From positions 62,001-126,000 of the forward strand of contig NZ_PZKE01000008.1 in NCBI RefSeq assembly GCF_003034965.1: 64,000 bases of DNA, written 5' to 3'. This stretch comes from Fuscovulum blasticum DSM 2131. Its GTDB lineage: Bacteria > Pseudomonadota > Alphaproteobacteria > Rhodobacterales > Rhodobacteraceae. Made by a program: the position numbers and the translations under genes. The notes under the pieces are model-generated. The model saw only the letters and a list, made by a program, of their open reading frames with translations, searched no databases and was not told the DNA's origin. This document shows, one piece after another, positions 1 to 64,000 of this stretch; within the stretch, counting starts at the first letter, position 1; the number at the start of each line of letters is the position of its first letter.

Positions 1-858
1 AGTTCCACGAACTACATCTACGGCGGCGAAAGCGCGAACGACAATGACGTCCTCACCTTCCGTCTGAACGCGGCCGATCAGGCCAGTTTCACCACCGCGG
101 CGCTGGCGGCCGGCTGGACGCTGAACCCCGATGGCACCTTCAAGACCACGAACGGCGCCGGGGCGCATATCCAGCTTACCTGGCAAGGGCAGGTGATCAA
201 CTACTGGGAATCGGTGGCCTTCTGCTTTGCGCAGGGCACCGAGATCAGCACCGACGCCGGCCCGGTGAAGGTTGAGGATCTTCGGCCCGGCAGCATGGTT
301 CTGACCATGGACCGGGGCTATCAGCCCGTTGCCTGGATCGGCGGGCGGCAGCTTTCCGGCGCCGATCTGCAGCGCAAGCCCAACCTGCGGCCAATCCGCA
401 TTGCGGCCGGCGCGCTGGGCCATGGCCTGCCGACGGCCGATCTGGTGGTGTCGCCGCAGCATCGCGTTCTGGTGCGGTCACGGCTGTCGGAGCGGATGTT
501 CTCGGACCGTGAGGTTCTGATCGCGGCCAAGCATCTGGTGGGCCTGCCCGGCATCACCGTCGCCGAAGAGATGGACGGCGTGTCCTACTGGCACTTCCTC
601 TTCGAACAGCACGAGATCGTCTATTCGAACGGGGCCCCCACCGAAAGCCTGTTCACCGGCCCCGAGGCGCTGAAGGCGCTGACCCCGGACCAGCAGCAGG
701 AAATCCTGACGCTGTTCCCCGAACTTTCGGAAACCGATGCCGTGCTGAACGGCGACCGTCTGATCCCGGCCCGGACAATTGTTCCGGGCAGGCTGGCCCG
801 CAGCTTTACGCGGCGGGCGACGAAACGCGGAGCTTCGGACGTGCTGTCCCCGGTGTGA
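1..858 (+). CDS. Hint-domain protein (N-terminus missing)
   Basis: The frame is open from the first base of the window, so the start lies upstream; the GTG at 193 is internal. The visible N-terminal ~70 residues have no family I recognise. A Hint_2 (Hedgehog/intein-like) domain starts at the Cys of FCFAQGTEI (visible residue 75), continues through the block-B-like SPQHRVLV and ends at the family's NGAPTESLFTGPEAL motif. Hint domains of this type are thought to self-cleave using the leading Cys. After the domain only a ~55-residue basic tail remains, so there is no large C-terminal partner. It is followed by a second Hint gene on the same strand. Confidence 0.85.
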   Translation, partial: SSTNYIYGGESANDNDVLTFRLNAADQASFTTAALAAGWTLNPDGTFKTTNGAGAHIQLTWQGQVINYWESVAFCFAQGTEISTDAGPVKVEDLRPGSMVLTMDRGYQPVAWIGGRQLSGADLQRKPNLRPIRIAAGALGHGLPTADLVVSPQHRVLVRSRLSERMFSDREVLIAAKHLVGLPGITVAEEMDGVSYWHFLFEQHEIVYSNGAPTESLFTGPEALKALTPDQQQEILTLFPELSETDAVLNGDRLIPARTIVPGRLARSFTRRATKRGASDVLSPV

Positions 859-927
859 AATCTGCGGCCGCCGCCCGCGTGGCGGCGGCCACAACTGTAA
901 AGAGTGCATTGCTGAAAGAGGAAAATC

Positions 928-2061
928 ATGGCGTTGACGCCAGCTTATACCAAGGCCTGGGTGCTGAACACGCCCTATGGTGGCACGGTGACATCCCTGA
1001 CGAACGACGCAAGCGGCGTTACCGCTCTGAAGGGCATGGGGACTGTCACCTCAACCTTCGACGTGATGAAATACTACACGGGTCCGCTGGGAACATCCGG
1101 CACGGATTTCCTGCTGGAGAAAGCGCACAGCAGCGCCTTCTTCGGGTCCGGTGCCGATGACTGGGTCTCCTTTGATGACGGCGTCACGCAAAAGACGATT
1201 CAGCAGTATGTCGTGCTGAACGGCGTTACCGTTTCGATCAACGGGGGCGCGCCGATCAGTGTGCAAGTCTATGCCATGATCCTGAACGATGGCACCGTCG
1301 CCATCTCCCTGCCGCCGACCTTTGTCACCGCGCAATCGCTGACAGGCAGCGATGTGCTGGTGTTCAACTTCACCGCGGCGACCGACATCAACACCACATC
1401 GTCCGAGATTGGCATTTCCGTTGTCAACCTTCCCGCGGCCCCCTGCTTTGTCAGGGGCACGCTGATCGAAACCGACCGTGGCCCGGTTGCGATCGAAGAC
1501 CTTCGGCGCGGCGATCTGGTGGAAACGGTGGATGACGGGTTTCAGGAAATCCGCTGGATCGGGTCAAGCCGGCTGAACGAAGCCGATTTCGCCCTGAACC
1601 CCAAGATGCGCCCCATCCGTATCCGGGCCGGCGCGCTGGGCCGCGGGTTGCCGCTGGCCGATGTGCTGGTGTCGCCCCAGCATCGGGTGGTCGTGTCGTC
1701 GAAACTGGCGCGCAAGATGTTCGACGTGGACGAGACGCTGGTCGCCGCCAAGCAGCTTCTGCTGATCCCCGGCGTCGACATCGCGACGGATGTGTCGGAG
1801 GTGGAGTATTTCCATTTCCTGTTTGACCGGCACCAGATCGTTTACGCCGAAGGCGCGCCGATGGAATCGCTCTACACCGGGCCCGAGGCGATCAAATCGG
1901 TGTCCGAAGCCGCGCGTGAGGAAATCTTCAAGCTTTTCCCGGAACTGGCCATGGGGCTGCCGGACCAGTTGCCCGATCCTGCCCGCCTGATTGTGGCCGG
2001 GCGCCAGGCGCGCAAATTCGTGGCGCGCCATGTGGAAAAACACCTGACGCTGCTGCGCTGA
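928..2061 (+). CDS. Hint-domain protein
   Basis: A 377-residue protein. Residues 1-170 form an unrecognised, Thr/Ser/Gly-rich region resembling a beta-rich extracellular domain, with no signal peptide. The Hint_2 domain begins at Cys173 (PCFVRGTLI), has SPQHRVVV with His252, and ends with EGAPMESLYTGPEAI, closely matching the C-terminal domains of the genes on either side. A purine-rich ribosome site (AAAGAGGAAAATC) directly precedes the ATG. The N-terminal domain differs completely from the RTX domain of the neighbour, which suggests domain shuffling onto a common Hint module. Autoproteolysis is inferred from the family and not shown. Confidence 0.88.
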   Translation: MALTPAYTKAWVLNTPYGGTVTSLTNDASGVTALKGMGTVTSTFDVMKYYTGPLGTSGTDFLLEKAHSSAFFGSGADDWVSFDDGVTQKTIQQYVVLNGVTVSINGGAPISVQVYAMILNDGTVAISLPPTFVTAQSLTGSDVLVFNFTAATDINTTSSEIGISVVNLPAAPCFVRGTLIETDRGPVAIEDLRRGDLVETVDDGFQEIRWIGSSRLNEADFALNPKMRPIRIRAGALGRGLPLADVLVSPQHRVVVSSKLARKMFDVDETLVAAKQLLLIPGVDIATDVSEVEYFHFLFDRHQIVYAEGAPMESLYTGPEAIKSVSEAAREEIFKLFPELAMGLPDQLPDPARLIVAGRQARKFVARHVEKHLTLLR

Positions 2062-2154
2062 CCCTGCCGGGACAGGCACCAGGCCCCCGTCATCGCGGCG
2101 GGGGCCAAGCGCCGCCGTGACGGCGCAAGGTTCAGGCTGGCCCGCGCCCCCGAA

Positions 2155-3993
2155 TTACGAGATCGGCTCCAGCCCGTTTCTGGCGATGCGCTCCGCAAAG
2201 TGCCGCGCCCGGCGCCCGGGCACCAATTGCCGGGCCGGCACAGCCAGCGCGCCATGATCCAGATCGGCGAGCTCCGGGAAGATCTCCAGGATTTCACGTC
2301 GCATCTCGTCCGACAGCGATGCCAGCGCCTCTGGCCCCGTGTACAGGCTTTCGGTCGGCGCGCCGTTCGACAGGACAACCTGATGCTCGTCCAGCAGGAA
2401 ATGCCAGTATTCGACGCCGTTGCCGTCATTGACAACCTCGATGCCCGCCAGTCCCGTAAGCTGCTTTGCAGCCACCAGAACCTCTCTCTCGCCGAACATG
2501 CGTTCCGTGACCGCCGACGACACCAGAACCCGGTGTTGCGGCGACACGAAAAGGTCTGCCGTCGGCATCCCGCTGCCCAGGGCGCCAGCCCGGATGCGGA
2601 TCGGCCGAAGATGCGGCTTGCGGGCGAATTCGGCCGCGGCAATGCGGGTGCATCCGATCCAGCGCAGCGGCTGGAAGCCGTTGTCGCGGGTCAGCACCAG
2701 CGCGCCCTGCCGCAGATCCTCGACCGCCACCTCGCCCTGGTCGGTGATGATCAGGGTGCCGCGCGCAAAGCAGGTGACGCCGGTATGTTCGGTGTCCATC
2801 ACGCCCGTGCCGGTGACCGTCACATGCACCGTGGGGCCACCCTGCTGGGCGATCCAGTCCAGCGTGCCGTTGTTGGCCCAGTCATGCTGCATGGCGGCCA
2901 GCGCGCTGGTAAAGCTCGTGCCGTATTGCGCGTTGTAGGCGGCCAGGTTCCCGGCGTTGTACCAGGCGCTCAAATCGACAAAGTCGTTGTCGAGGCTGGT
3001 GCCGTTGGCCCCGGCGGTTTCCCCCGCACCCAGGTCGGTGATGGTGATCACGTCGCCCGCCGTGCCCGAGATGATGAACCTGTCATCCCCCGTGCCCCCG
3101 GTCAGGGTGTCGGCGCCCCCTCCACCATCAAGCGAATCATTGCCGGCATCGCCGTTGAGCGTGTCCTCCCCCAGGCCGCCCTCGATCAGATCCCCGTCAG
3201 CGCCGCCATAGAGCAGGTCTTTTCCCTCGCCGCCGTAGACCCTGTCCGCGCCGGCGCCGGCCCTGATCACATCGTCGCCGTCCTCGCCGTAAAGGGTGTC
3301 GTTGTAGGAAAGCGCGCCGATGCCCAGGAAGGTTTCGGACATGGCGATGGTGTCATTGCCAATACCGCCGAAAACAAGCTGGCTGACCTGAGCGGGGGCG
3401 TCGGCTGACCTGCCGCCGATGTAATCGTTCCCCTCGCCGCCGTAGATCGAGGCGACCCCTCCAGTGAACGGCTGGTTGATGGCCCCAAGGACACTATAGA
3501 TCGTGTCATCGCCAGAGCCGCCGTAAGCCAGATCGTTGGCACGATTGTCCAAGGCAAAAAAATCAAGGATGTCATTGCCTTCGTCGCCATAGAGCGTGTC
3601 TTGCCCGCCGGCCCCCGCATAGACGATATCGTCGCCCGTGCCGCCGTAGATCAGATCGTTGCCGGTTCCGGCGCTGAAGTTCGGCGTGGGCCCGGTCAGG
3701 TTGTCGCCGTGGATCACGTCGTTTCCGGCGCCGCCATAAAGCGTGTCGTTTCCGGCTGGCGCACTTGCGGTGCTGTCATCGCCGCGGATCAGATCATCTT
3801 CGTCACCGCCGTCAACGATGTCGTTCCCGATCCCGCCGAAAAGAGAGTCCGCCCCACCATCGCCGGCCAGCGAGTCGTTGCCAGCCGCGCCGTTGAACAG
3901 ATCATTGCCCCCGCCACCCGAGAACTGGTCATCGCCAGAGCCGCCGATCAGAACATCGTTGCTCGGGCCGCCAATAAAGACTGTCACACTCAT
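2155..3993 (-). CDS. RTX calcium-binding protein with C-terminal Hint domain
   Basis: A 612-residue protein using the ATG at 3991-3993, which gives MSVTVFIGG; an in-frame TTG nine codons upstream is possible but less likely. Residues ~8-305 hold many glycine/aspartate nonapeptides of the GGxGxDxxx type (GGAGNDVIHG, GGTGDDIVYA, GGEGNDYIGG), the calcium-binding beta-roll of type I-secreted proteins. The Hint_2 domain starts near Cys408 (TCFARGTLI), with SPQHRVLV and NGAPTESLYTGPEAL. There is no N-terminal signal peptide, consistent with type I export, although no ABC exporter is seen nearby. It is convergent with the upstream Hint gene. The substrate, target and cleavage products are unknown. 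Confidence 0.9.
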   Translation of the reverse strand: MSVTVFIGGPSNDVLIGGSGDDQFSGGGGNDLFNGAAGNDSLAGDGGADSLFGGIGNDIVDGGDEDDLIRGDDSTASAPAGNDTLYGGAGNDVIHGDNLTGPTPNFSAGTGNDLIYGGTGDDIVYAGAGGQDTLYGDEGNDILDFFALDNRANDLAYGGSGDDTIYSVLGAINQPFTGGVASIYGGEGNDYIGGRSADAPAQVSQLVFGGIGNDTIAMSETFLGIGALSYNDTLYGEDGDDVIRAGAGADRVYGGEGKDLLYGGADGDLIEGGLGEDTLNGDAGNDSLDGGGGADTLTGGTGDDRFIISGTAGDVITITDLGAGETAGANGTSLDNDFVDLSAWYNAGNLAAYNAQYGTSFTSALAAMQHDWANNGTLDWIAQQGGPTVHVTVTGTGVMDTEHTGVTCFARGTLIITDQGEVAVEDLRQGALVLTRDNGFQPLRWIGCTRIAAAEFARKPHLRPIRIRAGALGSGMPTADLFVSPQHRVLVSSAVTERMFGEREVLVAAKQLTGLAGIEVVNDGNGVEYWHFLLDEHQVVLSNGAPTESLYTGPEALASLSDEMRREILEIFPELADLDHGALAVPARQLVPGRRARHFAERIARNGLEPIS

Positions 3994-4176
3994 TACCTTT
4001 CGTACCTGCCAACATGGCAAACTTTCTGCTCACAAGGCAGCACACATACCAAAAGAATGTTTGCAGAAGAATGTGTTTGTCGGGACGCACGCGCCGATCC
4101 GCGCGTCAGGGCCGGCGCTGCCGATGAAACGGCCGCTCTTGGGCAGGTTTCCGCGCACGCGGCCTGTCCGTCCGGT

Positions 4177-4965
4177 TCAGGGCAGGGTGTCGCTGAAGCG
4201 TCCCCAGACCGTCATCGGGCCGCGATGGCCGACCATCTGGGTGGTGTCCATCCAGATCTCGCCGCCCAGCCGTTCCTGCCAGCGCATCGCCAGCGAGATG
4301 TCTTCCGAATACAGCGTCTGATCGTCCCGGATATGCGAGAAGAAGTCATGCACCGGCACCCCGGCGGGGGCCAGCCCGTTCCGCTCCATTCCCGGCAGGC
4401 GCGGCGCCTCGCCGGCGGCGATCAGCCCTTCCAGAACCAGCCGGTGCAGGCACAGCATCCCGGCCGGCATGGCCGCCACCCTGACGAAGCCGTCGCGCAG
4501 CTCGGGGTCAAGCGGCTTGCCGTCCCGGCGTCTGAAATAGTCGACATGAACCGCGGCGCGGCTCTGGACGGTCTGGAAATCGGCCTCCGCCGGGCTGGCC
4601 GCAAAGGCGGCGCGCAGCCGGTCGCCGTCGTACCGCCGCATCGGATAGGCGCAGCCGGTGAAGGGCGCGTCGAACCGCAGCAGCCGCAGAATGGCCTGCG
4701 GCGCGAACACCATGTCGGAATCCAGCATCACCATATGGGTGAAGGTCCGGTCCGCAACAAAGCGCGAGGCCAGAATGTTGCGCGACATCACGATGTCCGA
4801 GAAGGAAAAATCCAGAACCGCGAAGGGAATGGCCGCGCGCGTGAAGGCCTGGGTCAGCCCGATGATCGACTGCAGCGTCGGCGTCTGCACCTGCCCCATC
4901 GTCGGCAGGGCAAGGCAGACCCGGGGCGCCAGCCGGTCCGGGTCGTGGCGGGGGATTTCCGTCAT
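4177..4965 (-). CDS. Putative GT-A-fold glycosyltransferase
   Basis: A 262-residue soluble protein. It opens with a strand-like segment (RVCLALPTMG) and carries VMLDSDMVF, a DxD-type metal and nucleotide-sugar site, followed by a hydrophobic turn, as in family-2-like glycosyltransferases. A conserved-looking SEDISLAMR segment near the C-terminus fits the downstream acidic motif (ED) of GT-A enzymes. There is no membrane segment. It stands alone between the RTX-Hint gene and a long non-coding stretch and is not part of an obvious glycan operon. The sugar donor and acceptor cannot be told from sequence. Confidence 0.65.
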   Translation of the reverse strand: MTEIPRHDPDRLAPRVCLALPTMGQVQTPTLQSIIGLTQAFTRAAIPFAVLDFSFSDIVMSRNILASRFVADRTFTHMVMLDSDMVFAPQAILRLLRFDAPFTGCAYPMRRYDGDRLRAAFAASPAEADFQTVQSRAAVHVDYFRRRDGKPLDPELRDGFVRVAAMPAGMLCLHRLVLEGLIAAGEAPRLPGMERNGLAPAGVPVHDFFSHIRDDQTLYSEDISLAMRWQERLGGEIWMDTTQMVGHRGPMTVWGRFSDTLP

Positions 4966-5284
4966 CGCGGCTTGCGCGGCGCTGGCCGCCGGGCGTCATG
5001 GCGCAGGGACCGGACCATATTCGGGACATTCCTCCTGCCAGGCTGCCGATGGGCAAGCTATGGGCAGAAGCCGGACGCGGATCAAGGGGTTTGGCCCGGG
5101 GCGGTGCCAGATGCGGGCCGGCGCAGCGGCGGCTTTTTCTGCCCGGAAAACGGGCAGGCGCGGGACAGATCGCCACAGCCGCCCGAATGAACGGGGGCCT
5201 TGCGCGGATTCGGCGTATGCTGGCGGGGCCGGGGCCGGTTCTGGCCGCCCCCGGCCACCCGCAACTTAGCGAAGGAGGGTCAGG
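4966..5284. other. Non-coding stretch between divergent genes
   Basis: About 320 bases between the putative glycosyltransferase (minus strand) and the DUF2934 gene (plus strand). The only clear structure is a perfect 7-bp hairpin (CTGCCCG, loop GAAAA, CGGGCAG) at about 5139-5157. It is preceded by a T-run on the plus strand, so it is not a normal terminator in either direction. The short open frames here look like chance. A strong ribosome site (GAAGGAGGG) precedes the next gene. Confidence 0.5.
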
Positions 5285-5578
5285 GTGTCAGAGGTGAACG
5301 AAACGGTGATCCGCGCCCGCGCCTATGCAATCTGGCTGCGCGAGGGCTGCCCCGAAGATGCAGCCGACCGGCACTGGTATCAGGCCGTGCACGAACTGAT
5401 GGCTGAAACCGGCGTCGATCCGGTGGCCGATCCCGCGCCGGAACCGCCGGCAAAGCCAAAGGCCCGGGCGCGCAAGCCCGCCGTGGAAAAGGCCGAAGCG
5501 CCCCGAGAAGCGCCTCCGAAAGCGCCCGCAAGACCCAGGGCGCCCCGCACCCGCAAGGCGCCGACGCCCGAAAGCTGA
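5285..5578 (+). CDS. DUF2934 domain protein
   Basis: A 97-residue protein with a GTG start placed just after a strong ribosome site (GAAGGAGGG). Residues ~8-45 ([19 protein letters not shown], then HWYQAVHEL) match DUF2934, a short helical domain common in alphaproteobacteria and of unknown function. The remaining half is Pro/Ala/Lys/Arg-rich ([19 protein letters not shown]), low-complexity and strongly basic, possibly a nucleic-acid-contacting tail. It lies 131 bases upstream of tex on the same strand, with a short G/C hairpin (GGGGGG-CGG-CCCCCC, 5604-5618) between them. Confidence 0.75.
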
Positions 5579-5709
5579 CCGCGCCCGCCGGGGCGGCCGG
5601 GCAGGGGGGCGGCCCCCCGTCGGCGGTCGGCGACCGATGCGCGTCCTTACGCCCTTGCCGGGGCGGGCTGGGTGGCTATGGTCTGCCCCCCGCGTTACGG
5701 AGGATTCGC

Positions 5710-8010
5710 ATGTCGCTTGCCCGCATCCCGCAGATCATCGCCGCCGAAATCGGCGCGACGCCCGCCCAGGTGGGCGCGGCGGTTGACCTTCTGGATGGCG
5801 GGGCCACGGTGCCCTTCGTCGCCCGCTACCGCAAGGAAGCCACGGGCGGGCTGGACGATACCCAGTTGCGCAAGCTGGAAGAACGGCTGGGCTACCTGCG
5901 CGAGCTTGAGACGCGCCGCGCGGCGATTGCCGACTCGATCAGCGGCCAGGGCAAGATGACCGACGCGCTGGCGCTGTCCATCGCCCGCGCCGAAACCAAG
6001 GCCGAACTGGAAGACATCTATCTTCCCTACAAGCCCAAGCGGCGCACCAAGGCGATGATCGCGCGCGAGGCCGGGTTGCAGGCGCTGGTCGAGGCCATTC
6101 TGGCCGACCGTTCGGCCGATCCGGCGGCGCTGGCGGCGGGGTTCCTGTCCGAAGGCTTTGCCGATGCCAAGGCCGCGCTGGAAGGCGCGCGCGACATCGT
6201 GGCCGAAGGGCTGGCCGAGGATGCCGCCCTTCTGGGCCGGCTGCGCGATCACATGCGCAAGGTGGGCCGGCTGTCGGCCAGGGTGGTCGAGGGCAAGGAA
6301 GCCGCCGGCGCCAAGTTCAGCGATTACTTCGCCCATTCCGAACCCTTCGCCACGGCGCCCAGCCACCGGGTTCTGGCCATGCTGCGCGGCCGGAACGAGG
6401 AAATCCTGTCGCTGGATCTTGAGGTGGATGCCGAAGCCCCGCGCGGCGAAAGCCCGGCGGAACGGGCCTGCGGCGCGGCGCTTGGCGCAGGCGGCCCCGG
6501 CGCGGGCGACCGCTGGCTGCGCGAGGCCGCCGCCTGGGCCTGGCGCGTCAAGCTGCGCACCAGCCTGACGCTGGACCTGATGTCCGATCTGCGCGAGGCC
6601 GCCGAGGCCGAGGCGATCCGCGTCTTTGCCCGCAACCTGAAAGACCTGCTGCTGGCCGCCCCGGCGGGCGGCAAGGCCACCATGGGGCTGGACCCCGGCA
6701 TCCGCACCGGCGTCAAGGTGGCGGTGGTGGATGCCACCGGCAAGGTGGTGGCGACTGACACCGTCTATCCGTTCCAGCCGAAGAACGATCTGCGCGGCGC
6801 GCAGGTGGCCATCGCGCGGCTGATCGGTCAGCATGGCGTGAAGCTGATCGCCATCGGCAACGGCACCGCCAGCCGCGAGACGGAAAAGATGGTGGCCGAC
6901 CTGCTGGCCGTGCTGCCCGCCGGCGCGGAAAAGCCTGTCAAGGTGGTGGTCAGCGAAGCCGGGGCATCGGTCTATTCCGCCTCGGAACTGGCGGCGCGGG
7001 AATTCCCCGATCTGGACGTTTCGCTGCGCGGCGCGGTCTCCATCGCCCGCCGCCTGCAAGACCCGCTGGCCGAACTGGTGAAGATCGAGCCGAAGTCCAT
7101 CGGCGTGGGCCAGTATCAGCATGACGTGGACCAGCACCGTCTGGCGAAATCGCTGGATGCGGTGGTGGAAGATGCGGTGAACGCCGTGGGCGTTGACCTG
7201 AACACCGCCTCCGCCCCGCTTCTGGCCCGCGTCTCGGGCGTGGGGCCGGGGCTGGCCGAGGCCATCGTCGCGCATCGCGATGCGAACGGCCCCTTCGCCA
7301 GCCGCCGCGAGCTGCTCAAGGTGGCGCGGCTTGGGCCCAAGGCCTTTGAACAGGCGGCGGGCTTCCTGCGGATCACCGGCGGCAAGGAACCGCTGGATGC
7401 CAGCTCGGTCCACCCCGAAGCCTATGACGTGGCGCGCAAGATCGTGGCCGCCTGCGGCCGCGACATCCGCGCCCTGATGGGTGACGGCGCGGCACTCAAG
7501 AAGCTGGACCCGCGCGCCTTTGTCGATGACCGCTTCGGTCTGCCCACGGTCAGGGACATCCTGTCGGAACTGGAAAAGCCCGGTCGCGATCCGCGCCCCA
7601 GCTTCAAGACCGCCACCTTCACCGATGGCGTGAACGAGATTTCCGACCTGCGCCCCGGTATGCTGCTGGAAGGCACCGTCACCAACGTCGCGGCCTTCGG
7701 CGCCTTCGTCGACATCGGGGTGCATCAGGACGGTCTGGTCCATGTCAGCCAGTTGGCCGACCGTTTCGTGAAAGACCCGCATGAGGTGGTGAAGGCCGGC
7801 GATGTGGTGCAGGTGCGCGTGGTCGAGGTGGACGCCCCCCGCAAACGCATCGGCCTGACCATGCGCAAGGATGGCGGCGGCACGCCCGCGCCGTCGCGCG
7901 AGGATCGCGCCAAGGCGCCGCCGCCCAAGGCCCGGATGGAGGCCGCCCCGAAATCGCAAGGCGGCGGCAATGCCTTTGCCGAGGCGTTGAAGGGCAAGTT
8001 CAGCCGCTGA
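5710..8010 (+). CDS. tex: Tex family S1 RNA-binding transcription accessory protein
   Basis: A 766-residue protein of normal Tex length. Domain order: N-terminal Tex helical region (1-~190), YqgF/RNase H-like fold with [15 protein letters not shown] at about 327, helix-hairpin-helix pair ([19 protein letters not shown] and the following repeat) at about 500-560, and a C-terminal S1 domain ([19 protein letters not shown]) at about 650-720. The last 45 residues are a basic, low-complexity tail. Tex binds RNA and is linked to transcription and RNA decay. GGAGG sits seven bases before the ATG. It converges on tldD. Confidence 0.97.
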
Positions 8011-8019
8011 CGCAGCGGC

Positions 8020-8048
8020 GGCCCCGGGGGCGCTGCCCCCCGGGGGCC
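8020..8048. terminator. Hairpin between convergent tex and tldD
   Basis: A 12-bp G/C stem with a GCT loop and a two-base bulge lies just after the tex stop and before the tldD stop. There is no T-run on either side, so this is a likely bidirectional transcript end on position and stability only. Confidence 0.45.
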
Positions 8049-8059
8049 GGAAGCCCGGT

Positions 8060-9484
8060 TCAGGCCGCCTTCTGGCCGCCCACGGTCAGCCCGCCGATCA
8101 GCAGCGTCGGCTGGCCCACGCCCACCGGCACCCATTGCCCGGCCTTGCCGCAATTGCCGATGCCGGGGTCCAGCTTCATGTCGTTGCCGATGGCGCGGAT
8201 GCGTTGCAGCGCGGTGGCGCCGTCGCCGATCAGCGTGGCGCCCTTCAGCGCCTCGCCCACCTTGCCGTTGCGCACGCGATAGGCCTCGGTGCAACTGAAC
8301 ACGAACTTGCCGCTGGTGATGTCCACCTGGCCGCCGCCGAAGCCCACGGCCCAGATGCCGTCTTTCAGTTCTGCCACGATGCCGGCGGGGTCGTCCGTGG
8401 CGCCCAGCATGTAGGTATTGGTCATGCGCGGCATCGGGATATGGGCATAGCTTTCGCGCCGCCCGTTGCCGGTGGGGGCAACGCCCATCAGCCGGGCGTT
8501 CTGCCGGTCCTGCATGTAGCCCGTCAGGATGCCGTCCTCGATCAGCACGTTGCGGCCCGAAGGCGTGCCCTCGTCGTCAATGGTGATGCTGCCCCGGCGG
8601 TCGGGGATCGTGCCGTCGTCCAGCACGGTGACACCGGGCGCGGCGATGCGCTGCCCCATCAGCCCCGCAAAGGCCGAGGTGCCCTTGCGGTTGAAGTCAC
8701 CCTCAAGCCCGTGGCCAATGGCTTCATGCAGCAGGATGCCGGGCCAGCCGGGGCCAAGCACCACATCCAGCACGCCCGCAGGCGCCGGTTCGGCCGACAG
8801 GTTGACGCGGGCGATCCGCAGCGCCTCGTCCACCATGGGTTTCCAGCGCGCGGGGTCCAGCAGGGCCGCCAGACCATGCCGCCCGCCGCTGCCGCAACTG
8901 CCGGATTCGCGCCGCCCCGACTCTTCCAGAATCACCGAGACATTGATTCGTGCCATCGGCCTTGTATCGGCCAGCCGCGTGCCTTCAGGGCGCAGGATCT
9001 CGACCTCCTGCAAACTGGTGGCCAGCGAGGCGCTGACCTGCACCACCCGCCGGTCGGCGGCGCGGGCATAGGCGTCAATCTCTTTCAGGATGTCCAGCTT
9101 GCCGGCAAAGGGCGCGTCGGCCATCGGGTCGGCCTCGCCGTAAAGCCGGCGGTTCGTGCCGGGGGGCGGCGGGGCCAGGGTGCCGCCGCCATCGCCCACC
9201 GCCAGCCGCGCGGTTTCCGCCGCGCGCCGCAGCGCGCTTTCGCTGATCTCGGTGGAATGGGCGTATCCGGCCACCTCGCCCTTCACCGCGCGCAGGCCGA
9301 AGCCTTCGGCGGCGTCATAGCTGGCGGTGCGGATGCGCCCGTCGTCCAGCACCAGATTCTCGCCCCGGCGGCGTTCCAGGAACAGTTCGCCATCCTCGGC
9401 CCCGGCCGTTGCGGCGCGCAGGGTGGCAAGGGCCGCGGATTCGTCGAGACGGGTCTCGAACGGGCGGAAGGGGGCGTCGGTCAT
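8060..9484 (-). CDS. tldD: Metalloprotease TldD
   Basis: A 474-residue protein; the start is placed at the ATG giving MTDAPFRPF, because the upstream in-frame extension lacks homology and runs into the regulatory region. The HExxxH zinc motif (HEAIGHGLEGD, His253-His258) and the glycine-rich stretch that follows (RKGTSAFAGLMGQ) are diagnostic of TldD, which pairs with TldE/PmbA to form a cytosolic peptidase that trims unfolded or modified peptides. A conserved Cys occurs in GNCGKAGQ near the C-terminus. TldE is not in this window. The gene is divergent from ctaC. Confidence 0.96.
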   Translation of the reverse strand: MTDAPFRPFETRLDESAALATLRAATAGAEDGELFLERRRGENLVLDDGRIRTASYDAAEGFGLRAVKGEVAGYAHSTEISESALRRAAETARLAVGDGGGTLAPPPPGTNRRLYGEADPMADAPFAGKLDILKEIDAYARAADRRVVQVSASLATSLQEVEILRPEGTRLADTRPMARINVSVILEESGRRESGSCGSGGRHGLAALLDPARWKPMVDEALRIARVNLSAEPAPAGVLDVVLGPGWPGILLHEAIGHGLEGDFNRKGTSAFAGLMGQRIAAPGVTVLDDGTIPDRRGSITIDDEGTPSGRNVLIEDGILTGYMQDRQNARLMGVAPTGNGRRESYAHIPMPRMTNTYMLGATDDPAGIVAELKDGIWAVGFGGGQVDITSGKFVFSCTEAYRVRNGKVGEALKGATLIGDGATALQRIRAIGNDMKLDPGIGNCGKAGQWVPVGVGQPTLLIGGLTVGGQKAA

Positions 9485-9568
9485 GGGGCAGGGGCCTTTC
9501 GCATCTGCGGCATCCGCCGAAGGTAGGGCCGCGCAGCCCCTGCCGCAAGCCGGGGTGAAATCATGCTT

Positions 9569-9582
9569 TGGATATACATCAA
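9569..9582. promoter_or_regulatory. FNR-like box near tldD
   Basis: TGGAT-ATAC-ATCAA matches the FNR/FnrL consensus TTGAT-N4-ATCAA at nine of ten positions. It lies about 85 bases upstream of the tldD start in an A/T-richer patch of the tldD-ctaC intergenic region. Function is inferred. Confidence 0.4.
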
Positions 9583-9684
9583 ATTGCGCTAGACTGCCCG
9601 GACAGGACGCGCCCCGATCCCTGGCCCCCATCCAGGCCGGCCCGCAAAACGCGGCGGCGCTGCCGTGGGGCAGTCCTTTTGTCC

Positions 9685-9698
9685 TTGATCCATGTCAA
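9685..9698. promoter_or_regulatory. FnrL-type box upstream of ctaC
   Basis: TTGAT-CCAT-GTCAA matches the FNR consensus TTGAT-N4-ATCAA at nine of ten positions. It lies about 140 bases upstream of the ctaC start in the 355-base divergent region (9485-9839), which otherwise holds no gene. FnrL is the oxygen-responsive regulator of this family; here it would plausibly lower aa3 oxidase expression when oxygen is scarce. Confidence 0.55.
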
Positions 9699-9839
9699 AT
9701 GATGCGTCTGCGGCGATGGTTTTTCTTGTCCCGCCGCCGCCGATGTGATTTGAAAAGGCCATAAGCACCGGATTTCACGGCCTTGGCCGGGGTTTCGGAA
9801 CAAGCGGCAGCAAGCCGCGCGTCAGAACGGGAAGAAGAC

Positions 9840-10754
9840 ATGCGCGTGAAGTCGTTCTTGCAGCGATCGGCCCTGATTTGCCTCGCTGCCCTGTCGCCGG
9901 CGGCCCTTTCGGCCCAGGCGCTTGAAATCGTGGGCCAGCCGGTCGATGGAAAGGTGGGATTCCAGCCCGCCTCGTCCTCGATTGCGGTCGAACAGCAGTG
10001 GCTGGATGGCATGGTCCTGTGGATCATCACCGCCATCACCATCTTCGTCACCGCGCTGCTGCTGATCGTGATCCTGCGCTACAACAGCCGGGCCAACCCC
10101 ACGCCGCGCCGGTTCACCCACAACAGCCCGCTGGAAGTGGCCTGGACCGTGATCCCGATCATCATCCTGGTATTCATCGGCTTCTTCTCGCTGCCCGCGC
10201 TGTTCAACCAGCAGGAATTCCCCAAGGGTGACGTGGTGATCAAGGTCACCGGCAACCAGTGGTACTGGAGCTATGAATACCCGAACGAAGGCATCGAATC
10301 CTACGACAGCTACATGATTGGCGGTCTGAATCTGGGCGGCGACGCCCGGCTGACCCCCGCGGTCGAGGCCGAGCTGCAGAAGGCCGGCTATACCCGCGAC
10401 CAGTTCCTGCTGGCGACCGATACCGCGGTGGTGGTGCCCGTCGGCAAGACCGTGGTGATGCACATTACCGCCAGCGACGTGATCCACTCCTGGAAGATCC
10501 CGGCCTTCGGCGTGATGCAGGATGCGGTGCCGGGCCGGATTGCCCAGCTGTGGTTCAAGCCTGACCGTGAAGGCATCTTCTTCGGCCAGTGCAGCGAACT
10601 GTGCGGCAAGGACCACGCCTACATGCCGATCACCGTCAAGGTCGTGTCCGAGGCCGCCTATGCCGCCTGGGTCGAACAGGCCAAGGCCGGCAACGTGGTG
10701 CTGGCCGCCACGCCGGCCCCGGTGGCGCCGGTTCAGGTCGCCACCAACGACTGA
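9840..10754 (+). CDS. ctaC: Cytochrome c oxidase subunit II
   Basis: A 304-residue precursor. The start ATG giving MRVKSFLQR follows GGGAAGAAG and begins a signal peptide (residues 1-~25). Two membrane helices follow at about 57-80 and 99-121, then the cupredoxin domain. The CuA ligands are visible: His216, then [12 protein letters not shown] with Cys251, Cys255, His259 and Met262. The aromatic patch QWYWSYEYP for electron entry is intact. It is the first gene of the ctaC-ctaB-small protein-ctaG-ctaE run, downstream of an FnrL-type box. Subunit I (ctaD) is not in the window, as is usual in this family. Confidence 0.98.
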
Positions 10755-10766
10755 TCGGGAACACAC

Positions 10767-10800
10767 GCGCCCCGGCCCGGAGGAGGGCCGGTTCCGGCGC
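10767..10800 (+). other. Intercistronic hairpin ctaC-ctaB
   Basis: CCGGCCC (10772-10778) and GGGCCGG (10785-10791) pair around a GGAGGA loop, and outer GCGCC/GGCGC arms extend the stem. It may protect the ctaC transcript or cause partial termination, so that less of the assembly-factor message is made. No T-run follows. Confidence 0.45.
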
Positions 10801-10816
10801 GCGAGGAGAGGGACGG

Positions 10817-11758
10817 ATGACCGACATCGGGGCATTTCAGGCCGAGACCGCGCCGCAGGAGGCGGGGTTCGGTGATTATGTGCAACTGCTGAAGCCGCGG
10901 GTCATGTCGCTGGTGGTGTTCACCGCGCTGGTGGGCCTGCTGGTGGCCCCCGTGTCGCTGCACCCGGTCGAGGCTTTCGCCGCCATCCTGTTCATCGCGC
11001 TGGGCGCGGGCGCTTCGGGCGCACTGAACATGTGGTGGGATGCCGATATTGACGCCGTGATGCGCCGCACCCGCAACCGCCCCGTGCCCGCGGGCCGGGT
11101 TCAGGGCGGCGAGGCGCTGGCCGTGGGGCTGGCGCTCTCGGGCATCAGCATCGTCATGCTGGGGCTGGCGACCAACCTTGTCGCGGCGGGCCTGCTGGCC
11201 TTCACCATCTTCTTCTATGCCGTGGTCTATTCGGTCTGGCTGAAACGCTCGACCCCGCAGAACATCGTCATCGGCGGCGCTGCCGGGGCCTTCCCGCCCA
11301 TGATCGGCTGGGTTGCCGCCACCGGCAGCCTGTCGGTCGAAGCATGCCTGATGTTCGCGCTGATCTTCATGTGGACGCCGCCGCATTTCTGGGCGCTGGC
11401 GCTGTTCATGAAGGAAGATTACCACAATGCCGGCGTGCCGATGCTGACGGTGACGCATGGCCGCAAATCCACCCGCCGCCATATCCTGGCCTATACCGTG
11501 CTGCTGGCGCCGGTGTCGGTCTGGGCCGCGCTCACCTCGATCGGCGGGCCGCTGACGCTGGCGGTGGCGCTGGGGCTGAACGGCTGGTTCCTGATCGGCG
11601 CGGCGCGGATCTGGCGGCGCGGCGAAACGCAGGCCGAGGCCGACAAATACGCCGTCGAAAAGGCGTTCTTCCGCTTCTCGCTGCTCTATCTGTTCCTGCA
11701 CTTCGGCGCCTTCCTGGCCGAAGCCGCCCTGAAACCCTACGGCCTTGGAGGCTGGTAA
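10817..11758 (+). CDS. ctaB: Protohaem IX farnesyltransferase (haem O synthase)
   Basis: A 313-residue UbiA-family membrane protein with about nine hydrophobic segments. It carries both prenyltransferase motifs: [20 protein letters not shown] at about residue 77 and the later loop [12 protein letters not shown]. It adds a farnesyl group to haem B to make haem O, the precursor of haem A for the aa3 oxidase. The start ATG follows GAGGAGAGGGACGG. It lies 62 bases after ctaC and touches the following small gene, so the cluster is very likely one operon. Confidence 0.97.
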
Positions 11759-11759
11759 G

Positions 11760-11996
11760 ATGGCGCTGAACCCCACGCATGAACTGCACGGCCGCCGCTT
11801 CAGCCGCAACCTTGGCGTGGCGCTGTGTCTGGCCTTCTTCGTGGCGCTGGTCTTTGCCCTGACCGTGGTCAAGGTGAAGCGCGGCGATCCGATGCAAGGC
11901 TATGACCACACGGTCCGTCCCGAAATGGTGCCCGGCACCGGCCGCGCCGCCGATCCGGTGACGGGTGGCCCCACGGATGGGGCAACGGGCGGATGA
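11760..11996 (+). CDS. Small single-pass protein of the oxidase assembly cluster
   Basis: A 78-residue protein. The ATG at 11760 gives [17 protein letters not shown], starting just after the ctaB stop. One membrane helix ([18 protein letters not shown], residues ~17-35) is flanked by basic residues on the N-side; the C-terminal ~35 residues are Gly/Pro-rich and probably periplasmic. A small CoxF-type protein sits at this place between ctaB and ctaG in related genomes; its role in oxidase assembly is assumed from position. It overlaps ctaG by ATGA. Confidence 0.8.
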
Positions 11997-12592
11997 AACG
12001 CGGGCTCTTCTCCACCCCCGGTCGTCAGGCCGCGGCGCTGGCCGGGGGCGTGTTCACCATGGCCTTCGTGACCGTGGTGGTGATTCCCCCGTTCTATGAC
12101 TGGTTCTGCAAGGTCACCGGCTATGGTGGCACCACCTCGGTCGCCGCGACGGCGCCCGATCATGTGCTGGACCGGGTGATCACCGTCCGCTTCGATGCCT
12201 CGCTCGAAGCCGGAATGCCCTGGCAGTTCCGCCCCGTGGCGCCGGAAATGGACATCCGCGTCGGCGAAACCGGGCTGGCCTTCTATGAAGCCTACAACCC
12301 GACCGACAAGCCGGTCGCGGGGCAGGCCAGCTACAATGTCTCGCCCGACATGCTGGGCGGCTATTTCACCAAGATCGCCTGCTTCTGCTTCGAATTGCAG
12401 GTGCTGCAACCCGGCGAGCGTGTCGAGATGCCGGTCAGCTTCTTCATCGACCCGGCGATGGCCGACGATCCGAACACCGCCCGGGTCGAGGCGATCACCC
12501 TGAGCTACACCTTCCACACCGCGCCCCTGCCGCAATCGCAGGCGACGCTGGATGCCGACGATCCGGCCACCCCGGCCGCCGCCGCCAACTGA
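11993..12592 (+). CDS. ctaG: Cytochrome c oxidase assembly protein CtaG (Cox11)
   Basis: A 199-residue protein: N-terminal membrane anchor (residues ~12-34) with the following domain in the periplasm. The copper-binding pair is intact in [16 protein letters not shown] (Cys130, Cys132), and the ending PVSFFIDP is typical. Cox11/CtaG delivers copper to the CuB site of subunit I. It is translationally coupled to the preceding small gene (ATGA overlap) and followed by ctaE 39 bases on. Confidence 0.97.
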
Positions 12593-12631
12593 CGACCATA
12601 AGATATAAGAAACGAGGGAACCGCTTCCGCC

Positions 12632-13471
12632 ATGGCCCACGCTAAGAACCACGATTACCACGTCCTGCCACCCTCGATCTGGCCGTTCCTTGGCGCGCTC
12701 GGGGCCTTCATCATGCTCTTCGGCGCGGTGCTGATGATCTCGCCGCGCGTCTCGGCCGACAGCGCGCTCAGCCAGCCCTGGCTGTTCCTGATCGGCCTTG
12801 TCATGGTGCTGTACGTCATGTTCGCCTGGTGGACAGACGTGGTGAAGGAAGGGCAGGGCATCGACCACACGCCGGTGGTCCGCATCGGCCTGCGCTATGG
12901 CTTCATCATGTTCATCATGTCCGAAGTCATGTTCTTCGCGGCCTGGTTCTGGACCTTCTTCAAGCACCGCATGTATCCGATGGGGCCGGAAAGCCCCTGG
13001 GTCGATGGCGTCTGGCCGCCGCTGGTCAACGGTGTGCCGGTCGAAACCTTCGATCCCTGGCACCTGCCGCTGATCAACACGCTGGTTCTGCTGCTGTCGG
13101 GCTGTGCCGTAACCTGGGCGCACCATGCCCTGGTGCATGAGAACAACCGCAAGGACATGATCACCGGCCTGGCGATCGCCGTGGTGCTGGGCGTCTGCTT
13201 CACCTTCCTGCAGGCCTATGAATACAGCCACGCCGCCTTCGGCTTCCGTGACAACATCTATGGCGCCGCCTTCTTCATGGCGACCGGCTTCCATGGCGCC
13301 CATGTCATCATCGGCACCATCTTCCTGGCCGTCTGCCTGTTCCGGGCGATGAAGGGCCACTTCACCCCCGAACGCCATGTGGGCTTTGAAGCCGCGGCGT
13401 GGTACTGGCACTTCGTTGACGTGGTCTGGCTGTTCCTGTTCGCCGCCGTCTACGTCTGGGGCCGGGCCTGA
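12632..13471 (+). CDS. ctaE: Cytochrome c oxidase subunit III
   Basis: A 279-residue protein with seven predicted membrane helices, the standard length for the alphaproteobacterial subunit. Signature segments are [17 protein letters not shown] at the N-terminus, [35 protein letters not shown] and the C-terminal [17 protein letters not shown]. It stabilises the aa3 core. It is the last structural gene of the cluster and is followed by a strong terminator, which separates it from the SURF1 gene. Confidence 0.98.
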
Positions 13472-13495
13472 GCCATCACCTTCTGACCGAAGGCG

Positions 13496-13527
13496 CGCGC
13501 GGGCCACTGGCCCGCGCGTTTCATTTC
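13496..13527 (+). terminator. Rho-independent terminator after ctaE
   Basis: A perfect 10-bp stem (CGCGCGGGCC / GGCCCGCGCG) with a three-base loop is followed by TTTCATTTC. This is the most convincing intrinsic terminator in the window. It lies only ten bases before the SURF1 start, so SURF1 expression depends on read-through or a promoter inside or near this site. Confidence 0.75.
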
Positions 13528-13537
13528 GGGGGGCATC

Positions 13538-14203
13538 GTGCGGCAAATCCTGTTCTTCCTGATCGTCGGCGTCGCCGGGGTCGCGGTCCTGTTGTCGCTG
13601 GGGGTCTGGCAATTGCGCCGGCTGGAATGGAAAGAGGCGATCATTGCCGAAGCCGCCACCATGATTGCCGCCGATCCGGTGCCGCTGCCCGCCACCCCCG
13701 ACCCGGCCACCGACCGCTACCGCCCGGTGCAGACCAGCGGCCGCTTCACCGGGGAAGAGACCTTCGTCCTTGCCTCGACCCGCGATCAGGGGCCGGGCTT
13801 CCACGTCATCGCTGCCTTTGAAACCGGCGATGGCCGCCGCATCCTGATCGACCGCGGCTTCATTCCCGAAGCCGACCGCGGCCAGCCCCGCCCGCCCCAT
13901 GCGGCCAGCATCACGGGCAATCTGAACTGGCCCGACGACATGACCGCCTCGACTCCGCCGCATGACGCCGCCCGCGACATCTGGTTCGGCCGCGATCTGC
14001 CCGGCATCGCCGCCGCCCTGCGGACCGATCCGGTGCTGATCATCGCCCGCAGCGATACCGGCGATGGCGTGATGCCCGTCCCCGCCTCGGCCGCCTTCCG
14101 CAACGATCATCTGCAATACGCGCTGACATGGTTCGGCCTTGCGGTTGTCTGGGCAGTGATGACAGTTGCGTTTCTGTGGCGTATCAGAACGCGGACGGCG
14201 TAA
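13538..14203 (+). CDS. SURF1-family oxidase assembly protein
   Basis: A 221-residue protein with a GTG start (MRQILFFLIVGVAG). There are membrane helices at both ends: residues ~3-22, ending in the family motif LGVWQLRRLEWKE, and residues ~190-212 (LTWFGLAVVWAVMTVAFLW). The central region contains the expected RPVQTSGRF and ILIDRGFIP segments. SURF1 (Shy1) handles haem A insertion into subunit I. It is followed by thrC 12 bases on, so the two genes may share a transcript. Confidence 0.95.
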   Translation: MRQILFFLIVGVAGVAVLLSLGVWQLRRLEWKEAIIAEAATMIAADPVPLPATPDPATDRYRPVQTSGRFTGEETFVLASTRDQGPGFHVIAAFETGDGRRILIDRGFIPEADRGQPRPPHAASITGNLNWPDDMTASTPPHDAARDIWFGRDLPGIAAALRTDPVLIIARSDTGDGVMPVPASAAFRNDHLQYALTWFGLAVVWAVMTVAFLWRIRTRTA

Positions 14204-14215
14204 GGGGCGGACAGA

Positions 14216-15604
14216 ATGCGATACATCTCGACCCGTGGGCAGGCACCTGCCTTGGGCTTCGGCGAAGCGATGATGACGGGGCTTGCGCGGGACGGCGGTC
14301 TGTACCTGCCCGAAACCGTGCCGCAACTGACGGCGGATCAGATCGCCGCTCTGGCCGGGCTGCGCTATGAGGAAATCGCCTTCCGCGTGATGCGCCCGTT
14401 TCTGGGCGGCTTCTTCGGAGATGACGAATTCAGGGGCCTGATCGCGGCTGCCTACAAGGGGTTCCACCACGCTGCGCGGGCGCCCATGGTGCAGCTTGGC
14501 GAAAACCATTTCCTGCTGGAACTGTTCCACGGCCCGACCCTGGCGTTCAAGGATTTCGCCATGCAGCTCATCGGGCAGATGATGCAGGCGGCGCTGGCGC
14601 GCACGGGCGAGCGGATCACCATCGTCGGCGCCACCAGCGGCGATACCGGATCGGCCGCGATCGAGGCGTTCCGTGGCCTGAAGAACGTGGATGTGTTCAT
14701 CCTCTTCCCGCATGGCCGCGTCAGCGACGTGCAGCGCCGCCAGATGACCACCCCGTCGGAACAGAACGTCCATGCGCTGGCCATCGAAGGCGATTTCGAC
14801 GATGCGCAAGCCCGGCTGAAGGACATGTTCAACGACTTCGCCTTCCGCGACCGGGTGCGTCTGGCGGGGGTGAACAGCATCAACTGGGCGCGCGTTCTGG
14901 CGCAGGTGGTCTATTACTTCTCCTCGGCCACGGCGCTGGGGGCCCCGCACCGCAAGGTCAGCTTCACCGTGCCCACCGGCAATTTCGGTGACATCTTCGC
15001 CGGCCATATCGCGAAACAGATGGGCCTGCCCATCGACCGGCTGGTGATCGCCACCAACCAGAATGACATCCTGCACCGCGCCCTGACGACCGGCGACTAC
15101 CGCACCGATGGCGTCCGCCCCTCGATCAGCCCCTCGATGGACATCCAGGTGTCGTCCAACTTCGAACGCGCGCTGTTCCTGGCGCTGGGGGGCGACGGCG
15201 CGGCGGTGACCCGGCTGATGGACGGGCTGAAACAGTCGGGCGGCTTCACCATTCCCGCGCCCGCACTTGCGGCGCTGCAATCGGTCTTTGCCTCGGGGCG
15301 CTGTTCGGAAGACGAAACCCGCGCCACCATCGCGGCCACGCTGGCCGCTACAGGCGAACTTCTCTGCCCACATTCCGCCGTGGGCGTGAAGGTGGCGCAG
15401 GAACACCTCGGCGCCAGCCCGATGATCACGCTGGCCACCGCGCACCCGGCCAAGTTCCCCGATGCCGTGCAGGCCGCCACCGGCCTGCGCCCCGGCCTGC
15501 CGCCGCATATGGCCAACCTGTTCGACCGGCCCGAACGGCAGACCGTCGTGCCGAATGACCTGACCGCGCTTGAAACCCTGATCCTTGAAAGGGCCGGGCT
15601 GTGA
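14216..15604 (+). CDS. thrC: Threonine synthase
   Basis: A 462-residue PLP enzyme of the long (proteobacterial/fungal) class. The start MRYISTRGQAPALGF is typical. The PLP lysine is in HGPTLAFKDFAMQ (Lys112), and the phosphate loop is TSGDTGSAA. It converts O-phosphohomoserine to threonine. The end overlaps the M16 peptidase start (GTGA), indicating translational coupling; thrC-M16 adjacency is conserved in Rhodobacteraceae. Confidence 0.97.
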   Translation: MRYISTRGQAPALGFGEAMMTGLARDGGLYLPETVPQLTADQIAALAGLRYEEIAFRVMRPFLGGFFGDDEFRGLIAAAYKGFHHAARAPMVQLGENHFLLELFHGPTLAFKDFAMQLIGQMMQAALARTGERITIVGATSGDTGSAAIEAFRGLKNVDVFILFPHGRVSDVQRRQMTTPSEQNVHALAIEGDFDDAQARLKDMFNDFAFRDRVRLAGVNSINWARVLAQVVYYFSSATALGAPHRKVSFTVPTGNFGDIFAGHIAKQMGLPIDRLVIATNQNDILHRALTTGDYRTDGVRPSISPSMDIQVSSNFERALFLALGGDGAAVTRLMDGLKQSGGFTIPAPALAALQSVFASGRCSEDETRATIAATLAATGELLCPHSAVGVKVAQEHLGASPMITLATAHPAKFPDAVQAATGLRPGLPPHMANLFDRPERQTVVPNDLTALETLILERAGL

Positions 15605-16860
15605 CCGTCCAGTTGCACACGCTTTCCAACGGGCTTCGCATCGTCACCGAGGACATGCCGCGCCTCAAGTCGGCCTCCATCGGCCTTTGGGTCGGGGCAG
15701 GGGGGCGCCATGAAGGCCCCGGCGAAAACGGCATCGCGCATTTTCTGGAACACATGGCGTTCAAGGGCACCGAGCGGCGCAGCGCGCTGCAGATCGCCGA
15801 AGAGATCGAGGATGTGGGCGGCTACATCAACGCCTATACCTCGCGCGAGATGACCGCCTATTACGCGCGCTGCCTCTCGGCCGATGTGGCCCGCGCGCTG
15901 GACGTGATCAGCGACATCGTGCTGAACCCGCTGTTCAACCCCGCCGACATCGAGACCGAGCGCCATGTGATCCTGCAGGAAATCGGTCAGGCCGCCGATA
16001 CGCCCGATGACATCATCTTCGACTGGCTGCACGAAACCAGCTATCCCGGCCAGACCTTCGGCCGCACCATCCTTGGCCCGGAAGACCGGGTCTCCGCCTT
16101 TCAGGCCACCGATTTCCGCAGCTTCGTCGGCCGCCACTACGGCCCCGACCGGATGATCCTGTCGGCGGCGGGCGGCATCGACCATGCCGCCATCGTGGCC
16201 CAGGCCGAGGCGATCTTCGGCCATCTCAGGCCGGTGGGCCGCAGCGCGGTGGACGGGGCCCGCTTCCACAGCGGCGAACGGCGCGAGATCAAGGATCTGG
16301 AACAGGCCCATTTCGCCCTGAACCTGGAAGCCCCGGGCTATCGCGATCCGCTGGTCTATACCGCGCAGGTCTGGTCCATGGCGATGGGTGGCGGCATGTC
16401 CAGCCGGCTATTCCAGAAGATCCGCGAAGAAAAGGGCCTGTGCTACACGATCTATGCCCAAAGCGCGGCCTATGACGACACCGGCCATGTCACCATCTAT
16501 GCCGGCACCAGCGGCGACGAGATCGGCGATCTGGCCGACCTGACCGTCGCCGAACTGAAACGCGCCGCCGATGACATGACCGAGGCCGAGGTGAACCGCG
16601 CCAAGGCGCAGATCCGTGCGGGGATGCTGATGGGGCTGGAAAGCCCGTCCAGCCGCGCCGAACGCAACGCGCGCCTCCTGTCGATCTGGGGCCGCGTCCC
16701 CGATCTTGACGAAGCCGTGGCCCGCATCGACGCGGTCAGCCTGCCCGGCGTGCGCGACTGGGGCACCCAGGTGCTGCGCGCCGGGGCCGCGCTGGCGGTC
16801 TATGGCCCCGTCGATCAGGCCCCCGGCGTTGATGCCATCAAGGAGGCGCTGTCGGCGTGA
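15601..16860 (+). CDS. M16-family zinc peptidase (processing-peptidase type)
   Basis: A 419-residue protein with a GTG start overlapping the thrC stop. The inverted zinc motif HFLEH (His47, Glu50, His51) lies in the classic context NGIAHFLEHMAFKGT, followed by INAYTSREMTAYYARCL. The C-terminal half has the glycine-rich MGGGMSSRLFQKIREEKGL of the non-catalytic domain. This group is close to the mitochondrial processing peptidase beta-subunit. Its bacterial substrate is unknown. It overlaps the next gene by ATGA-like coupling. Confidence 0.95.
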   Translation: MTVQLHTLSNGLRIVTEDMPRLKSASIGLWVGAGGRHEGPGENGIAHFLEHMAFKGTERRSALQIAEEIEDVGGYINAYTSREMTAYYARCLSADVARALDVISDIVLNPLFNPADIETERHVILQEIGQAADTPDDIIFDWLHETSYPGQTFGRTILGPEDRVSAFQATDFRSFVGRHYGPDRMILSAAGGIDHAAIVAQAEAIFGHLRPVGRSAVDGARFHSGERREIKDLEQAHFALNLEAPGYRDPLVYTAQVWSMAMGGGMSSRLFQKIREEKGLCYTIYAQSAAYDDTGHVTIYAGTSGDEIGDLADLTVAELKRAADDMTEAEVNRAKAQIRAGMLMGLESPSSRAERNARLLSIWGRVPDLDEAVARIDAVSLPGVRDWGTQVLRAGAALAVYGPVDQAPGVDAIKEALSA

Positions 16861-17450
16861 TGCTGGGCCTTCGGCGGCGGGTCAGGATCGAGACCGAGCG
16901 CATGACGCTCCGCCTGCCCACACATGCCGACTGGCCCGGCTGGAGCGGGCTGCGCGACGCCAGCGCCGCCTTCCTGATGCCGTGGGAGCCGGTCTGGAGC
17001 CCCGACCACCTGTCGCGCCGCTCCTTCACCAACCGGGTCTATTGGGCGCAGCGGGCCGAAACCCAGGGTACGGCCCTGCCGCTGATGCTGATCCGGCGCG
17101 ACGATCAGGCGCTTCTTGGCGCCATCACGCTGGACAACATCCGCCGCGGCCCGGCCCAGGCGGGCACGCTGGGCTACTGGATCGGCCAGCCCTACGCCCG
17201 CCACGGCTACATGCGCGAGGCGATCCTGGCCGTCGTCCACCACGCCTTCACCCGGCTGGACCTCAGCCGGATCGAGGCCGCCTGCCTGCCGGAAAACGCC
17301 GCCTCGCGCGGGGTGCTGGAAAAGACCGGCTTCAAGTATGAGGGCGTGGCGCAAAGCTATCTTCAGATCGCCGGACGCTGGCGCAACCATGTGCTTTACG
17401 CCTGCCTGCGCGCCGACCGTCGCGGCCGCACCGACGTAGGCCCGGCCTGA
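16857..17450 (+). CDS. GNAT acetyltransferase, RimJ/RimL type
   Basis: A 197-residue protein. The RIETERMTLRLPTHADW opening, LLGAITLDNI, the acceptor-site strand GYWIGQPYARHGYMREAI and the ending LPENAASRGVLEKTGF are typical of the RimJ/RimL N-acetyltransferase group. It may modify the N-terminus of a ribosomal protein or a small molecule. It is coupled to the preceding peptidase and is the last gene of the thrC run. Confidence 0.92.
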   Translation: MMLGLRRRVRIETERMTLRLPTHADWPGWSGLRDASAAFLMPWEPVWSPDHLSRRSFTNRVYWAQRAETQGTALPLMLIRRDDQALLGAITLDNIRRGPAQAGTLGYWIGQPYARHGYMREAILAVVHHAFTRLDLSRIEAACLPENAASRGVLEKTGFKYEGVAQSYLQIAGRWRNHVLYACLRADRRGRTDVGPA

Positions 17451-17528
17451 AACGGCCAAGATCGCGCAGGCGTGATGGCGATCCTGCGAAAGGCAGGGCA
17501 TCCTCTTCGGGTTGAACCGGAGGCCGCC

Positions 17529-18332
17529 ATGATCCGCCCGCTTCTGCCGTTTTTCCTGTTCCTGGCCGCCCCGGTCTGGGCGCAGGACCGTCTGCCCTCG
17601 CATTGCATCGCGCTGGCGCAAGGCGCGGAAACCGTGCAGCACGCCGATTTCGCCCCTGTCGAACGCGATCACGTCCTGATCCGCTATCTGGACCACGCCA
17701 GTTTCCTGATCCTGGCCGAGGATGGCACCGCCGCCGTGACCGATTACACCGGCTATATCGGCACCATCGACGCCGTGCCCGATGTGGTGACGATGAACAA
17801 CGCCCATTCCACCCATTGGACCGCCAGCCCCGACCCGCGCATCCCGCATGTGCTGCGCGGCTGGCCGGACGCCGGCCGCCCGGCCGACCACCGGCTGGAT
17901 CTGGGCGCAATGCTGGTGCGCAACGTCACCACCGATACCCGTGGTCCCTTTGGCGAAGGCGCCCGCGCCGACGGCAACTCGATCTTCGTGTTCGAAGCGG
18001 CGGGGCTTTGCATCGGCCACCTTGGCCACCTGCACCAGATCCCGTCCGAAGAGCAATATGCCAGCCTTGGCCGGATGGACATCGTGATGGTGCCGGTTGA
18101 CGGCGGCTATACCCTGCGGCTTGAGGATATGGTTTCCGTCACCCGCGGGCTCAAGGCGCGGGTGGTGATCCCGATGCACTGGTTTTCCGGCGCCTCTCTG
18201 ACCGAATTCCTGCGCGCGATGGAGGGCGATTTCGATGTGGTCGACACTGGCCTCAGCGAAATGACCTTCGCCCGCGCCGACCTGCCGGCGCGGCCCGCCG
18301 TGCTGGTCCTCACCCCGCGCTGGCTGGACTGA
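17529..18332 (+). CDS. Secreted metallo-beta-lactamase-fold protein
   Basis: A 267-residue protein. The ATG after CCGGAGG gives a signal peptide (residues 1-~19, ending VWAQ), so the product is periplasmic. The fold markers are LIRYLDHASFLI, TDYTGYIG, DVVTMNNAHSTHWT, GHLGHLHQIP and VIPMHWFSG. The usual HxHxDH metal motif is replaced by the HSTH segment, so metal binding may be altered. The substrate is unknown. It is similar in layout to UlaG-like hydrolases. Confidence 0.78.
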   Translation: MIRPLLPFFLFLAAPVWAQDRLPSHCIALAQGAETVQHADFAPVERDHVLIRYLDHASFLILAEDGTAAVTDYTGYIGTIDAVPDVVTMNNAHSTHWTASPDPRIPHVLRGWPDAGRPADHRLDLGAMLVRNVTTDTRGPFGEGARADGNSIFVFEAAGLCIGHLGHLHQIPSEEQYASLGRMDIVMVPVDGGYTLRLEDMVSVTRGLKARVVIPMHWFSGASLTEFLRAMEGDFDVVDTGLSEMTFARADLPARPAVLVLTPRWLD

Positions 18333-18375
18333 GCGGCCCGCAGGCGCTAGCACCGGGGGGCAAAGAGGTGATCCG

Positions 18376-19788
18376 ATGCTGAACCCCTGCGATGCGGCCT
18401 TTATCGCCGATCTGGCCGCGCGCCTGCCCGAAGGCACGCTGCGCCCGCCCGAACCGCGCGATCTGACCGAACCGCGCGGCCGCTGGCCGGGGCGCGCGGG
18501 CGTGGTGGCCCGGCCGGCCGGCACCGATCAGGTGGCGCAGATCGTCCGCGCCTGCGCGGCGGCGCGGGTGGGCATCGTGCCGCGCGGCGGCGGCACCGGG
18601 CTGGTCGGCGGTCAGGTCATGCCCGAAGGCCCCCTGCCGCTGGTGCTGTCGCTGGACCGGATGACCGGCCTGCGCGGCCTCTGGCCCGAAGAAAACGTGA
18701 TCGCGGTCGAGGCCGGCCTGACCCTGGCCGCCGTGCAGCAGGCCGCCGCCGATGCCGGGCGGCTGTTCCCGCTGTCGCTGGCCAGCGAAGGCACCGCCAC
18801 CATCGGCGGCAATCTGGCCACCAACGCCGGCGGCACCGCCGTGCTGCGCTATGGCACCACGCGCGACCTGTGCCTTGGGGTCGAGGCGGTTCTGGCCGAC
18901 GGCTCGGTCGTCCACGGCCTGAAACGGCTGCGCAAGGACAACACCGGCTATGACCTGCGCCACCTGCTGATCGGGTCCGAAGGCAGCCTCGGCATCCTCA
19001 CCGCCGCCACGCTTCGGCTGTTCCCGCAGCCCGCCGCCACGGTGGTGGCGCTGCTGGCGGTGCCGTCGCCCGCCGTGGCGCAACGCCTGCTGGCGCTGTG
19101 CGAGGCGCGCCTGTCAGGCCTTGTCACCGCCTTTGAACTGATCGCCAGGACCGGGTTCGATTTCCTGGCCGAAACCGGCTCGGGCCTGCGCGCGCCCTTC
19201 GATCCCGCGCCCGACTGGTGCGTCCTGCTGGAACTGGGCCTGCCCGCAGCGCTGGACCCCCAGGTCAGCATGGCCGCGCTTTATGACGAGGCCAGCGAAA
19301 CAGGGCTGGTGCTGGATGGCGTCATCGCCACCTCGCAGGCGCAGGCCGCCGCCCTCTGGGCGCTGCGCGAGGCGATCCCCGAAGCGAACCGCCGCATCGG
19401 TTCGATCTCGTCGCATGACATCTCGTTGCCCCTGGGCGCCATCCCCGGCTTCCTGGCCGAGGCGGGCGCCAGGATCGCCGCCCTCGGGCCGCTGCGCCTC
19501 AACTGCTTTGGTCATCTGGGCGACGGCAACCTGCATTACAACGTGTTCCCCGCCAAGGGCCGCCGCCGCGAAGACGATGAGGCCCTTGCCGGCCCGGTCA
19601 AGCGTCTGGTGCATGATCTGGTGCAGGCGGCGGGCGGCAGCATTTCGGCCGAACACGGCATCGGCCGCTTCAAGGCCGCCGATCTGGAACGCTACGCCGA
19701 CCCGGCGCGTCTGGCCGCGATGCGCGCGCTGAAGGCGGCGCTTGATCCGGCCGGAATCCTGAACCCCGGCGCCGTGCTGCGCGGCTGA
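18376..19788 (+). CDS. FAD-linked D-2-hydroxyacid dehydrogenase
   Basis: A 470-residue protein of the FAD_binding_4 / FAD-oxidase C family (GlcD, D-lactate and D-2-hydroxyglutarate dehydrogenases). FAD loop: VPRGGGTGLVGGQV; second FAD segment: TIGGNLATNAGGTAVLRYG. C-terminal motifs HLGDGNLHYNVF and SAEHGIGRFK carry the substrate and metal histidines. It oxidises a D-2-hydroxyacid to the 2-oxoacid; the length and lack of GlcE/GlcF neighbours favour the D-2-hydroxyglutarate type, but the substrate is uncertain. Confidence 0.92.
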   Translation: MLNPCDAAFIADLAARLPEGTLRPPEPRDLTEPRGRWPGRAGVVARPAGTDQVAQIVRACAAARVGIVPRGGGTGLVGGQVMPEGPLPLVLSLDRMTGLRGLWPEENVIAVEAGLTLAAVQQAAADAGRLFPLSLASEGTATIGGNLATNAGGTAVLRYGTTRDLCLGVEAVLADGSVVHGLKRLRKDNTGYDLRHLLIGSEGSLGILTAATLRLFPQPAATVVALLAVPSPAVAQRLLALCEARLSGLVTAFELIARTGFDFLAETGSGLRAPFDPAPDWCVLLELGLPAALDPQVSMAALYDEASETGLVLDGVIATSQAQAAALWALREAIPEANRRIGSISSHDISLPLGAIPGFLAEAGARIAALGPLRLNCFGHLGDGNLHYNVFPAKGRRREDDEALAGPVKRLVHDLVQAAGGSISAEHGIGRFKAADLERYADPARLAAMRALKAALDPAGILNPGAVLRG

Positions 19789-19805
19789 CCGTCCAACGGG
19801 CCTCC

Positions 19806-19889
19806 GGCGGGGGTATTTGGACCAAGAGGAAGGCCCTGCCGCTTCATCTCGGCCCAAATACCCCGGGGATGCGGGGGCTGGCCCCCGCC
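19806..19889. repeat. Inverted pair of dispersed intergenic elements
   Basis: Two facing copies lie between convergent genes. GGGGTATTTGG (19810-19820) pairs perfectly with CCAAATACCCC (19854-19864), and the inner CCAAGAGGAAG and CTTCATCTCGG extend this to a stem of about 22 bp with few mismatches. A second G/C hairpin (GCGGGGG / CCCCCGC, 19871-19888) follows. Related copies occur at 39091 and 62228. It probably ends transcription from both sides. Confidence 0.65.
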
Positions 19890-19909
19890 CTTGCGCGGTC
19901 AGCCTGCGA

Positions 19910-20449
19910 TCAAAGCCCCTCGAAGGCGCACAGCGCATGGACATCCATGCCCATCGCCTCAAGTTTCCTGCGGCCGCCCAGATCGGGCAGGTCCACCACG
20001 AAGGCGCAGCCAATGACCTGGGCGCCCAGCCGTTCGATCAGCTTGATCCCGGCCTCGGCGGTGCCGCCGGTGGCCAGCAGGTCATCGACCAGCAGCACCT
20101 TTTCGCCCGGCTGCATGGCATCGTCATGCACCTCGACCACCGCCTCGCCGTATTCCAGCGTATAGGCCTGCGAAATCGTCTGCCCCGGCAGCTTGCCCTT
20201 CTTGCGCACCGGCACAAAGCCGGTGGACAACTGATGCGCCACCGCGCCACCCAGGATGAAGCCGCGCGCTTCCAGCCCCACCACCTTGTCGATCCGCATC
20301 CCGGCATAGGGGGCCAGCAACTGGTCCACGCACATGCGGAACCCGCGCGGATCGGCGAACAGCGTGGTCACGTCGCGGAACAGGATCCCCTCATGCGGGA
20401 AGTCCACGATGGTGCGGATATAGTCCTTGACGGTCTTGGTCGAATTCAT
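19910..20449 (-). CDS. apt: Adenine phosphoribosyltransferase
   Basis: A 179-residue enzyme; the ATG giving [18 protein letters not shown] matches the family's usual start. The PRPP-binding loop is [17 protein letters not shown], and the preceding [10 protein letters not shown] is the flexible loop region. It converts adenine and PRPP to AMP. It lies directly downstream of mtnP on the same strand (16-base gap), so adenine released from methylthioadenosine can be reused at once. Confidence 0.97.
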
Positions 20450-20465
20450 GGGGGCTTTCCGGGGA

Positions 20466-21332
20466 TTACAGGACGCGGCCGGCGACGGCATCCAGCCGGG
20501 CCAGCAGTTCGGGGTCGCGCTTGTCGGGCGCGGTCATCAGGGCATGGGTCAGGGCGCGGTCGCAGCCATGCGGGCAGTCGGCCCGGTCGCGGCCCAGCAG
20601 GCCGGGCAGGCGGGCCACGGTGGCGCGGGCCAGCGCGGCATTGGCCGTCAGCGTGGCGATCACCGCCGCCACATCCACCGCATCATGGTCGGGGTGCCAG
20701 CAGTCATAATCGGTCACCATGGCGATCGAGGCATAGCACAGCTCGGCCTCACGCGCGAGCTTGGCCTCGGGCATCCCGGTCATGCCGATCACATCGGCGC
20801 CCCATTGCCGGTAAAGCCGGCTTTCGGCCAGGGTCGAAAACTGCGGCCCCTCCATCGCCAGATAGGTTGCGCCTTCATGCACCCGCGCCCCCGCCGCGCG
20901 GGCCGCTTCGGCGGCGGCCTTGCCCAGACGCGGGCAGGTCGGATGGGCAAAGCCGACATGGGCCACGCAGCCGGTGCCGAAAAAACTTTTCTCGCGGGCG
21001 AAGGTGCGGTCGATGAACTGGTCCACCAGCACGAAATCGCCCGGCGCGAAATCCTCGCGCAGCGATCCCACCGCCGAGACGGCGACCACATCGGTGCAGC
21101 CCAGCCGTTTCAGCGCGTCGATATTGGCGCGATAGGGCACCGTGGTCGGGCTGTGCACATGGCCCCGGCCATGGCGCGGCAGGAAGGCCATCGGAACGCC
21201 GTCCAGCCGGCCGATCAGCACCTCGTCCGAAGGCTTGCCCCAGGGCGTTTTCACCCGGGTCCAGCTTGCGCCCTCAAGCCCCTCGATCTGATAGACCCCG
21301 CTGCCGCCGATGATGCCGATCATGGTCTGCAT
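20466..21332 (-). CDS. mtnP: S-methyl-5'-thioadenosine phosphorylase
   Basis: A 288-residue enzyme of the purine nucleoside phosphorylase family, class II. It shows [10 protein letters not shown] at the N-terminus, the phosphate-site [20 protein letters not shown], the substrate loop [16 protein letters not shown] and the base-site [12 protein letters not shown] and VTDYDCWH. It splits methylthioadenosine to adenine and methylthioribose-1-phosphate. The start at 21332 follows GAGAGGAGT. It is paired with apt. Confidence 0.96.
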
Positions 21333-21462
21333 GGGGGACTCCTCTCGTTTGCGGGCCGGGCGCGAGGATAGTCTGCCCGCCCGCGCCGCGAAAGGGGGCT
21401 GTCCCGTGGTGGGACATCTTGTCCTGCAAGCAAAATCAACGGCTTGCGTGATCCGGTTGCCA

Positions 21463-21876
21463 CTATCTGCCGGCCGGGGCTTTCGTCAGCCGCTCGGCCT
21501 TCTTGCGCACCAGCACCGACCGTAGGTCGTGCATGGCCAGAAGCAGCGTCTCGGTCACCTCGTCAAGCTGCTCGGGCGTAGCCTTCGACTGTGCCCATTG
21601 CGCCGCCTCGTTCAGCCGGTCGCCGGTGCGCAGCACGTCATCGACCTCGCGCGCCTCGATAAGGATGCGCCGCTTTCCCAGCCAGTCCTGAATGGCGCGG
21701 ATGTCGGTGCCGTTCAGCTTCGTCTCGCCATGCGGCTTGACGTTACCGTTCCTGACATTGACCATCGCGATCTCGATCAGTTCGATCCGTCGCTGTCGGT
21801 TCTCGGTATCAACCTTGTAGACGGCGGCTCCATTGTCACGCAGGCGAAAGTAGTAGTCCGGCAGATCGTCCGCCAT
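21463..21876 (-). CDS. Conserved hypothetical protein
   Basis: A 137-residue soluble, charged protein that I recognise only as a conserved hypothetical of this bacterial family. It begins MADDLPDYYFRLRDNGAAV and contains DTENRQRRIELIEIAMVNVR, a predicted strand pair, then mostly helices (EVDDVLRTGDRLNEAAQWA and a C-terminal KKAERL tail). No catalytic motif is visible. G+C is lower than in its neighbours. Two small hairpins (GCAAGC/GCTTGC, 21426-21447; TGTCCC/GGGACA, 21400-21416) lie just after its stop. It starts nine bases after aspC stops. Confidence 0.7.
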   Translation of the reverse strand: MADDLPDYYFRLRDNGAAVYKVDTENRQRRIELIEIAMVNVRNGNVKPHGETKLNGTDIRAIQDWLGKRRILIEAREVDDVLRTGDRLNEAAQWAQSKATPEQLDEVTETLLLAMHDLRSVLVRKKAERLTKAPAGR

Positions 21877-21884
21877 TCAGGCCC

Positions 21885-23132
<1,248 letters not shown>

Positions 23133-23184
23133 TTAGGGTGCACCCCCACCCGACACAAGCGTTATCATAAGAAGGAGAGGCGAG

Positions 23185-23601
23185 ATGGCGGAAAGCAGCA
23201 CCGAAACACCCGTCGAAGAAACCTGGTATGCCCCCGATGTGGCCACCTTCGGCGACCGGCTGGCCGGCGCGCGCGAAGCGGCCGGGCTGACCCAGGAAGA
23301 CCTGGCCCAGCGGCTGGGCGTGCGTCTGACCACCTTGCAGGCCTGGGAAGAAGACCTGGCCGAACCGCGCGGCAACCGTTTGCAGATGCTGGCCGGGATG
23401 CTGAATGTCTCGCTGACCTGGCTGATCACCGCCGAGGGGCCGGGTCTGGCCGCCCCCGACGCCGCGCCGGCGCCGCTATCGCCCGCGGCCGAACAGACGC
23501 TGGCCGAACTGCGCAAGCTGCGCGCCCGCGCCAGCGGACTGGCCGAGGATCTGGGCCGGGTGGAACAACGGATGCGCAGCCTTCTGCGCGAGGTGGCATG
23601 A
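23185..23601 (+). CDS. XRE-family DNA-binding regulator
   Basis: A 138-residue protein. The helix-turn-helix spans residues ~25-80: RLAGAREAAGLTQEDLAQRL, TTLQAWEEDLAEPRG, LAGMLNVSLTWLI. The C-terminal ~45 residues (LAELRKLRARASGLAEDLG) look like a coiled coil for dimerisation. AAGGAGAGGCG precedes the ATG. It overlaps sdhE by ATGA. The target genes are unknown. Confidence 0.9.
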   Translation: MAESSTETPVEETWYAPDVATFGDRLAGAREAAGLTQEDLAQRLGVRLTTLQAWEEDLAEPRGNRLQMLAGMLNVSLTWLITAEGPGLAAPDAAPAPLSPAAEQTLAELRKLRARASGLAEDLGRVEQRMRSLLREVA

Positions 23602-23879
23602 TGGTCGCGGAAACCGCAGAAGCTCGGCTGAAACGCATGGTGATGCGCAGTTGGCGGCGCGGCACCAAAGAGATGGATCTGGTCCTTGGCCCCTATGCCG
23701 AGGCCCATCTTGCCGCGATGCCGCCCGAGGAACTGGACCTTTATGACCGGCTCTTGCAGGAAAATGATCAGGATCTGATGGCCTGGATCATGGGCACCGA
23801 CCTGCCCCCGGCCTGGATCGCGCCGCTGCTGGACCGGGTCACCGATTTCGCCCGCAACCGGCTGGCCGGCCCGGCCTGA
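23598..23879 (+). CDS. sdhE: FAD assembly factor SdhE
   Basis: A 93-residue protein of the SdhE/Sdh5 (DUF339) family, with the RMVMRSWRRGTKEMDLVLG core containing the RGxxE motif, followed by LYDRLLQENDQDLMAWI. SdhE promotes covalent FAD attachment to succinate dehydrogenase. Two ATG codons in tandem (23598 and 23601) are possible starts. The first overlaps the upstream stop. The Sdh genes themselves are not nearby. Confidence 0.93.
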   Translation: MMVAETAEARLKRMVMRSWRRGTKEMDLVLGPYAEAHLAAMPPEELDLYDRLLQENDQDLMAWIMGTDLPPAWIAPLLDRVTDFARNRLAGPA

Positions 23880-23995
23880 CCCAAGGGCCAGGCCGCCCCG
23901 CGCGCGCCGGATCGGGACAAAATCGGTTCGAGTTTACCGAATGTTTGCGCTTTCTGCCGATTCTCTCCCTGATCAGACACAGGGCGGGGCCGGGA

Positions 23996-24493
23996 ATGTC
24001 GCTTCATGAACCTCTTCTCGACGGTGCGCAGCGGGCGTTCCTGTCCTGCTATCTGGACAATCTGGCGCTGGTGGAACGCCTGCACCGGCTGCTTCTTGAC
24101 GTGATCAAGGACGAATTCGAACGGCTGCGGATTCTGGAAATCAACTCGGTGCAGGCGCTCTTGCTGTTCAACATCGGCGAGAATGAGGTGACCGCGGGCG
24201 AATTGAAAAGCCGCGGTTACTATCAGGGCTCGAACGTCAGCTACAATCTGAAGAAGCTGGTCGAACTGGGCTACATGCACCACCAGCGGTCCGAGGTGGA
24301 CCGCCGCTCGGTCCGGGTCCGGCTGACGGAAAAGGGCCGCCGGGTGCGCGGCATGGTGGCAGACCTGTTTGAACGCCACGCCGAAGGCATCGAAAAGCGC
24401 GGGCTGGTCGATGCCAGCGGCATGGATGAAATCAACCGCTCGCTGCGCCGGATGGAACGGTTCTGGACCGAACAGATCCGCTACATCTACTGA
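23996..24493 (+). CDS. LdtR-like winged-helix (MarR-type) regulator
   Basis: A 165-residue protein; the ATG giving MSLHEPLLDGAQRAF is preferred over the upstream in-frame ATG at 23945. The winged-helix core is NSVQALLLFNIGENEVTAGE, SRGYYQGSNVSYNLKKLVE (recognition helix) and HHQRSEVDRRSVRVRLTEKG (wing). It resembles alphaproteobacterial LdtR, which controls an L,D-transpeptidase and osmotic stress genes. No transpeptidase gene is adjacent, so the target is inferred by family only. Confidence 0.85.
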   Translation: MSLHEPLLDGAQRAFLSCYLDNLALVERLHRLLLDVIKDEFERLRILEINSVQALLLFNIGENEVTAGELKSRGYYQGSNVSYNLKKLVELGYMHHQRSEVDRRSVRVRLTEKGRRVRGMVADLFERHAEGIEKRGLVDASGMDEINRSLRRMERFWTEQIRYIY

Positions 24494-24517
24494 CCGGCCC
24501 CGCCTTCGCGCCTGCCG

Positions 24518-24961
24518 TCAGTTGCTCTTGCGGGCCGGGCGGAAGGGCAGGGGGGCGACGGGGATTCCGTCCTCGATCAGCCGCTTGGCCTCTTCGGGCT
24601 TCGCCTCGCCATAGATCGCGCGTTCGGGCGATGCGCCTTCGTGAATGGCGCGGGCCTCGGTCGCGAAGTTCATGCCGACATATTCCGAATTTTCCTCGAC
24701 CTGCCGGCGCAAGGCCGCCAGCGCCGCCTCCAGCTCGGATTGCGGGGTGCCCAGCTTGGGCCGCGCCTCTGCCGCCGCCGCCGCTTCGGCCTTGCGCGCG
24801 GGCGTCACCGCCGGGGCCATGATCGCCTTTTCCACCCGCGTCTCGCCGCAGATCGGGCAAGACACCTGTCCGGCCCCGGACAGCGTGTCATAGGCGGCGG
24901 CCGAGGCGAACCAGCTTTCAAAACCGTGGCCGGCCCCGCAGGTCAGCGCATAGCGGATCAT
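24518..24961 (-). CDS. DUF1178 protein
   Basis: A 147-residue protein beginning MIRYALTCGAGHGFESWF, with CPICGE at about residue 35: a zinc-ribbon-like pair of cysteines plus the early Cys8, as in DUF1178. The middle has an Ala-rich linker and the C-terminus contains GMNFATEARAIHEG, the family's most conserved stretch. Function unknown; it is broadly conserved in alphaproteobacteria. Confidence 0.88.
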   Translation of the reverse strand: MIRYALTCGAGHGFESWFASAAAYDTLSGAGQVSCPICGETRVEKAIMAPAVTPARKAEAAAAAEARPKLGTPQSELEAALAALRRQVEENSEYVGMNFATEARAIHEGASPERAIYGEAKPEEAKRLIEDGIPVAPLPFRPARKSN

Positions 24962-25027
24962 CGCAACATCCCGTGGCGGTCGCGCCCCATGCGCGACCTG
25001 TCGAACCTATGCCTTCGGTGGCGGGAT

Positions 25028-25513
25028 TCAATCCCCCGCCGGGGCGTTCGCCGCCGCTTCCGTGGTCGCCTCGGCAAAGGCCAGGATCAGCGCCCGCAGG
25101 TCCGGCTCGCTCACCTTGCGGGCGGCCTTTTCCGGGGCAAACCACTTGCGGCGGCGCTGGGCGCGTTCGGGATAGCGCCGTTGCAGCCGTTCCACCCGCA
25201 GCGGAAACACCTCCACCGCGCAGGGCACATCCTCGGCATCGGGACGGGTCTTCAGATAGGTATAGACGCCCAGGCTTTCCGACTGGACCTTGCCTTCCAC
25301 CCCGGCCTCTTCCCAGGCTTCCCGCGCCGCCGCCGCCGCAGGCGCGCGGCCCTCCATCGGCCAGCCCTTGGGAATGATCCAGCGCCCGGTGTCGCGGCTG
25401 GTCACCAGCAGCACCCGCGCCTTGCCACCCCGCAGCCGCCAGCACAGCGCGGCATATTGCGGTGCAAGCACGGGGTTGGCCTCTTCGGCGCGCAGGGTCT
25501 GCACTTCACTCAT
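25028..25513 (-). CDS. Nudix hydrolase
   Basis: A 161-residue protein with its start at the ATG giving MSEVQTLRAEE. The Nudix helix is GWPMEGRAPAAAAAREAWEE followed by AGV: the REAWEEAG half is intact, while the first conserved Glu (G-x5-E) is Arg here, as I recall for the diphosphoinositol-polyphosphate-type subgroup of alphaproteobacteria. It would cleave a nucleoside or inositol diphosphate derivative. The substrate is unknown. It lies downstream of the DUF1178 gene region on the same strand. Confidence 0.9.
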   Translation of the reverse strand: MSEVQTLRAEEANPVLAPQYAALCWRLRGGKARVLLVTSRDTGRWIIPKGWPMEGRAPAAAAAREAWEEAGVEGKVQSESLGVYTYLKTRPDAEDVPCAVEVFPLRVERLQRRYPERAQRRRKWFAPEKAARKVSEPDLRALILAFAEATTEAAANAPAGD

Positions 25514-25694
25514 CACGATGCCCGGGTTTCTTTGCCCCGCGCGGCCGCGGGGATGATTGCCTGTATCCCTGAATGTGACATGCTCCCCCCCGTGGCACAA
25601 GTCCGCCGCCCCGACCGGGGAAGATTTCGCCCCGAAGGTTGACGCCCGCCGGACGCGGCGTATCTCCTGTTCAGACAGTCGAAAGGGAACCCCG

Positions 25695-26231
25695 ATGCGC
25701 CGATCTGCCCTGCCTGCCCCGCTGGCCGCGCTGATGGCCCTGCTGGCCTCTGTCCTGGCCCCGGTCGCCGCCTGGGCGGGCTTCACCTTCGCCTCGATCG
25801 ACGGCGGGACCATCGACCTGGATGATTGGTCCGGCAAGCCGGTTCTGGTCGTCAACACCGCCTCGCTCTGCGGCTTTGCCGGCCAGTTCGACGATCTTCA
25901 GGCCCTGCATGACGAACTGGGTCCGAAGGGCCTGCTGGTGCTGGCCGTGCCCTCGAACGACTTTTCGCAGGAACTGGGTAGCGAGGCGGCGGTCAAGGAA
26001 TACTGCGCGCTGAACTTCGACCTGACCCTGCCGATGACCCAGATCACCCATGTGAAGGGCGCACAGGCGCATCCGTTCTATGCCTGGCTGGCCAAGACGC
26101 GCGGCTTCGTGCCGGGCTGGAACTTCAACAAGGTGCTGCTGGGCCCCGACGGCGCGGTGATCGAAACCTGGGGCTCGACCGCGAACCCGCAGGGGGCCAT
26201 CCGCCGGCGGATACTGTCGCTGCTGCCATGA
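25695..26231 (+). CDS. Glutathione peroxidase-like protein, exported
   Basis: A 178-residue protein with an N-terminal signal peptide (residues 1-~29, ending AAWA). The active-site segment VVNTASLCGFAGQF has a Cys where selenium occurs in animal enzymes, and KVLLGPDGAVIETWGS and GWNFNKVLLG carry the conserved Trp and Asn. The family reduces peroxides using thiols. Periplasmic location is inferred from the signal. It overlaps the next gene by ATGA. Confidence 0.9.
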   Translation: MRRSALPAPLAALMALLASVLAPVAAWAGFTFASIDGGTIDLDDWSGKPVLVVNTASLCGFAGQFDDLQALHDELGPKGLLVLAVPSNDFSQELGSEAAVKEYCALNFDLTLPMTQITHVKGAQAHPFYAWLAKTRGFVPGWNFNKVLLGPDGAVIETWGSTANPQGAIRRRILSLLP

Positions 26232-27382
26232 CCGCGGCGCCTTCGGCCGGTCCGCGCGGCGCCGTCGCGCCGGTCTTTGTCGGCTCGGCCATCTACCGCG
26301 GCTCGTCCTATGGCGCGACGCATCCCTTGCGGGTGCCCCGCGTGTCAACCGTGATCGACCTTGCCCGCGCGCTGGGCTGGCTGCCGGCGGCGCGGTTCCA
26401 GAACAGCCCGCGCGCCAAGCCCGCCGCCCTGCGCGCCTTCCATACCGAACCCTACCTCACCGCCCTCCAGCGGGCCGAGGCCGAGGGTACGGTCAGCGAT
26501 CAGGTCCGCGCCCGCCACAGGCTTGGCACCCTGTCGAACCCGGTCTTCGCCGAAATGTTCCGCCGCCCCGCCACCGGCGCAGGCGGCACGCTCTGGGCCG
26601 CCGAAACGCTGGCCCATGCCCCGGCGGGGGTGGTGCATGTGCCGGGCGGCGGCACCCACCACGGCCTGCCCGACCGGGCGAACGGCTTTTGCTACCTGAA
26701 CGACGTGGTGCTGGGCATCAAGGCGCTGTTGGGCGCCGGGTTGACCCGCGTCGCCTATGTCGATCTTGACGCCCATCACTGCGACGGGGTTGAAGCCGCC
26801 TTCACCGGCGATCCCCGCGTCCGCATGATCAGCGTGCACGAACAGGGGCGCTGGCCGTTTTCCGGCGGCCTGACCGATACGGCCGGCGGCTCGGGCTTTT
26901 TCCTGCCGGTGCCGCGCGGCTATAATGATACCGAGGCGCGGGCCGTGCTGCACGGGCTGATCCTGCCCCGCGTCGCCGCCTTCGCGCCGCAGGCGCTGGT
27001 GGTGCAATGCGGCGCCGACAGCCTGACCGAAGACCCGCTCTCGCGCCTGTGCCTGTCGAACCGCGCCTATCTTGAGGCGCTGGCCGAACTGCGCCCGCTG
27101 TCGCCCCGGCTGATCGTGCTGGGCGGCGGTGGCTACAACCCGTGGTCGGTGGGCCGGCTCTGGACGGCGATCTGGGGCTGGCTTTCGGGGCAGGAACTGC
27201 CCGACCGCCTGCCCGAACCGGCGCGGGCGGTTCTGGCGGGGCTGTCGTGGTCGGGGGGCGCCCGCCCGCCGCCCGGCCCGCACCTGCTGGACACCCTGCT
27301 TGATCCGCCGCGCGAAGGCCCCGTCCGCCCCGAGATCACCGCTGCGCTGGCCGTCCTGGCCCGCCGGCCCGAGGGGGCCTGA
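26228..27382 (+). CDS. Histone deacetylase-superfamily hydrolase
   Basis: A 384-residue protein. Conserved metal and catalytic segments are GGGTHHGLPDRANGFCYLND and VAYVDLDAHHCDGVEAAF, plus the later GADSLTEDPL and GGGGYNP. This places it in the bacterial acetoin-utilisation/acetylpolyamine amidohydrolase branch of the HDAC family. It is a zinc deacetylase with an unknown substrate (acetyl-polyamine or acetyl-lysine). It is coupled with the genes on both sides. Confidence 0.92.
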   Translation: MTAAPSAGPRGAVAPVFVGSAIYRGSSYGATHPLRVPRVSTVIDLARALGWLPAARFQNSPRAKPAALRAFHTEPYLTALQRAEAEGTVSDQVRARHRLGTLSNPVFAEMFRRPATGAGGTLWAAETLAHAPAGVVHVPGGGTHHGLPDRANGFCYLNDVVLGIKALLGAGLTRVAYVDLDAHHCDGVEAAFTGDPRVRMISVHEQGRWPFSGGLTDTAGGSGFFLPVPRGYNDTEARAVLHGLILPRVAAFAPQALVVQCGADSLTEDPLSRLCLSNRAYLEALAELRPLSPRLIVLGGGGYNPWSVGRLWTAIWGWLSGQELPDRLPEPARAVLAGLSWSGGARPPPGPHLLDTLLDPPREGPVRPEITAALAVLARRPEGA

Positions 27383-27921
27383 TGCGCGTCTTCCTTGGCC
27401 TTGACCTGCCCGAAACCGTCCGCTCGGCGCTGGCGGTGCAGCAATTCCTGCTGCCGCTGCCCCGCCGCGTGCCGCCCGAGGCGTTTCATCTGACGCTGGT
27501 CTTTCTGGGGGACGTGCCCGATCCCCGGCTTGACGCTGCGCACGAAGTCTTTGCCGCCCTGCGCAGCCCGGCCTTTCCGCTGGCGCTGCGGGGGCTGGGC
27601 CTTTTCGGCGGTTCCCGCCCGCGCGCGGCCTGGGCCGGTGTGCTGCCGTCAGACCCGCTGACCCGGTTGCAGGCCGCCGCCGAACAGGCCGCCCGCATCG
27701 CCGGGGTCGAGGTCGCCGCCCGCCGCTTCGTGCCCCATGTCACCCTGGGCCGCTTTCCCGTTCCCGATTTCGCCGCCACGGCGCGGCTGGAACGCGCCAT
27801 TGCCGACGGTTTCGCCTTCGCGGCCGGTCCCTGGATTGTGCAGGACATGGTTCTTTGGCAAAGCCGGTCGGGTCACGATGGCCCGGTTTATACCGAACTT
27901 TCCCGTTATCCGTTTTCTTGA
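27382..27921 (+). CDS. thpR: RNA 2',3'-cyclic phosphodiesterase (2H family)
   Basis: A 179-residue protein with two HxT/HxTL motifs: HLTLVFLGD near residue 36 and HVTLGRFP near 120, typical of ThpR/LigT 2H phosphoesterases. It hydrolyses 2',3'-cyclic phosphate ends, possibly during RNA repair. It shares one base with the preceding stop (TGATG), so it is co-translated. It is the last gene of this short run. Confidence 0.93.
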   Translation: MRVFLGLDLPETVRSALAVQQFLLPLPRRVPPEAFHLTLVFLGDVPDPRLDAAHEVFAALRSPAFPLALRGLGLFGGSRPRAAWAGVLPSDPLTRLQAAAEQAARIAGVEVAARRFVPHVTLGRFPVPDFAATARLERAIADGFAFAAGPWIVQDMVLWQSRSGHDGPVYTELSRYPFS

Positions 27922-27979
27922 CAACCGGCGGGCCATGGGCCAGCACGGGCTGCGTAACCCAGTCGCCAAGGACGCAAGC

Positions 27980-29017
27980 ATGCGCGAAATCACGATTTCC
28001 GGTCGCAAGATCGGCCCCGCTCATCCGCCGCTTGTGATTGCCGAGATCGGCATCAACCACGGCGGCGATCTTGCCGTCGCCAAGGAAATGGTGCGCCTTG
28101 CCGCGGCTGCGGGCTGCGAGCTGGTCAAGCACCAGACCCATATTCTGGAAGACGAGATGACGGATGAGGCCAAGGCGATCTTCCCGCCGAATGCCGATGT
28201 CTCGATCTGGCATGTGATGGAACGCTGCGCCCTCTCGCTGGACGATGAGGCCGAGCTGAAGCGTTACACCGAAAGCCTCGGGATGATCTGGATCTCGACG
28301 CCGTTTTCCCGCGCGGCGGCCGATTACCTCGAAACCCTCGACGTGCCCGCCTACAAGATCGGTTCGGGCGAGGCCGACAATCTGCCGCTGATCCGCCACA
28401 TCGCCCGCAAGGGCAAGCCGGTGATCCTGTCCACCGGGATGCAGACGATCGAGACGATCCGCGCCAGCGTTGACATCCTGGATGCCGCCGGTGTGCCCTA
28501 TGCCCTGCTGGAATGTACCAACCTCTATCCCAGCCCGCCCGAGATCGTCTCGCTGAAAGGCGTGACCGAACTGCGCGAGGCCTTCCCCAACGCCGTTGTG
28601 GGCTTTTCCGACCATTCCATCGGCCCGGAAATGGCGCTGGCCTCGGTGGCGCTGGGCGCCAGCATCCTGGAACGCCATTACACCGACACCCGCTATCGCA
28701 AGGGGCCGGACATCATCAATTCGATGGACCCGGCCGAACTGCGCTTCCTGATCGACCGCTCGCGCGAGATCTGGATCGCCGCCAACAACCCCAAACAGCG
28801 CAGCGCGCCGGAAGAAGACGTCTACCGCTTCGCCCGCGGCTCGGTCGTGGCCGATGCCGACCTGCCCGCCGGCCATGTGATCCGCGAACAGGACATCTGG
28901 GCCCGCCGCCCCGGCAGCGGCGAAATCGCCGCCTATGACTTCGACAAGGTGCTGGGCAAACGCCTGACCCGCGCCGTCACCCGCAACACGCAACTGAAAT
29001 GGAGCGATCTGGGGTGA
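27980..29017 (+). CDS. neuB: Nonulosonic (sialic-like) acid synthase NeuB
   Basis: A 345-residue protein with its ATG after CAAGGACGCAAGC. The NeuB domain holds PLVIAEIGINHGGDLAVAKE, LVKHQTHILEDEM, ISTPFSRAAADYLE, YKIGSGEADN, LSTGMQTI, VGFSDHSIGPEMALA and ILERHYT. The C-terminal SAF-type (antifreeze-like) domain runs from about 285 to 345. It condenses phosphoenolpyruvate with an N-acylated mannosamine-type sugar, giving a nine-carbon acid. Whether the product is Neu5Ac, legionaminate or another sugar cannot be told from sequence. Confidence 0.93.
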   Translation: MREITISGRKIGPAHPPLVIAEIGINHGGDLAVAKEMVRLAAAAGCELVKHQTHILEDEMTDEAKAIFPPNADVSIWHVMERCALSLDDEAELKRYTESLGMIWISTPFSRAAADYLETLDVPAYKIGSGEADNLPLIRHIARKGKPVILSTGMQTIETIRASVDILDAAGVPYALLECTNLYPSPPEIVSLKGVTELREAFPNAVVGFSDHSIGPEMALASVALGASILERHYTDTRYRKGPDIINSMDPAELRFLIDRSREIWIAANNPKQRSAPEEDVYRFARGSVVADADLPAGHVIREQDIWARRPGSGEIAAYDFDKVLGKRLTRAVTRNTQLKWSDLG

Positions 29018-29778
29018 GCCGTCCCCCGGTCCCCATCTTCGTCATCTCGCTGACCCGCGCCACCGAACGGCGGGCGCGGATTGCGGCCGAATTTGCCCAG
29101 GCGGGGCTGGACTACACGCTCTTCGACGGCATCGACGGCCGGGCCGAGGAGGCGCGGCTTCTGGCGCAGACCGATCTGCCCGGCTGGCACCGCTTCATGG
29201 GCGGGCCGATTTCGGCCGGGCATATGGGCTGCTACGCCTCGCATGTGGCGCTCTGGGCGCAGATCGGCGCCGGGCCCGATCCGGTGGTGCTGATCTGCGA
29301 GGATGACGTGACCTTCGACCCCGATTTCCCGCAGGCCCTGCAGGCCGCGCTGGACATGGCCGATGGCTGGGACATCTGCCGCTTCGCGCGGCTGCGCGCC
29401 AAGGGCGCGTTGACGCAGCGCCGGCAGGGCAAGTGGCGGCTCAATGCCTATTGGGGGCGCTTCACCGGCAATGCCTGCTATCTGATCAAGCGCGATCTGG
29501 CCGCCCGGCTGGCGCGCGACTTCTGGCCGATCCGCCGCGCCCATGACCACGAACTGAACCGCTTCTTCGCCCATGACTTCCGGCTGATGGGGCTGGAACC
29601 CTTCACCGCCCGGCCGGAAGACCGCGGCGAAAGCTACATCACCGGCACCGCCATGGCCGAGGCGACCAAGTTCCCCGCCCTCCGCCGTCTGCCGCATTAC
29701 GCGCACAAGGCCGCCAACTACCTGCGCCGCATCACCTGGCTGATCCGCCACCGCATGTTGCCGCCGCCCCGCAGCTAG
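29014..29778 (+). CDS. Glycosyltransferase family 25 protein
   Basis: A 254-residue protein; a GTG start overlapping the neuB stop (GTGA) with GGAG nine bases upstream is preferred over the in-frame ATG at 28999. Family-25 markers: PIFVISLTRATERRARIAAE, GHMGCYASHVALW and ICEDDVTFDPDF (acidic metal site). A basic hydrophobic C-terminus (LRRITWLIRHRML) may contact membrane. Such enzymes add galactose or related sugars to lipopolysaccharide. Translational coupling to neuB suggests action on the same glycan. Confidence 0.87.
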   Translation: MSRPPVPIFVISLTRATERRARIAAEFAQAGLDYTLFDGIDGRAEEARLLAQTDLPGWHRFMGGPISAGHMGCYASHVALWAQIGAGPDPVVLICEDDVTFDPDFPQALQAALDMADGWDICRFARLRAKGALTQRRQGKWRLNAYWGRFTGNACYLIKRDLAARLARDFWPIRRAHDHELNRFFAHDFRLMGLEPFTARPEDRGESYITGTAMAEATKFPALRRLPHYAHKAANYLRRITWLIRHRMLPPPRS

Positions 29779-30608
29779 GCCCGCGTCCCCGCGCCGCCCC
29801 AGATGCCATAGGTCTCGCGGAAATACCGGATGCAGGCGCGGTTGGCCGAAATCCGGTCATGCCCCTGATAGACGAAATTGCGCAGCGCGGCCTCCTTCAC
29901 CTCGTTCGAACTGCCCTTCGACCGCACCTTGTCGCGGACATTCAGCCAGATCGGAATCCCGCGCCGCTCAAGACAGCCCGACAGCCAGACATCATCCACC
30001 GTCCACAGCACATCGGGAATGTCATAGGCCGCATCGTCGAAATCGTCGGGCCGCACCATCACGCCGCCCCAGCCTTCCAGAATGTCGACATAGCCCGAGG
30101 TCATGGCCTTGGACGGTTTCCACCGCCCCAGCGACAGCGCCCGCCGCAGCCGGTAGCCCAGATCCTTGCGGCGATAGCCGGCCTTGGGCTGGCGCGGCGA
30201 CTGCCAGCCGTCATGGGCATAGAAGGGCGTGTCCAGCAGACCGCCTTCCTCGCAGATCACGCAACCGGGCTGGTCGGCCCCCGCCTCGACAAAGCGTTGC
30301 GCCCAGCCCGGATCATATACCTTGTCGTCATCGCAGAACAAAATCCGCACATCCTGCCCCCGATAGTCGCGGCAGGCCGGCAGCACCTTGGTCGCCGGAC
30401 CCAGATCCTCGTCGATCAGGCGCAGGGTCACGCCCTCGGGCAGCTTCGGCAACTGCGCCGGGTCATAGTCGAACCGGCGATAGCGCCGCGGGATGTAAAG
30501 GTTGATCGCCTCGATCCGGGCGGTCTGCTGCTTCAGCGCGGCCAGGTTTTCGTGCACATAGGCAAACCGCGGCGGCACCGTGGTCAGCGACAGGATCAGT
30601 CGGGTCAT
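29775..30608 (-). CDS. GT-A-type glycosyltransferase
   Basis: A 277-residue protein with VRILFCDDDKVYDPGWAQRF, a DDDK (DxD-like) metal site, and VDDVWLSGCLERRGIPIWLN, which fits the second acidic catalytic motif. It starts MTRLILSLTTVPPR, resembling family-2-like enzymes. The opposite-strand end overlaps the GT25 stop by four bases (convergent). The donor and acceptor are unknown. Confidence 0.75.
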   Translation of the reverse strand: MTRLILSLTTVPPRFAYVHENLAALKQQTARIEAINLYIPRRYRRFDYDPAQLPKLPEGVTLRLIDEDLGPATKVLPACRDYRGQDVRILFCDDDKVYDPGWAQRFVEAGADQPGCVICEEGGLLDTPFYAHDGWQSPRQPKAGYRRKDLGYRLRRALSLGRWKPSKAMTSGYVDILEGWGGVMVRPDDFDDAAYDIPDVLWTVDDVWLSGCLERRGIPIWLNVRDKVRSKGSSNEVKEAALRNFVYQGHDRISANRACIRYFRETYGIWGGAGTRA

Positions 30609-30626
30609 CGCGCGCGGCTCCCGTTC

Positions 30627-31385
30627 TCAGACCCTGCCGCCGTGGCGGGTCCAGTAGTCCACCATCCAGGGCACCGGACCCCGGCCGTAATGCGGGAACA
30701 CGTCCCAGTTGCCCGCCGGAGGGCGGATCAGGTCAATCGGGCGCGGGCGACCGTGGAAGCACAGCACCCGCACCTCCGGCCCGGGCGGATTCGGCCCCCG
30801 CAGCCGGTCAATCAGCAGGGGCGGGCGCAGGTGATACTTGTAGCTGACAATCCACGCCTGCGGCCAATAGCCGATGGGGCTGACCTCGCCATGCACATAG
30901 GCCTGCTCAATGTCATACTTTTCTGTAATTGCGTCTCTTTCAGCGCGCAGCCGGTCCACCAGATAGCCAAGTGAGCCCAAGTCGAACGCGAAGATGCCCG
31001 TGCCAGTGCTTGGCGGGCCGTCTTTGCCGCGCCATGGAGTGGAATCCAGAGCCATCAGGCCGCTGCCAAGCGTAAAGAACTCACCCAGTTGGCCGCAGAT
31101 CACGGTGTCCAGGTCGATGAACAGCGCCCGGCCCGTCAGCCCGTAAAGATCATGCCCGAACAGCGCGATCTTCGGCCAGGCGCCGTGGCGCCAGTTCTCG
31201 GGCTTCAGCCCGATGTCGGGAATGGGAAAGGTCTCGATCTCGGAGCGCAAGCCGCTGCTGTCATCGGTCAGGCAGACAAACCGGAAATCGCCCGTCAGAT
31301 TGGCCCGCACCGCCGAATACAGCACATTGACGTATTCCGCGCCGTAAAGCGTGCCCCATTTCATGCAAAGAACGACGCGGTCCAT
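30627..31385 (-). CDS. GT8-like glycosyltransferase
   Basis: A 252-residue protein; the ATG giving MDRVVLCMKWGTLYG replaces an upstream in-frame ATG that lacks support. Features: YGAEYVNVLYSAVRANLTGD (nucleotide-binding start), ALFIDLDTVICGQLGEFF (DxD), and VLCFHGRPRP near the end (HxG metal ligand, as in family 8). It probably transfers a hexose to a surface glycan. It lies just upstream of the preceding GT-A gene on the same strand (18-base gap), so the pair look like an operon. Confidence 0.78.
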   Translation of the reverse strand: MDRVVLCMKWGTLYGAEYVNVLYSAVRANLTGDFRFVCLTDDSSGLRSEIETFPIPDIGLKPENWRHGAWPKIALFGHDLYGLTGRALFIDLDTVICGQLGEFFTLGSGLMALDSTPWRGKDGPPSTGTGIFAFDLGSLGYLVDRLRAERDAITEKYDIEQAYVHGEVSPIGYWPQAWIVSYKYHLRPPLLIDRLRGPNPPGPEVRVLCFHGRPRPIDLIRPPAGNWDVFPHYGRGPVPWMVDYWTRHGGRV

Positions 31386-31546
31386 GAAGGTCTCCGGTTG
31401 TGGGCGCAGCCCTTCACTTAGGGCCGGCCCCCCGCCTTGTCCACCGCCCCGCCGCCCGCTTGCCCGCCGCACCATCCCTGCACCGATTGCCAGCGCGGGC
31501 CGTCGCCGCTATGCAGGGCAATGCTGCAAGTGCCAGTGCGAGAGCC

Positions 31547-32665
31547 ATGAAAGACATCCTCTTCCTTACCGGCACGCGGGCCGATTTCGGCAAGCTTGAA
31601 CCGCTGGCCGCCGCCGCGCGCGATGCCGGCTATGGCGTGACCTTCTTCGTCACCGGCATGCACATGATGGACCGCTACGGCCTGACCCGGAACGAGGTGC
31701 GCCGCATGGCGGGGGTCGGCACCCATGAATTCCTGAACCAGCGCCCCGGCGACCCGCAGGATATGGTGCTGGCCAAGACCGTCACCGGGTTTTCCGATTA
31801 CGTCGCCGAACACCGCCCCGACCTGATCGTGATCCACGGCGACCGGGTGGAAGCCCTGGCCGGCGCGCTGGTCGGCGCGATGAACTATGTCCGCTCCGCC
31901 CATGTCGAGGGGGGCGAGGTGTCGGGCACCATCGACGAGGTGTTCCGCCACTGCAACACCAAGCTCTGCACGCATCATTTCGTGTCCTCCGAAGCCGCCG
32001 CGCGCCGGGTCATGGCGCTGGGCGAACCCGCCGAAACCGTGCATGTCATCGGCTCGCCGGAACTGGACTTCCACGCCCGCCCCTCGGGCGTGACGCTGGA
32101 TCAGGTGCGCGCGCATTACGAAATTCCCTTCGCCGACTATGGCATCGCCACCTTCCACCCCGTCACCAGCGAACAGGCCACCATCGGCACGCAGGCCGCC
32201 GCGCTCTTCGGTGCGCTGGAAGCCTCGGGCCGCGCCTTCGTGGTGATCGCGCCGAACAACGACCCCGGCTCGGACGCCATCTTCGCCGTGCTGGACCGGC
32301 TGCCGAAAGACCGCTTCCGCGTGCTGCCCTCGATGCGCTTCGCGCATTTCTCGGAACTGATGAAGAACGCCGCCTGCATGGTGGGCAATTCCAGCGCCGG
32401 TGTGCGCGAGGCGCCCTTCCTGGGCCTGCCGTCGCTGGACATCGGCACCCGGCAGGCGAACCGCTCGGATGCGGCCTCGGTCACGGCCTGTCAGGCGGCG
32501 GATACCGCCACCATCGCCCGCTTTCTGGCGCAGGATTGGGGCCGCCGCCACGCCCGCGACGCGGGCTTTGGCCAGGGCCTTGCCGCTGACCGTTTCGTGC
32601 AGGTGCTGGCCCGCCCCGAGTTCTGGGACAGCCCGCTGCAAAAGGCCTTCCAGGACCGGGAGTAA
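31547..32665 (+). CDS. neuC: UDP-GlcNAc 2-epimerase (hydrolysing), NeuC type
   Basis: A 372-residue protein with an ATG giving MKDILFLTGTRADFGKLEPL. Fold markers: IHGDRVEALAGALVGA, AHVEGGEVSGTIDEVFRH and the late VGNSSAGVREAPFLGLPSLD and IGTRQANR that bind UDP. NeuC-type enzymes epimerise and hydrolyse UDP-N-acetylhexosamine to the free mannosamine that NeuB uses. It stands upstream of two Kdo-transferase-like genes (6-base gap to the first), suggesting one operon. There is no LegB/LegC pair here. Confidence 0.92.
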   Translation: MKDILFLTGTRADFGKLEPLAAAARDAGYGVTFFVTGMHMMDRYGLTRNEVRRMAGVGTHEFLNQRPGDPQDMVLAKTVTGFSDYVAEHRPDLIVIHGDRVEALAGALVGAMNYVRSAHVEGGEVSGTIDEVFRHCNTKLCTHHFVSSEAAARRVMALGEPAETVHVIGSPELDFHARPSGVTLDQVRAHYEIPFADYGIATFHPVTSEQATIGTQAAALFGALEASGRAFVVIAPNNDPGSDAIFAVLDRLPKDRFRVLPSMRFAHFSELMKNAACMVGNSSAGVREAPFLGLPSLDIGTRQANRSDAASVTACQAADTATIARFLAQDWGRRHARDAGFGQGLAADRFVQVLARPEFWDSPLQKAFQDRE

Positions 32666-32670
32666 GCCTG

Positions 32671-33894
32671 ATGCACTGGCAGTTGGCGGCCTATCTGGCG
32701 GCGACCCGGGCGATCCCGCTGCTGGCCCCGGCCGTGCTGCGCCGCCGCCTTGCGCGCGGCAAGGAAGACCCCGCCCGCTGGACCGAGAAGCTGGGCCGCC
32801 CCTCGGCCCCGCGCCCCGCGGGCCGTCTGGTCTGGCTGCATGCCGTGGGTCTGGGCGAGGTGCTGGCGCTGCGCGGCCTGATCGCCGCGCTGGCGGGGCA
32901 GGCGCCGGATTTCAGCTTCCTTGTCACCTCGGGCACCCGCGCCTCGGCCGAGGTGCTGGCCGCCAACCTGCCGCCGCGCACCACGCATCAGTTCCTGCCG
33001 CTGGATGCGCCCGGCTATCTGGCCCGCTTTCTGGCGCATTGGCGGCCCGACCTGTCGATCTGGGCGGAACAGGAGCTGTGGCCCGGCGCCGTGGTTGCCG
33101 CCCACCGCGCCGGCGTGCCCTTGGCGCTGGTGAACGCCCGGATGAACGCCGACAGCTTCGCCCGCCGGTCGCGGGGGCGGGGGCTTTACGCCGACCTTCT
33201 GGCCCGCTTCCGCCTGATCGCCGCGCAGGACGACGCCACCGCCCGCCACCTGCGGGCGCTGGGCGCGGGCGAGGTGCGGGTGACCGGCTCGCTCAAGGCC
33301 GCCGCCCCGCCGCTGGCGGCAGACCCGGCCCGGCTGGCATCGCTGGAAACCGCCCTGGCGGGCCGTGCCCTCTGGCTCCTCGCCTCCTCGCACCCGGAAG
33401 ATGAGGCCGCCGCGCTGGCCACCGCGCCCGACGACCGGCTTCTGGTCATCGTCCCGCGCTACCCCGACCGTGGGGCAGGGATCGAGGCCGCCGTCCGCGC
33501 CACCGGCCGCAGCGTGACCCGCGCCGGGGCAGGGCAGGCGCCCGGCCCTGCGCAGGTGCATATCGCCGATGCCTTCGGCGAACTGGGCCTCTGGTATCGG
33601 CTGGCCCCCTTGGCGCTGGTCGGCGGCAGTTTCGGCCCGGTGCAGGGCCACAACCCCTGGGAAGCCGCCGCGCTGGATTGCGCCATCCTGCACGGCCCCG
33701 CCACCGCCAATTTCGCCGCCGATTATGCGCAGCTTGACGGGGCAGGGGCCGCCCGCGCCGTCACCGCCGCCACGCTGCCCGCCGCCCTCTCTGCCGATCC
33801 GGCCCCCTTCGCCGCCCGCGCCCGCGCCCTGTCGGATGCCGCCCGCACCAGCCTAGCGCCGCTGGCGCGTGATCTTGCGGGGCTGCTGAGATGA
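32671..33894 (+). CDS. Kdo transferase (GT30) paralogue A
   Basis: A 407-residue protein of the WaaA/GT30 family. Matches: ARGKEDPARWTEKLG; LVWLHAVGLGEVLALR with the catalytic Glu of HAxxxGE; LSIWAEQELWPGAVV; and ALVGGSFGPVQGHNPWEAAA with the donor-binding HNP-E. WaaA moves Kdo from CMP-Kdo to lipid A. Of the two paralogues this one has the more usual N-terminal segment and could be either the housekeeping WaaA or a nonulosonate transferase. It overlaps the next gene by ATGA. Confidence 0.9.
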   Translation: MHWQLAAYLAATRAIPLLAPAVLRRRLARGKEDPARWTEKLGRPSAPRPAGRLVWLHAVGLGEVLALRGLIAALAGQAPDFSFLVTSGTRASAEVLAANLPPRTTHQFLPLDAPGYLARFLAHWRPDLSIWAEQELWPGAVVAAHRAGVPLALVNARMNADSFARRSRGRGLYADLLARFRLIAAQDDATARHLRALGAGEVRVTGSLKAAAPPLAADPARLASLETALAGRALWLLASSHPEDEAAALATAPDDRLLVIVPRYPDRGAGIEAAVRATGRSVTRAGAGQAPGPAQVHIADAFGELGLWYRLAPLALVGGSFGPVQGHNPWEAAALDCAILHGPATANFAADYAQLDGAGAARAVTAATLPAALSADPAPFAARARALSDAARTSLAPLARDLAGLLR

Positions 33895-35171
33895 TGCGGC
33901 TGTTCCTCGCCCTCTGGTCCGCGCTCTGGACGCTGTGCCTGCCGCTGATCCTGCTTTATCTGCGCCGCAGGGGCCGCAAGGACGCGGCCTATTCCCAGAA
34001 CGTCGCCGAACGCTTCGGCCGTTACCCGCAGCGCCTGCCCGGCGCGGTCTGGGTCCATGCCGTCAGCCTGGGCGAGATGCGCAGCGCGGTGCCGCTGATC
34101 CGCGCCCTGCTGGACCGGGGCGAAACCGTGGTCTGCACCCATTTCACCCCCGCCGGCCGCCGCGAATCCACCCGCGTCTTCGGCCCCGACATCGCCGCAG
34201 GCCGCCTTGCCGCCGTCTGGGTGCCCTTCGAGCTGGCCTGGTGCTTCCGTGGCTTCTTCCGCGCCTTCCGCCCGAAACTGGGCCTGGTGATGGAGGTCGA
34301 GATCTGGCCGCGCATGGTCTTTGCCGCCCGCGATGCCGGGGTGCCCCTTTTCATGTGCAACGCGGGCTACCCGTCGAAATCGGTCGCCCGCGACGCCCGC
34401 TTTCCGCTGCGCCCCGCCGTCATGCGCGGCTTCGCCGGGGCGCTGGTGAAATCGCAGCTTCAGGCCGGCCGCTTCGCCACCGTCGGCGTGCCGAACATCA
34501 CCGTCACCGGAGAATTGCGCTTCGACCAGCCGATCCCGCCCGCGCAGGTGGCCGCCGGTCAGGCCGCCCGGCCCCTGCTGGCCGGCCCCCGCCGCACCCT
34601 GACCTTCGCCTCGGTGGTCGAGGGCGAGGATGCGCTTTACCTTGATGCCATTCAGGCCGCCCTCGCGGCCCCGGACGCGCCCTTCGTGATCTACGTCCCG
34701 CGCAAGCCCGAACGGTTTGACGAGGTGGCCGCCCTGATCGCCGCCCGTGGCCTGCGCCTGATGCGCCGCAGCACCGCGCTGGATGCCGCCCTGACCCTGA
34801 CCGCCCCGCAGCAGGCCGACATCCTGCTGGGCGACAGTCTGGGCGAGATGTATTTCTATCTGGCCATGGCCGACCGCGTGGTCACCGGCGGCGGCTTCAC
34901 CCCGCATGGCGCGCATAACATCATCGAGCCGCTGGCGCTGGCGCGGCCCGTCATCGTGGGCCCTGAAATCCACACCATCGAATATCCGGCAGCCGAGGCG
35001 ATTGCCGCCGGCGTCTGCTTCCACGCGCAGACCCCGGCCGATCTGGCCCGCGCGCTGACGCCCCAAGGCTGGCCCGGCCCCTCACAGGCTGGCATCGCCG
35101 CCTTTCTGGCCGCCCATTCCGGCGCCACCGCCCGCACGATGCAGGCGCTGGCGCCTTACCACAGCCGCTAG
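33891..35171 (+). CDS. Kdo transferase (GT30) paralogue B
   Basis: A 426-residue GT30 protein with an N-terminal membrane anchor (residues ~3-25). It keeps WVHAVSLGEMRSAVPLI (catalytic Glu), LVMEVEIWPRMV (versus the common ETELWP) and GGGFTPHGAHNIIEPLALAR with PVIVGPE, so the CMP-sugar site looks functional. Divergence from paralogue A along the whole length shows the two are not a recent duplication. Translational coupling to A and co-location with neuC suggest they act in the same glycan. Confidence 0.9.
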   Translation: MMRLFLALWSALWTLCLPLILLYLRRRGRKDAAYSQNVAERFGRYPQRLPGAVWVHAVSLGEMRSAVPLIRALLDRGETVVCTHFTPAGRRESTRVFGPDIAAGRLAAVWVPFELAWCFRGFFRAFRPKLGLVMEVEIWPRMVFAARDAGVPLFMCNAGYPSKSVARDARFPLRPAVMRGFAGALVKSQLQAGRFATVGVPNITVTGELRFDQPIPPAQVAAGQAARPLLAGPRRTLTFASVVEGEDALYLDAIQAALAAPDAPFVIYVPRKPERFDEVAALIAARGLRLMRRSTALDAALTLTAPQQADILLGDSLGEMYFYLAMADRVVTGGGFTPHGAHNIIEPLALARPVIVGPEIHTIEYPAAEAIAAGVCFHAQTPADLARALTPQGWPGPSQAGIAAFLAAHSGATARTMQALAPYHSR

Positions 35172-35173
35172 CC

Positions 35174-35197
35174 GCAGGTTCCCTCGAAGGAACCTGC
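35174..35197. terminator. Hairpin between convergent GT30-B and SDR genes
   Basis: A perfect 9-bp stem (GCAGGTTCC / GGAACCTGC) with loop CTCGAA fills the 26-base gap between the two stop codons. There is no T-run. A bidirectional terminator is likely from position. Confidence 0.55.
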
Positions 35198-35989
35198 TCA
35201 CCAGCCGCTGAACCCGCCGTCCACATTCACCAGTTGCCCGGTCATGTAGCCCGCCGCCGCCGAGGCCAGGAACAGCATCGCATCGGCAATCTCGTCGGGC
35301 TTGGCCATGCGGTTCAGCATGATCAGCTCGCCCACGCGGCGCTGGAATTCCTCGGAATGGTTGTTGAACACCGCCCCCGGCGCGATGGTGTTCACCGTCG
35401 CCCCGCGCGGCGCCCAATAGCCCGCCAGCCAGACCGTCAGCCCGTGGATGCCCGCCTTCGTCACCCCATAGGCCGAAAAGTTCTTGAACGGCATCCCCTC
35501 ATAGATCCGGTGATGCGCCCCGTTCAGCGCATACATGCTGGCCACGTTGATCAGCGTGCAGGGCCATTTCCCCACGATGTCGCGGTCCATCTGCCGGGCC
35601 ACCATGAAGGGGCCGGTCAGGTTGGTGCGCATCGTCTTTTCCCAGTCGCTGACCTTCAGGTCGGCGAAATCGGGAAAGCCCTTGCCCGCGCCCATCAGCA
35701 GCTCGCCCGTGATGGCCGCGTTGTTCAGCACGACATTCGGTTCCCACCCGTCCTTCAGGATGCGGGCGAAGATTTCCGTCACCTCGTCTTCGTTTGCCAC
35801 ATCAAGTGGATAGAAGCGAAAGTTCGCGTTCCCGCCATGCGCCTCGACCAGCGCCTCGGCCCGCGTGCCGGGCAGGTCGGACGCGATCACCCGCGCGCCT
35901 TCGGCCAGCATCCGGCGCACATAGGTGCTGCCCAGCACGCCCCCCGACCCGGTGATGAAGATGGTGCGGCCTTGCAACTGGTCAGTCAT
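35198..35989 (-). CDS. Short-chain dehydrogenase/reductase
   Basis: A 263-residue classical SDR: NAD(P) motif TIFITGSGGVLG (TGxxxxLG form), NNAAI, active-site YGVTKAG (Tyr and Lys) and a following PGAV. It overlaps the cytidylyltransferase start region (8 bases), and so is translationally linked. The arrangement SDR-CMP transferase-Gfo/Idh resembles the Campylobacter ptmA-ptmB region that modifies or completes legionaminate-type sugars. The exact step is not known. Confidence 0.9.
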   Translation of the reverse strand: MTDQLQGRTIFITGSGGVLGSTYVRRMLAEGARVIASDLPGTRAEALVEAHGGNANFRFYPLDVANEDEVTEIFARILKDGWEPNVVLNNAAITGELLMGAGKGFPDFADLKVSDWEKTMRTNLTGPFMVARQMDRDIVGKWPCTLINVASMYALNGAHHRIYEGMPFKNFSAYGVTKAGIHGLTVWLAGYWAPRGATVNTIAPGAVFNNHSEEFQRRVGELIMLNRMAKPDEIADAMLFLASAAAGYMTGQLVNVDGGFSGW

Positions 35990-36689
35990 GGCTGTGCTCT
36001 TTCAGGGCTTCGGTCAAAAGGAACTCGACAAGTCGAAAGTCGAAGGGGCTGTCGATGTCGACACAGCGTTCCGGCGGCATCAGGAAGGGGATCACGCGCC
36101 CCTCCCACAGCCCCTTGGACCGTTTCAGATAGGCCGACGACACCACATAGGTGCTGGCCGCATGTTCATAGACCACCGGCGCCTGCTGGCGCGCGACCAC
36201 GCCACCCGGCAGCGGCTTCGACACATGCAGCGCCCCGCTGGCATCCGGCTCCACAAGGTTGAAATAGGGGTTCTTTCGCGCCTCGCAGCAGCTCATCACC
36301 AGGTCAGGGTGTTCGATATTGTAAAGTTCCAGCGCCCCGGAAATATCCTCCGGCAGCCGCAGCGGCGAAGTGCAATCCAGATCAAGGAAGGCATCGACCG
36401 GGCCTGTCAGCGCCTCGGACGCCTCCAGCGCGTGCTGCCACACGCCCCATTTCCCTGCCGTGTCGGTTGCCAGATGCGCCGGCCGCAGCCCGATCTTCAG
36501 CGCGCCCTTCGCCACCGCATGATCATAGATTTCCTCGTCATCGGTGCTGACCACCACCGCATCCACCGCCGGATGCGCGAACAACTGGTCCAGCGACCAG
36601 TCGATCAGCGGCTTGCCGCAGATCGGGCGGAAATTCTTGCGCGGCACGCCCTTGCTGCCCTTGCGCGCGCCGATATGGCCCAGGATCAT
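35982..36689 (-). CDS. CMP-nonulosonate (acylneuraminate) cytidylyltransferase
   Basis: A 235-residue protein; the ATG after GAGGAGA gives MILGHIGARKGSKGVPRKN, the NeuA/PtmB/LegF/KdsB-type opening that holds the CTP site. LDCTSPLRLPEDI and the closing CVDIDSPFDF are the conserved core and metal site. It would activate the NeuB product with CMP for transfer. It lies on the opposite strand from neuB/neuC but in the same locus, with SDR and Gfo/Idh genes as neighbours. Confidence 0.9.
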   Translation of the reverse strand: MILGHIGARKGSKGVPRKNFRPICGKPLIDWSLDQLFAHPAVDAVVVSTDDEEIYDHAVAKGALKIGLRPAHLATDTAGKWGVWQHALEASEALTGPVDAFLDLDCTSPLRLPEDISGALELYNIEHPDLVMSCCEARKNPYFNLVEPDASGALHVSKPLPGGVVARQQAPVVYEHAASTYVVSSAYLKRSKGLWEGRVIPFLMPPERCVDIDSPFDFRLVEFLLTEALKEHSHD

Positions 36690-36702
36690 CGAACAGGTCT
36701 CC

Positions 36703-37638
36703 TCATGGAATCTCTTTCCCGCACCGCCCGATGAAGGCCCGCGCCGCCCAGGCCGCGGCCACCAGCCGGGCCGACGGCAGGCACAGGTCCAGCCGCGGCA
36801 GATGCTCCACACCCGACGGGTCCGCGCCCTGTGCCAGCGCCAGAAAATCGCGCATGGCGGACAGGAACATCTCGTTGCGCTCCAGCGGGCGGTCCAGATC
36901 GCGCGGCCCCGCCGCATCGGTCACCCGGTAGGTCGCGGCGGCAAAGTCGAAATCATGCATCCGCTCGGTCCCGCGCAGCAGGGTGCGGCGGTGCAGCTTC
37001 GGCGTCAGGTAGTCCATCGCCACCTCGCCCGCGATGCCGTCCCCGGCCAGCGAAATCCGGCTGGCCACATCCACCCCCGGATAGGCGGCATGGCCCAGAC
37101 TTTCGACCGACTTCACCGCCAGCCCCGGAAACAGGCAGGCCGCCATGTCCAGCTCGTGACACAGGTCCAGCAGTACGCCGCCGCCCTCGGCCCGCGCGGC
37201 ATAGCTTTCGGAAAACCGCCAGTTCGCCCGCCATTGCGTCACGTCATGGCCGATGGTCAGCGAAAACTGGAACACATCCGACAGGTCGGCCTGCGCCAGC
37301 GTGCGGAAGGCCGGGTGATAGCGCATCATGTAGCCCAGCACCGACCGCCGCGCGACGCCCGCCGTCACTTCGGCAATCGCCTCCACCTCGGCGGGGGCAA
37401 AGGCCAGCGGCTTTTCGATGTAAAGCGGCAGGTCGCGCGCTGCGGCCTCGGCAATCAGCGGCAGGCGGATGTTGGTCGCGGTGGCAATCACCACGGCGTC
37501 GGCCGCGTCCATCGCCGTCCGCGCCCCGTCAAACCCCGCCGCCCGCCAGGACAGCGCCACCGGCGCGGCCCCCAGGGCCGCCAGATTGTCGGTATGCCGG
37601 CGTCCGATCGACCCCGACCCGATGACCAGAACGCGCAT
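36703..37638 (-). CDS. Gfo/Idh/MocA-family oxidoreductase
   Basis: A 311-residue protein with an N-terminal Rossmann fold (RVLVIGSGSIGRRHTDNLA), the EKPLAF lysine motif and a C-terminal sugar-binding region including the metal/substrate His of LCHELDMAACLFPG. It probably oxidises or reduces a sugar nucleotide. Gene order with the CMP transferase and SDR suggests a role in the same nonulosonate pathway (PtmF-like position). It lies 13 bases upstream of the cytidylyltransferase gene on the same strand. Confidence 0.9.
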   Translation of the reverse strand: MRVLVIGSGSIGRRHTDNLAALGAAPVALSWRAAGFDGARTAMDAADAVVIATATNIRLPLIAEAAARDLPLYIEKPLAFAPAEVEAIAEVTAGVARRSVLGYMMRYHPAFRTLAQADLSDVFQFSLTIGHDVTQWRANWRFSESYAARAEGGGVLLDLCHELDMAACLFPGLAVKSVESLGHAAYPGVDVASRISLAGDGIAGEVAMDYLTPKLHRRTLLRGTERMHDFDFAAATYRVTDAAGPRDLDRPLERNEMFLSAMRDFLALAQGADPSGVEHLPRLDLCLPSARLVAAAWAARAFIGRCGKEIP

Positions 37639-37662
37639 TCCCGCCTCCCTTTCGGGCCAGCC

Positions 37663-39093
37663 CTAGCGCGAAACCGCCCCCGCCACCAGAGGCGGCCGCG
37701 CCTGCGGCCAGCCTGTCGCCCGGTGATACGCCTGCCCGATGGCCAGAACCCGCGCATCATCGCCCGACCGGCCGATGATCTGCATCCCCATCGGCAGGCC
37801 CTGCGCCCCGAAGCCCACCGGCACCGACAGCGCCGGCACCCCGATCAGGCTGGCCGGCACCACCACCTCCATCCAGCGGTAATAGGTGTCCATCTTGCGC
37901 CCGGCAATCGCCTCGGGCCAGCGCCACTCGGCCGGAAACGGCCAGACCTGCGCACTTGGCAGCACCACAGCGTCATAACGGTCAAACAGCCGCGCCGCAT
38001 GGGCATACCAGCGGCTGCGGATCACGCTGGCCTCATACACCGCCTGCGCCGACAGCCCCAGCCCCTGCTCGATCTCCCAGATCGTCTCGGGCTTGGTCAG
38101 CGCCCGTTTCGCCGGGTCTTCCGTCAGCGCCCGCTTCCCGCCGGCGTTCAGCATTGCCCGCAGCGTCACCCAGGCCGACCACAGCTTTTCGGCCGGAAAG
38201 GGCGGGGGCAGCGGTTCCACCTCGGCCCCCATCGCGGCCAGCCCCTGCAACGCCGTCTCGCAGATCTCCAGAATCCCCGGCTCCATCGCATAGGCGCCGC
38301 CCCAGTCGGCCAGCCAGCCGATCCGCAGCCCCTTCACCCCGGCCTCCAGCCCGGTCAGCAGATCCGGCACCGCGCGGGGGAAGGGCACCTCGGGGTTTTC
38401 CCCCGCCAGCACGGCCAGGAACCGCGCCAGATCCTCGACCGTGCGCGCCATCGGCCCCTCGGTCGCCAGCGTCGCCAGATGGGTGTCGCCCTCGGCATCG
38501 CCCGGCACCAGCCCCCAGGTCGGGCGAAAGCCATAGACGTTGCAGAACGCCGCCGGGTTGCGCAAAGACCCCATCATGTCCGACCCGTCGGCCACCCAGG
38601 CCATCCGCGTCGCCAGCGCCGCCGCCGCCCCGCCCGAAGACCCGCCCGCGCTGCGGCTCAGGTCATAGGGGTTGCGCGTCACCCCGAAGACCGGGTTGAA
38701 ACTGTGGCTGCCCTGGCCCCATTCCGGCGTGTTGGTCTTGGCGGTGAACACCGCCCCCGCCGCCCGCATCCGCGCCGCCAGCAGGTCGTCCCTTGCCGGC
38801 ACATGGGCGGCGTGCAGCGGCGATCCCCAGGTCGTCCGCAGTCCCTTCACCGCGACCAGATCCTTCACCGGCAGCGGAATCCCGTGCAGCCAGCCCGAAG
38901 GCGCCGCATCGTCCAGCGCCCGCGCCTCGGCCATCAGCGCCTCGGGCGCGCGCCGCGACACCAGCGCGTTCACCGCCCCGTTCGCCGCCTCCACCTGCGC
39001 CAGATGCGCCGCCATCACCTCGGATGGCGCCACCTTGCGCGCATGGATCAGCGCCGACAGTTCGGTCGCGGAAAGCTCAAGAAGACCTGACAT
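37663..39093 (-). CDS. Amidase-signature family hydrolase
   Basis: A 476-residue protein; the ATG at 39091-39093 begins MSGLLELSATELSALI. The Ser-Ser-Lys signature is complete: GIPLPVKDLVAVKG (Lys) and SRSAGGSSGGAAAALATRMA (both Ser). It hydrolyses an amide; the substrate is unknown. It is downstream of the polyamine-type transporter on the same strand. Its start codon lies inside a dispersed intergenic element, so that element forms part of its leader. Confidence 0.92.
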   Translation of the reverse strand: MSGLLELSATELSALIHARKVAPSEVMAAHLAQVEAANGAVNALVSRRAPEALMAEARALDDAAPSGWLHGIPLPVKDLVAVKGLRTTWGSPLHAAHVPARDDLLAARMRAAGAVFTAKTNTPEWGQGSHSFNPVFGVTRNPYDLSRSAGGSSGGAAAALATRMAWVADGSDMMGSLRNPAAFCNVYGFRPTWGLVPGDAEGDTHLATLATEGPMARTVEDLARFLAVLAGENPEVPFPRAVPDLLTGLEAGVKGLRIGWLADWGGAYAMEPGILEICETALQGLAAMGAEVEPLPPPFPAEKLWSAWVTLRAMLNAGGKRALTEDPAKRALTKPETIWEIEQGLGLSAQAVYEASVIRSRWYAHAARLFDRYDAVVLPSAQVWPFPAEWRWPEAIAGRKMDTYYRWMEVVVPASLIGVPALSVPVGFGAQGLPMGMQIIGRSGDDARVLAIGQAYHRATGWPQARPPLVAGAVSR

Positions 39094-39145
39094 TTTCTGT
39101 CCAGAAATATCCCACGGGGGTCCGGGGGTGTGAAACCCCCGGCGG
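39091..39145. repeat. Dispersed intergenic element (third copy)
   Basis: AGAAATATCCCACGGGGG is followed by a perfect G/C hairpin CCGGGGG-TGTGAAA-CCCCCGG (39122-39142). It matches the elements at 19842 and 62228 in both parts: an AAATAYCC box, then a C(G5) hairpin. On the minus strand it overlaps the start codon of the amidase. Confidence 0.6.
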
Positions 39146-39160
39146 CCGGCCAGACAGGAC

Positions 39161-39185
39161 TGCCGGGGCCACAACAGCCCCGGCA
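39161..39185 (-). terminator. Hairpin downstream of potD
   Basis: A perfect 9-bp stem (TGCCGGGGC / GCCCCGGCA) with a seven-base loop lies 19 bases after the potD stop on the minus strand. No clear T-run follows, so the terminator call rests on position. Confidence 0.45.
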
Positions 39186-39203
39186 TCGCTCACCTCACCA
39201 GAC

Positions 39204-40229
39204 TCACTTCTGCAGTTCGGTCCAGATCGCGGTCTGGTACTCCAGCGCCTTGCCGGTGCAGACCGTCACGAAATGGCCCTTGTCGGCGAATTCCGCCGGC
39301 GTGATGATCTCGGGCGCAGCCTTCATGTCCTCGGGCATGAAGGCATCCGACCCCGCAATCCCGTTGGCATAGCGGGCAAAGGCCGACAGCGCCGCCGCGT
39401 TCTCGGGCTCCATGATGAAGTCCAGGAACAGATAGGCGTTGTCCACGTTCTTGGCGTCGGCCAGCAGCACCACGTTGTCCATCCACAGGCCATAGCCTTC
39501 CTTCGGATAGCCATAGGCCACATCCGGGTTGCCCAGACGCGCCCGCATCGCCGAGCCGTTCCAGTCCACCGTCGCGGCATAGTCGTGGTTGATCATCTTC
39601 TCGACGGTCGAATAGTCCATCGACATCCACTTCGGCTTGGCCGCCAGCAGGGCGTCGCGCACCTTCTTCATCACCGCCGGGTCTTCCGAACACACCTCGC
39701 CGCCGGCCCACATCGTGGCCAGCGCCATCACGTCGCCCATTTCCGGGATGACGTTGATCTTGCCCACCAGCTCTGCCGGCGGGTTCATGAAGATGTCAGA
39801 GGTGTTGATGTCGCCGGAATAGTCCTTCACGTTGACCGACATCCCGGTCGACCCCCACTGCCACGGGATCGACCATTCGCGACCCGGGTCCCACTCCACA
39901 TTCATCCATTCCGGGGCAATGTTCTTGTGGTTGGGCAGCTTCGACAGGTCCAGCTTCTGGATCAGGCCCTTCTCGGCATAGATGCCCACGAAGCCGGCCG
40001 AAGGCACCACCAGGTCAAAGCCCGAAGCCCCCGCCTCGACCTTGGCCAGCGCGGTGTCGTTCGAATCGAAGTCGGTGATCGTCACCTTGACCCCGTACTT
40101 CTCCTCGAACTTCTTGATCATCTCGGGGCTGGTGTAGTTGCCCCAGTTGTAAAGGAACAGCTCGCCCTCGGCATGGGCCATCGCCGTTCCCGACATCAGC
40201 AGCGCCATGGCGCCCAGAATCCGTTTCAT
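39204..40229 (-). CDS. potD: ABC transporter periplasmic binding protein, polyamine type
   Basis: A 341-residue protein with a signal peptide (residues 1-~20, ending AMAHA). It is in the PotD/PotF family: LFLYNWGNYTSPEMIKKFEE at the mature start, YGVKVTITDFDSNDTALAKV and WIPWQ-like WSIPWQWGSTGMSVN. Binding proteins of this family take up spermidine, putrescine or related amines. It is the fourth gene in the order potA, potB, potC, potD. Confidence 0.92.
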   Translation of the reverse strand: MKRILGAMALLMSGTAMAHAEGELFLYNWGNYTSPEMIKKFEEKYGVKVTITDFDSNDTALAKVEAGASGFDLVVPSAGFVGIYAEKGLIQKLDLSKLPNHKNIAPEWMNVEWDPGREWSIPWQWGSTGMSVNVKDYSGDINTSDIFMNPPAELVGKINVIPEMGDVMALATMWAGGEVCSEDPAVMKKVRDALLAAKPKWMSMDYSTVEKMINHDYAATVDWNGSAMRARLGNPDVAYGYPKEGYGLWMDNVVLLADAKNVDNAYLFLDFIMEPENAAALSAFARYANGIAGSDAFMPEDMKAAPEIITPAEFADKGHFVTVCTGKALEYQTAIWTELQK

Positions 40230-40272
40230 GGTCTCTCCTTCAGTTGGATGAAGCCGCCGGTGCGTCCGGCGG

Positions 40273-41079
40273 TCATTTGCGTTTTCGGGTCAACAGGAAG
40301 AACGCGGACAACAGCACCAGGGTCAGCGCCAGAAGCAGCGTCGAGATCGCGTTCACGTCCGGCTTCATCGCGCGCCGCAACTGGCCCAGCATATAGGTCG
40401 GCAGGGTATCCTGCCCGGGCGACTTGATGAATTCGGTAATCACCACATCGTCCAGCGACGTGACGAAGGCCAGCATCGCCCCGGCCAGAATCCCCGGCAT
40501 CAGCAGGGGCAGGGTGACACGGCGGAACGTCTGCCAGCGGCTGGCGTAAAGATCGGCCGCGGCGGTTTCCAGCGTCAGGTCCATCCCCTCAAGCCGGGCC
40601 CGGATCGGCAGATAGGCAAAGGGAATGCAGAAGGCGGCATGGGCCACGATCAGATAGCCCAGCCCCGTATAGCCGGTGGCCTTCTTGATCGCCGCCGTCA
40701 CCAGCAGCAGCGCCACCGCCGTCACGATCTCGGGCACCATCAGCGGCTGGTTGATCATCACATAGACAAAGGTCTGGCCGCGAAAGGCGGGGCGTCGCGT
40801 GGTGCCCAGGGCCGCCATGGTTGCCAGCGCGGTGGACAGCACCGCCGCCCCGGTGGCCACCTTCAGCGATACCCAGGTCGCCTCTTTCACCTGATCATTG
40901 GCCCAGGCGGCGCGGTACCAGTCCAGCGACAAGCCCCCCCAGACCGCCACGCTTTCGCCAGCGTTGAAGGAATAGACGATCAGCACCAGGATCGGCGCGT
41001 AAAGCGCCACGAACACCAGCATCGACACCAGCGTCGCGCCGGGCAGTTCGGTGACCGAGAAGTCGCGGGCCCTAGCCAT
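40273..41079 (-). CDS. potC: ABC transporter permease, PotC type
   Basis: A 268-residue inner-membrane permease with six predicted helices. The coupling motif lies in LETAAADLYASRWQTFRRVT and the following LLMPGILAGAMLAFVTSLDD, the EAA loop. It pairs with PotB. Its start overlaps the potB end by eight bases, so the two are co-translated. The domain and gene order match polyamine transporters. Confidence 0.93.
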   Translation of the reverse strand: MARARDFSVTELPGATLVSMLVFVALYAPILVLIVYSFNAGESVAVWGGLSLDWYRAAWANDQVKEATWVSLKVATGAAVLSTALATMAALGTTRRPAFRGQTFVYVMINQPLMVPEIVTAVALLLVTAAIKKATGYTGLGYLIVAHAAFCIPFAYLPIRARLEGMDLTLETAAADLYASRWQTFRRVTLPLLMPGILAGAMLAFVTSLDDVVITEFIKSPGQDTLPTYMLGQLRRAMKPDVNAISTLLLALTLVLLSAFFLLTRKRK

Positions 41080-41980
41080 TCTTCCGTTCTCCGCTGATCG
41101 CCTTCACATAGACCAGAAGCGCGATGGTCACGATCACCAGCAGCGTCACCGACAGGGCAGCCCCCAGCGGCCAGTTCTTGCCCTGGCCGAACTGCAGCTC
41201 GATGAAGTTGCCGATCATCATGTTCTTGCCGCCGCCCAGGATGCGGGGCGTCACATAGGCGCCAAGGCAGGGCACGAAGACCAGGATCGACCCCGCCACG
41301 ATGCCGGGCCGGATGATCGGCAGGATCACCCGCCGCAGCACCTGCCAGCGGCTGGCGTAAAGGTCATAGCCCGCCTCCAGAAGCCGCATGTCGAAGCGGT
41401 CGATGGTGGCGAACAGCGGCAGCACCATCAGCGGCAGATAGACATAGACCATGCCGATCAGCAGCGCCGTATCGGTATAGGTCAGTTGCAGCGGGGCCGA
41501 GACCAGCCCCGCCTTCAGCAGAAGCGTGTTCAGCACGCCTTCGTTGCGGATGATCTGGTTGATCGCGAAGGTGCGGATCAGCAGGTTGGTCCAGAACGGG
41601 ATGGTGATCAGGAACAGCCAGCCCGCCCGGCTTGCCGGCGACCGGGTGGCAATGAACCAGGCGGTCGGAAAGCCCACGATGAAGGTCAGCACCGTCGTGA
41701 TGAACGACAGCTTCACCGACCGCCAGAAGATCGTCAGGTTGCCATCGGCCAGAACCAGCTTGTCCTCGAAGATGTCGTGATCGAACAGCACGCCGCGCCA
41801 GCCTTCCAGGCTGAACACCCATTCCACATTGCCATGCGTGCCCGGCGTCAGGAAGGAATAGACCAGCACGATCAGCAGCGGCCCGACCGCCGCCACCGTC
41901 AGCACCAGCAGCGCCGGGGCCGACAGTTGCCAGGCGCTTTTGATGTTCTCCCGGCGGACGGCCTCTTCGGCGGGGCTCAT
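41072..41980 (-). CDS. potB: ABC transporter permease, PotB type
   Basis: A 302-residue permease with six predicted helices and the EAA loop LLEAGYDLYASRWQVLRRVI with LPIIRPGIVAGSILVF. PotB and PotC form the channel. Four bases separate it from potA. Sequence is standard for the family; the substrate is not readable from it. Confidence 0.93.
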   Translation of the reverse strand: MSPAEEAVRRENIKSAWQLSAPALLVLTVAAVGPLLIVLVYSFLTPGTHGNVEWVFSLEGWRGVLFDHDIFEDKLVLADGNLTIFWRSVKLSFITTVLTFIVGFPTAWFIATRSPASRAGWLFLITIPFWTNLLIRTFAINQIIRNEGVLNTLLLKAGLVSAPLQLTYTDTALLIGMVYVYLPLMVLPLFATIDRFDMRLLEAGYDLYASRWQVLRRVILPIIRPGIVAGSILVFVPCLGAYVTPRILGGGKNMMIGNFIELQFGQGKNWPLGAALSVTLLVIVTIALLVYVKAISGERKNG

Positions 41981-41984
41981 GGTG

Positions 41985-43049
41985 TCAATCCTCCAGAACC
42001 TGAACGGCGCCGGGCGTGAAGCGCAGGCCGACCTGCTCGCCCTTGGACAGCGCGCCCTCGCCGGTCACGCCCGAAACCACGCAGGCCTCGATTTCCGTGC
42101 CATCGGCCAGCGCAAGCTGATAGTTCATGTCGGTGCCGAAATAGACCGATCCGGTCACGGTGGCCGGGATGGCGCCGGCCTCGCCGGGGGCCACGATCCG
42201 CACATGTTCGGGCCGCACCGCCAGCGTGACGGTGCCCGCGCGCGGGCTGTCCACCGGCACCACCGCCCCCACGGGCAGCCGCACCCCGGCGCCCTCGGTC
42301 ACGCCCGACAGGAAATTGGTCTCGCCGATGAAGCTGGCGACAAAGCGGTTCACCGGGCGGGTATAGATGTCGCGCGGGGCGCCCACCTGTTGCAGCTTGC
42401 CATGGCTCATCACGCCGATCCGGTCGCTCATGGTCAGGGCTTCTTCCTGGTCATGGGTAACGAAGACGAAGGTGATGCCCGTCTCGGTCTGCAACCGCTT
42501 CAGCTCGACCTGCATCTCCTTGCGCAGCTTCAGGTCCAGCGCCGACAGCGGCTCGTCCAGGAGCAGCACCTTGGGCTGCGGCGCCAGCGCGCGCGCCAGC
42601 GCCACCCGCTGCTGCTGGCCGCCCGAAAGCTGGCTGGTCTTGCGCCCGGCCATCGCCTCCAGCTTCACCAGCGCCAGCATCCGTTCGGTGGTCGCCTTCA
42701 CCTCGGGCGCCGGCCGGCCCAGCATCTGCAACCCGAAGGCCACGTTCTGCGCCACCGTCAGATGCGGGAACAGCGCATAGCTCTGGAACACCGTGTTCAC
42801 CGGCCGCCGGTTCGGCGGCAGCGTGGTGATGTCGGCGCCGTCCAGCAGGATCGTGCCCTCGGTCGGCATCTCGAACCCGGCGATCAGCCGCAGAAGCGTG
42901 GTCTTGCCGCAGCCCGAAGGCCCCAGCAGCGTAAAGAACTCGCCTTTCCGGATGTCCAGCGACACATCGTCCAGCGCCCGCACGGCCGCGTTGCCCTGGC
43001 CGAAGGCCTTCACCACATTCCGGGCCGAGATCGTCACCTCATCGGTCAC
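41985..43049 (-). CDS. potA: ABC transporter ATPase, PotA type
   Basis: A 354-residue ATPase: Walker [10 protein letters not shown], signature [15 protein letters not shown], Walker [13 protein letters not shown] and switch His in FVTHDQEEA. The C-terminal TOBE domain (~280-354) binds regulators. It is the first gene of the transporter set. The 78-base gap upstream contains TATGAT within an A/T-rich patch, a possible -10 element without a clear -35. Confidence 0.94.
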
Positions 43050-43127
43050 GGTCGCCCCCTCCCTGTCCTGTTATTTTGATCATATTGGGCAGCCGCCCGC
43101 CGCCCTGACAAGCGTTTTCTTGCCCGC

Positions 43128-44564
43128 TCATGCCGCAACCGGCGCGCGACGCCCCGCCCAGGGCGCGGCGCGCTCAACTTCTGCACAAAGCGCGATCAGC
43201 GTCTCGTCCTGCCCGAAGGCCGCGGCCAGATGCACGCCGATCGGCAGACCGTCGCCCGACATGCCCAGCGGCAGGCTGGCCGCCGGTTGCCCGCTGGCGT
43301 TGAACACCGCGCAGAAGGGCGAATAGGCGAAAATCCCGCCCGGCCCGGTGCGATAGGCCACATAATCCTCGGTCGCGTGCGAGAACCGCCCCACCTTCGC
43401 CGGCGGTTCGGCCAAGGTGGCCGACAGCAGGATGTCCGGCCCGGCGTCGAAGACCCCCGCCATCTGCCGGCCAAAGGCGTGGATCTCGCCCACCGCCTCA
43501 AGATAGCGCGTCGGATGCAGCGTTTCGGCATGTGCGCAGGCCCCGCGCCCCACGCCTTCCACCAGATCGCCGGTCAGCGGGCGCCCCTTCAGCGCGCCGC
43601 GAATCCCCAGCGCCGTGCCCACCGCCACGATGTCGGTCCAGGCCCGCATCATGCCCGGCACATCGGCGCGGGGCAGGGCGGGTTCCACCACATGCCCCAG
43701 GCTTTCCAGCAGCCGCGCCGTGGCCCGCACCGCCTCGGCCACCTCGGGGTGGATCGGCTCGCCGGTGAAGGTGGTGTCGCACACCCCCACCCGCAGCCGC
43801 CGCGGCGGGCGCGAGATCGCCGCCGCATGGCCGCGCGCCAGCGGCGGCGCCCAATAGGGCGCGCCCAGGTCGGCGCCCTCGCAGGCGTCCAGCATCACCG
43901 CCGTGTCGCGCACGCTGCGCGTCAGGAAGCCGTCGATCGCCATCCCCGCCCAGCCTTCGCCGGCATAGGGGCCATCCGGCAGCCGCGCCCGCGTCGGCTT
44001 GAAGCCGAAGAGGCCGCAGGACGAAGCAGGAATCCGCACAGACCCGCCGCCGTCCGACCCATGCGCAAAGGCCACGATCCCCGCCGCCACCGCCGCCCCC
44101 GCACCGCCAGACGATCCGCCCGGCGTGTGGTCGGTGTTCCACGGGTTGCGCGTCGGCCCGCCATAGACCGCCGCCTCGGTCGCCGCGCCAATGCCGCCTT
44201 CGGGGCTGGTCGTACGCCCGAAGGTGACAACCCCGGTCGCCTTCATCCGGGCAAAGATCGCGCTGTCGCCGGAATAGCGGGTGTTGGCCAACAGCCGGCT
44301 GCCGTTGTGGCTGGGAAAATCCTTCGCCTCCACCCCCAGATCCTTGATCAGGAACGGCACGCCCCGGAACGGCCCGTGCGGCAAGCCTTCCCGGATCGAC
44401 CGCCGGGCCACCTCTTCCTGCACCAGAACCACCGCGTTCAGGGCCGGATTGCGCGCCTCGACCGCCGCCAGCGCCGCATCCAGCAGCTCGTCCGGCGTCA
44501 CCTCGCCCGTCGCCACCAGCCCCGCCAGTTCGGTTGCATCCGCCGCGCCCAGATCGCCGATCAT
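43128..44564 (-). CDS. Amidase-signature family hydrolase
   Basis: A 478-residue protein with the full signature: [18 protein letters not shown] (Lys), [18 protein letters not shown] (Ser pair). It is only distantly like the amidase at the other end of the transporter cluster. AGGAGAATCGGC precedes the ATG. As first gene in the transcription direction it may be the lead gene of the amidase-pot operon. A plausible role is hydrolysis of an amide linked to the transported amine; this is inference. Confidence 0.92.
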
Positions 44565-44715
44565 GCCGATTCTCCTGTTCTTCCGCCGCCATGCTGACCG
44601 CCCCGCGCCCCCCGGTCCAGCCTGCCACCGTCATCTGCCGGGCCGTTCCCGCCACCCTCTGCAGCCCGAAAGCGACACCCCGCGTCGCGCATGCGTCGCT
44701 GCGTCAGGGCCGCGC

Positions 44716-44743
44716 TTGACAGCGCCGCCGCGCGGGCTATTCA
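44716..44743 (+). promoter_or_regulatory. Probable sigma-70 promoter for the cobalamin operon
   Basis: TTGACA (44716-44721), 16 bases, TATTCA (44738-44743). Transcription would begin near 44750, just at the first bases of the riboswitch. It lies in the 500-base gap between the divergent amidase and btuB genes, where no gene is seen. Confidence 0.6.
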
Positions 44744-44746
44744 GGA

Positions 44747-44915
44747 CGGGCCTTAGGTTCCGGGCCTCAAGATCCGGATGAAAAGGGAACGCGGTGCAAT
44801 TCCGCGGCTGCCCCCGCAACTGTAAGCGGCGAGCGATGATGGAACATGCCACTGGGGAAATCACTCCGGGAAGGCCCGTCAAAGCCCAGACCCGCGAAGC
44901 CAGGAGACCTGCCAG
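44747..44915 (+). ncRNA. Cobalamin (B12) riboswitch
   Basis: All core parts of the adenosylcobalamin aptamer are present in order: a GGTTCCGG opening near 44755, AAAAGGGAAC-GCGGTG, CCGCGGCTGCCCCCGCAACTG, TGCCACTG (the most conserved block) near 44848, GGGAAGGC, and AAGCCAGGAGACCTGCC (44897-44913). A CCTTTCC stretch (45004-45010) is exactly complementary to the btuB ribosome site GGAAAGG (45053-45059), which suggests control of translation. Confidence 0.93.
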
Positions 44916-45070
44916 GGTGATCACCCTTACCGCGGCGCGGGGCGCGCCACGGCAGGCGGATTCCGCCAGAGGTGACGAAACTCACCGTCGGCGGAAGGGG
45001 CGACCTTTCCCAGGACAGAACGCATCTTGCGGGCCGCGGTTGCGGCCCCACCGGAAAGGCAAAGACCGCC

Positions 45071-46936
45071 ATGTATGGCATTTCCCGCATCGCCCTGATT
45101 TCCGCACTGGCCGCCTCGGGCCTCGCCGCCCCGGCACTGGCCGCAGACGATGACGATTCCCTTCTGCTGGGCACCATCACCATCACCGCCAGCACCGAGC
45201 CGGTCGAACTGGGCCGCACCGGCGCGACGGTCGATGTCGTCACCGCCGATGACCTGAAGAAATCCGGCGACCAGTCGGTCGCCACGCTGCTGGCCCGCCT
45301 GCCGGGCGTCAGCATGTCGCGCAACGGCGGCCTTGGCACCTCGACCGCGCTGCGCCTGCGTGGCCTCTCGGGCCCCTATATCGGCGTCCGCATCGACGGC
45401 ATCGACGTGTCCGATCCCTCGGGCACCCAATGCGCCTATGACTTCGGCTCCACCACCTCGGGCGGCATTTCCCGCATCGAGGTGCTGCGCGGCTCGCAAT
45501 CGGCGCTGTTCGGGTCGGAAGCCATCGGCGGCGTGGTCGACATCACCACCTTCCGCGCCACGGAAGAGGGCACCTCGGCCCAGATCGGCGTCGAGGCCGG
45601 ATCGAACGCCACCTACAGCGGCACCGCCTCGGTGGCGATGAAGACCGACCGCGTCGAACTGGCCTTCTCGGCCAGCCGCACCATCACCGACGGCATCTCC
45701 TCCTACGCCTATGGCACCGAGGACGACGCCTTCCGCTCAACCACGCTGACGTTCTTCGGCGCCTATCAGGTGTCCGATACCCTGCGCGTCGGCATGAGCC
45801 TGCTTCACCGGGACAGCTTCACCGAATTCGATGACCAGACCGCCGACAACGGCAATATCGAAAACGGCAAGCTGCGCGGCGGCCGCATCTTTGCGCAACT
45901 GCAAACCGGGGCGGTCACGCATGAACTGTCCTACGCCCATACCGATTCCAAGCGCGACTACAGCTATCCGACCGGCTGGTATTCCGAGACCAGCTTCGAC
46001 GGGGGCCGCGAACAGCTTGCCTATCTGGGCAAGTGGAAGGCCAGCGAACAGCTTTCGCTGAACTGGGGTCTGGACCGTACCAAGGAAACCTTCGACGGCT
46101 CCAGCACCTCGATGTTCGGCACCGCGCTTGACGGTGGCAAGGCAACCACGAAATCGGTCTTCGCCGAACTGCTTTACGCCCCCGATCCCTCGCTCGACAT
46201 CTCGCTGGCGGTGCGCCACGACGACCATGAAACCTTCGGCGGTTACGACACCGGCCGTCTGGCCCTGGCCTGGCGCCCTGCGGATGACTGGATCATCCGC
46301 GCCGTCGCCTCGACCGGGTTCCGCGCGCCCTCGCTTTATGAACTTTACAGCGTCGATTACGGCAACCCCGCGCTGCAACCCGAAACCAGCACGAACTTCG
46401 AACTGGGCGCGGAATACCTGTTCAGCGCCGACAGCTCGCTGCAGGTCACGCTGTTCCACACCGAGATCGAGGATCGCATCCAGTGGGCGGGCGGCGCCTA
46501 CAATCAGGTGCCCGGCACCACCACCACCAAGGGGGTCGAGGTGACGGGCCGCGCCGCGCTCGCGCCCGGCTGGTCGATGTTCGGCAACTACACCTATACC
46601 GATGCGACCAACGTCAACGGCGGTGTGGAAACGGTCGCGCTGCGGGTTCCGCGCCATGACCTGACGCTTGGGGTGGAAGGCCAGATCACCGACCGCCTGT
46701 CCGGCCTTGTCACGGTGCAGCATGTGGCCGACTACTGGGATGCCGGGCTCTGGCCGGCGCCCGCGTCCAGGCTCAAGGACTATACCGTCGCCAACCTCAC
46801 AGTGTCTTATGAGGTGAACGACCAGACCGAAGCCTATCTCCGGGTCGAGAACCTGTTCGACGAAGATTACCAGACCGTACGCAACTACGGCCAGCCGGGC
46901 CGGTCGGTCTATCTCGGGATGCGCACCTCGTTCTGA
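45071..46936 (+). CDS. btuB: TonB-dependent cobalamin receptor BtuB
   Basis: A 621-residue outer-membrane receptor; the ATG at 45071 begins a signal peptide (residues 1-~24, ending ALAAD). The plug domain follows (LPGVSMSRNGGLGTSTALRL and SRIEVLRGSQSALFGS), then a 22-strand barrel ending in MRTSF with the terminal Phe for assembly. The ribosome site GGAAAGG is 11 bases before the ATG. It is the first gene of the riboswitch-controlled run, importing cobamides with TonB energy. Confidence 0.94.
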   Translation: MYGISRIALISALAASGLAAPALAADDDDSLLLGTITITASTEPVELGRTGATVDVVTADDLKKSGDQSVATLLARLPGVSMSRNGGLGTSTALRLRGLSGPYIGVRIDGIDVSDPSGTQCAYDFGSTTSGGISRIEVLRGSQSALFGSEAIGGVVDITTFRATEEGTSAQIGVEAGSNATYSGTASVAMKTDRVELAFSASRTITDGISSYAYGTEDDAFRSTTLTFFGAYQVSDTLRVGMSLLHRDSFTEFDDQTADNGNIENGKLRGGRIFAQLQTGAVTHELSYAHTDSKRDYSYPTGWYSETSFDGGREQLAYLGKWKASEQLSLNWGLDRTKETFDGSSTSMFGTALDGGKATTKSVFAELLYAPDPSLDISLAVRHDDHETFGGYDTGRLALAWRPADDWIIRAVASTGFRAPSLYELYSVDYGNPALQPETSTNFELGAEYLFSADSSLQVTLFHTEIEDRIQWAGGAYNQVPGTTTTKGVEVTGRAALAPGWSMFGNYTYTDATNVNGGVETVALRVPRHDLTLGVEGQITDRLSGLVTVQHVADYWDAGLWPAPASRLKDYTVANLTVSYEVNDQTEAYLRVENLFDEDYQTVRNYGQPGRSVYLGMRTSF

Positions 46937-46996
46937 TACTGTTTCGGACCGGGCGGCATCTGCCCGCCCGGTCCGCCGCCTCAATGGAAACGGGTA

Positions 46997-47899
46997 ATGG
47001 TGAACAAGGCCGCATATCGTCGCGACAGGCATACGTCCGCTGCACGTCGGCCATACGCACGGCAGACCTGGGCTATACCTGCCCTTTTCGCAATTAACGC
47101 AGCGTTCGCAGCCCTTTGCACCACCCCCGCCGCCGCCGACCCGGCCCCCGCCCGCGTCGTCTCCATAAACCTCTGCACCGACCAGCTTGCCATGTTGCTG
47201 GCGGCTCCGGGGCAACTGGTTTCGGTCAGCGATCTGGCCACCGATATCCGGTCCTCCTCGATGGTGGATCAGGCCGCCGCCTATCCCGCCAACCATGGCG
47301 GCGCCGAAGAGGTGTTCCTGCTGCACCCAGATCTGGTGCTGGCCGGCACCTATACCACGCTGGGCTCGGTTGACATGCTGCGCCGGCTGGGCGTGCGGGT
47401 GGTGCAGGTGCCGCCGGTGAACGCGCTTGATCAGGTGCCCGAACAGATTATCGCGGTAGGTCAAGCCCTTGGCCGGGAAGACGCCGCCCGCAAACTGGTG
47501 GCCGAATTTCAGGCAGGGCTGGCCGCGCTGGCCGTTGACCTGCCCCCCGCCACAGCGGCCCTCTATTTCCCGAACGGCTATACCACCGGCAAGGGCACCC
47601 TGGCCGATGACGTGCTGACCCGCACCGGCTTTGCCAATGTGGGCGCAACCGCCGGGCTGACCGGCGGCGGCACCCTGCCGCTGGAGCGGCTGGTTCTGGC
47701 CGAACCGCAGGTCGTCGTCACCTCGACGCCCTATCCCGGCGCATCGCGCGCGGAAGAGATCCTGTCGCACCCAGCTCTGGCCGAGATTCGCAAGAAGGCA
47801 GGTATTTCAGCGGCTTCCGATGCCGATTGGGTCTGCGGCACCCCCTATATCCTGCGCGCCGTCGCCGGGATGCGGCAGGCACGAGAGGCGCTGAAATGA
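46997..47899 (+). CDS. btuF: Cobalamin ABC transporter binding protein BtuF
   Basis: A 300-residue periplasmic protein of the BtuF/FepB type. The N-terminal ~48 residues look like a long signal region (WAIPALFAINAAFAALC, ending AAADP). The binding domain has the ARVVSINLCTDQLAMLL opening and the repeated two-lobe pattern with NHGGAEEVFLLHPDLVLAG. It lies 60 bases after btuB and is coupled by ATGA to btuC. Confidence 0.9.
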   Translation: MVNKAAYRRDRHTSAARRPYARQTWAIPALFAINAAFAALCTTPAAADPAPARVVSINLCTDQLAMLLAAPGQLVSVSDLATDIRSSSMVDQAAAYPANHGGAEEVFLLHPDLVLAGTYTTLGSVDMLRRLGVRVVQVPPVNALDQVPEQIIAVGQALGREDAARKLVAEFQAGLAALAVDLPPATAALYFPNGYTTGKGTLADDVLTRTGFANVGATAGLTGGGTLPLERLVLAEPQVVVTSTPYPGASRAEEILSHPALAEIRKKAGISAASDADWVCGTPYILRAVAGMRQAREALK

Positions 47900-48879
47900 A
47901 GCTGATCCTGCCGCTTCTGGCGCTGCTGGTGGCCCTTCTCTTCGCCGCCTCGCTGCTGATCGGCCCGGCGGGGCTGGGTCTGGGCGAGTCGCTCCGCGCG
48001 CTGTTCCGGGGCGAAGGCGAGGCGATGGTTCTGGTGATGCGCGAAATCCGCCTTCCCCGCGCGATCCTTGGCCTGATGGCGGGGGCGGTGCTGGGGCTGT
48101 CGGGGGCCGCGATGCAGGGCTATCTGCGCAACCCGCTGGCCGAACCGGGGCTGATCGGCGTGTCCTCCTCGGCCGCGCTGGGGGCGGTGCTGGCGCTGCA
48201 AACCGGCCTTGCCGCCACCCTTCCGCTGGCCCTGCCACTGGCGGCGCTGGCCGGGGCAGGGGCTTCTGTGCTGCTGGTTCTGGTCATGGCCGGCCCGCGC
48301 GGCGGCGCGCTGGCGCTGATTCTGGCCGGCATCGCGCTGTCGGCCCTGTCCGGCGCCGTCACCTCTCTGGTGCTGAACCTGTCGCCAAACCCTTTTGCTG
48401 CCATGGAAATTGTCCATTGGATGATGGGCTCTCTGGCTGATCGGTCGATGTCGCATGTCTGGCTGGCGGTGCCCTTCATGGTGGCGGGAATGGCCGCGTT
48501 GCTGACCCTTGGCCGGGGCCTTGACGCCCTGACGCTGGGCGAAGATGCCGCGCAGTCGATGGGGGTGAACCTGCCCCGCCTGCGGCTGGTGCTGATCCTT
48601 GGCACCGCCGCCAGCGTGGGGGCCGCCGTGGCGGTGGCCGGGGCCGTGGGCTTCGTCGGCCTTGTGGTGCCGCATCTTCTGCGCCCGCTGGTCGGTGCGC
48701 GCCCCTCGCGCCTGTTGCCCGCCGCCGCTTTGGGCGGGGCGGCCATGCTGCTGGCCGCCGACATCGCCACCCGGCTGATCGCCCCGGACCGCGACCTCAA
48801 GCTGGGCGTCCTGACGGCCCTTGTCGGCGCCCCCTTCTTCCTGCACCTGATCTGGCGGATGCGGAGGGTTGAGGCATGA
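47896..48879 (+). CDS. btuC: Cobalamin ABC transporter permease BtuC
   Basis: A 327-residue permease of the FecCD family with about ten helices. Markers: REIRLPRAILGLMAGAVLGLS near the N-terminus and AVAGAVGFVGLVVPHLLRPL near the C-terminus, which contains the coupling loop. The start ATG overlaps the btuF stop and the end overlaps btuD (ATGA), so the three are co-translated. Confidence 0.95.
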   Translation: MKLILPLLALLVALLFAASLLIGPAGLGLGESLRALFRGEGEAMVLVMREIRLPRAILGLMAGAVLGLSGAAMQGYLRNPLAEPGLIGVSSSAALGAVLALQTGLAATLPLALPLAALAGAGASVLLVLVMAGPRGGALALILAGIALSALSGAVTSLVLNLSPNPFAAMEIVHWMMGSLADRSMSHVWLAVPFMVAGMAALLTLGRGLDALTLGEDAAQSMGVNLPRLRLVLILGTAASVGAAVAVAGAVGFVGLVVPHLLRPLVGARPSRLLPAAALGGAAMLLAADIATRLIAPDRDLKLGVLTALVGAPFFLHLIWRMRRVEA

Positions 48880-49619
48880 CCCTGCTTTCGTTGCAGAATC
48901 TGACCGTGCGGCGGGGCCAGTGCCCGGTGGTGGATGATGTCAGCCTGACGGTTTCCAGGGGGGAATTCGTCGGCCTGCTGGGCCCCAACGGTGCCGGCAA
49001 GACCAGCCTTCTGCGCGGGGCGCTGGGGCTTTTGCCGGCCGAGGGCCGGTCCTCGCTGGCCAGCCTGCCGCCGCTGGCCCGCGCGCGCGCCGCCGCCTTC
49101 CTGCCGCAAGGGCGCGAAATCGCCTGGCCTGTCAGCGTCGAGGTGCTGGTGGCGCTGGGGCGCAGCCCGCATGGCGCCGCCGACCCCACCGATCCGGCGG
49201 TGAATCGTGCGCTGGCCCGCATGGGGCTGACCGCCTTTCGCCAGCGCCGCGCGACCGAACTTTCGGGTGGCGAACAGGCCCGCGTGCTGATTGCCCGCGC
49301 GCTGGCACAGGAAACCCCGCTGCTGCTGGCGGATGAGCCGGTTGCCGGTCTGGACCCCGAGGCGCAGATCCGCACCATGCAGGTCTTTGCCGACCTCGCC
49401 GCTGAAGGCCATGGCGTGGTGGCGGCGATCCATGACCTTGGCCTTGCCGCCCGCCATTGTTCGCGCCTGCTGCTGATCCACCGCGGCAGGCTGGTGGCCG
49501 ATGGCCCCCCGCGCGAGGTGCTGACCGATGCCGCCCTTGCCGAAGTCTTCGGAATCAAGGGCTTCCACACAGAAACGGCCGACGGGCCGGTGTTTCAGCC
49601 GATGGGTCTGGTGCGGTGA
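48876..49619 (+). CDS. btuD: Cobalamin ABC transporter ATPase BtuD
   Basis: A 247-residue ATPase with Walker A GPNGAGKTS, signature LSGGEQARVLIARAL, Walker B LLLADEPVAGLD and the H-loop AAIHDLGLAARH. It powers BtuCF import. The stop overlaps the GTG start of cbiZ (GTGA), tying expression of the remodelling enzyme to the importer. Confidence 0.95.
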   Translation: MTLLSLQNLTVRRGQCPVVDDVSLTVSRGEFVGLLGPNGAGKTSLLRGALGLLPAEGRSSLASLPPLARARAAAFLPQGREIAWPVSVEVLVALGRSPHGAADPTDPAVNRALARMGLTAFRQRRATELSGGEQARVLIARALAQETPLLLADEPVAGLDPEAQIRTMQVFADLAAEGHGVVAAIHDLGLAARHCSRLLLIHRGRLVADGPPREVLTDAALAEVFGIKGFHTETADGPVFQPMGLVR

Positions 49620-50269
49620 TCACGGTCACGCTGGACCGGCCCTGGCTGATGGCCCGGCTGCCCGCGTGCTGGCGGGTGCTGTCCCATGCGCCCTATGGCG
49701 CGGGCTATCGCCTGACCGATCAGGTGCTGTGGCGCGAGGTGAAGAACGCCGATCTGACGCCCGATTTCGACGTGGATGACTGGTTCGCCGCGCAGATGCA
49801 GCGGGCGCCCATGGCGGTGGGCATGATGACCTCGCGCGATATCGGCACCTGGGATCAGGCCACGGCCACGGTGGACAGCATCACCGCGCAGGCGGTGGTG
49901 ACGCTGGGCCTGTCGAACGCGGAATCGGTCGGGCGCCGGCTGCCCTGGCATTCGGCCGATTATGGCACCATCAACCTGCTGGTCGCCACCGACGCGCCCC
50001 TTACCGAAACCGCCCAGCTTGAGGCGCTGACCATCGCCGTGCAGGCCCGCACGGCGGCGGTGATGGCGCTTGGGCTGGAGCTGGACACCGGCATCGCCAC
50101 CGGAACCGGCACCGATTGCACCGCGCTGGCCTGCCCGCCGGGCGAGGGGCGCTATGCCGGGCTGCATACCGCCGTGGGCGAGGCCGTGGGCGCAGCCGCG
50201 CGGGCGGCGGTGGCGCGGGCCGGGGCCGACTGGAAACGCTGGCGCGAGGCCGAACGGGCCGGGCGTTAG
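49616..50269 (+). CDS. cbiZ: Adenosylcobinamide amidohydrolase CbiZ
   Basis: A 217-residue protein; the GTG start gives VITVTLDRPWLMARL. It matches the CbiZ (DUF105) fold: MMTSRDIGTWDQATATVD, AVVTLGLSNAESVG, INLLVATDAPLTETA, and GTGTDCTALACPPGEGR near the end. CbiZ removes the lower-ligand side of adenosylcobamides so they can be rebuilt with a preferred base. As the last gene of the riboswitch operon it lets the cell use foreign cobamides. Confidence 0.93.
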   Translation: MITVTLDRPWLMARLPACWRVLSHAPYGAGYRLTDQVLWREVKNADLTPDFDVDDWFAAQMQRAPMAVGMMTSRDIGTWDQATATVDSITAQAVVTLGLSNAESVGRRLPWHSADYGTINLLVATDAPLTETAQLEALTIAVQARTAAVMALGLELDTGIATGTGTDCTALACPPGEGRYAGLHTAVGEAVGAAARAAVARAGADWKRWREAERAGR

Positions 50270-50277
50270 CCCGCGTC

Positions 50278-50583
50278 TTACTCGGCCGTCGGGGTCACGT
50301 CCTGCCGCAGCTTGCCGGTTTCGGAATAGATCAGGATTCGCCCCGTCTGGGTGACCACGGCATACCAGCTTTTCCCGAAGGTCACCGCCGCCGCCGTCTC
50401 GCCTTGCGGCAGCACCACGGTCTCGGGCAGTTTCGGCGGGCCTGACATCACCTGCGGCATCCGGGTGACAAGCAGCCAGACCACGGTTATGACAGCGCCG
50501 ATCATGGACAGGGTGAGCAGGATCACCAGCCATTTCAGCAGGCGGAGCGAGGGCGGAAGCGGACCCTCTTCAGGAGCGGCCAT
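50278..50583 (-). CDS. Small membrane protein (DUF6476-like)
   Basis: A 101-residue protein with one membrane helix (LLKWLVILLTLSMIGAVITV, residues ~14-40) and a short, probably periplasmic C-domain (SWYAVVTQTGRILIYSE). Size and layout fit the small DUF6476 group of this family. The start ATG (50581-50583) shares two bases with the start codon of the opposite-strand pseudouridine synthase. A GAAAGG ribosome site lies within that gene's coding sequence. It is downstream of cbiZ on the other strand. Confidence 0.75.
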   Translation of the reverse strand: MAAPEEGPLPPSLRLLKWLVILLTLSMIGAVITVVWLLVTRMPQVMSGPPKLPETVVLPQGETAAAVTFGKSWYAVVTQTGRILIYSETGKLRQDVTPTAE

Positions 50584-51655
50584 GGCGGATGTGCCTTTCG
50601 AAGACGACGAAGACGCCGGGGCGCCGGACGAAAACGGGGTGCTGACCGTGACCCTTGGCCCCGATGCCCCCGCCCGCCTTGATAAGGCGCTTGCGCTTGC
50701 GGTGCCAGAGGAGGCGGTGCTGTCCCGGTCGCATCTGGCCAGACTGATCGAATCCGGTGCCGTCAGCCGCGGGGCCGAGGTGGTGCGTGACCTGAAGGCC
50801 AAGGCGAAGCCGGGCGAAGTCTGGACCATCCGCCGCGCGCCCGCCGAAGAGATCGAGGCGCGGCCCGAGGCGATTGCGCTGGTGGTGGTGCATGAAGACT
50901 CCGACCTGATCGTGATCGACAAGCCCGCCGGCATGGTGGTTCACCCTGCGCCGGGGTCGCCCAACGGAACGCTGGTCAACGCGCTGCTGCACCATTGCGG
51001 CGACACGCTGTCCGGCATCGGCGGGGCCCGGCGGCCCGGCATCGTGCACCGGATCGACAAGGATACCAGCGGCCTTCTGGTGGTGGCCAAGACCGACCGG
51101 GCGCATCAGGGGCTGGCGGCGCAGTTCGCCGCGCACACAGTGACGCGGCATTACATGGCCGTGGTGCATGGCGTGCCCCAGGCCGCCGACCCGCGCCTGC
51201 GCGGCACCCGCGGTGTCAGCGCCGAAGCCGGCGGCATCCTGCGCATCGCCACCAACCTGGCCCGCCACCGCACCGACCGGCAGCGGCAGGCCGTGGTCTG
51301 GCCGCCCGAGGGGCGCCATGCCGTGACGCGCTTCCGCGTGGTTGAGGACTTTGCCGATCAGGCGGCGCTGGTTGACTGCTGGCTGGAAACCGGCCGCACC
51401 CACCAGATCCGGGTGCATCTGGCCCATGCCGGCCATGGGCTGCTGGGCGATCCGGTCTATGGCGGCAAACGCACGCTGTCGGCCAAGGCGCTGGGGCCCG
51501 AAGGGGCTGCGGCCGGCATGGCCTTTCCGCGGCAGGCGCTTCATGCGGCGACGTTGGGGTTCGATCACCCCGCGACCGGCGCGCGGCTGGATTTCGCCGC
51601 CCCCCTGCCACCGGACATGGCCGCCCTGATCGCGGCGCTTCGCAGCGGCGCCTGA
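50582..51655 (+). CDS. RluA-family pseudouridine synthase
   Basis: A 357-residue protein: S4 RNA-binding domain (residues ~32-90) and a pseudouridine synthase domain with the catalytic Asp in GIVHRIDKDTSGLLVVAK (Asp159) and the GRTHQIRVHLAH segment near the end. The S4 domain suggests an RluD/RluC-like enzyme acting on 23S rRNA. An AGGAGC ribosome site precedes the ATG. Its start codon overlaps that of the opposite-strand gene. Confidence 0.93.
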   Translation: MADVPFEDDEDAGAPDENGVLTVTLGPDAPARLDKALALAVPEEAVLSRSHLARLIESGAVSRGAEVVRDLKAKAKPGEVWTIRRAPAEEIEARPEAIALVVVHEDSDLIVIDKPAGMVVHPAPGSPNGTLVNALLHHCGDTLSGIGGARRPGIVHRIDKDTSGLLVVAKTDRAHQGLAAQFAAHTVTRHYMAVVHGVPQAADPRLRGTRGVSAEAGGILRIATNLARHRTDRQRQAVVWPPEGRHAVTRFRVVEDFADQAALVDCWLETGRTHQIRVHLAHAGHGLLGDPVYGGKRTLSAKALGPEGAAAGMAFPRQALHAATLGFDHPATGARLDFAAPLPPDMAALIAALRSGA

Positions 51656-51697
51656 CGGTCTGCCGCAACGTCCTTGCGATCACGCTTATGCCACATC

Positions 51698-51726
51698 TTG
51701 TAACCTGAGCGTGAAAATCCTAATAT
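51698..51726 (+). promoter_or_regulatory. Near-consensus sigma-70 promoter upstream of kup
   Basis: TTGTAA (51698-51703), exactly 17 bases, TAATAT (51721-51726). Few promoters in this G+C-rich window are as close to consensus. The predicted start near 51733 gives a leader of about 170 bases before kup. Confidence 0.7.
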
Positions 51727-51729
51727 GAG

Positions 51730-51904
51730 GTCGCGCCGGCCTCGCCGGTCATGGAGTCGGAGTTACCGCTCGCCCCTGCTGCCCCAGGGGCATAACCGGA
51801 CCGAGAAGCCTTTGTCGAACGGGTGACAGGCGCCTGAACGACCGCCGCCTTCGGGCCGGAAAACCGCTCAATCCCCCCTCAATCTCTGCTCTTGGTGGTC
51901 ATCC
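51730..51904 (+). ncRNA. Structured leader of kup (unidentified RNA element)
   Basis: Nested arms in order: TCGG (51757-51760), GTTA (51762-51765), GCCCCTG (51772-51778), loop CTGCCC, CAGGGGC (51785-51791), TAAC (51793-51796), CCGA (51801-51804). All pair, with small internal loops, giving one long irregular stem. A second CCGGC/GCCGG arm lies at 51736-51748. I do not recognise a known riboswitch class; a role in potassium-related control is a guess from the downstream gene. Confidence 0.5.
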
Positions 51905-53884
51905 ATGATCCACGATCCCGTCCGTCTTGCGGACCAGCCGTCCTTGCCGCTGTTTGACGAAGAAGCCCTCGACATCGCCGATTACCTTCGGTCAGAGGGC
52001 GACACGCAGTCCGACATTCATGAGGACGAAGCCGGGCGACAAGGCTTCGCCGCCCTGACCATCGGCGCCATCGGCGTGGTATATGGCGATATCGGCACGT
52101 CCCCGATCTACGCCTTCCGCGAGGCGCTGAAAGCCACCGGCGTGGCCCAGCCCGGCCCGCCCGAGGTGCTGGGCATCCTGTCGCTGCTGATCTGGACGCT
52201 GATCCTGATCGTTACCGTGAAATATGTGTTTGTCCTCTTGCGGGCTGACAACCGCGGCGAAGGCGGGATTCTGGCGCTTTACACGCTGGTGCGGCTGGCC
52301 ACCGGCAGGCGGTCTATTCCGATCCTGATGCTGGCCATTGCGGGGGCTGCGCTGTTTGCGGGCGATGCCGCGATCACGCCGGCAATCTCGGTCCTCTCTG
52401 CGGTCGAGGGGATGGATCTCGTCCTGCCGGCGCTGGAAAGCTATATCCTGCCCATCACCATGGGGATTCTGGTCGCGCTGTTCTTCGGCCAGCGCCGGGG
52501 CACCGCCAGCGTGGCGCGGCTGTTCGGGCCGGTGACGGCCGTCTGGTTTCTGGTGCTGGCGGGCCTTGGGCTGTGGCACATGACCGAAACGCCCTGGGTC
52601 GTTTCGGCCTTCAGCCCGATCTGGGGCGCGCAGTTCCTGGTCAACCACACCGGCGTGGCCTTCGTGGTGCTGGGGGCGATCTTTCTGGCAGTCACCGGGG
52701 GCGAGGCGCTTTATGCCGACCTGGGCCATTTCGGGCGCAAGCCCATCATGGCGGCCTGGTTCGCGCTGGTGCTGCCGGCGCTGGTGCTGAACTATCTGGG
52801 GCAGGGTGCCCTGGTGCTGGCCCATCCCGAAAGCGCCGAAAACTCGTTCTTCGCCATGGCGTCCTCCTCGCTGCTGCCCTTCCTGGTGGGGCTGGCCACG
52901 GCGGCCACCGTCATTGCCAGCCAGGCGGTGATCTCTGGCGCGTTCTCGATGGCGCGGGGCGCGGCACAGCTTGGGTTCCTGCCCCGGCTGCGCATCGTTC
53001 ACACGGCCGAAGGTCAAAGCGGCCAGATCTACATCGGGGCGGTCAACTGGCTGCTTCTGGGCGGCGTGCTGTGGCTGGTGCTGGCGTTCCAGTCCTCGGG
53101 CGCGCTGGCCTCGGCCTATGGCATTGCCGTGACCGGCACCATGGTGCTGACCACCGTGCTGGGGGTGCTGTATCTGATCCGCTCGGGCCGGCTTTCCGCG
53201 CCGGTGGCGATCCTGCTGGCCGCGCCGGTGGCGGTGATCGAATGGGTCTTCCTGGCCTCGAACCTGACCAAGATCCTGGACGGCGGCTATGTGCCCCTGC
53301 TTGCGGCGCTGGCGGTCGGGCTGGTGATGTGGGCCTGGTGGCGCGGGGTGCAACTGGTCAAGGCGCGGATTCACAAGCTGGCGGTGCCGGTGTCCAGCTT
53401 CGTCCGCGCCATGCGCGGATCGTCGGTCAACGTGATTCCCGGCACGGCCTTCTTCCTGACGGGCGACCCGGACATCGTGCCCTCGGCCCTGCTGCACAAT
53501 CTCAAGCACAACCGGGTTCTGCATGACCAGACCGTGTTCCTGACGGTGGAAACCCTGCGCGTGCCCTATGCCACGGCGGAAGAGCGGGCCAGCGTCGAAC
53601 ATCTGGGCGGCCCGTTCCTGCGGGTGACGCTGCGCTTTGGCTTCATGGAAACGCCGAATGTCAGCCGCGCCATGGGCCATGCCCGCAAGGCCGGGCTGAA
53701 GTTCGATGTGATGACCTCGACCTTCTTCCTGGGCCGCCGCCGTGCCGTGGCCACCGGCAAGGGGTTCGAACTGCTGATGGACCGCTTCTATGTCGTCCTG
53801 TCGCGCTTTGCCGCAGATCCGACCGATTTCTATCACCTGCCGCGCGACCGGGTGGTCGAACTGGGCGAACGGGTGGCAATCTGA
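51905..53884 (+). CDS. kup: Potassium transporter Kup
   Basis: A 659-residue membrane protein with about twelve helices: family opening ALTIGAIGVVYGDIGTSPIY, then LRADNRGEGGILALYTL, and a soluble C-terminal region (~505-659). It imports K+ by proton symport. The unusual feature is the long, structured 5' leader behind a strong promoter. A hairpin follows the stop. Confidence 0.96.
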   Translation: MIHDPVRLADQPSLPLFDEEALDIADYLRSEGDTQSDIHEDEAGRQGFAALTIGAIGVVYGDIGTSPIYAFREALKATGVAQPGPPEVLGILSLLIWTLILIVTVKYVFVLLRADNRGEGGILALYTLVRLATGRRSIPILMLAIAGAALFAGDAAITPAISVLSAVEGMDLVLPALESYILPITMGILVALFFGQRRGTASVARLFGPVTAVWFLVLAGLGLWHMTETPWVVSAFSPIWGAQFLVNHTGVAFVVLGAIFLAVTGGEALYADLGHFGRKPIMAAWFALVLPALVLNYLGQGALVLAHPESAENSFFAMASSSLLPFLVGLATAATVIASQAVISGAFSMARGAAQLGFLPRLRIVHTAEGQSGQIYIGAVNWLLLGGVLWLVLAFQSSGALASAYGIAVTGTMVLTTVLGVLYLIRSGRLSAPVAILLAAPVAVIEWVFLASNLTKILDGGYVPLLAALAVGLVMWAWWRGVQLVKARIHKLAVPVSSFVRAMRGSSVNVIPGTAFFLTGDPDIVPSALLHNLKHNRVLHDQTVFLTVETLRVPYATAEERASVEHLGGPFLRVTLRFGFMETPNVSRAMGHARKAGLKFDVMTSTFFLGRRRAVATGKGFELLMDRFYVVLSRFAADPTDFYHLPRDRVVELGERVAI

Positions 53885-53935
53885 TCCGATAGAAACGATC
53901 AGGTATTCTGACAATCGCGTGAGAGATGTGTCACA

Positions 53936-53961
53936 GCCCTTGGCCCCTGGCGGCCAAGGGC
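53936..53961 (+). terminator. Hairpin after kup
   Basis: A perfect 10-bp stem (GCCCTTGGCC / GGCCAAGGGC) with a six-base loop lies 52 bases after the kup stop, followed by GCATCTTTG. The short T-run makes a partial terminator plausible. Confidence 0.5.
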
Positions 53962-53967
53962 GCATCT

Positions 53968-53996
53968 TTGACCAAGGGTTCCGGGCCATGCCGTAT
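53968..53996 (+). promoter_or_regulatory. Possible rpoH promoter
   Basis: TTGACC (53968-53973), 17 bases, CCGTAT (53991-53996). The -35 is good, the -10 weak, as is common in Rhodobacteraceae. It lies about 80 bases before rpoH. Confidence 0.35.
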
Positions 53997-54077
53997 TGAA
54001 ACGGGGGACTCCGGGCCTTAGGTTACGCGATCCGATCCCGGGGGCTGATGGCACCGGGACCAAGAAAGGGGGGCAGA

Positions 54078-54974
54078 ATGAGCACCTATGCAAACCTACC
54101 GGCACCCAGTCCCGAGCAGGGGCTGAACCGCTACATGCAGGAAATCCGCAAGTTTCCGTTGCTGGAGCCGGAAGAAGAATACATGCTGGCCAAGGCCTGG
54201 GCGGAACGCCAGGACCCGCAGGCCGCGCACCGGCTGGTGACCAGCCACCTGCGTCTGGCAGCCAAGATCGCCATGGGCTACCGCGGCTATGGCCTGCCGC
54301 AGGCCGAGGTGATTTCCGAGGCCAACGTCGGCCTGATGCAGGCGGTCAAGCGCTTCGATCCCGAACGCGGCTTCCGCCTTGCGACCTATGCGATGTGGTG
54401 GATCCGCGCCGCGATCCAGGAATACATCCTTCGGTCGTGGTCCCTTGTGAAGATGGGCACCACCAGCGCGCAGAAAAAGCTGTTCTTCAACCTGCGCAAG
54501 GCCAAGGCCAAGCTGGGCGCGCTGGAAGAAGGCGACCTGCGCCCGGAAAACGTGGCCCAGATCGCCAAGGATCTCAGCGTTACCGAGACCGAGGTGATCG
54601 AGATGAACCGCCGCCTGTCGGGCGGCGATGCCTCGCTGAACGCCACGGTCGGCAGCGATGGCGAAGGCGCCACGCAATGGCAGGACTGGCTTGAGGACGA
54701 AGACAGCGATCAGGCCGGCGCCTATGCAGAAAAGGATGAACTCGACATCCGCCGCGAGCTGCTGGCGCAGGCCATGTCGGTGCTGAACGACCGCGAAAAG
54801 GACGTGCTGATGCAGCGCCGCCTGGCGGATGAGCCGGTGACGCTGGAAGAGTTGTCGGAAAGCTACGGCGTCAGCCGTGAGCGTATCCGCCAGATCGAGG
54901 TGCGCGCCTTTGAAAAGCTGCAGGCGAAGATGCGCGAACTGGCCCGTGGCAAGGGCATGGTCGTGCCGGCCTGA
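54078..54974 (+). CDS. rpoH: Heat-shock sigma factor RpoH
   Basis: A 298-residue sigma factor. Sigma region 2: AHRLVTSHLRLAAKIAMGYR and FDPERGFRLATYAMWWIRAA; the RpoH box QKKLFFNLRKAKAKLG follows; region 4 (QRRLADEPVTLEELSESYG, SRERIRQIEVRAFEKLQ) binds the -35. The ATG at 54078 follows AAGGGGGGCAG. It directs transcription of chaperone and protease genes, and in this family also oxidative-stress genes. It is flanked by two strong hairpins. Confidence 0.96.
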   Translation: MSTYANLPAPSPEQGLNRYMQEIRKFPLLEPEEEYMLAKAWAERQDPQAAHRLVTSHLRLAAKIAMGYRGYGLPQAEVISEANVGLMQAVKRFDPERGFRLATYAMWWIRAAIQEYILRSWSLVKMGTTSAQKKLFFNLRKAKAKLGALEEGDLRPENVAQIAKDLSVTETEVIEMNRRLSGGDASLNATVGSDGEGATQWQDWLEDEDSDQAGAYAEKDELDIRRELLAQAMSVLNDREKDVLMQRRLADEPVTLEELSESYGVSRERIRQIEVRAFEKLQAKMRELARGKGMVVPA

Positions 54975-54994
54975 CGACCGCGCCTTCGGGTTCA

Positions 54995-55028
54995 GGTGTG
55001 GCGGTGGGGCGATCCGCACCGCCACACC
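54995..55028 (+). terminator. Hairpin after rpoH
   Basis: A perfect 12-bp stem (GGTGTGGCGGTG / CACCGCCACACC) with a ten-base loop begins 20 bases after the rpoH stop. There is no T-run, so it could end or protect the message. Confidence 0.5.
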
Positions 55029-55170
55029 GCGCCACCTGCCCAGCTTGATCGGTTTGCCTGCAATCTGGCCTTTGACGGGATGACGCCGCGTGGCGCGCAG
55101 CCGCATCCCGCCTTTTTGAATTGCCCGTCCGCCCCGCAGCCGATAGAGGCCGGGGCAGGGGGAACGCGCC

Positions 55171-55863
55171 ATGAAGATGACCGACACCTTTCTCAAACCG
55201 ATGCACCCGGAAGGCTACAAGTTCGTGGCCGCCTTTGCGGCGGCAACGCTGGTGCTGTTCTGGATCTGGGACCCGCTGGGCTGGATCGGCCTTGGGCTGA
55301 CGGTCTGGTGCTACTATTTCTTCCGCGACCCCAAGCGCGCGGTGCCGCAGAACGCGGGTCTGCTGGTCAGCCCCGCCGACGGGGTGGTCAGCCTGATCGG
55401 CCCCGCCGTGCCGCCCGAAGAGCTGGGCCTTGGTCCGGCCCCGCTGATGCGGGTCAGCGTCTTCATGTCGGTGTTCAACTGCCATGTGAACCGCGCCCCC
55501 ATTGCCGGCAAGGTGACGGCGGTGGCCTACCGGCCCGGGCTGTTCCTGAACGCTTCGCTTGACAAGGCATCGGCGGATAACGAACGCAACGCGCTTGCCA
55601 TCGAGATGGCCGATGGCCGCAAGATCGCCGTGGTGCAGATCGCCGGCCTGGTGGCCCGCCGCATTGTCTGCTGGACGAAACCTGGCCAGACCCTGCGCAC
55701 CGGCGAACGCTTCGGCCTGATCCGGTTCGGCAGCCGGCTGGATGTCTATCTGCCCGACGGGATCGAGTTGCAGGTTGCGCTTGGCCAGACCATGGTGGCC
55801 GGCGAAACCGTGATCGCCTCGCTGGGCGCGCAGCCGCCCGCCCGGGCCGCCCGGATGGAATAG
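55171..55863 (+). CDS. psd: Phosphatidylserine decarboxylase proenzyme
   Basis: A 230-residue protein of the short (PSD-A) class. It has two membrane-facing N-terminal helices (residues ~14-50), the segment [11 protein letters not shown] and the self-cleavage site in [13 protein letters not shown], where the Ser becomes the pyruvoyl cofactor. It makes phosphatidylethanolamine from phosphatidylserine. It is followed by pssA three bases on, an ordered pair for the two-step pathway. Confidence 0.95.
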
Positions 55864-55866
55864 CCG

Positions 55867-56610
55867 ATGGACGACATCACCCCCGAAGAGCGTGACGACC
55901 AGCAGCTTCTGATCCTCAAGCTGCTGCCGAACCTGATCTCGATTCTGGCCCTGTGTTCGGGCCTGACGGCAATCCGGTTTGCCGTAACCGGCTATATCAG
56001 CCTTGCCGTGTTCCTGATCGCCCTTGCGGCGGCGCTGGACGGGCTGGACGGGCGGCTTGCGCGGATGCTGAAAAGCGAAAGCGCCATCGGGGCGGAACTG
56101 GATTCGCTGTGCGATTTCGTGAATTTCGGCGTGGTGCCGGGGCTGGTCCTGTATCTTTGGGGTCTGCGGACCGAGGTCAACATGGGCTGGATCGCCGTGC
56201 TGGTCTATGCGGTCTGCTGTATGCTGCGGCTGGCGCGGTTCAACGTCGGCAGTCGCAAGGCCGAACCGGCCGAACGCACTGTCTTCATCGGCGTGCCGTC
56301 ACCCGCGGGCGCCATGCTGGTGCTGCTGCCGATCTACCTGTCGCATGTCACCGCGTTTCACCTGCCCGCCCTTGCCGTTGCGGCCTGGATGGTGGGCATC
56401 GGCGCGCTGATGATCAGCCGCGTCCGCACCCCCAGCCTCAAGCGGGTGACCATCGCCGCCTCGCTGGCGCCGTTCGCGCTGGTCGGGGCCGTTGCGGTGA
56501 TCGCGGCCCTGATCACCTACCCATGGGTCACGCTCCTGGCGCTGTCGCTGGTCTATCTGGGGGCGATCCTGTCGCTGGCCATTGGCCTGACCGGCCGCAA
56601 GGTGACCTGA
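55867..56610 (+). CDS. pssA: CDP-diacylglycerol-serine O-phosphatidyltransferase
   Basis: A 247-residue membrane protein of the CDP-alcohol phosphatidyltransferase family: motif DGLDGRLARMLKSES then GAELDSLCD, which holds the metal-binding Asp residues. It makes phosphatidylserine, which Psd decarboxylates. About six to eight helices are predicted. The gene is co-transcribed with psd by spacing. Confidence 0.95.
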   Translation: MDDITPEERDDQQLLILKLLPNLISILALCSGLTAIRFAVTGYISLAVFLIALAAALDGLDGRLARMLKSESAIGAELDSLCDFVNFGVVPGLVLYLWGLRTEVNMGWIAVLVYAVCCMLRLARFNVGSRKAEPAERTVFIGVPSPAGAMLVLLPIYLSHVTAFHLPALAVAAWMVGIGALMISRVRTPSLKRVTIAASLAPFALVGAVAVIAALITYPWVTLLALSLVYLGAILSLAIGLTGRKVT

Positions 56611-56677
56611 CGACGCAGGCTTGCCCGTCGCGGCGACACGTCCTAGGTTCCTCCTCTACCTGAGGGGGAGACAGGCG

Positions 56678-57679
56678 ATGAAGACCATCCGTTGGGGCAT
56701 TCTGGGCGCGGCACGGTTTGCCCGCCAGCATATGGCGCCGGCCATCCATGCTGCGGAAGGTGCCGAGCTGGTGGCCCTGGCCACATCGGACCCGGCCAAG
56801 GCCGAGGGGTTTCAGGCCTTCTGCCCGGGCTTGCGGCGGCATGACAGCTATGACGCGCTGCTGGCGGACCCGGCGATCGACGCCGTCTACATCCCGCTGC
56901 CCAACCATCTTCATGTCGAATGGACGCTGAAGGCCATCGCCGCCGGCAAGCATGTGCTGACCGAAAAACCCATCGCGCTGCGGGCGGGGGAAATTGACCA
57001 GTTGATCGCGGCGCGCGACCGGGCGGGTCTTCTGGTGGCCGAGGCCTACATGATTGTCCATCACCCGCAATGGCAGCGCGCGCGTGACTGGATTCAGGCG
57101 GGCGAGATCGGCGAGATCGTCCATGCCGATGCGCAGTTCAGCTTCCGCCTGACCGACATGGACAATATCCGCAACCGCCCCGAAGCAGCGGGCGGGTCGC
57201 TGCGCGACATCGGGGTCTATACCTTCGGATCGGTCCGCTTCGCGGCGGGGGCGGAACCCGACCGGATCGAATCCCGGCTGATCCGCGACAATGGCATCGA
57301 CAGCTTCGCCCATGTCTTCGGCACCATGAAGCCCGCCAATGCGGCCCTTGGGGCAGGGTTCACCTATGCGTCGACAACCTCGATGCGGGCCTACAACCGC
57401 CAGGTTGTCACCGTGCAGGGCACCAAGGGCATGGTCCGTGTTGAAGGCGGACCGTTCAACGCCAACATCAACGATCTGGCCAGGGTCGAGCTGCATGTTC
57501 AGGGCAACCGTGTCATCACGGATCGCTTTCCCGGCCTGAACCAGTATAAACTTCAGGTTGAGGCCTTCGGTCGTACGGTTCGCGAAGGTGCGCCCTATGA
57601 CTGCCCGCTTGAGTTCAGCCGGGGAACGCAGGCCATGATGGATCGGGTATTCGATGTCGCAGTGGACTTTGCCGTCTGA
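56678..57679 (+). CDS. Gfo/Idh/MocA-family oxidoreductase
   Basis: A 333-residue protein; the ATG at 56678 follows GAGGGGGAGACAGGCG. Rossmann opening IRWGILGAARFARQHMAPAI, lysine motif TEKPIALRAGEI, and a C-terminal region with GGSLRDIGVYT as usual. The sugar substrate is unknown. It is distinct from the paralogue at 36703 and has no sugar-locus neighbour. Confidence 0.9.
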   Translation: MKTIRWGILGAARFARQHMAPAIHAAEGAELVALATSDPAKAEGFQAFCPGLRRHDSYDALLADPAIDAVYIPLPNHLHVEWTLKAIAAGKHVLTEKPIALRAGEIDQLIAARDRAGLLVAEAYMIVHHPQWQRARDWIQAGEIGEIVHADAQFSFRLTDMDNIRNRPEAAGGSLRDIGVYTFGSVRFAAGAEPDRIESRLIRDNGIDSFAHVFGTMKPANAALGAGFTYASTTSMRAYNRQVVTVQGTKGMVRVEGGPFNANINDLARVELHVQGNRVITDRFPGLNQYKLQVEAFGRTVREGAPYDCPLEFSRGTQAMMDRVFDVAVDFAV

Positions 57680-57775
57680 AATCGTAGAACCACGCAAGGA
57701 CCGCGGAACCGGGGGCCTCTGTCCGTCGCTTCCGTTCCGCATTGTGACATGCCTTTGCAGGGTAAGAGGTCAGCC

Positions 57776-58606
57776 GTGGCCGAAGTAACGTCTTGCACGA
57801 CAAGCAGCGGGGGCGATGGAACCGCGCGGCAAACGCCCTTTTTCGGTGGTGACGAAAGAACGACGGCGGCCATTGCCGCCGAAGTGATCCATCGCGTTGC
57901 CGAACAAGCCCGCGAAAGCCGTTCGGCCAGGGCCCGGGTTTCGCCGGCCGAGATCGAGGATCTGGCGCAGGCCCTGCTGTTGCCCGATGAGGGGGTGGCA
58001 GCCGGGCTTGTGCGCGACAGCCGTCTGCGTGGCCTGTCGCCTGATGACCTGTATCACGGGCTGGTGGCGGGGGCGGTCAAGGTGATCGGCAGCGCCTGGG
58101 CGAATGACGAAATCGTCCTGACCGATGTGGTGCGCGCGTCAACCCGCGTCTGGGGCATCATGCGCGACCTGCGCGAAGCCTTTGTCCGCGTCACCGATCA
58201 GGTGCCCGGCCAAAGCGCGGTGTTCGCGCTGTGTCCGGACGAATGTCACACCATCGGCATGACGATGACCGCCGACGACCTGCGCCGCCGGGGATGGAAC
58301 ATCGAGCTTCTGGTTGGCTATGACCGCGCCTCGCTTGTGGAACGGCTTGAGGCGATGGCCCCCGCCACCGTGGCGCTAGCCGGCACGATGACCGATCTTG
58401 CCCTGCCCCTGGCGCGGACAGTGGTGGCGTTGCGCGCGCAGTTGCCCAGCGTCTGGGTGATGATCGGGGGCGATATAACCCGGACGGTTCCCGACCTGCT
58501 GGCGGCGACCGGGGCCGATGCCGTGGCAAATTCCGCCGATGAGGCCGAAGTGCTGATGCTGGCCCGCATGGCCGATCTGGCCGCGCGCCGGGCAAACCTG
58601 ATCTGA
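57776..58606 (+). CDS. Cobalamin-binding regulator of the PpaA/AerR type
   Basis: A 276-residue soluble protein. The GTG at 57776 is preferred because AAGAGG precedes it; an ATG at 57749 is in frame but lacks a ribosome site. The N-terminal half is helical (a cobalamin-cap-like region); the C-terminal half (~150-270) is a B12-binding-like fold with CPDECHTIGMTMTADDLRR, where the His (about residue 158) fits the DxHxxG cobalt-binding position with Glu replacing Asp. PpaA/AerR proteins use B12 or haem to sense light or oxygen. No photosynthesis gene is seen here. Confidence 0.75.
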   Translation: MAEVTSCTTSSGGDGTARQTPFFGGDERTTAAIAAEVIHRVAEQARESRSARARVSPAEIEDLAQALLLPDEGVAAGLVRDSRLRGLSPDDLYHGLVAGAVKVIGSAWANDEIVLTDVVRASTRVWGIMRDLREAFVRVTDQVPGQSAVFALCPDECHTIGMTMTADDLRRRGWNIELLVGYDRASLVERLEAMAPATVALAGTMTDLALPLARTVVALRAQLPSVWVMIGGDITRTVPDLLAATGADAVANSADEAEVLMLARMADLAARRANLI

Positions 58607-58608
58607 GC

Positions 58609-59790
58609 CTAGTCGGGCAGCGTTTCGGCCAGATAGCGCATCATGTTGCCGCCCATGATCTTGGCGATGGTCGCCTCGGTCATGCCCTTGCGCAGCAGCG
58701 CATCGGTCAGGCTGGCCAACTGGCCCGAGTCCAGCGGCGTGGTCACGGCCCCGTCGAAATCGGACCCGAGCGAGACATGATCCTCGCCCAGCAGGGCCGC
58801 GGCGGCGGCGATGCTGTCGGCGATGGCATCGACCGTCTTGCCGCAGGTCACCTCTTCCCAATAGCCGATGCCGACCAGCCCGCCGCTGGCCGCCACCCCC
58901 TGCAGGATGTCATCGGCAAAGTTCCGGGGGCTTTCGCAATGCGACCGGATGCCGGTGTGGCTGACGATCGGCCGCGCGTCGGGAAGCGCCAACACCTCGC
59001 GCGCCATCGCGGGCGAGGCATGGGCCAGGTCGATCACCATCTGATGCGCGATCAGGTAATCCACCACCTCGTGGCCAAAGGGCGTCAGCCCGGCGCCTTC
59101 CGCCCCTGCCTCGCCATGCAGCGACCCGCCCAGTTCGTTGTCGAAGAAATGCGTCAGCCCGATCAGGCGGAATCCGGCCGCCCGCATCCTGTCCAGATTC
59201 TCGATGCGGCCCGCCAGCGCATGAGCGCCTTCCGCCCCCAGCAGGCCCCCCACCACCGTGGCCCCCGCGGCCCGGTCGGCCAGCAGCCGGGCCAGATCGC
59301 CCTTGGTCAGGATCACCCGCAACTCCTCGGGCGCGGCCTCGGCAGTGGCCGTCAGCGCCTCGGCCTGCACCAGCGCGCGTTCGGACAGATCGAACCAGCT
59401 TCGCAACGGGCGGGCCTGCGCGATGAAGAGCAGGGTGATGTTGTCCCCGGCTTCGGCTGAATTGTGTTCGTAATTCTGGCCCTTGGGGCTTTTGGTGACG
59501 GTGGTGAACACCTGCAGCGCCACGTTCCCGTCGCGCAGGCGGGGCAGATCGACATGGCCCCGGTCCGACCTTTGCCGCAGGTCACGGTCCCACAGCAGCG
59601 CGTCGGAATGCCAGTCGCCGATCACCAGCCGCTTGTGCAGCGCCAGCGCCGCCTCGGACGGGGCCGGTGCGCCGGGCAGGGTGGCGTTCTGCCCACGTTC
59701 AGCCATGCCGGGCGCAATGCCGAAGAACCCCGCCGCCCCGGCGACGACAACCACACCCGCGCCGATGGCAAACTTGCGTTTCCAGCCCAT
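58609..59790 (-). CDS. Membrane dipeptidase (M19 family)
   Basis: A 393-residue protein with an N-terminal membrane anchor or signal (KFAIGAGVVVVAGAAGFFGI, residues ~5-24). The metal-site segments are IGDWHSDALLWDRD (HxD), LIGLTHFFDNELGGS, IDLAHASP and SHTGIRSHCESPRNFADD. It hydrolyses dipeptides, including those with D-residues, on the periplasmic side. It is a single gene with a convergent neighbour. Confidence 0.93.
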   Translation of the reverse strand: MGWKRKFAIGAGVVVVAGAAGFFGIAPGMAERGQNATLPGAPAPSEAALALHKRLVIGDWHSDALLWDRDLRQRSDRGHVDLPRLRDGNVALQVFTTVTKSPKGQNYEHNSAEAGDNITLLFIAQARPLRSWFDLSERALVQAEALTATAEAAPEELRVILTKGDLARLLADRAAGATVVGGLLGAEGAHALAGRIENLDRMRAAGFRLIGLTHFFDNELGGSLHGEAGAEGAGLTPFGHEVVDYLIAHQMVIDLAHASPAMAREVLALPDARPIVSHTGIRSHCESPRNFADDILQGVAASGGLVGIGYWEEVTCGKTVDAIADSIAAAAALLGEDHVSLGSDFDGAVTTPLDSGQLASLTDALLRKGMTEATIAKIMGGNMMRYLAETLPD

Positions 59791-59857
59791 GCGATCCTCC
59801 CTGATCCGGCCGTCAGGCTAACGGCGCCCGGCAGGCGAGGCAAATCGCGACGTAACG

Positions 59858-60337
59858 TCAGACATCCAGGGGCAGGAACAGGATATGCTGCTGCCCCCTG
59901 TCGCCACCATGATAGATCCCGCCGTCATCGCGCCACCCGGCCTTGAGATAGCCCGCCCGTGCCCGGGTATTGCGCAGATTGACCGTCAGCACCAACCGGC
60001 GGAAGCCGGGATAGGACGCGCGCACCAGATCGGGCAGGGCGGTCAGCAGCGCGCGGCCGATGCCGCGCCCCTCATGGGCGGGATCGACCAGAACCCCGCG
60101 CAGCCCCAGATCGCCCGCGCGGGCAAAGTCATGGCGCGGTGCGTCGGCATAACCGCGGTCCAGCTTGAACATGCCGACCACCGCGCCGTCCTCCTCGATG
60201 GCATAGAGGTCCAGCAGGGGGTCGGTCTCCGCTGCGGCATAAGCCCCGTCGCGGACAAAGGTTTCTTGCCCCGGTGCGGGCCGCAGATGCGCCACCCGCC
60301 GCCTTTCGGCGGCGGACAGGGCGACCAGACGGATCAC
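59858..60337 (-). CDS. GNAT acetyltransferase
   Basis: A 159-residue protein with the acetyl-CoA site DPAHEGRGIGRALLTALPD and the following strand RLVLTVNLRNTRARAGYLKA. The N-terminal ~40 residues are shorter than RimI-type enzymes. The substrate is unknown. Its start overlaps the oligoendopeptidase stop (four bases), so it is translated with pepF. Confidence 0.88.
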   Translation of the reverse strand: MIRLVALSAAERRRVAHLRPAPGQETFVRDGAYAAAETDPLLDLYAIEEDGAVVGMFKLDRGYADAPRHDFARAGDLGLRGVLVDPAHEGRGIGRALLTALPDLVRASYPGFRRLVLTVNLRNTRARAGYLKAGWRDDGGIYHGGDRGQQHILFLPLDV

Positions 60338-62157
60338 TCCAGCGCTTCCAGCTCGTCGATGAAGCCCGCGATCATGTTCAGCCCCTTGTCCCAGAACGAC
60401 GGGTCCGACAGGTCCAGCCCGAAGGGGGCCAGCAATTCCTTGTGGTGCTTCGACCCGCCCGCCTTGAGCATCTCGAAATACTTGTCCTGGAACCCCGGCA
60501 GCCCGGATTCGTAGGCCGCATACAGCGCGTTCACCAGCCCGTCGCCGAAGGCATAGGCATAGACGTAGAAGGGCGAATGCACGAAATGCGGGATGTAGGC
60601 CCAGAAGGTTTCATACCCGTCCATGAAGTCGAAGGCATCGCCAAGGGACTGCGCCTGAACGCTCATCCACAGGGCGTTGATGTCGTCGGGGGTCAGCTCG
60701 CCCTCGGCCCGTGCCGCGTGCAGCTTGCATTCGAAATCGTAGAAGGCGATCTGGCGCACGACCGTATTGATCATGTCCTCGACCTTGCCGGCCAGCAGGG
60801 TCTTCTTCTCGGCCGGGGTCTTCGCTTCGTTCAGCAGCTTGCGGAAGGTCAGCATCTCGCCGAAGACGCTGGCCGTCTCGGCCAGGGTCAGCGGCGTGGC
60901 CGACAGCAATTCGCCCTGACCCGCCGCCAGCACCTGATGCACGCCGTGGCCCAGTTCATGCGCCAGCGTCATCACATCGCGCGGCTTGCCCAGATAGTTC
61001 AGCATCACATAGGGATGGACGGTCGTCACGGTGGGGTGCGCAAAGGCCCCCGGCGCTTTGCCCGGCTTGACCCCCGCATCAATCCAGCCCTTCTTGAAGA
61101 ACGGCGCCGCCAGATCCGCCATCCGCGGATCAAAGGCCGCATAGGCCTCGGTCACCGTCTTTTCGGCGCTGGCCCAGTCCACCGTCTTCGGCGTCTCGAT
61201 CGGCAGCGGTGCGTTGCGGTCCCAGACCTGCAACCTGTCCAGCCCCATCCATTTCGCCTTCAGCCGGTAGTAGCGGTGCGACAGTTTCGGATAGGCGGCC
61301 ACCACGGCATTGCGCAGTGCCTCCACCACCTCGGGCTCGACATGGTTCGACAGGTGGCGGCCGTATTGCGGGCTGGGCATCTTGCGCCAGCGGTCGTGGA
61401 TTTCCTTTTCCTTCGCCAGCGTGTTGTGGACGCGCGCGAACAGCTTGATGTTGCGGTCAAAGACCGCCGCCAGTGCCCGCGCCGCCGCCTCTCGCCGGGG
61501 CCGTTCCGGGTCGGTCAGCAGGTTCAGCGTGGCTTCCAGGTTCAGCTCTTCCGGCTCGCCTTCAACCGCGAACATCAGCCCTGCCATGGTCTCGTCGAAC
61601 AGCTTGTTCCAGGCGCTGGCCCCGACCACGCTTTCGTCATGCAGGAACCGCTCCAGCTCGTCCGACAACTGGTGCGGCCGCATCGCCCGCAGCCGGTCGA
61701 ACACCGGCCTGTAGCGCGCAAGATCGCCATTCGCCGCCAGCAGCCGCGCCAGATGGTCATCGTCCAGGCGGTTGAACTCAAGGCTCCAAAACACCAGCGC
61801 GGTCGTGGCATCGGTCACCCGGCCCTCGGCATCGGCCATGAACTTGGCCCGCTCGCTGTCCATGGTGTTCTGATAGTAGCGCAGCCCGGCATAGGACATG
61901 ATCCGCCCGGCGGTCACGTCGATCTGCTCATAATCCTGCACCGCCTTCAGCAGCCCCGCCGCATCCAGCCCGGCCAGCTTGCCTTCATAGGTTGCCGCGA
62001 ACGCGGCGCAGGCCTTCCCCAGCCACTCCATGTCGGCGGCGAATTCCGGTGCGTCGGGCGCCTTGTAAAGATCGGTCAGATCCCATTCGGGCAACTTCCC
62101 GAAGCCCCCGCCAGAGGCATTGGCATCGAAGACAGGGCGGGACAGGGGAAGGGTCAT
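60334..62157 (-). CDS. pepF: Oligoendopeptidase F (M3 family)
   Basis: A 607-residue protein; the ATG at 62155-62157, preceded by AAAGGAA, is chosen over the in-frame ATG at 62188-62190, which has no ribosome site. The zinc motif is TLAHELGHGVHQVL near residue 400, the later GETASVFGE-like segment ETASVFGEML supplies the third ligand, and FHSPFYVYAY-like HSPFYVYAYAFG is the substrate pocket. It cleaves short peptides in the cytoplasm. Confidence 0.94.
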   Translation of the reverse strand: MTLPLSRPVFDANASGGGFGKLPEWDLTDLYKAPDAPEFAADMEWLGKACAAFAATYEGKLAGLDAAGLLKAVQDYEQIDVTAGRIMSYAGLRYYQNTMDSERAKFMADAEGRVTDATTALVFWSLEFNRLDDDHLARLLAANGDLARYRPVFDRLRAMRPHQLSDELERFLHDESVVGASAWNKLFDETMAGLMFAVEGEPEELNLEATLNLLTDPERPRREAAARALAAVFDRNIKLFARVHNTLAKEKEIHDRWRKMPSPQYGRHLSNHVEPEVVEALRNAVVAAYPKLSHRYYRLKAKWMGLDRLQVWDRNAPLPIETPKTVDWASAEKTVTEAYAAFDPRMADLAAPFFKKGWIDAGVKPGKAPGAFAHPTVTTVHPYVMLNYLGKPRDVMTLAHELGHGVHQVLAAGQGELLSATPLTLAETASVFGEMLTFRKLLNEAKTPAEKKTLLAGKVEDMINTVVRQIAFYDFECKLHAARAEGELTPDDINALWMSVQAQSLGDAFDFMDGYETFWAYIPHFVHSPFYVYAYAFGDGLVNALYAAYESGLPGFQDKYFEMLKAGGSKHHKELLAPFGLDLSDPSFWDKGLNMIAGFIDELEALE

Positions 62158-62227
62158 CGCGGAATTCCTTTGATCGGCGTTGTCCGTCATCTAGGCGCGC
62201 GACCCGCCTGCCTGCAACCCTTCTGCC

Positions 62228-62284
62228 CTTTCATCTGTCTTCAAATATCCTCGGGGGGTGCGGGGGGCAGACGGCCCCCCGCCG
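62228..62284. repeat. Dispersed intergenic element (overlaps ligase end)
   Basis: TCAAATATCCTCGGGGGGTG is followed by a G/C hairpin CGGGGGG-CAGACGG-CCCCCCG (62261-62281). It matches the elements at 19842 and 39091. The minus strand of this element encodes the last ~14 residues and the stop codon of the DNA ligase. Confidence 0.65.
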
Positions 62285-63872
62285 CCGCCAGCAAGGCGCG
62301 CAGCGTCTCGATGGTGTCGATCTCGACCGCCGGCTTGTCGCGCCGCCAGCGGACCATGCGCGGAAACCGCAAGGCAATGCCGCTCTTGTGGCGCGGGCTT
62401 TCCTGAATCCCCTCGAAGGCGATCTCGAACACCAGCTCCGGCGGCACCCGCCGCACCGGGCCGAAGCGTTCCAGCGTGTGCCGCTGCACCCAGGCGGTGA
62501 TTTCGGCGAACTCGGCATCGCTCAGCCCGGAATAGGCCTTGGCAAAGGGCACCAGCGCATCGCCATCGCGGACGGCAAAGGTGAAATCGGTGTAAAGGTT
62601 CGCCCGCCGCCCGTGACCGGCCTGCGCATAGACCATCACTGCGTCCACACTGAACGGGTCGAGCTTCCACTTCCACCAGTCGCCCCGCTTGCGCCCGCCG
62701 ACATAGGCGCTGCCCGCGCGTTTCAGCATCAGCCCTTCTGCCCGGTGGTCGCGGGCGGTGACGCGGGCGGCGGTCAGCGCGGCCCAGTCGGAAAAGGCCA
62801 GCAGCGGCGATGTGGCCAAGGGCAGGTCTGCGGGCAGGCCCGCCAGCAGCGCCTCAAGCCGGGCGCGGCGGGTGGCAAGGGGCAGGGCGCGCAGGTCTTG
62901 GCCCCCCGCTTCCAGCAGGTCATAGGCAAGCAGCCGCGCCGGTGCCTCGTGCAGCAGCACCTTCGGCACCGTCTTGCGGCCGATCCGCCGTTGCAGGGCG
63001 GCAAAGGGTTGCGGCTGGCCGGTCGTCGTGTCCCAGGCCAGCACCTCGCCGTCGATCACCGTGCCTGCGGGCAGGAAGTCCGCCAGTGGGGCAAACTCGG
63101 GAAAGCGGTCGGTGATCAGTTCCTCGCCCCGGCTCCACAGGGCAAAGGCGCCGGGGCGGGCAACCAACTGGCCACGAATGCCATCCCATTTCCATTCTGC
63201 GCACCAGTCCGAAGGGGCACCCAACCCGTCCGGGCCGCCTTCCAGCGCCGAAGCCAGCGCAAAGGGATAGGGCCGGCTGTCCGGCCCCTCTGCCGCACGT
63301 TCAACCAGCGCGGCAAAGCTGGTGCGGGCGGGTTCCCAATCGCCCATCAAGGCATGGGCGATCTCGGCTTCGGGGCGCCCGGTCGCCTGCGCCAGCGCGC
63401 GGGTCATCAGCCCCTGGCTGACCCCCATGCGGAACCCCCCGGTCAGAAGTTTGGTGTAAAGGAACCGCTCGGTCGACGGCAGCGTGGCCCAGGCCGACAG
63501 GATCGCCGCGCGCCGCGCCTCGGCGGGCTGGCCGGTCAGCGCGATCAGCCCCGACATGGCCAGCGACAACGCCGGAGGTGGGGCGGCGGTTGCGGGTGGC
63601 GGCAGGATCAGGGCGATGGTCTCGGCCAGATCGCCGACCACGGCATAGCTTTCCTCGAACAGCCAGTCCGCCACACCCGCCGCCTCGGCCGCCCAGAGGC
63701 GCAATTCGGTGGAGCTTGCCGCCCGCCGCGGCCGCCGCCCGGACAACAGCGCGATGGTCCAGACCCGATCCGCTTCGGGGGCCGTGCGGAAATACTCGGC
63801 CAGCGCCGCCGTCTTGGCCGCCGTTGACGATGTGCCGTCCAGAGCGGCGAACAGGGCGGCAAAGGCCTTCAT
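62241..63872 (-). CDS. ATP-dependent DNA ligase (LigC/LigB type)
   Basis: A 543-residue ATP-dependent ligase. The AMP-accepting lysine is in EWKWDGIRGQL (Lys228), followed by VIDGEVLAWD, EGLMLKR and the OB-fold region DWWKWKLDPFSVDAVMV. The N-terminal ~200 residues form a DNA-binding domain. It is part of the bacterial ligase-exonuclease-Lhr helicase set used in DNA repair; the exonuclease start lies next to it. The last residues PPAPPEDI are encoded by a dispersed repeat. Confidence 0.95.
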   Translation of the reverse strand: MKAFAALFAALDGTSSTAAKTAALAEYFRTAPEADRVWTIALLSGRRPRRAASSTELRLWAAEAAGVADWLFEESYAVVGDLAETIALILPPPATAAPPPALSLAMSGLIALTGQPAEARRAAILSAWATLPSTERFLYTKLLTGGFRMGVSQGLMTRALAQATGRPEAEIAHALMGDWEPARTSFAALVERAAEGPDSRPYPFALASALEGGPDGLGAPSDWCAEWKWDGIRGQLVARPGAFALWSRGEELITDRFPEFAPLADFLPAGTVIDGEVLAWDTTTGQPQPFAALQRRIGRKTVPKVLLHEAPARLLAYDLLEAGGQDLRALPLATRRARLEALLAGLPADLPLATSPLLAFSDWAALTAARVTARDHRAEGLMLKRAGSAYVGGRKRGDWWKWKLDPFSVDAVMVYAQAGHGRRANLYTDFTFAVRDGDALVPFAKAYSGLSDAEFAEITAWVQRHTLERFGPVRRVPPELVFEIAFEGIQESPRHKSGIALRFPRMVRWRRDKPAVEIDTIETLRALLAAAGGRLPPAPPEDI

Positions 63873-64000
63873 GCCCCGTCCCCCGTGGCATCGTCGCCCA
63901 AGAATTCGGTCTGCAGCGTGTCGGCCTGCAGGCCAAGGTCGCGCAAGGCACGGGCGAAGGGTTCGGTATAGCCATGGGTGGCACGAACGCGACCGGCCCC
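63869..64000 (-). CDS. Ligase-associated DNA exonuclease (C-terminus only)
   Basis: The last 43 residues are visible, running off the right edge; the frame stays open to base 64000. RVRATHGYTEPFARALRD and TEFLGDD match the end of the metallo-beta-lactamase-fold exonuclease that accompanies this ligase. Its stop overlaps the ligase ATG (ATGA), as is usual for the pair. Nothing can be said about the catalytic part, which is outside. Confidence 0.75.
   Translation of the reverse strand, partial: GAGRVRATHGYTEPFARALRDLGLQADTLQTEFLGDDATGDGA

Follow-up and report, generated by a model that had tools for sequence, protein, structure and literature searches.

The Kdo of the lipopolysaccharide (LPS) inner core is normally all added by WaaA, and WaaA enzymes are able to use several acceptors one after another (PMC12856342). 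In Acinetobacter baumannii, WaaA is not alone in assembling the inner-core ulosonates, a division of labour like the one proposed here for a pair of GT30 proteins; the second Kdo transferase there, KdoT, is Elm1-like rather than a GT30 protein and was shown to work with CMP-Kdo (PMC12856342). The lipooligosaccharide core of Loktanella rosea, now Yoonia rosea, is built exclusively from ulosonic acids, Neu-(2-8)[Kdo-(2-4)]Kdo, with Neu (2-8)-linked to Kdo (PMC3210612; also PMC5811610), and is a chemical structure without assigned enzymes. Sialic acid is present in Rhodobacter capsulatus LPS (PMC9631793), the structure coming from strain 37b4 and the genome examined here from DSM 1710. The LPS sialyltransferases of families GT42 and GT52 would combine a CMP-nonulosonate with an LPS acceptor, as proposed here, but GT30 is a different family. 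To our knowledge, GT30 enzymes are known only for Kdo transfer, no member being known to attach a sialic-acid-like sugar and none to use two donors; a search of the open literature, with most subscription journals outside its scope, found no report of a GT30 protein tied to a nonulosonate.

The neu cluster of Fuscovulum blasticum and its two GT30 genes

The window, that is, the whole 64,000-nucleotide stretch analysed, belongs to contig C8; the genome measures 3.59 Mb. Pfam and TIGR profile matches confirmed the neuB, neuC and CMP-sugar synthetase genes where the sequence-only reading had placed them, within the following cluster:

27980..29017, + strand: neuB, nonulosonate synthase of Neu/Leg type (PF03102, 228 bits; TIGR03569 NeuB, 339 bits with a cut-off of 400, versus 229 bits for PseI)
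28999..29778, + strand: GT25-family glycosyltransferase gene overlapping neuB (PF01755, 94 bits); its presence varies among related loci
29775..30608, - strand: unclassified protein with a weak GT2-like match (PF00535, E 0.011 only); not conserved
30627..31475, - strand: unclassified protein, common in these loci and frequently adjoining neuC (no Pfam match; homologues in related loci)
31547..32665, + strand: neuC, hydrolysing UDP-GlcNAc 2-epimerase (TIGR03568, 342 bits, cut-off 236)
32671..33894, + strand: GT30-A, WaaA-descended, proposed CMP-Kdo transferase (PF04413, 178 bits; clade inside the family WaaA; residues)
33891..35171, + strand: GT30-B, a GT30 of another branch, proposed nonulosonate transferase (PF04413, 145 bits; tree, residues, linkage)
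35198..35989, - strand: SDR oxidoreductase, regular member of neu clusters (PF13561, 140 bits; conserved in related loci)
35982..36689, - strand: cytidylyltransferase, presumed CMP-nonulosonate synthetase (PF02348, 60 bits; TIGR03584 PseF, 90 bits, below cut-off)
36703..37638, - strand: Gfo/Idh-type oxidoreductase, regular member of neu clusters (PF01408, 27 bits; conserved in related loci)

The gap between the neuC stop and the GT30-A start measures 5 nt, not the six bases first given, and GT30-A and GT30-B overlap by 4 nt (ATGA). Both GT30 genes are intact, and their products belong to GT30 by PF04413 (178 and 145 bits, cut-off 23.9). The catalytic-Glu motif (HAVGLGE in GT30-A, HAVSLGE in GT30-B) and the HN-E donor-binding segment (GHNPWE and AHNIIE, respectively) are present in both, again in line with the sequence-only reading. 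Predicted models are confident (pLDDT 92.7 for GT30-A and 92.0 for GT30-B) and have a WaaA-like GT-B fold, Aquifex WaaA (2xci) being the top solved structure in Foldseek for both, and both genes are under purifying selection (dN/dS of about 0.31 for A and 0.26 for B, against the relative G011). The two proteins thus share Pfam family, fold, catalytic Glu and HN-E segment with the WaaA/KdtA enzymes of Aquifex aeolicus (2XCI/2XCU), Acinetobacter (4BFC) and E. coli; unlike these, they occur as two intact, divergent copies per genome that are tied to nonulosonate genes. The NCBIfam WaaA equivalog places both below its cut-off (A 263 bits, B 356 bits), as it does ordinary alpha WaaA proteins, so these cut-offs do not discriminate WaaA identity.

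The cytidylyltransferase of the cluster is a weak relative of PseF and KdsB and is distinct from the KdsB on contig C1. Searches run without a positive control found neither GT42 nor GT52 sialyltransferases in 19 genomes, this one included, which agrees for these two families with the earlier remark that no sialyltransferase is visible. A literature search yielded no paper on the SDR/PtmB/Gfo gene trio. At the chromosomal site of the window's neu cluster, the close relative G008 (L045) carries one ordinary GT30 gene and no neu genes, which suggests that an exchangeable LPS island occupies this place.

Kdo supply and the lpxK-linked GT30 gene

The genome encodes three GT30 genes, the third directly preceding lpxK on contig C1:

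C1:18781-19971 (L007:8781-9971): lpxK-linked GT30 without the catalytic Glu

The sequence-only reading had counted on an lpxK-linked housekeeping WaaA as intact control. The gene is there, but HAGGS..TAG stands in place of HAASVGE and the catalytic Glu is lost, and we rejected it in that role. Most of the class representatives retrieved, and five family members, have waaA directly before lpxK, intact in those five, whereas the catalytic-Glu motif is also lost wherever another family genome has such a third, lpxK-linked copy (L075-L097). In Amylibacter (L262) and Aliiroseovarius (L263), the lpxK-linked copies retain the Glu and have lost the HN-E segment or its His. The lpxK-linked gene is still an open frame (dN/dS 0.22 to 0.44); kept family-wide under purifying selection without its catalytic Glu, it may be a pseudoenzyme that has its own role.

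GT30-A and GT30-B are the only intact GT30s of this genome. Since the lpxK-linked copy is degenerate and both KdsA and KdsB are encoded, at least one of the two should transfer Kdo, leaving the other as the only full candidate for recruitment to the nonulosonate. The kdsA and kdsB genes are present in 27 of 29 genomes tested (MAG G260 lacks KdsA and MAG G266 both), which leaves unsupported the notion of a nonulosonate replacing Kdo altogether.

Distribution, ancestry and residue changes

Across a family sample of 36 relatives plus this genome, GT30-B occurs in 17 of 37 genomes, and NeuB of the same type occurs in those 17 and in G030, so that no genome of the sample has B without NeuB. GT30-A was detected in 16 of the 17; in the remaining one, G035, B sits at a contig end. 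Another NeuB type (30-37% identity) is found without B in three genomes (G010, G014 and G026), and family genomes without NeuB carry one intact GT30 each, except for the incomplete G021, which has none. The association between B and NeuB has a Fisher p of 4e-9 with kinship ignored; on well-supported branches of the LpxK tree about four of four independent pairs are concordant, a number too small to be significant by itself. Five genomes (G001, G004, G005, G009 and G013) have a complete neu cluster at one site and A and B at another, and both persist. G030 (L103) has same-type neuB and neuC beside a GT4-type glycosyltransferase gene, without A or B, and keeps an intact lpxK-linked WaaA.

A GTDB scan with GT30-B, of which the best 80 of 556 loci were kept (nearly all from Rhodobacterales) and 79 examined, revealed neuC with both A and B in 55 loci, neuC with B alone in 3, A and B without a nearby neuC in 12 and B alone in 9. 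The GT30-neuC link, whose conservation elsewhere the sequence-only reading had left to be checked, is therefore widespread. GT30-A directly follows neuC in most loci, and neuC, A and B are conserved at related loci whereas other transferase genes are not. The neuC-A-B order is seen in four loci of Yoonia (L141, L145, L150 and L182), relatives of L. rosea rather than L. rosea itself, and the R. capsulatus DSM 1710 genome contains A, B and NeuB. Lipid A acyltransferase genes adjoin GT30 genes in L134 and L043, marking these as LPS islands.

Several loci amount to natural experiments. In three of them (L165, L171 and L185), GT30-B stands without A directly behind a complete pseudaminic-acid operon, pseBCFGHI, with profile scores above cut-offs for PseB, C, F, G and I in L165 and for PseH in L185. 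In Shimia (L134 and L188) and Amylibacter (L149), B directly follows neuC with no A at the locus, although Shimia has A elsewhere. B is the only glycosyltransferase gene seen in the pse operons and in Amylibacter. In G079 (L221), which belongs to a different class of Pseudomonadota, neuC, neuB, a cytidylyltransferase gene, B and A lie together, and the genome has no further GT30; the whole module was probably transferred horizontally. In G016 and L184, A follows neuC and B lies elsewhere, accompanied by genes for a LegC-like aminotransferase, a GMC oxidoreductase and a cytidylyltransferase, the family assignments being those of the G016 copy. G274 carries, in addition to A and B, another B-type gene, which adjoins a second cytidylyltransferase cluster of this kind.

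Among 22 genomes chosen for B or a near relative, 19 encode a NeuB-family synthase, among them G268 from Burkholderiales, whose WaaA is ordinary; no such synthase is encoded by the incomplete MAG G267 and two Aliiroseovarius. In Aliiroseovarius, which has no NeuB in the genome, B stands with genes for a HAD protein and a cytidylyltransferase, and in L179 (10010-12950) the order is B, HAD protein, cytidylyltransferase, with transposase and resolvase genes nearby. No GT30 other than B has both motifs intact in Amylibacter or in either Aliiroseovarius genome, and kdsA and kdsB are present in them; as the sole intact GT30 where CMP-Kdo is made, B may transfer Kdo there, as well or instead.

In the GT30 tree, A forms one clade (100/98) nested in the family's resident WaaA. 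B and B-like proteins form another (100/99), grouped with beta-type WaaA, a label that rests on the Burkholderiales record L190, and the nearest outside relatives of B are single-copy WaaA proteins. The phylogeny thus supports descent of A from the resident WaaA and a separate origin for B. We compared 86 A and 89 B proteins with 28 proteobacterial WaaA rows in E. coli numbering; the numbering comes from one of these rows, E. coli WaaA. In A, Ser57, next to the catalytic Glu, is Gly in all 86 proteins, Glu244 is replaced by Asp and Arg38 by Lys. B has lost Arg154, Gln183 and His241, has Arg for Lys208 and differs at several other positions, whereas A keeps Arg154, Gln183, Lys208 and His241. 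These four are also kept by alpha, beta and gamma WaaA, except that the beta group has Arg at 241; the nearest WaaA relatives of B accordingly retain Arg154, Gln183 and Lys208, with Arg at 241. Neither A nor B keeps the full set of residues invariant in alpha, beta and gamma WaaA. Relative to WaaA/KdtA, then, A lacks Ser57 and Glu244, and B lacks Arg154, Gln183, Lys208 and His241, although Aquifex WaaA is also without an equivalent of Arg154. The changes fit altered substrate handling, without proving it.

Proposed donors of GT30-A and GT30-B

With the GT30-neuC link widely conserved and B correlating with NeuB, a functional tie of these GT30 genes to CMP-nonulosonates is well supported by comparative genomics; genetic association with CMP-nonulosonate synthesis, as expected of a nonulosonate transferase, is what we find. 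The proposal that GT30 proteins were recruited to a nine-carbon sugar is partly supported to that extent, and can hardly cover both proteins in full because at least one must transfer Kdo. We infer that the neu locus makes a CMP-activated Neu-type nonulosonate that GT30 enzymes would attach to the LPS inner core. GT30-A, from the resident WaaA lineage, would most likely put Kdo on lipid A, and GT30-B, from the other branch, would most likely transfer the nonulosonate to Kdo, so that the expected product resembles the L. rosea core, Neu-(2-8)[Kdo-(2-4)]Kdo-lipid A. On the sequence data, use of some donor besides CMP-Kdo by one or both of the proteins is quite probable; linkage and residues favour B over A as the one with the changed donor, and the odds that B is the nonulosonate transferase seem slightly better than even. 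More broadly, we give a probability of about 0.5 to B founding a subfamily within GT30 that takes a CMP-nonulosonate (of Neu-type sugar or pseudaminic acid) as donor in place of CMP-Kdo and, with a WaaA-descended partner, builds inner cores of ulosonic acids only in many Rhodobacterales. For this reading we count the joint occurrence of B and NeuB in 17 of 37 genomes, the retention of A and B where they are unlinked from the neu cluster, B behind pse operons and behind neuC without A, the absence of any other visible glycosyltransferase gene from the pse operons and Amylibacter, the second B-type gene of G274, the WaaA residues lost from B, the nesting of A in resident WaaA, the L. rosea core and the sialic acid of R. 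capsulatus. Its main difficulty is the genomes in which B is the sole intact GT30 and CMP-Kdo is nevertheless made (Amylibacter and two Aliiroseovarius, the latter without any NeuB); A following neuC in G016 and L184, the loss of Ser57 and Glu244 from A and the missing Arg154 equivalent of Aquifex also count against it.

Those B-only genomes are what a reversal of roles would predict, with B, from another lineage, as the working Kdo transferase and A, thus freed, recruited for the nonulosonate. The position of A directly after neuC in most loci, G016 and L184 included, the Ser57-to-Gly change in 86 of 86 A proteins and the single-copy WaaA relatives of B point the same way. Against it, B accompanies pse operons and neuC where A is absent, does not occur without NeuB in the family sample, and has lost more of the residues shared by Kdo transferases than A has; we regard the reversal as unlikely. 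Slightly more doubtful still is that neither protein transfers anything but Kdo, one acting on lipid A and the other on Kdo, while an unrelated transferase adds the nonulosonate and no more than a common LPS core island unites the genes. A shared island need not imply a shared substrate, KdsA and KdsB are present, acyltransferase genes mark L134 and L043 as LPS islands, a GT25 gene and two unclassified genes lie in the window, and Acinetobacter offers a second Kdo transferase beside WaaA, albeit of another family (PMC12856342). Yet it is neuC, A and B that are conserved and not the other transferase genes, the co-occurrence survives unlinking, the pse operons with B have no other transferase gene, and no GT42 or GT52 match emerged (in searches without a positive control). 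A B protein that is bifunctional in donor, adding both Kdo and the nonulosonate while A, where present, adds the other Kdo, would accommodate the B-only genomes that have neu or pse genes together with CMP-Kdo genes, and WaaA enzymes do act on several acceptors in turn (PMC12856342). The retention of both A and B in nearly all neu genomes suggests separate duties, however, and several B-only genomes are incomplete MAGs. We are also aware of no two-donor GT30, and consider this arrangement highly improbable.

If B does use CMP-nonulosonates, as we favour, an essential family of LPS enzymes would gain a donor, and candidate enzymes would be at hand for the L. rosea core and perhaps for the sialic acid of R. 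capsulatus, together with residue-level leads on Kdo versus sialic-acid specificity. The natural set of A with B, B with pse genes, B alone and WaaA alone makes the donor question directly testable.

B-type GT30 genes also occur beside genes for a LegC-like aminotransferase and a cytidylyltransferase in L054 (8282-12949), L184 (6490-11284) and L267 (2086-6686), with a GMC oxidoreductase in addition in G016; we speculate that such clusters perhaps serve an amino-ulosonate such as an 8-amino-Kdo analogue. In G258 (L260:7180-8532), a third B-like GT30, which sits on a long branch, is encoded next to a DNA methylase gene and has Tyr where the motif His would be.
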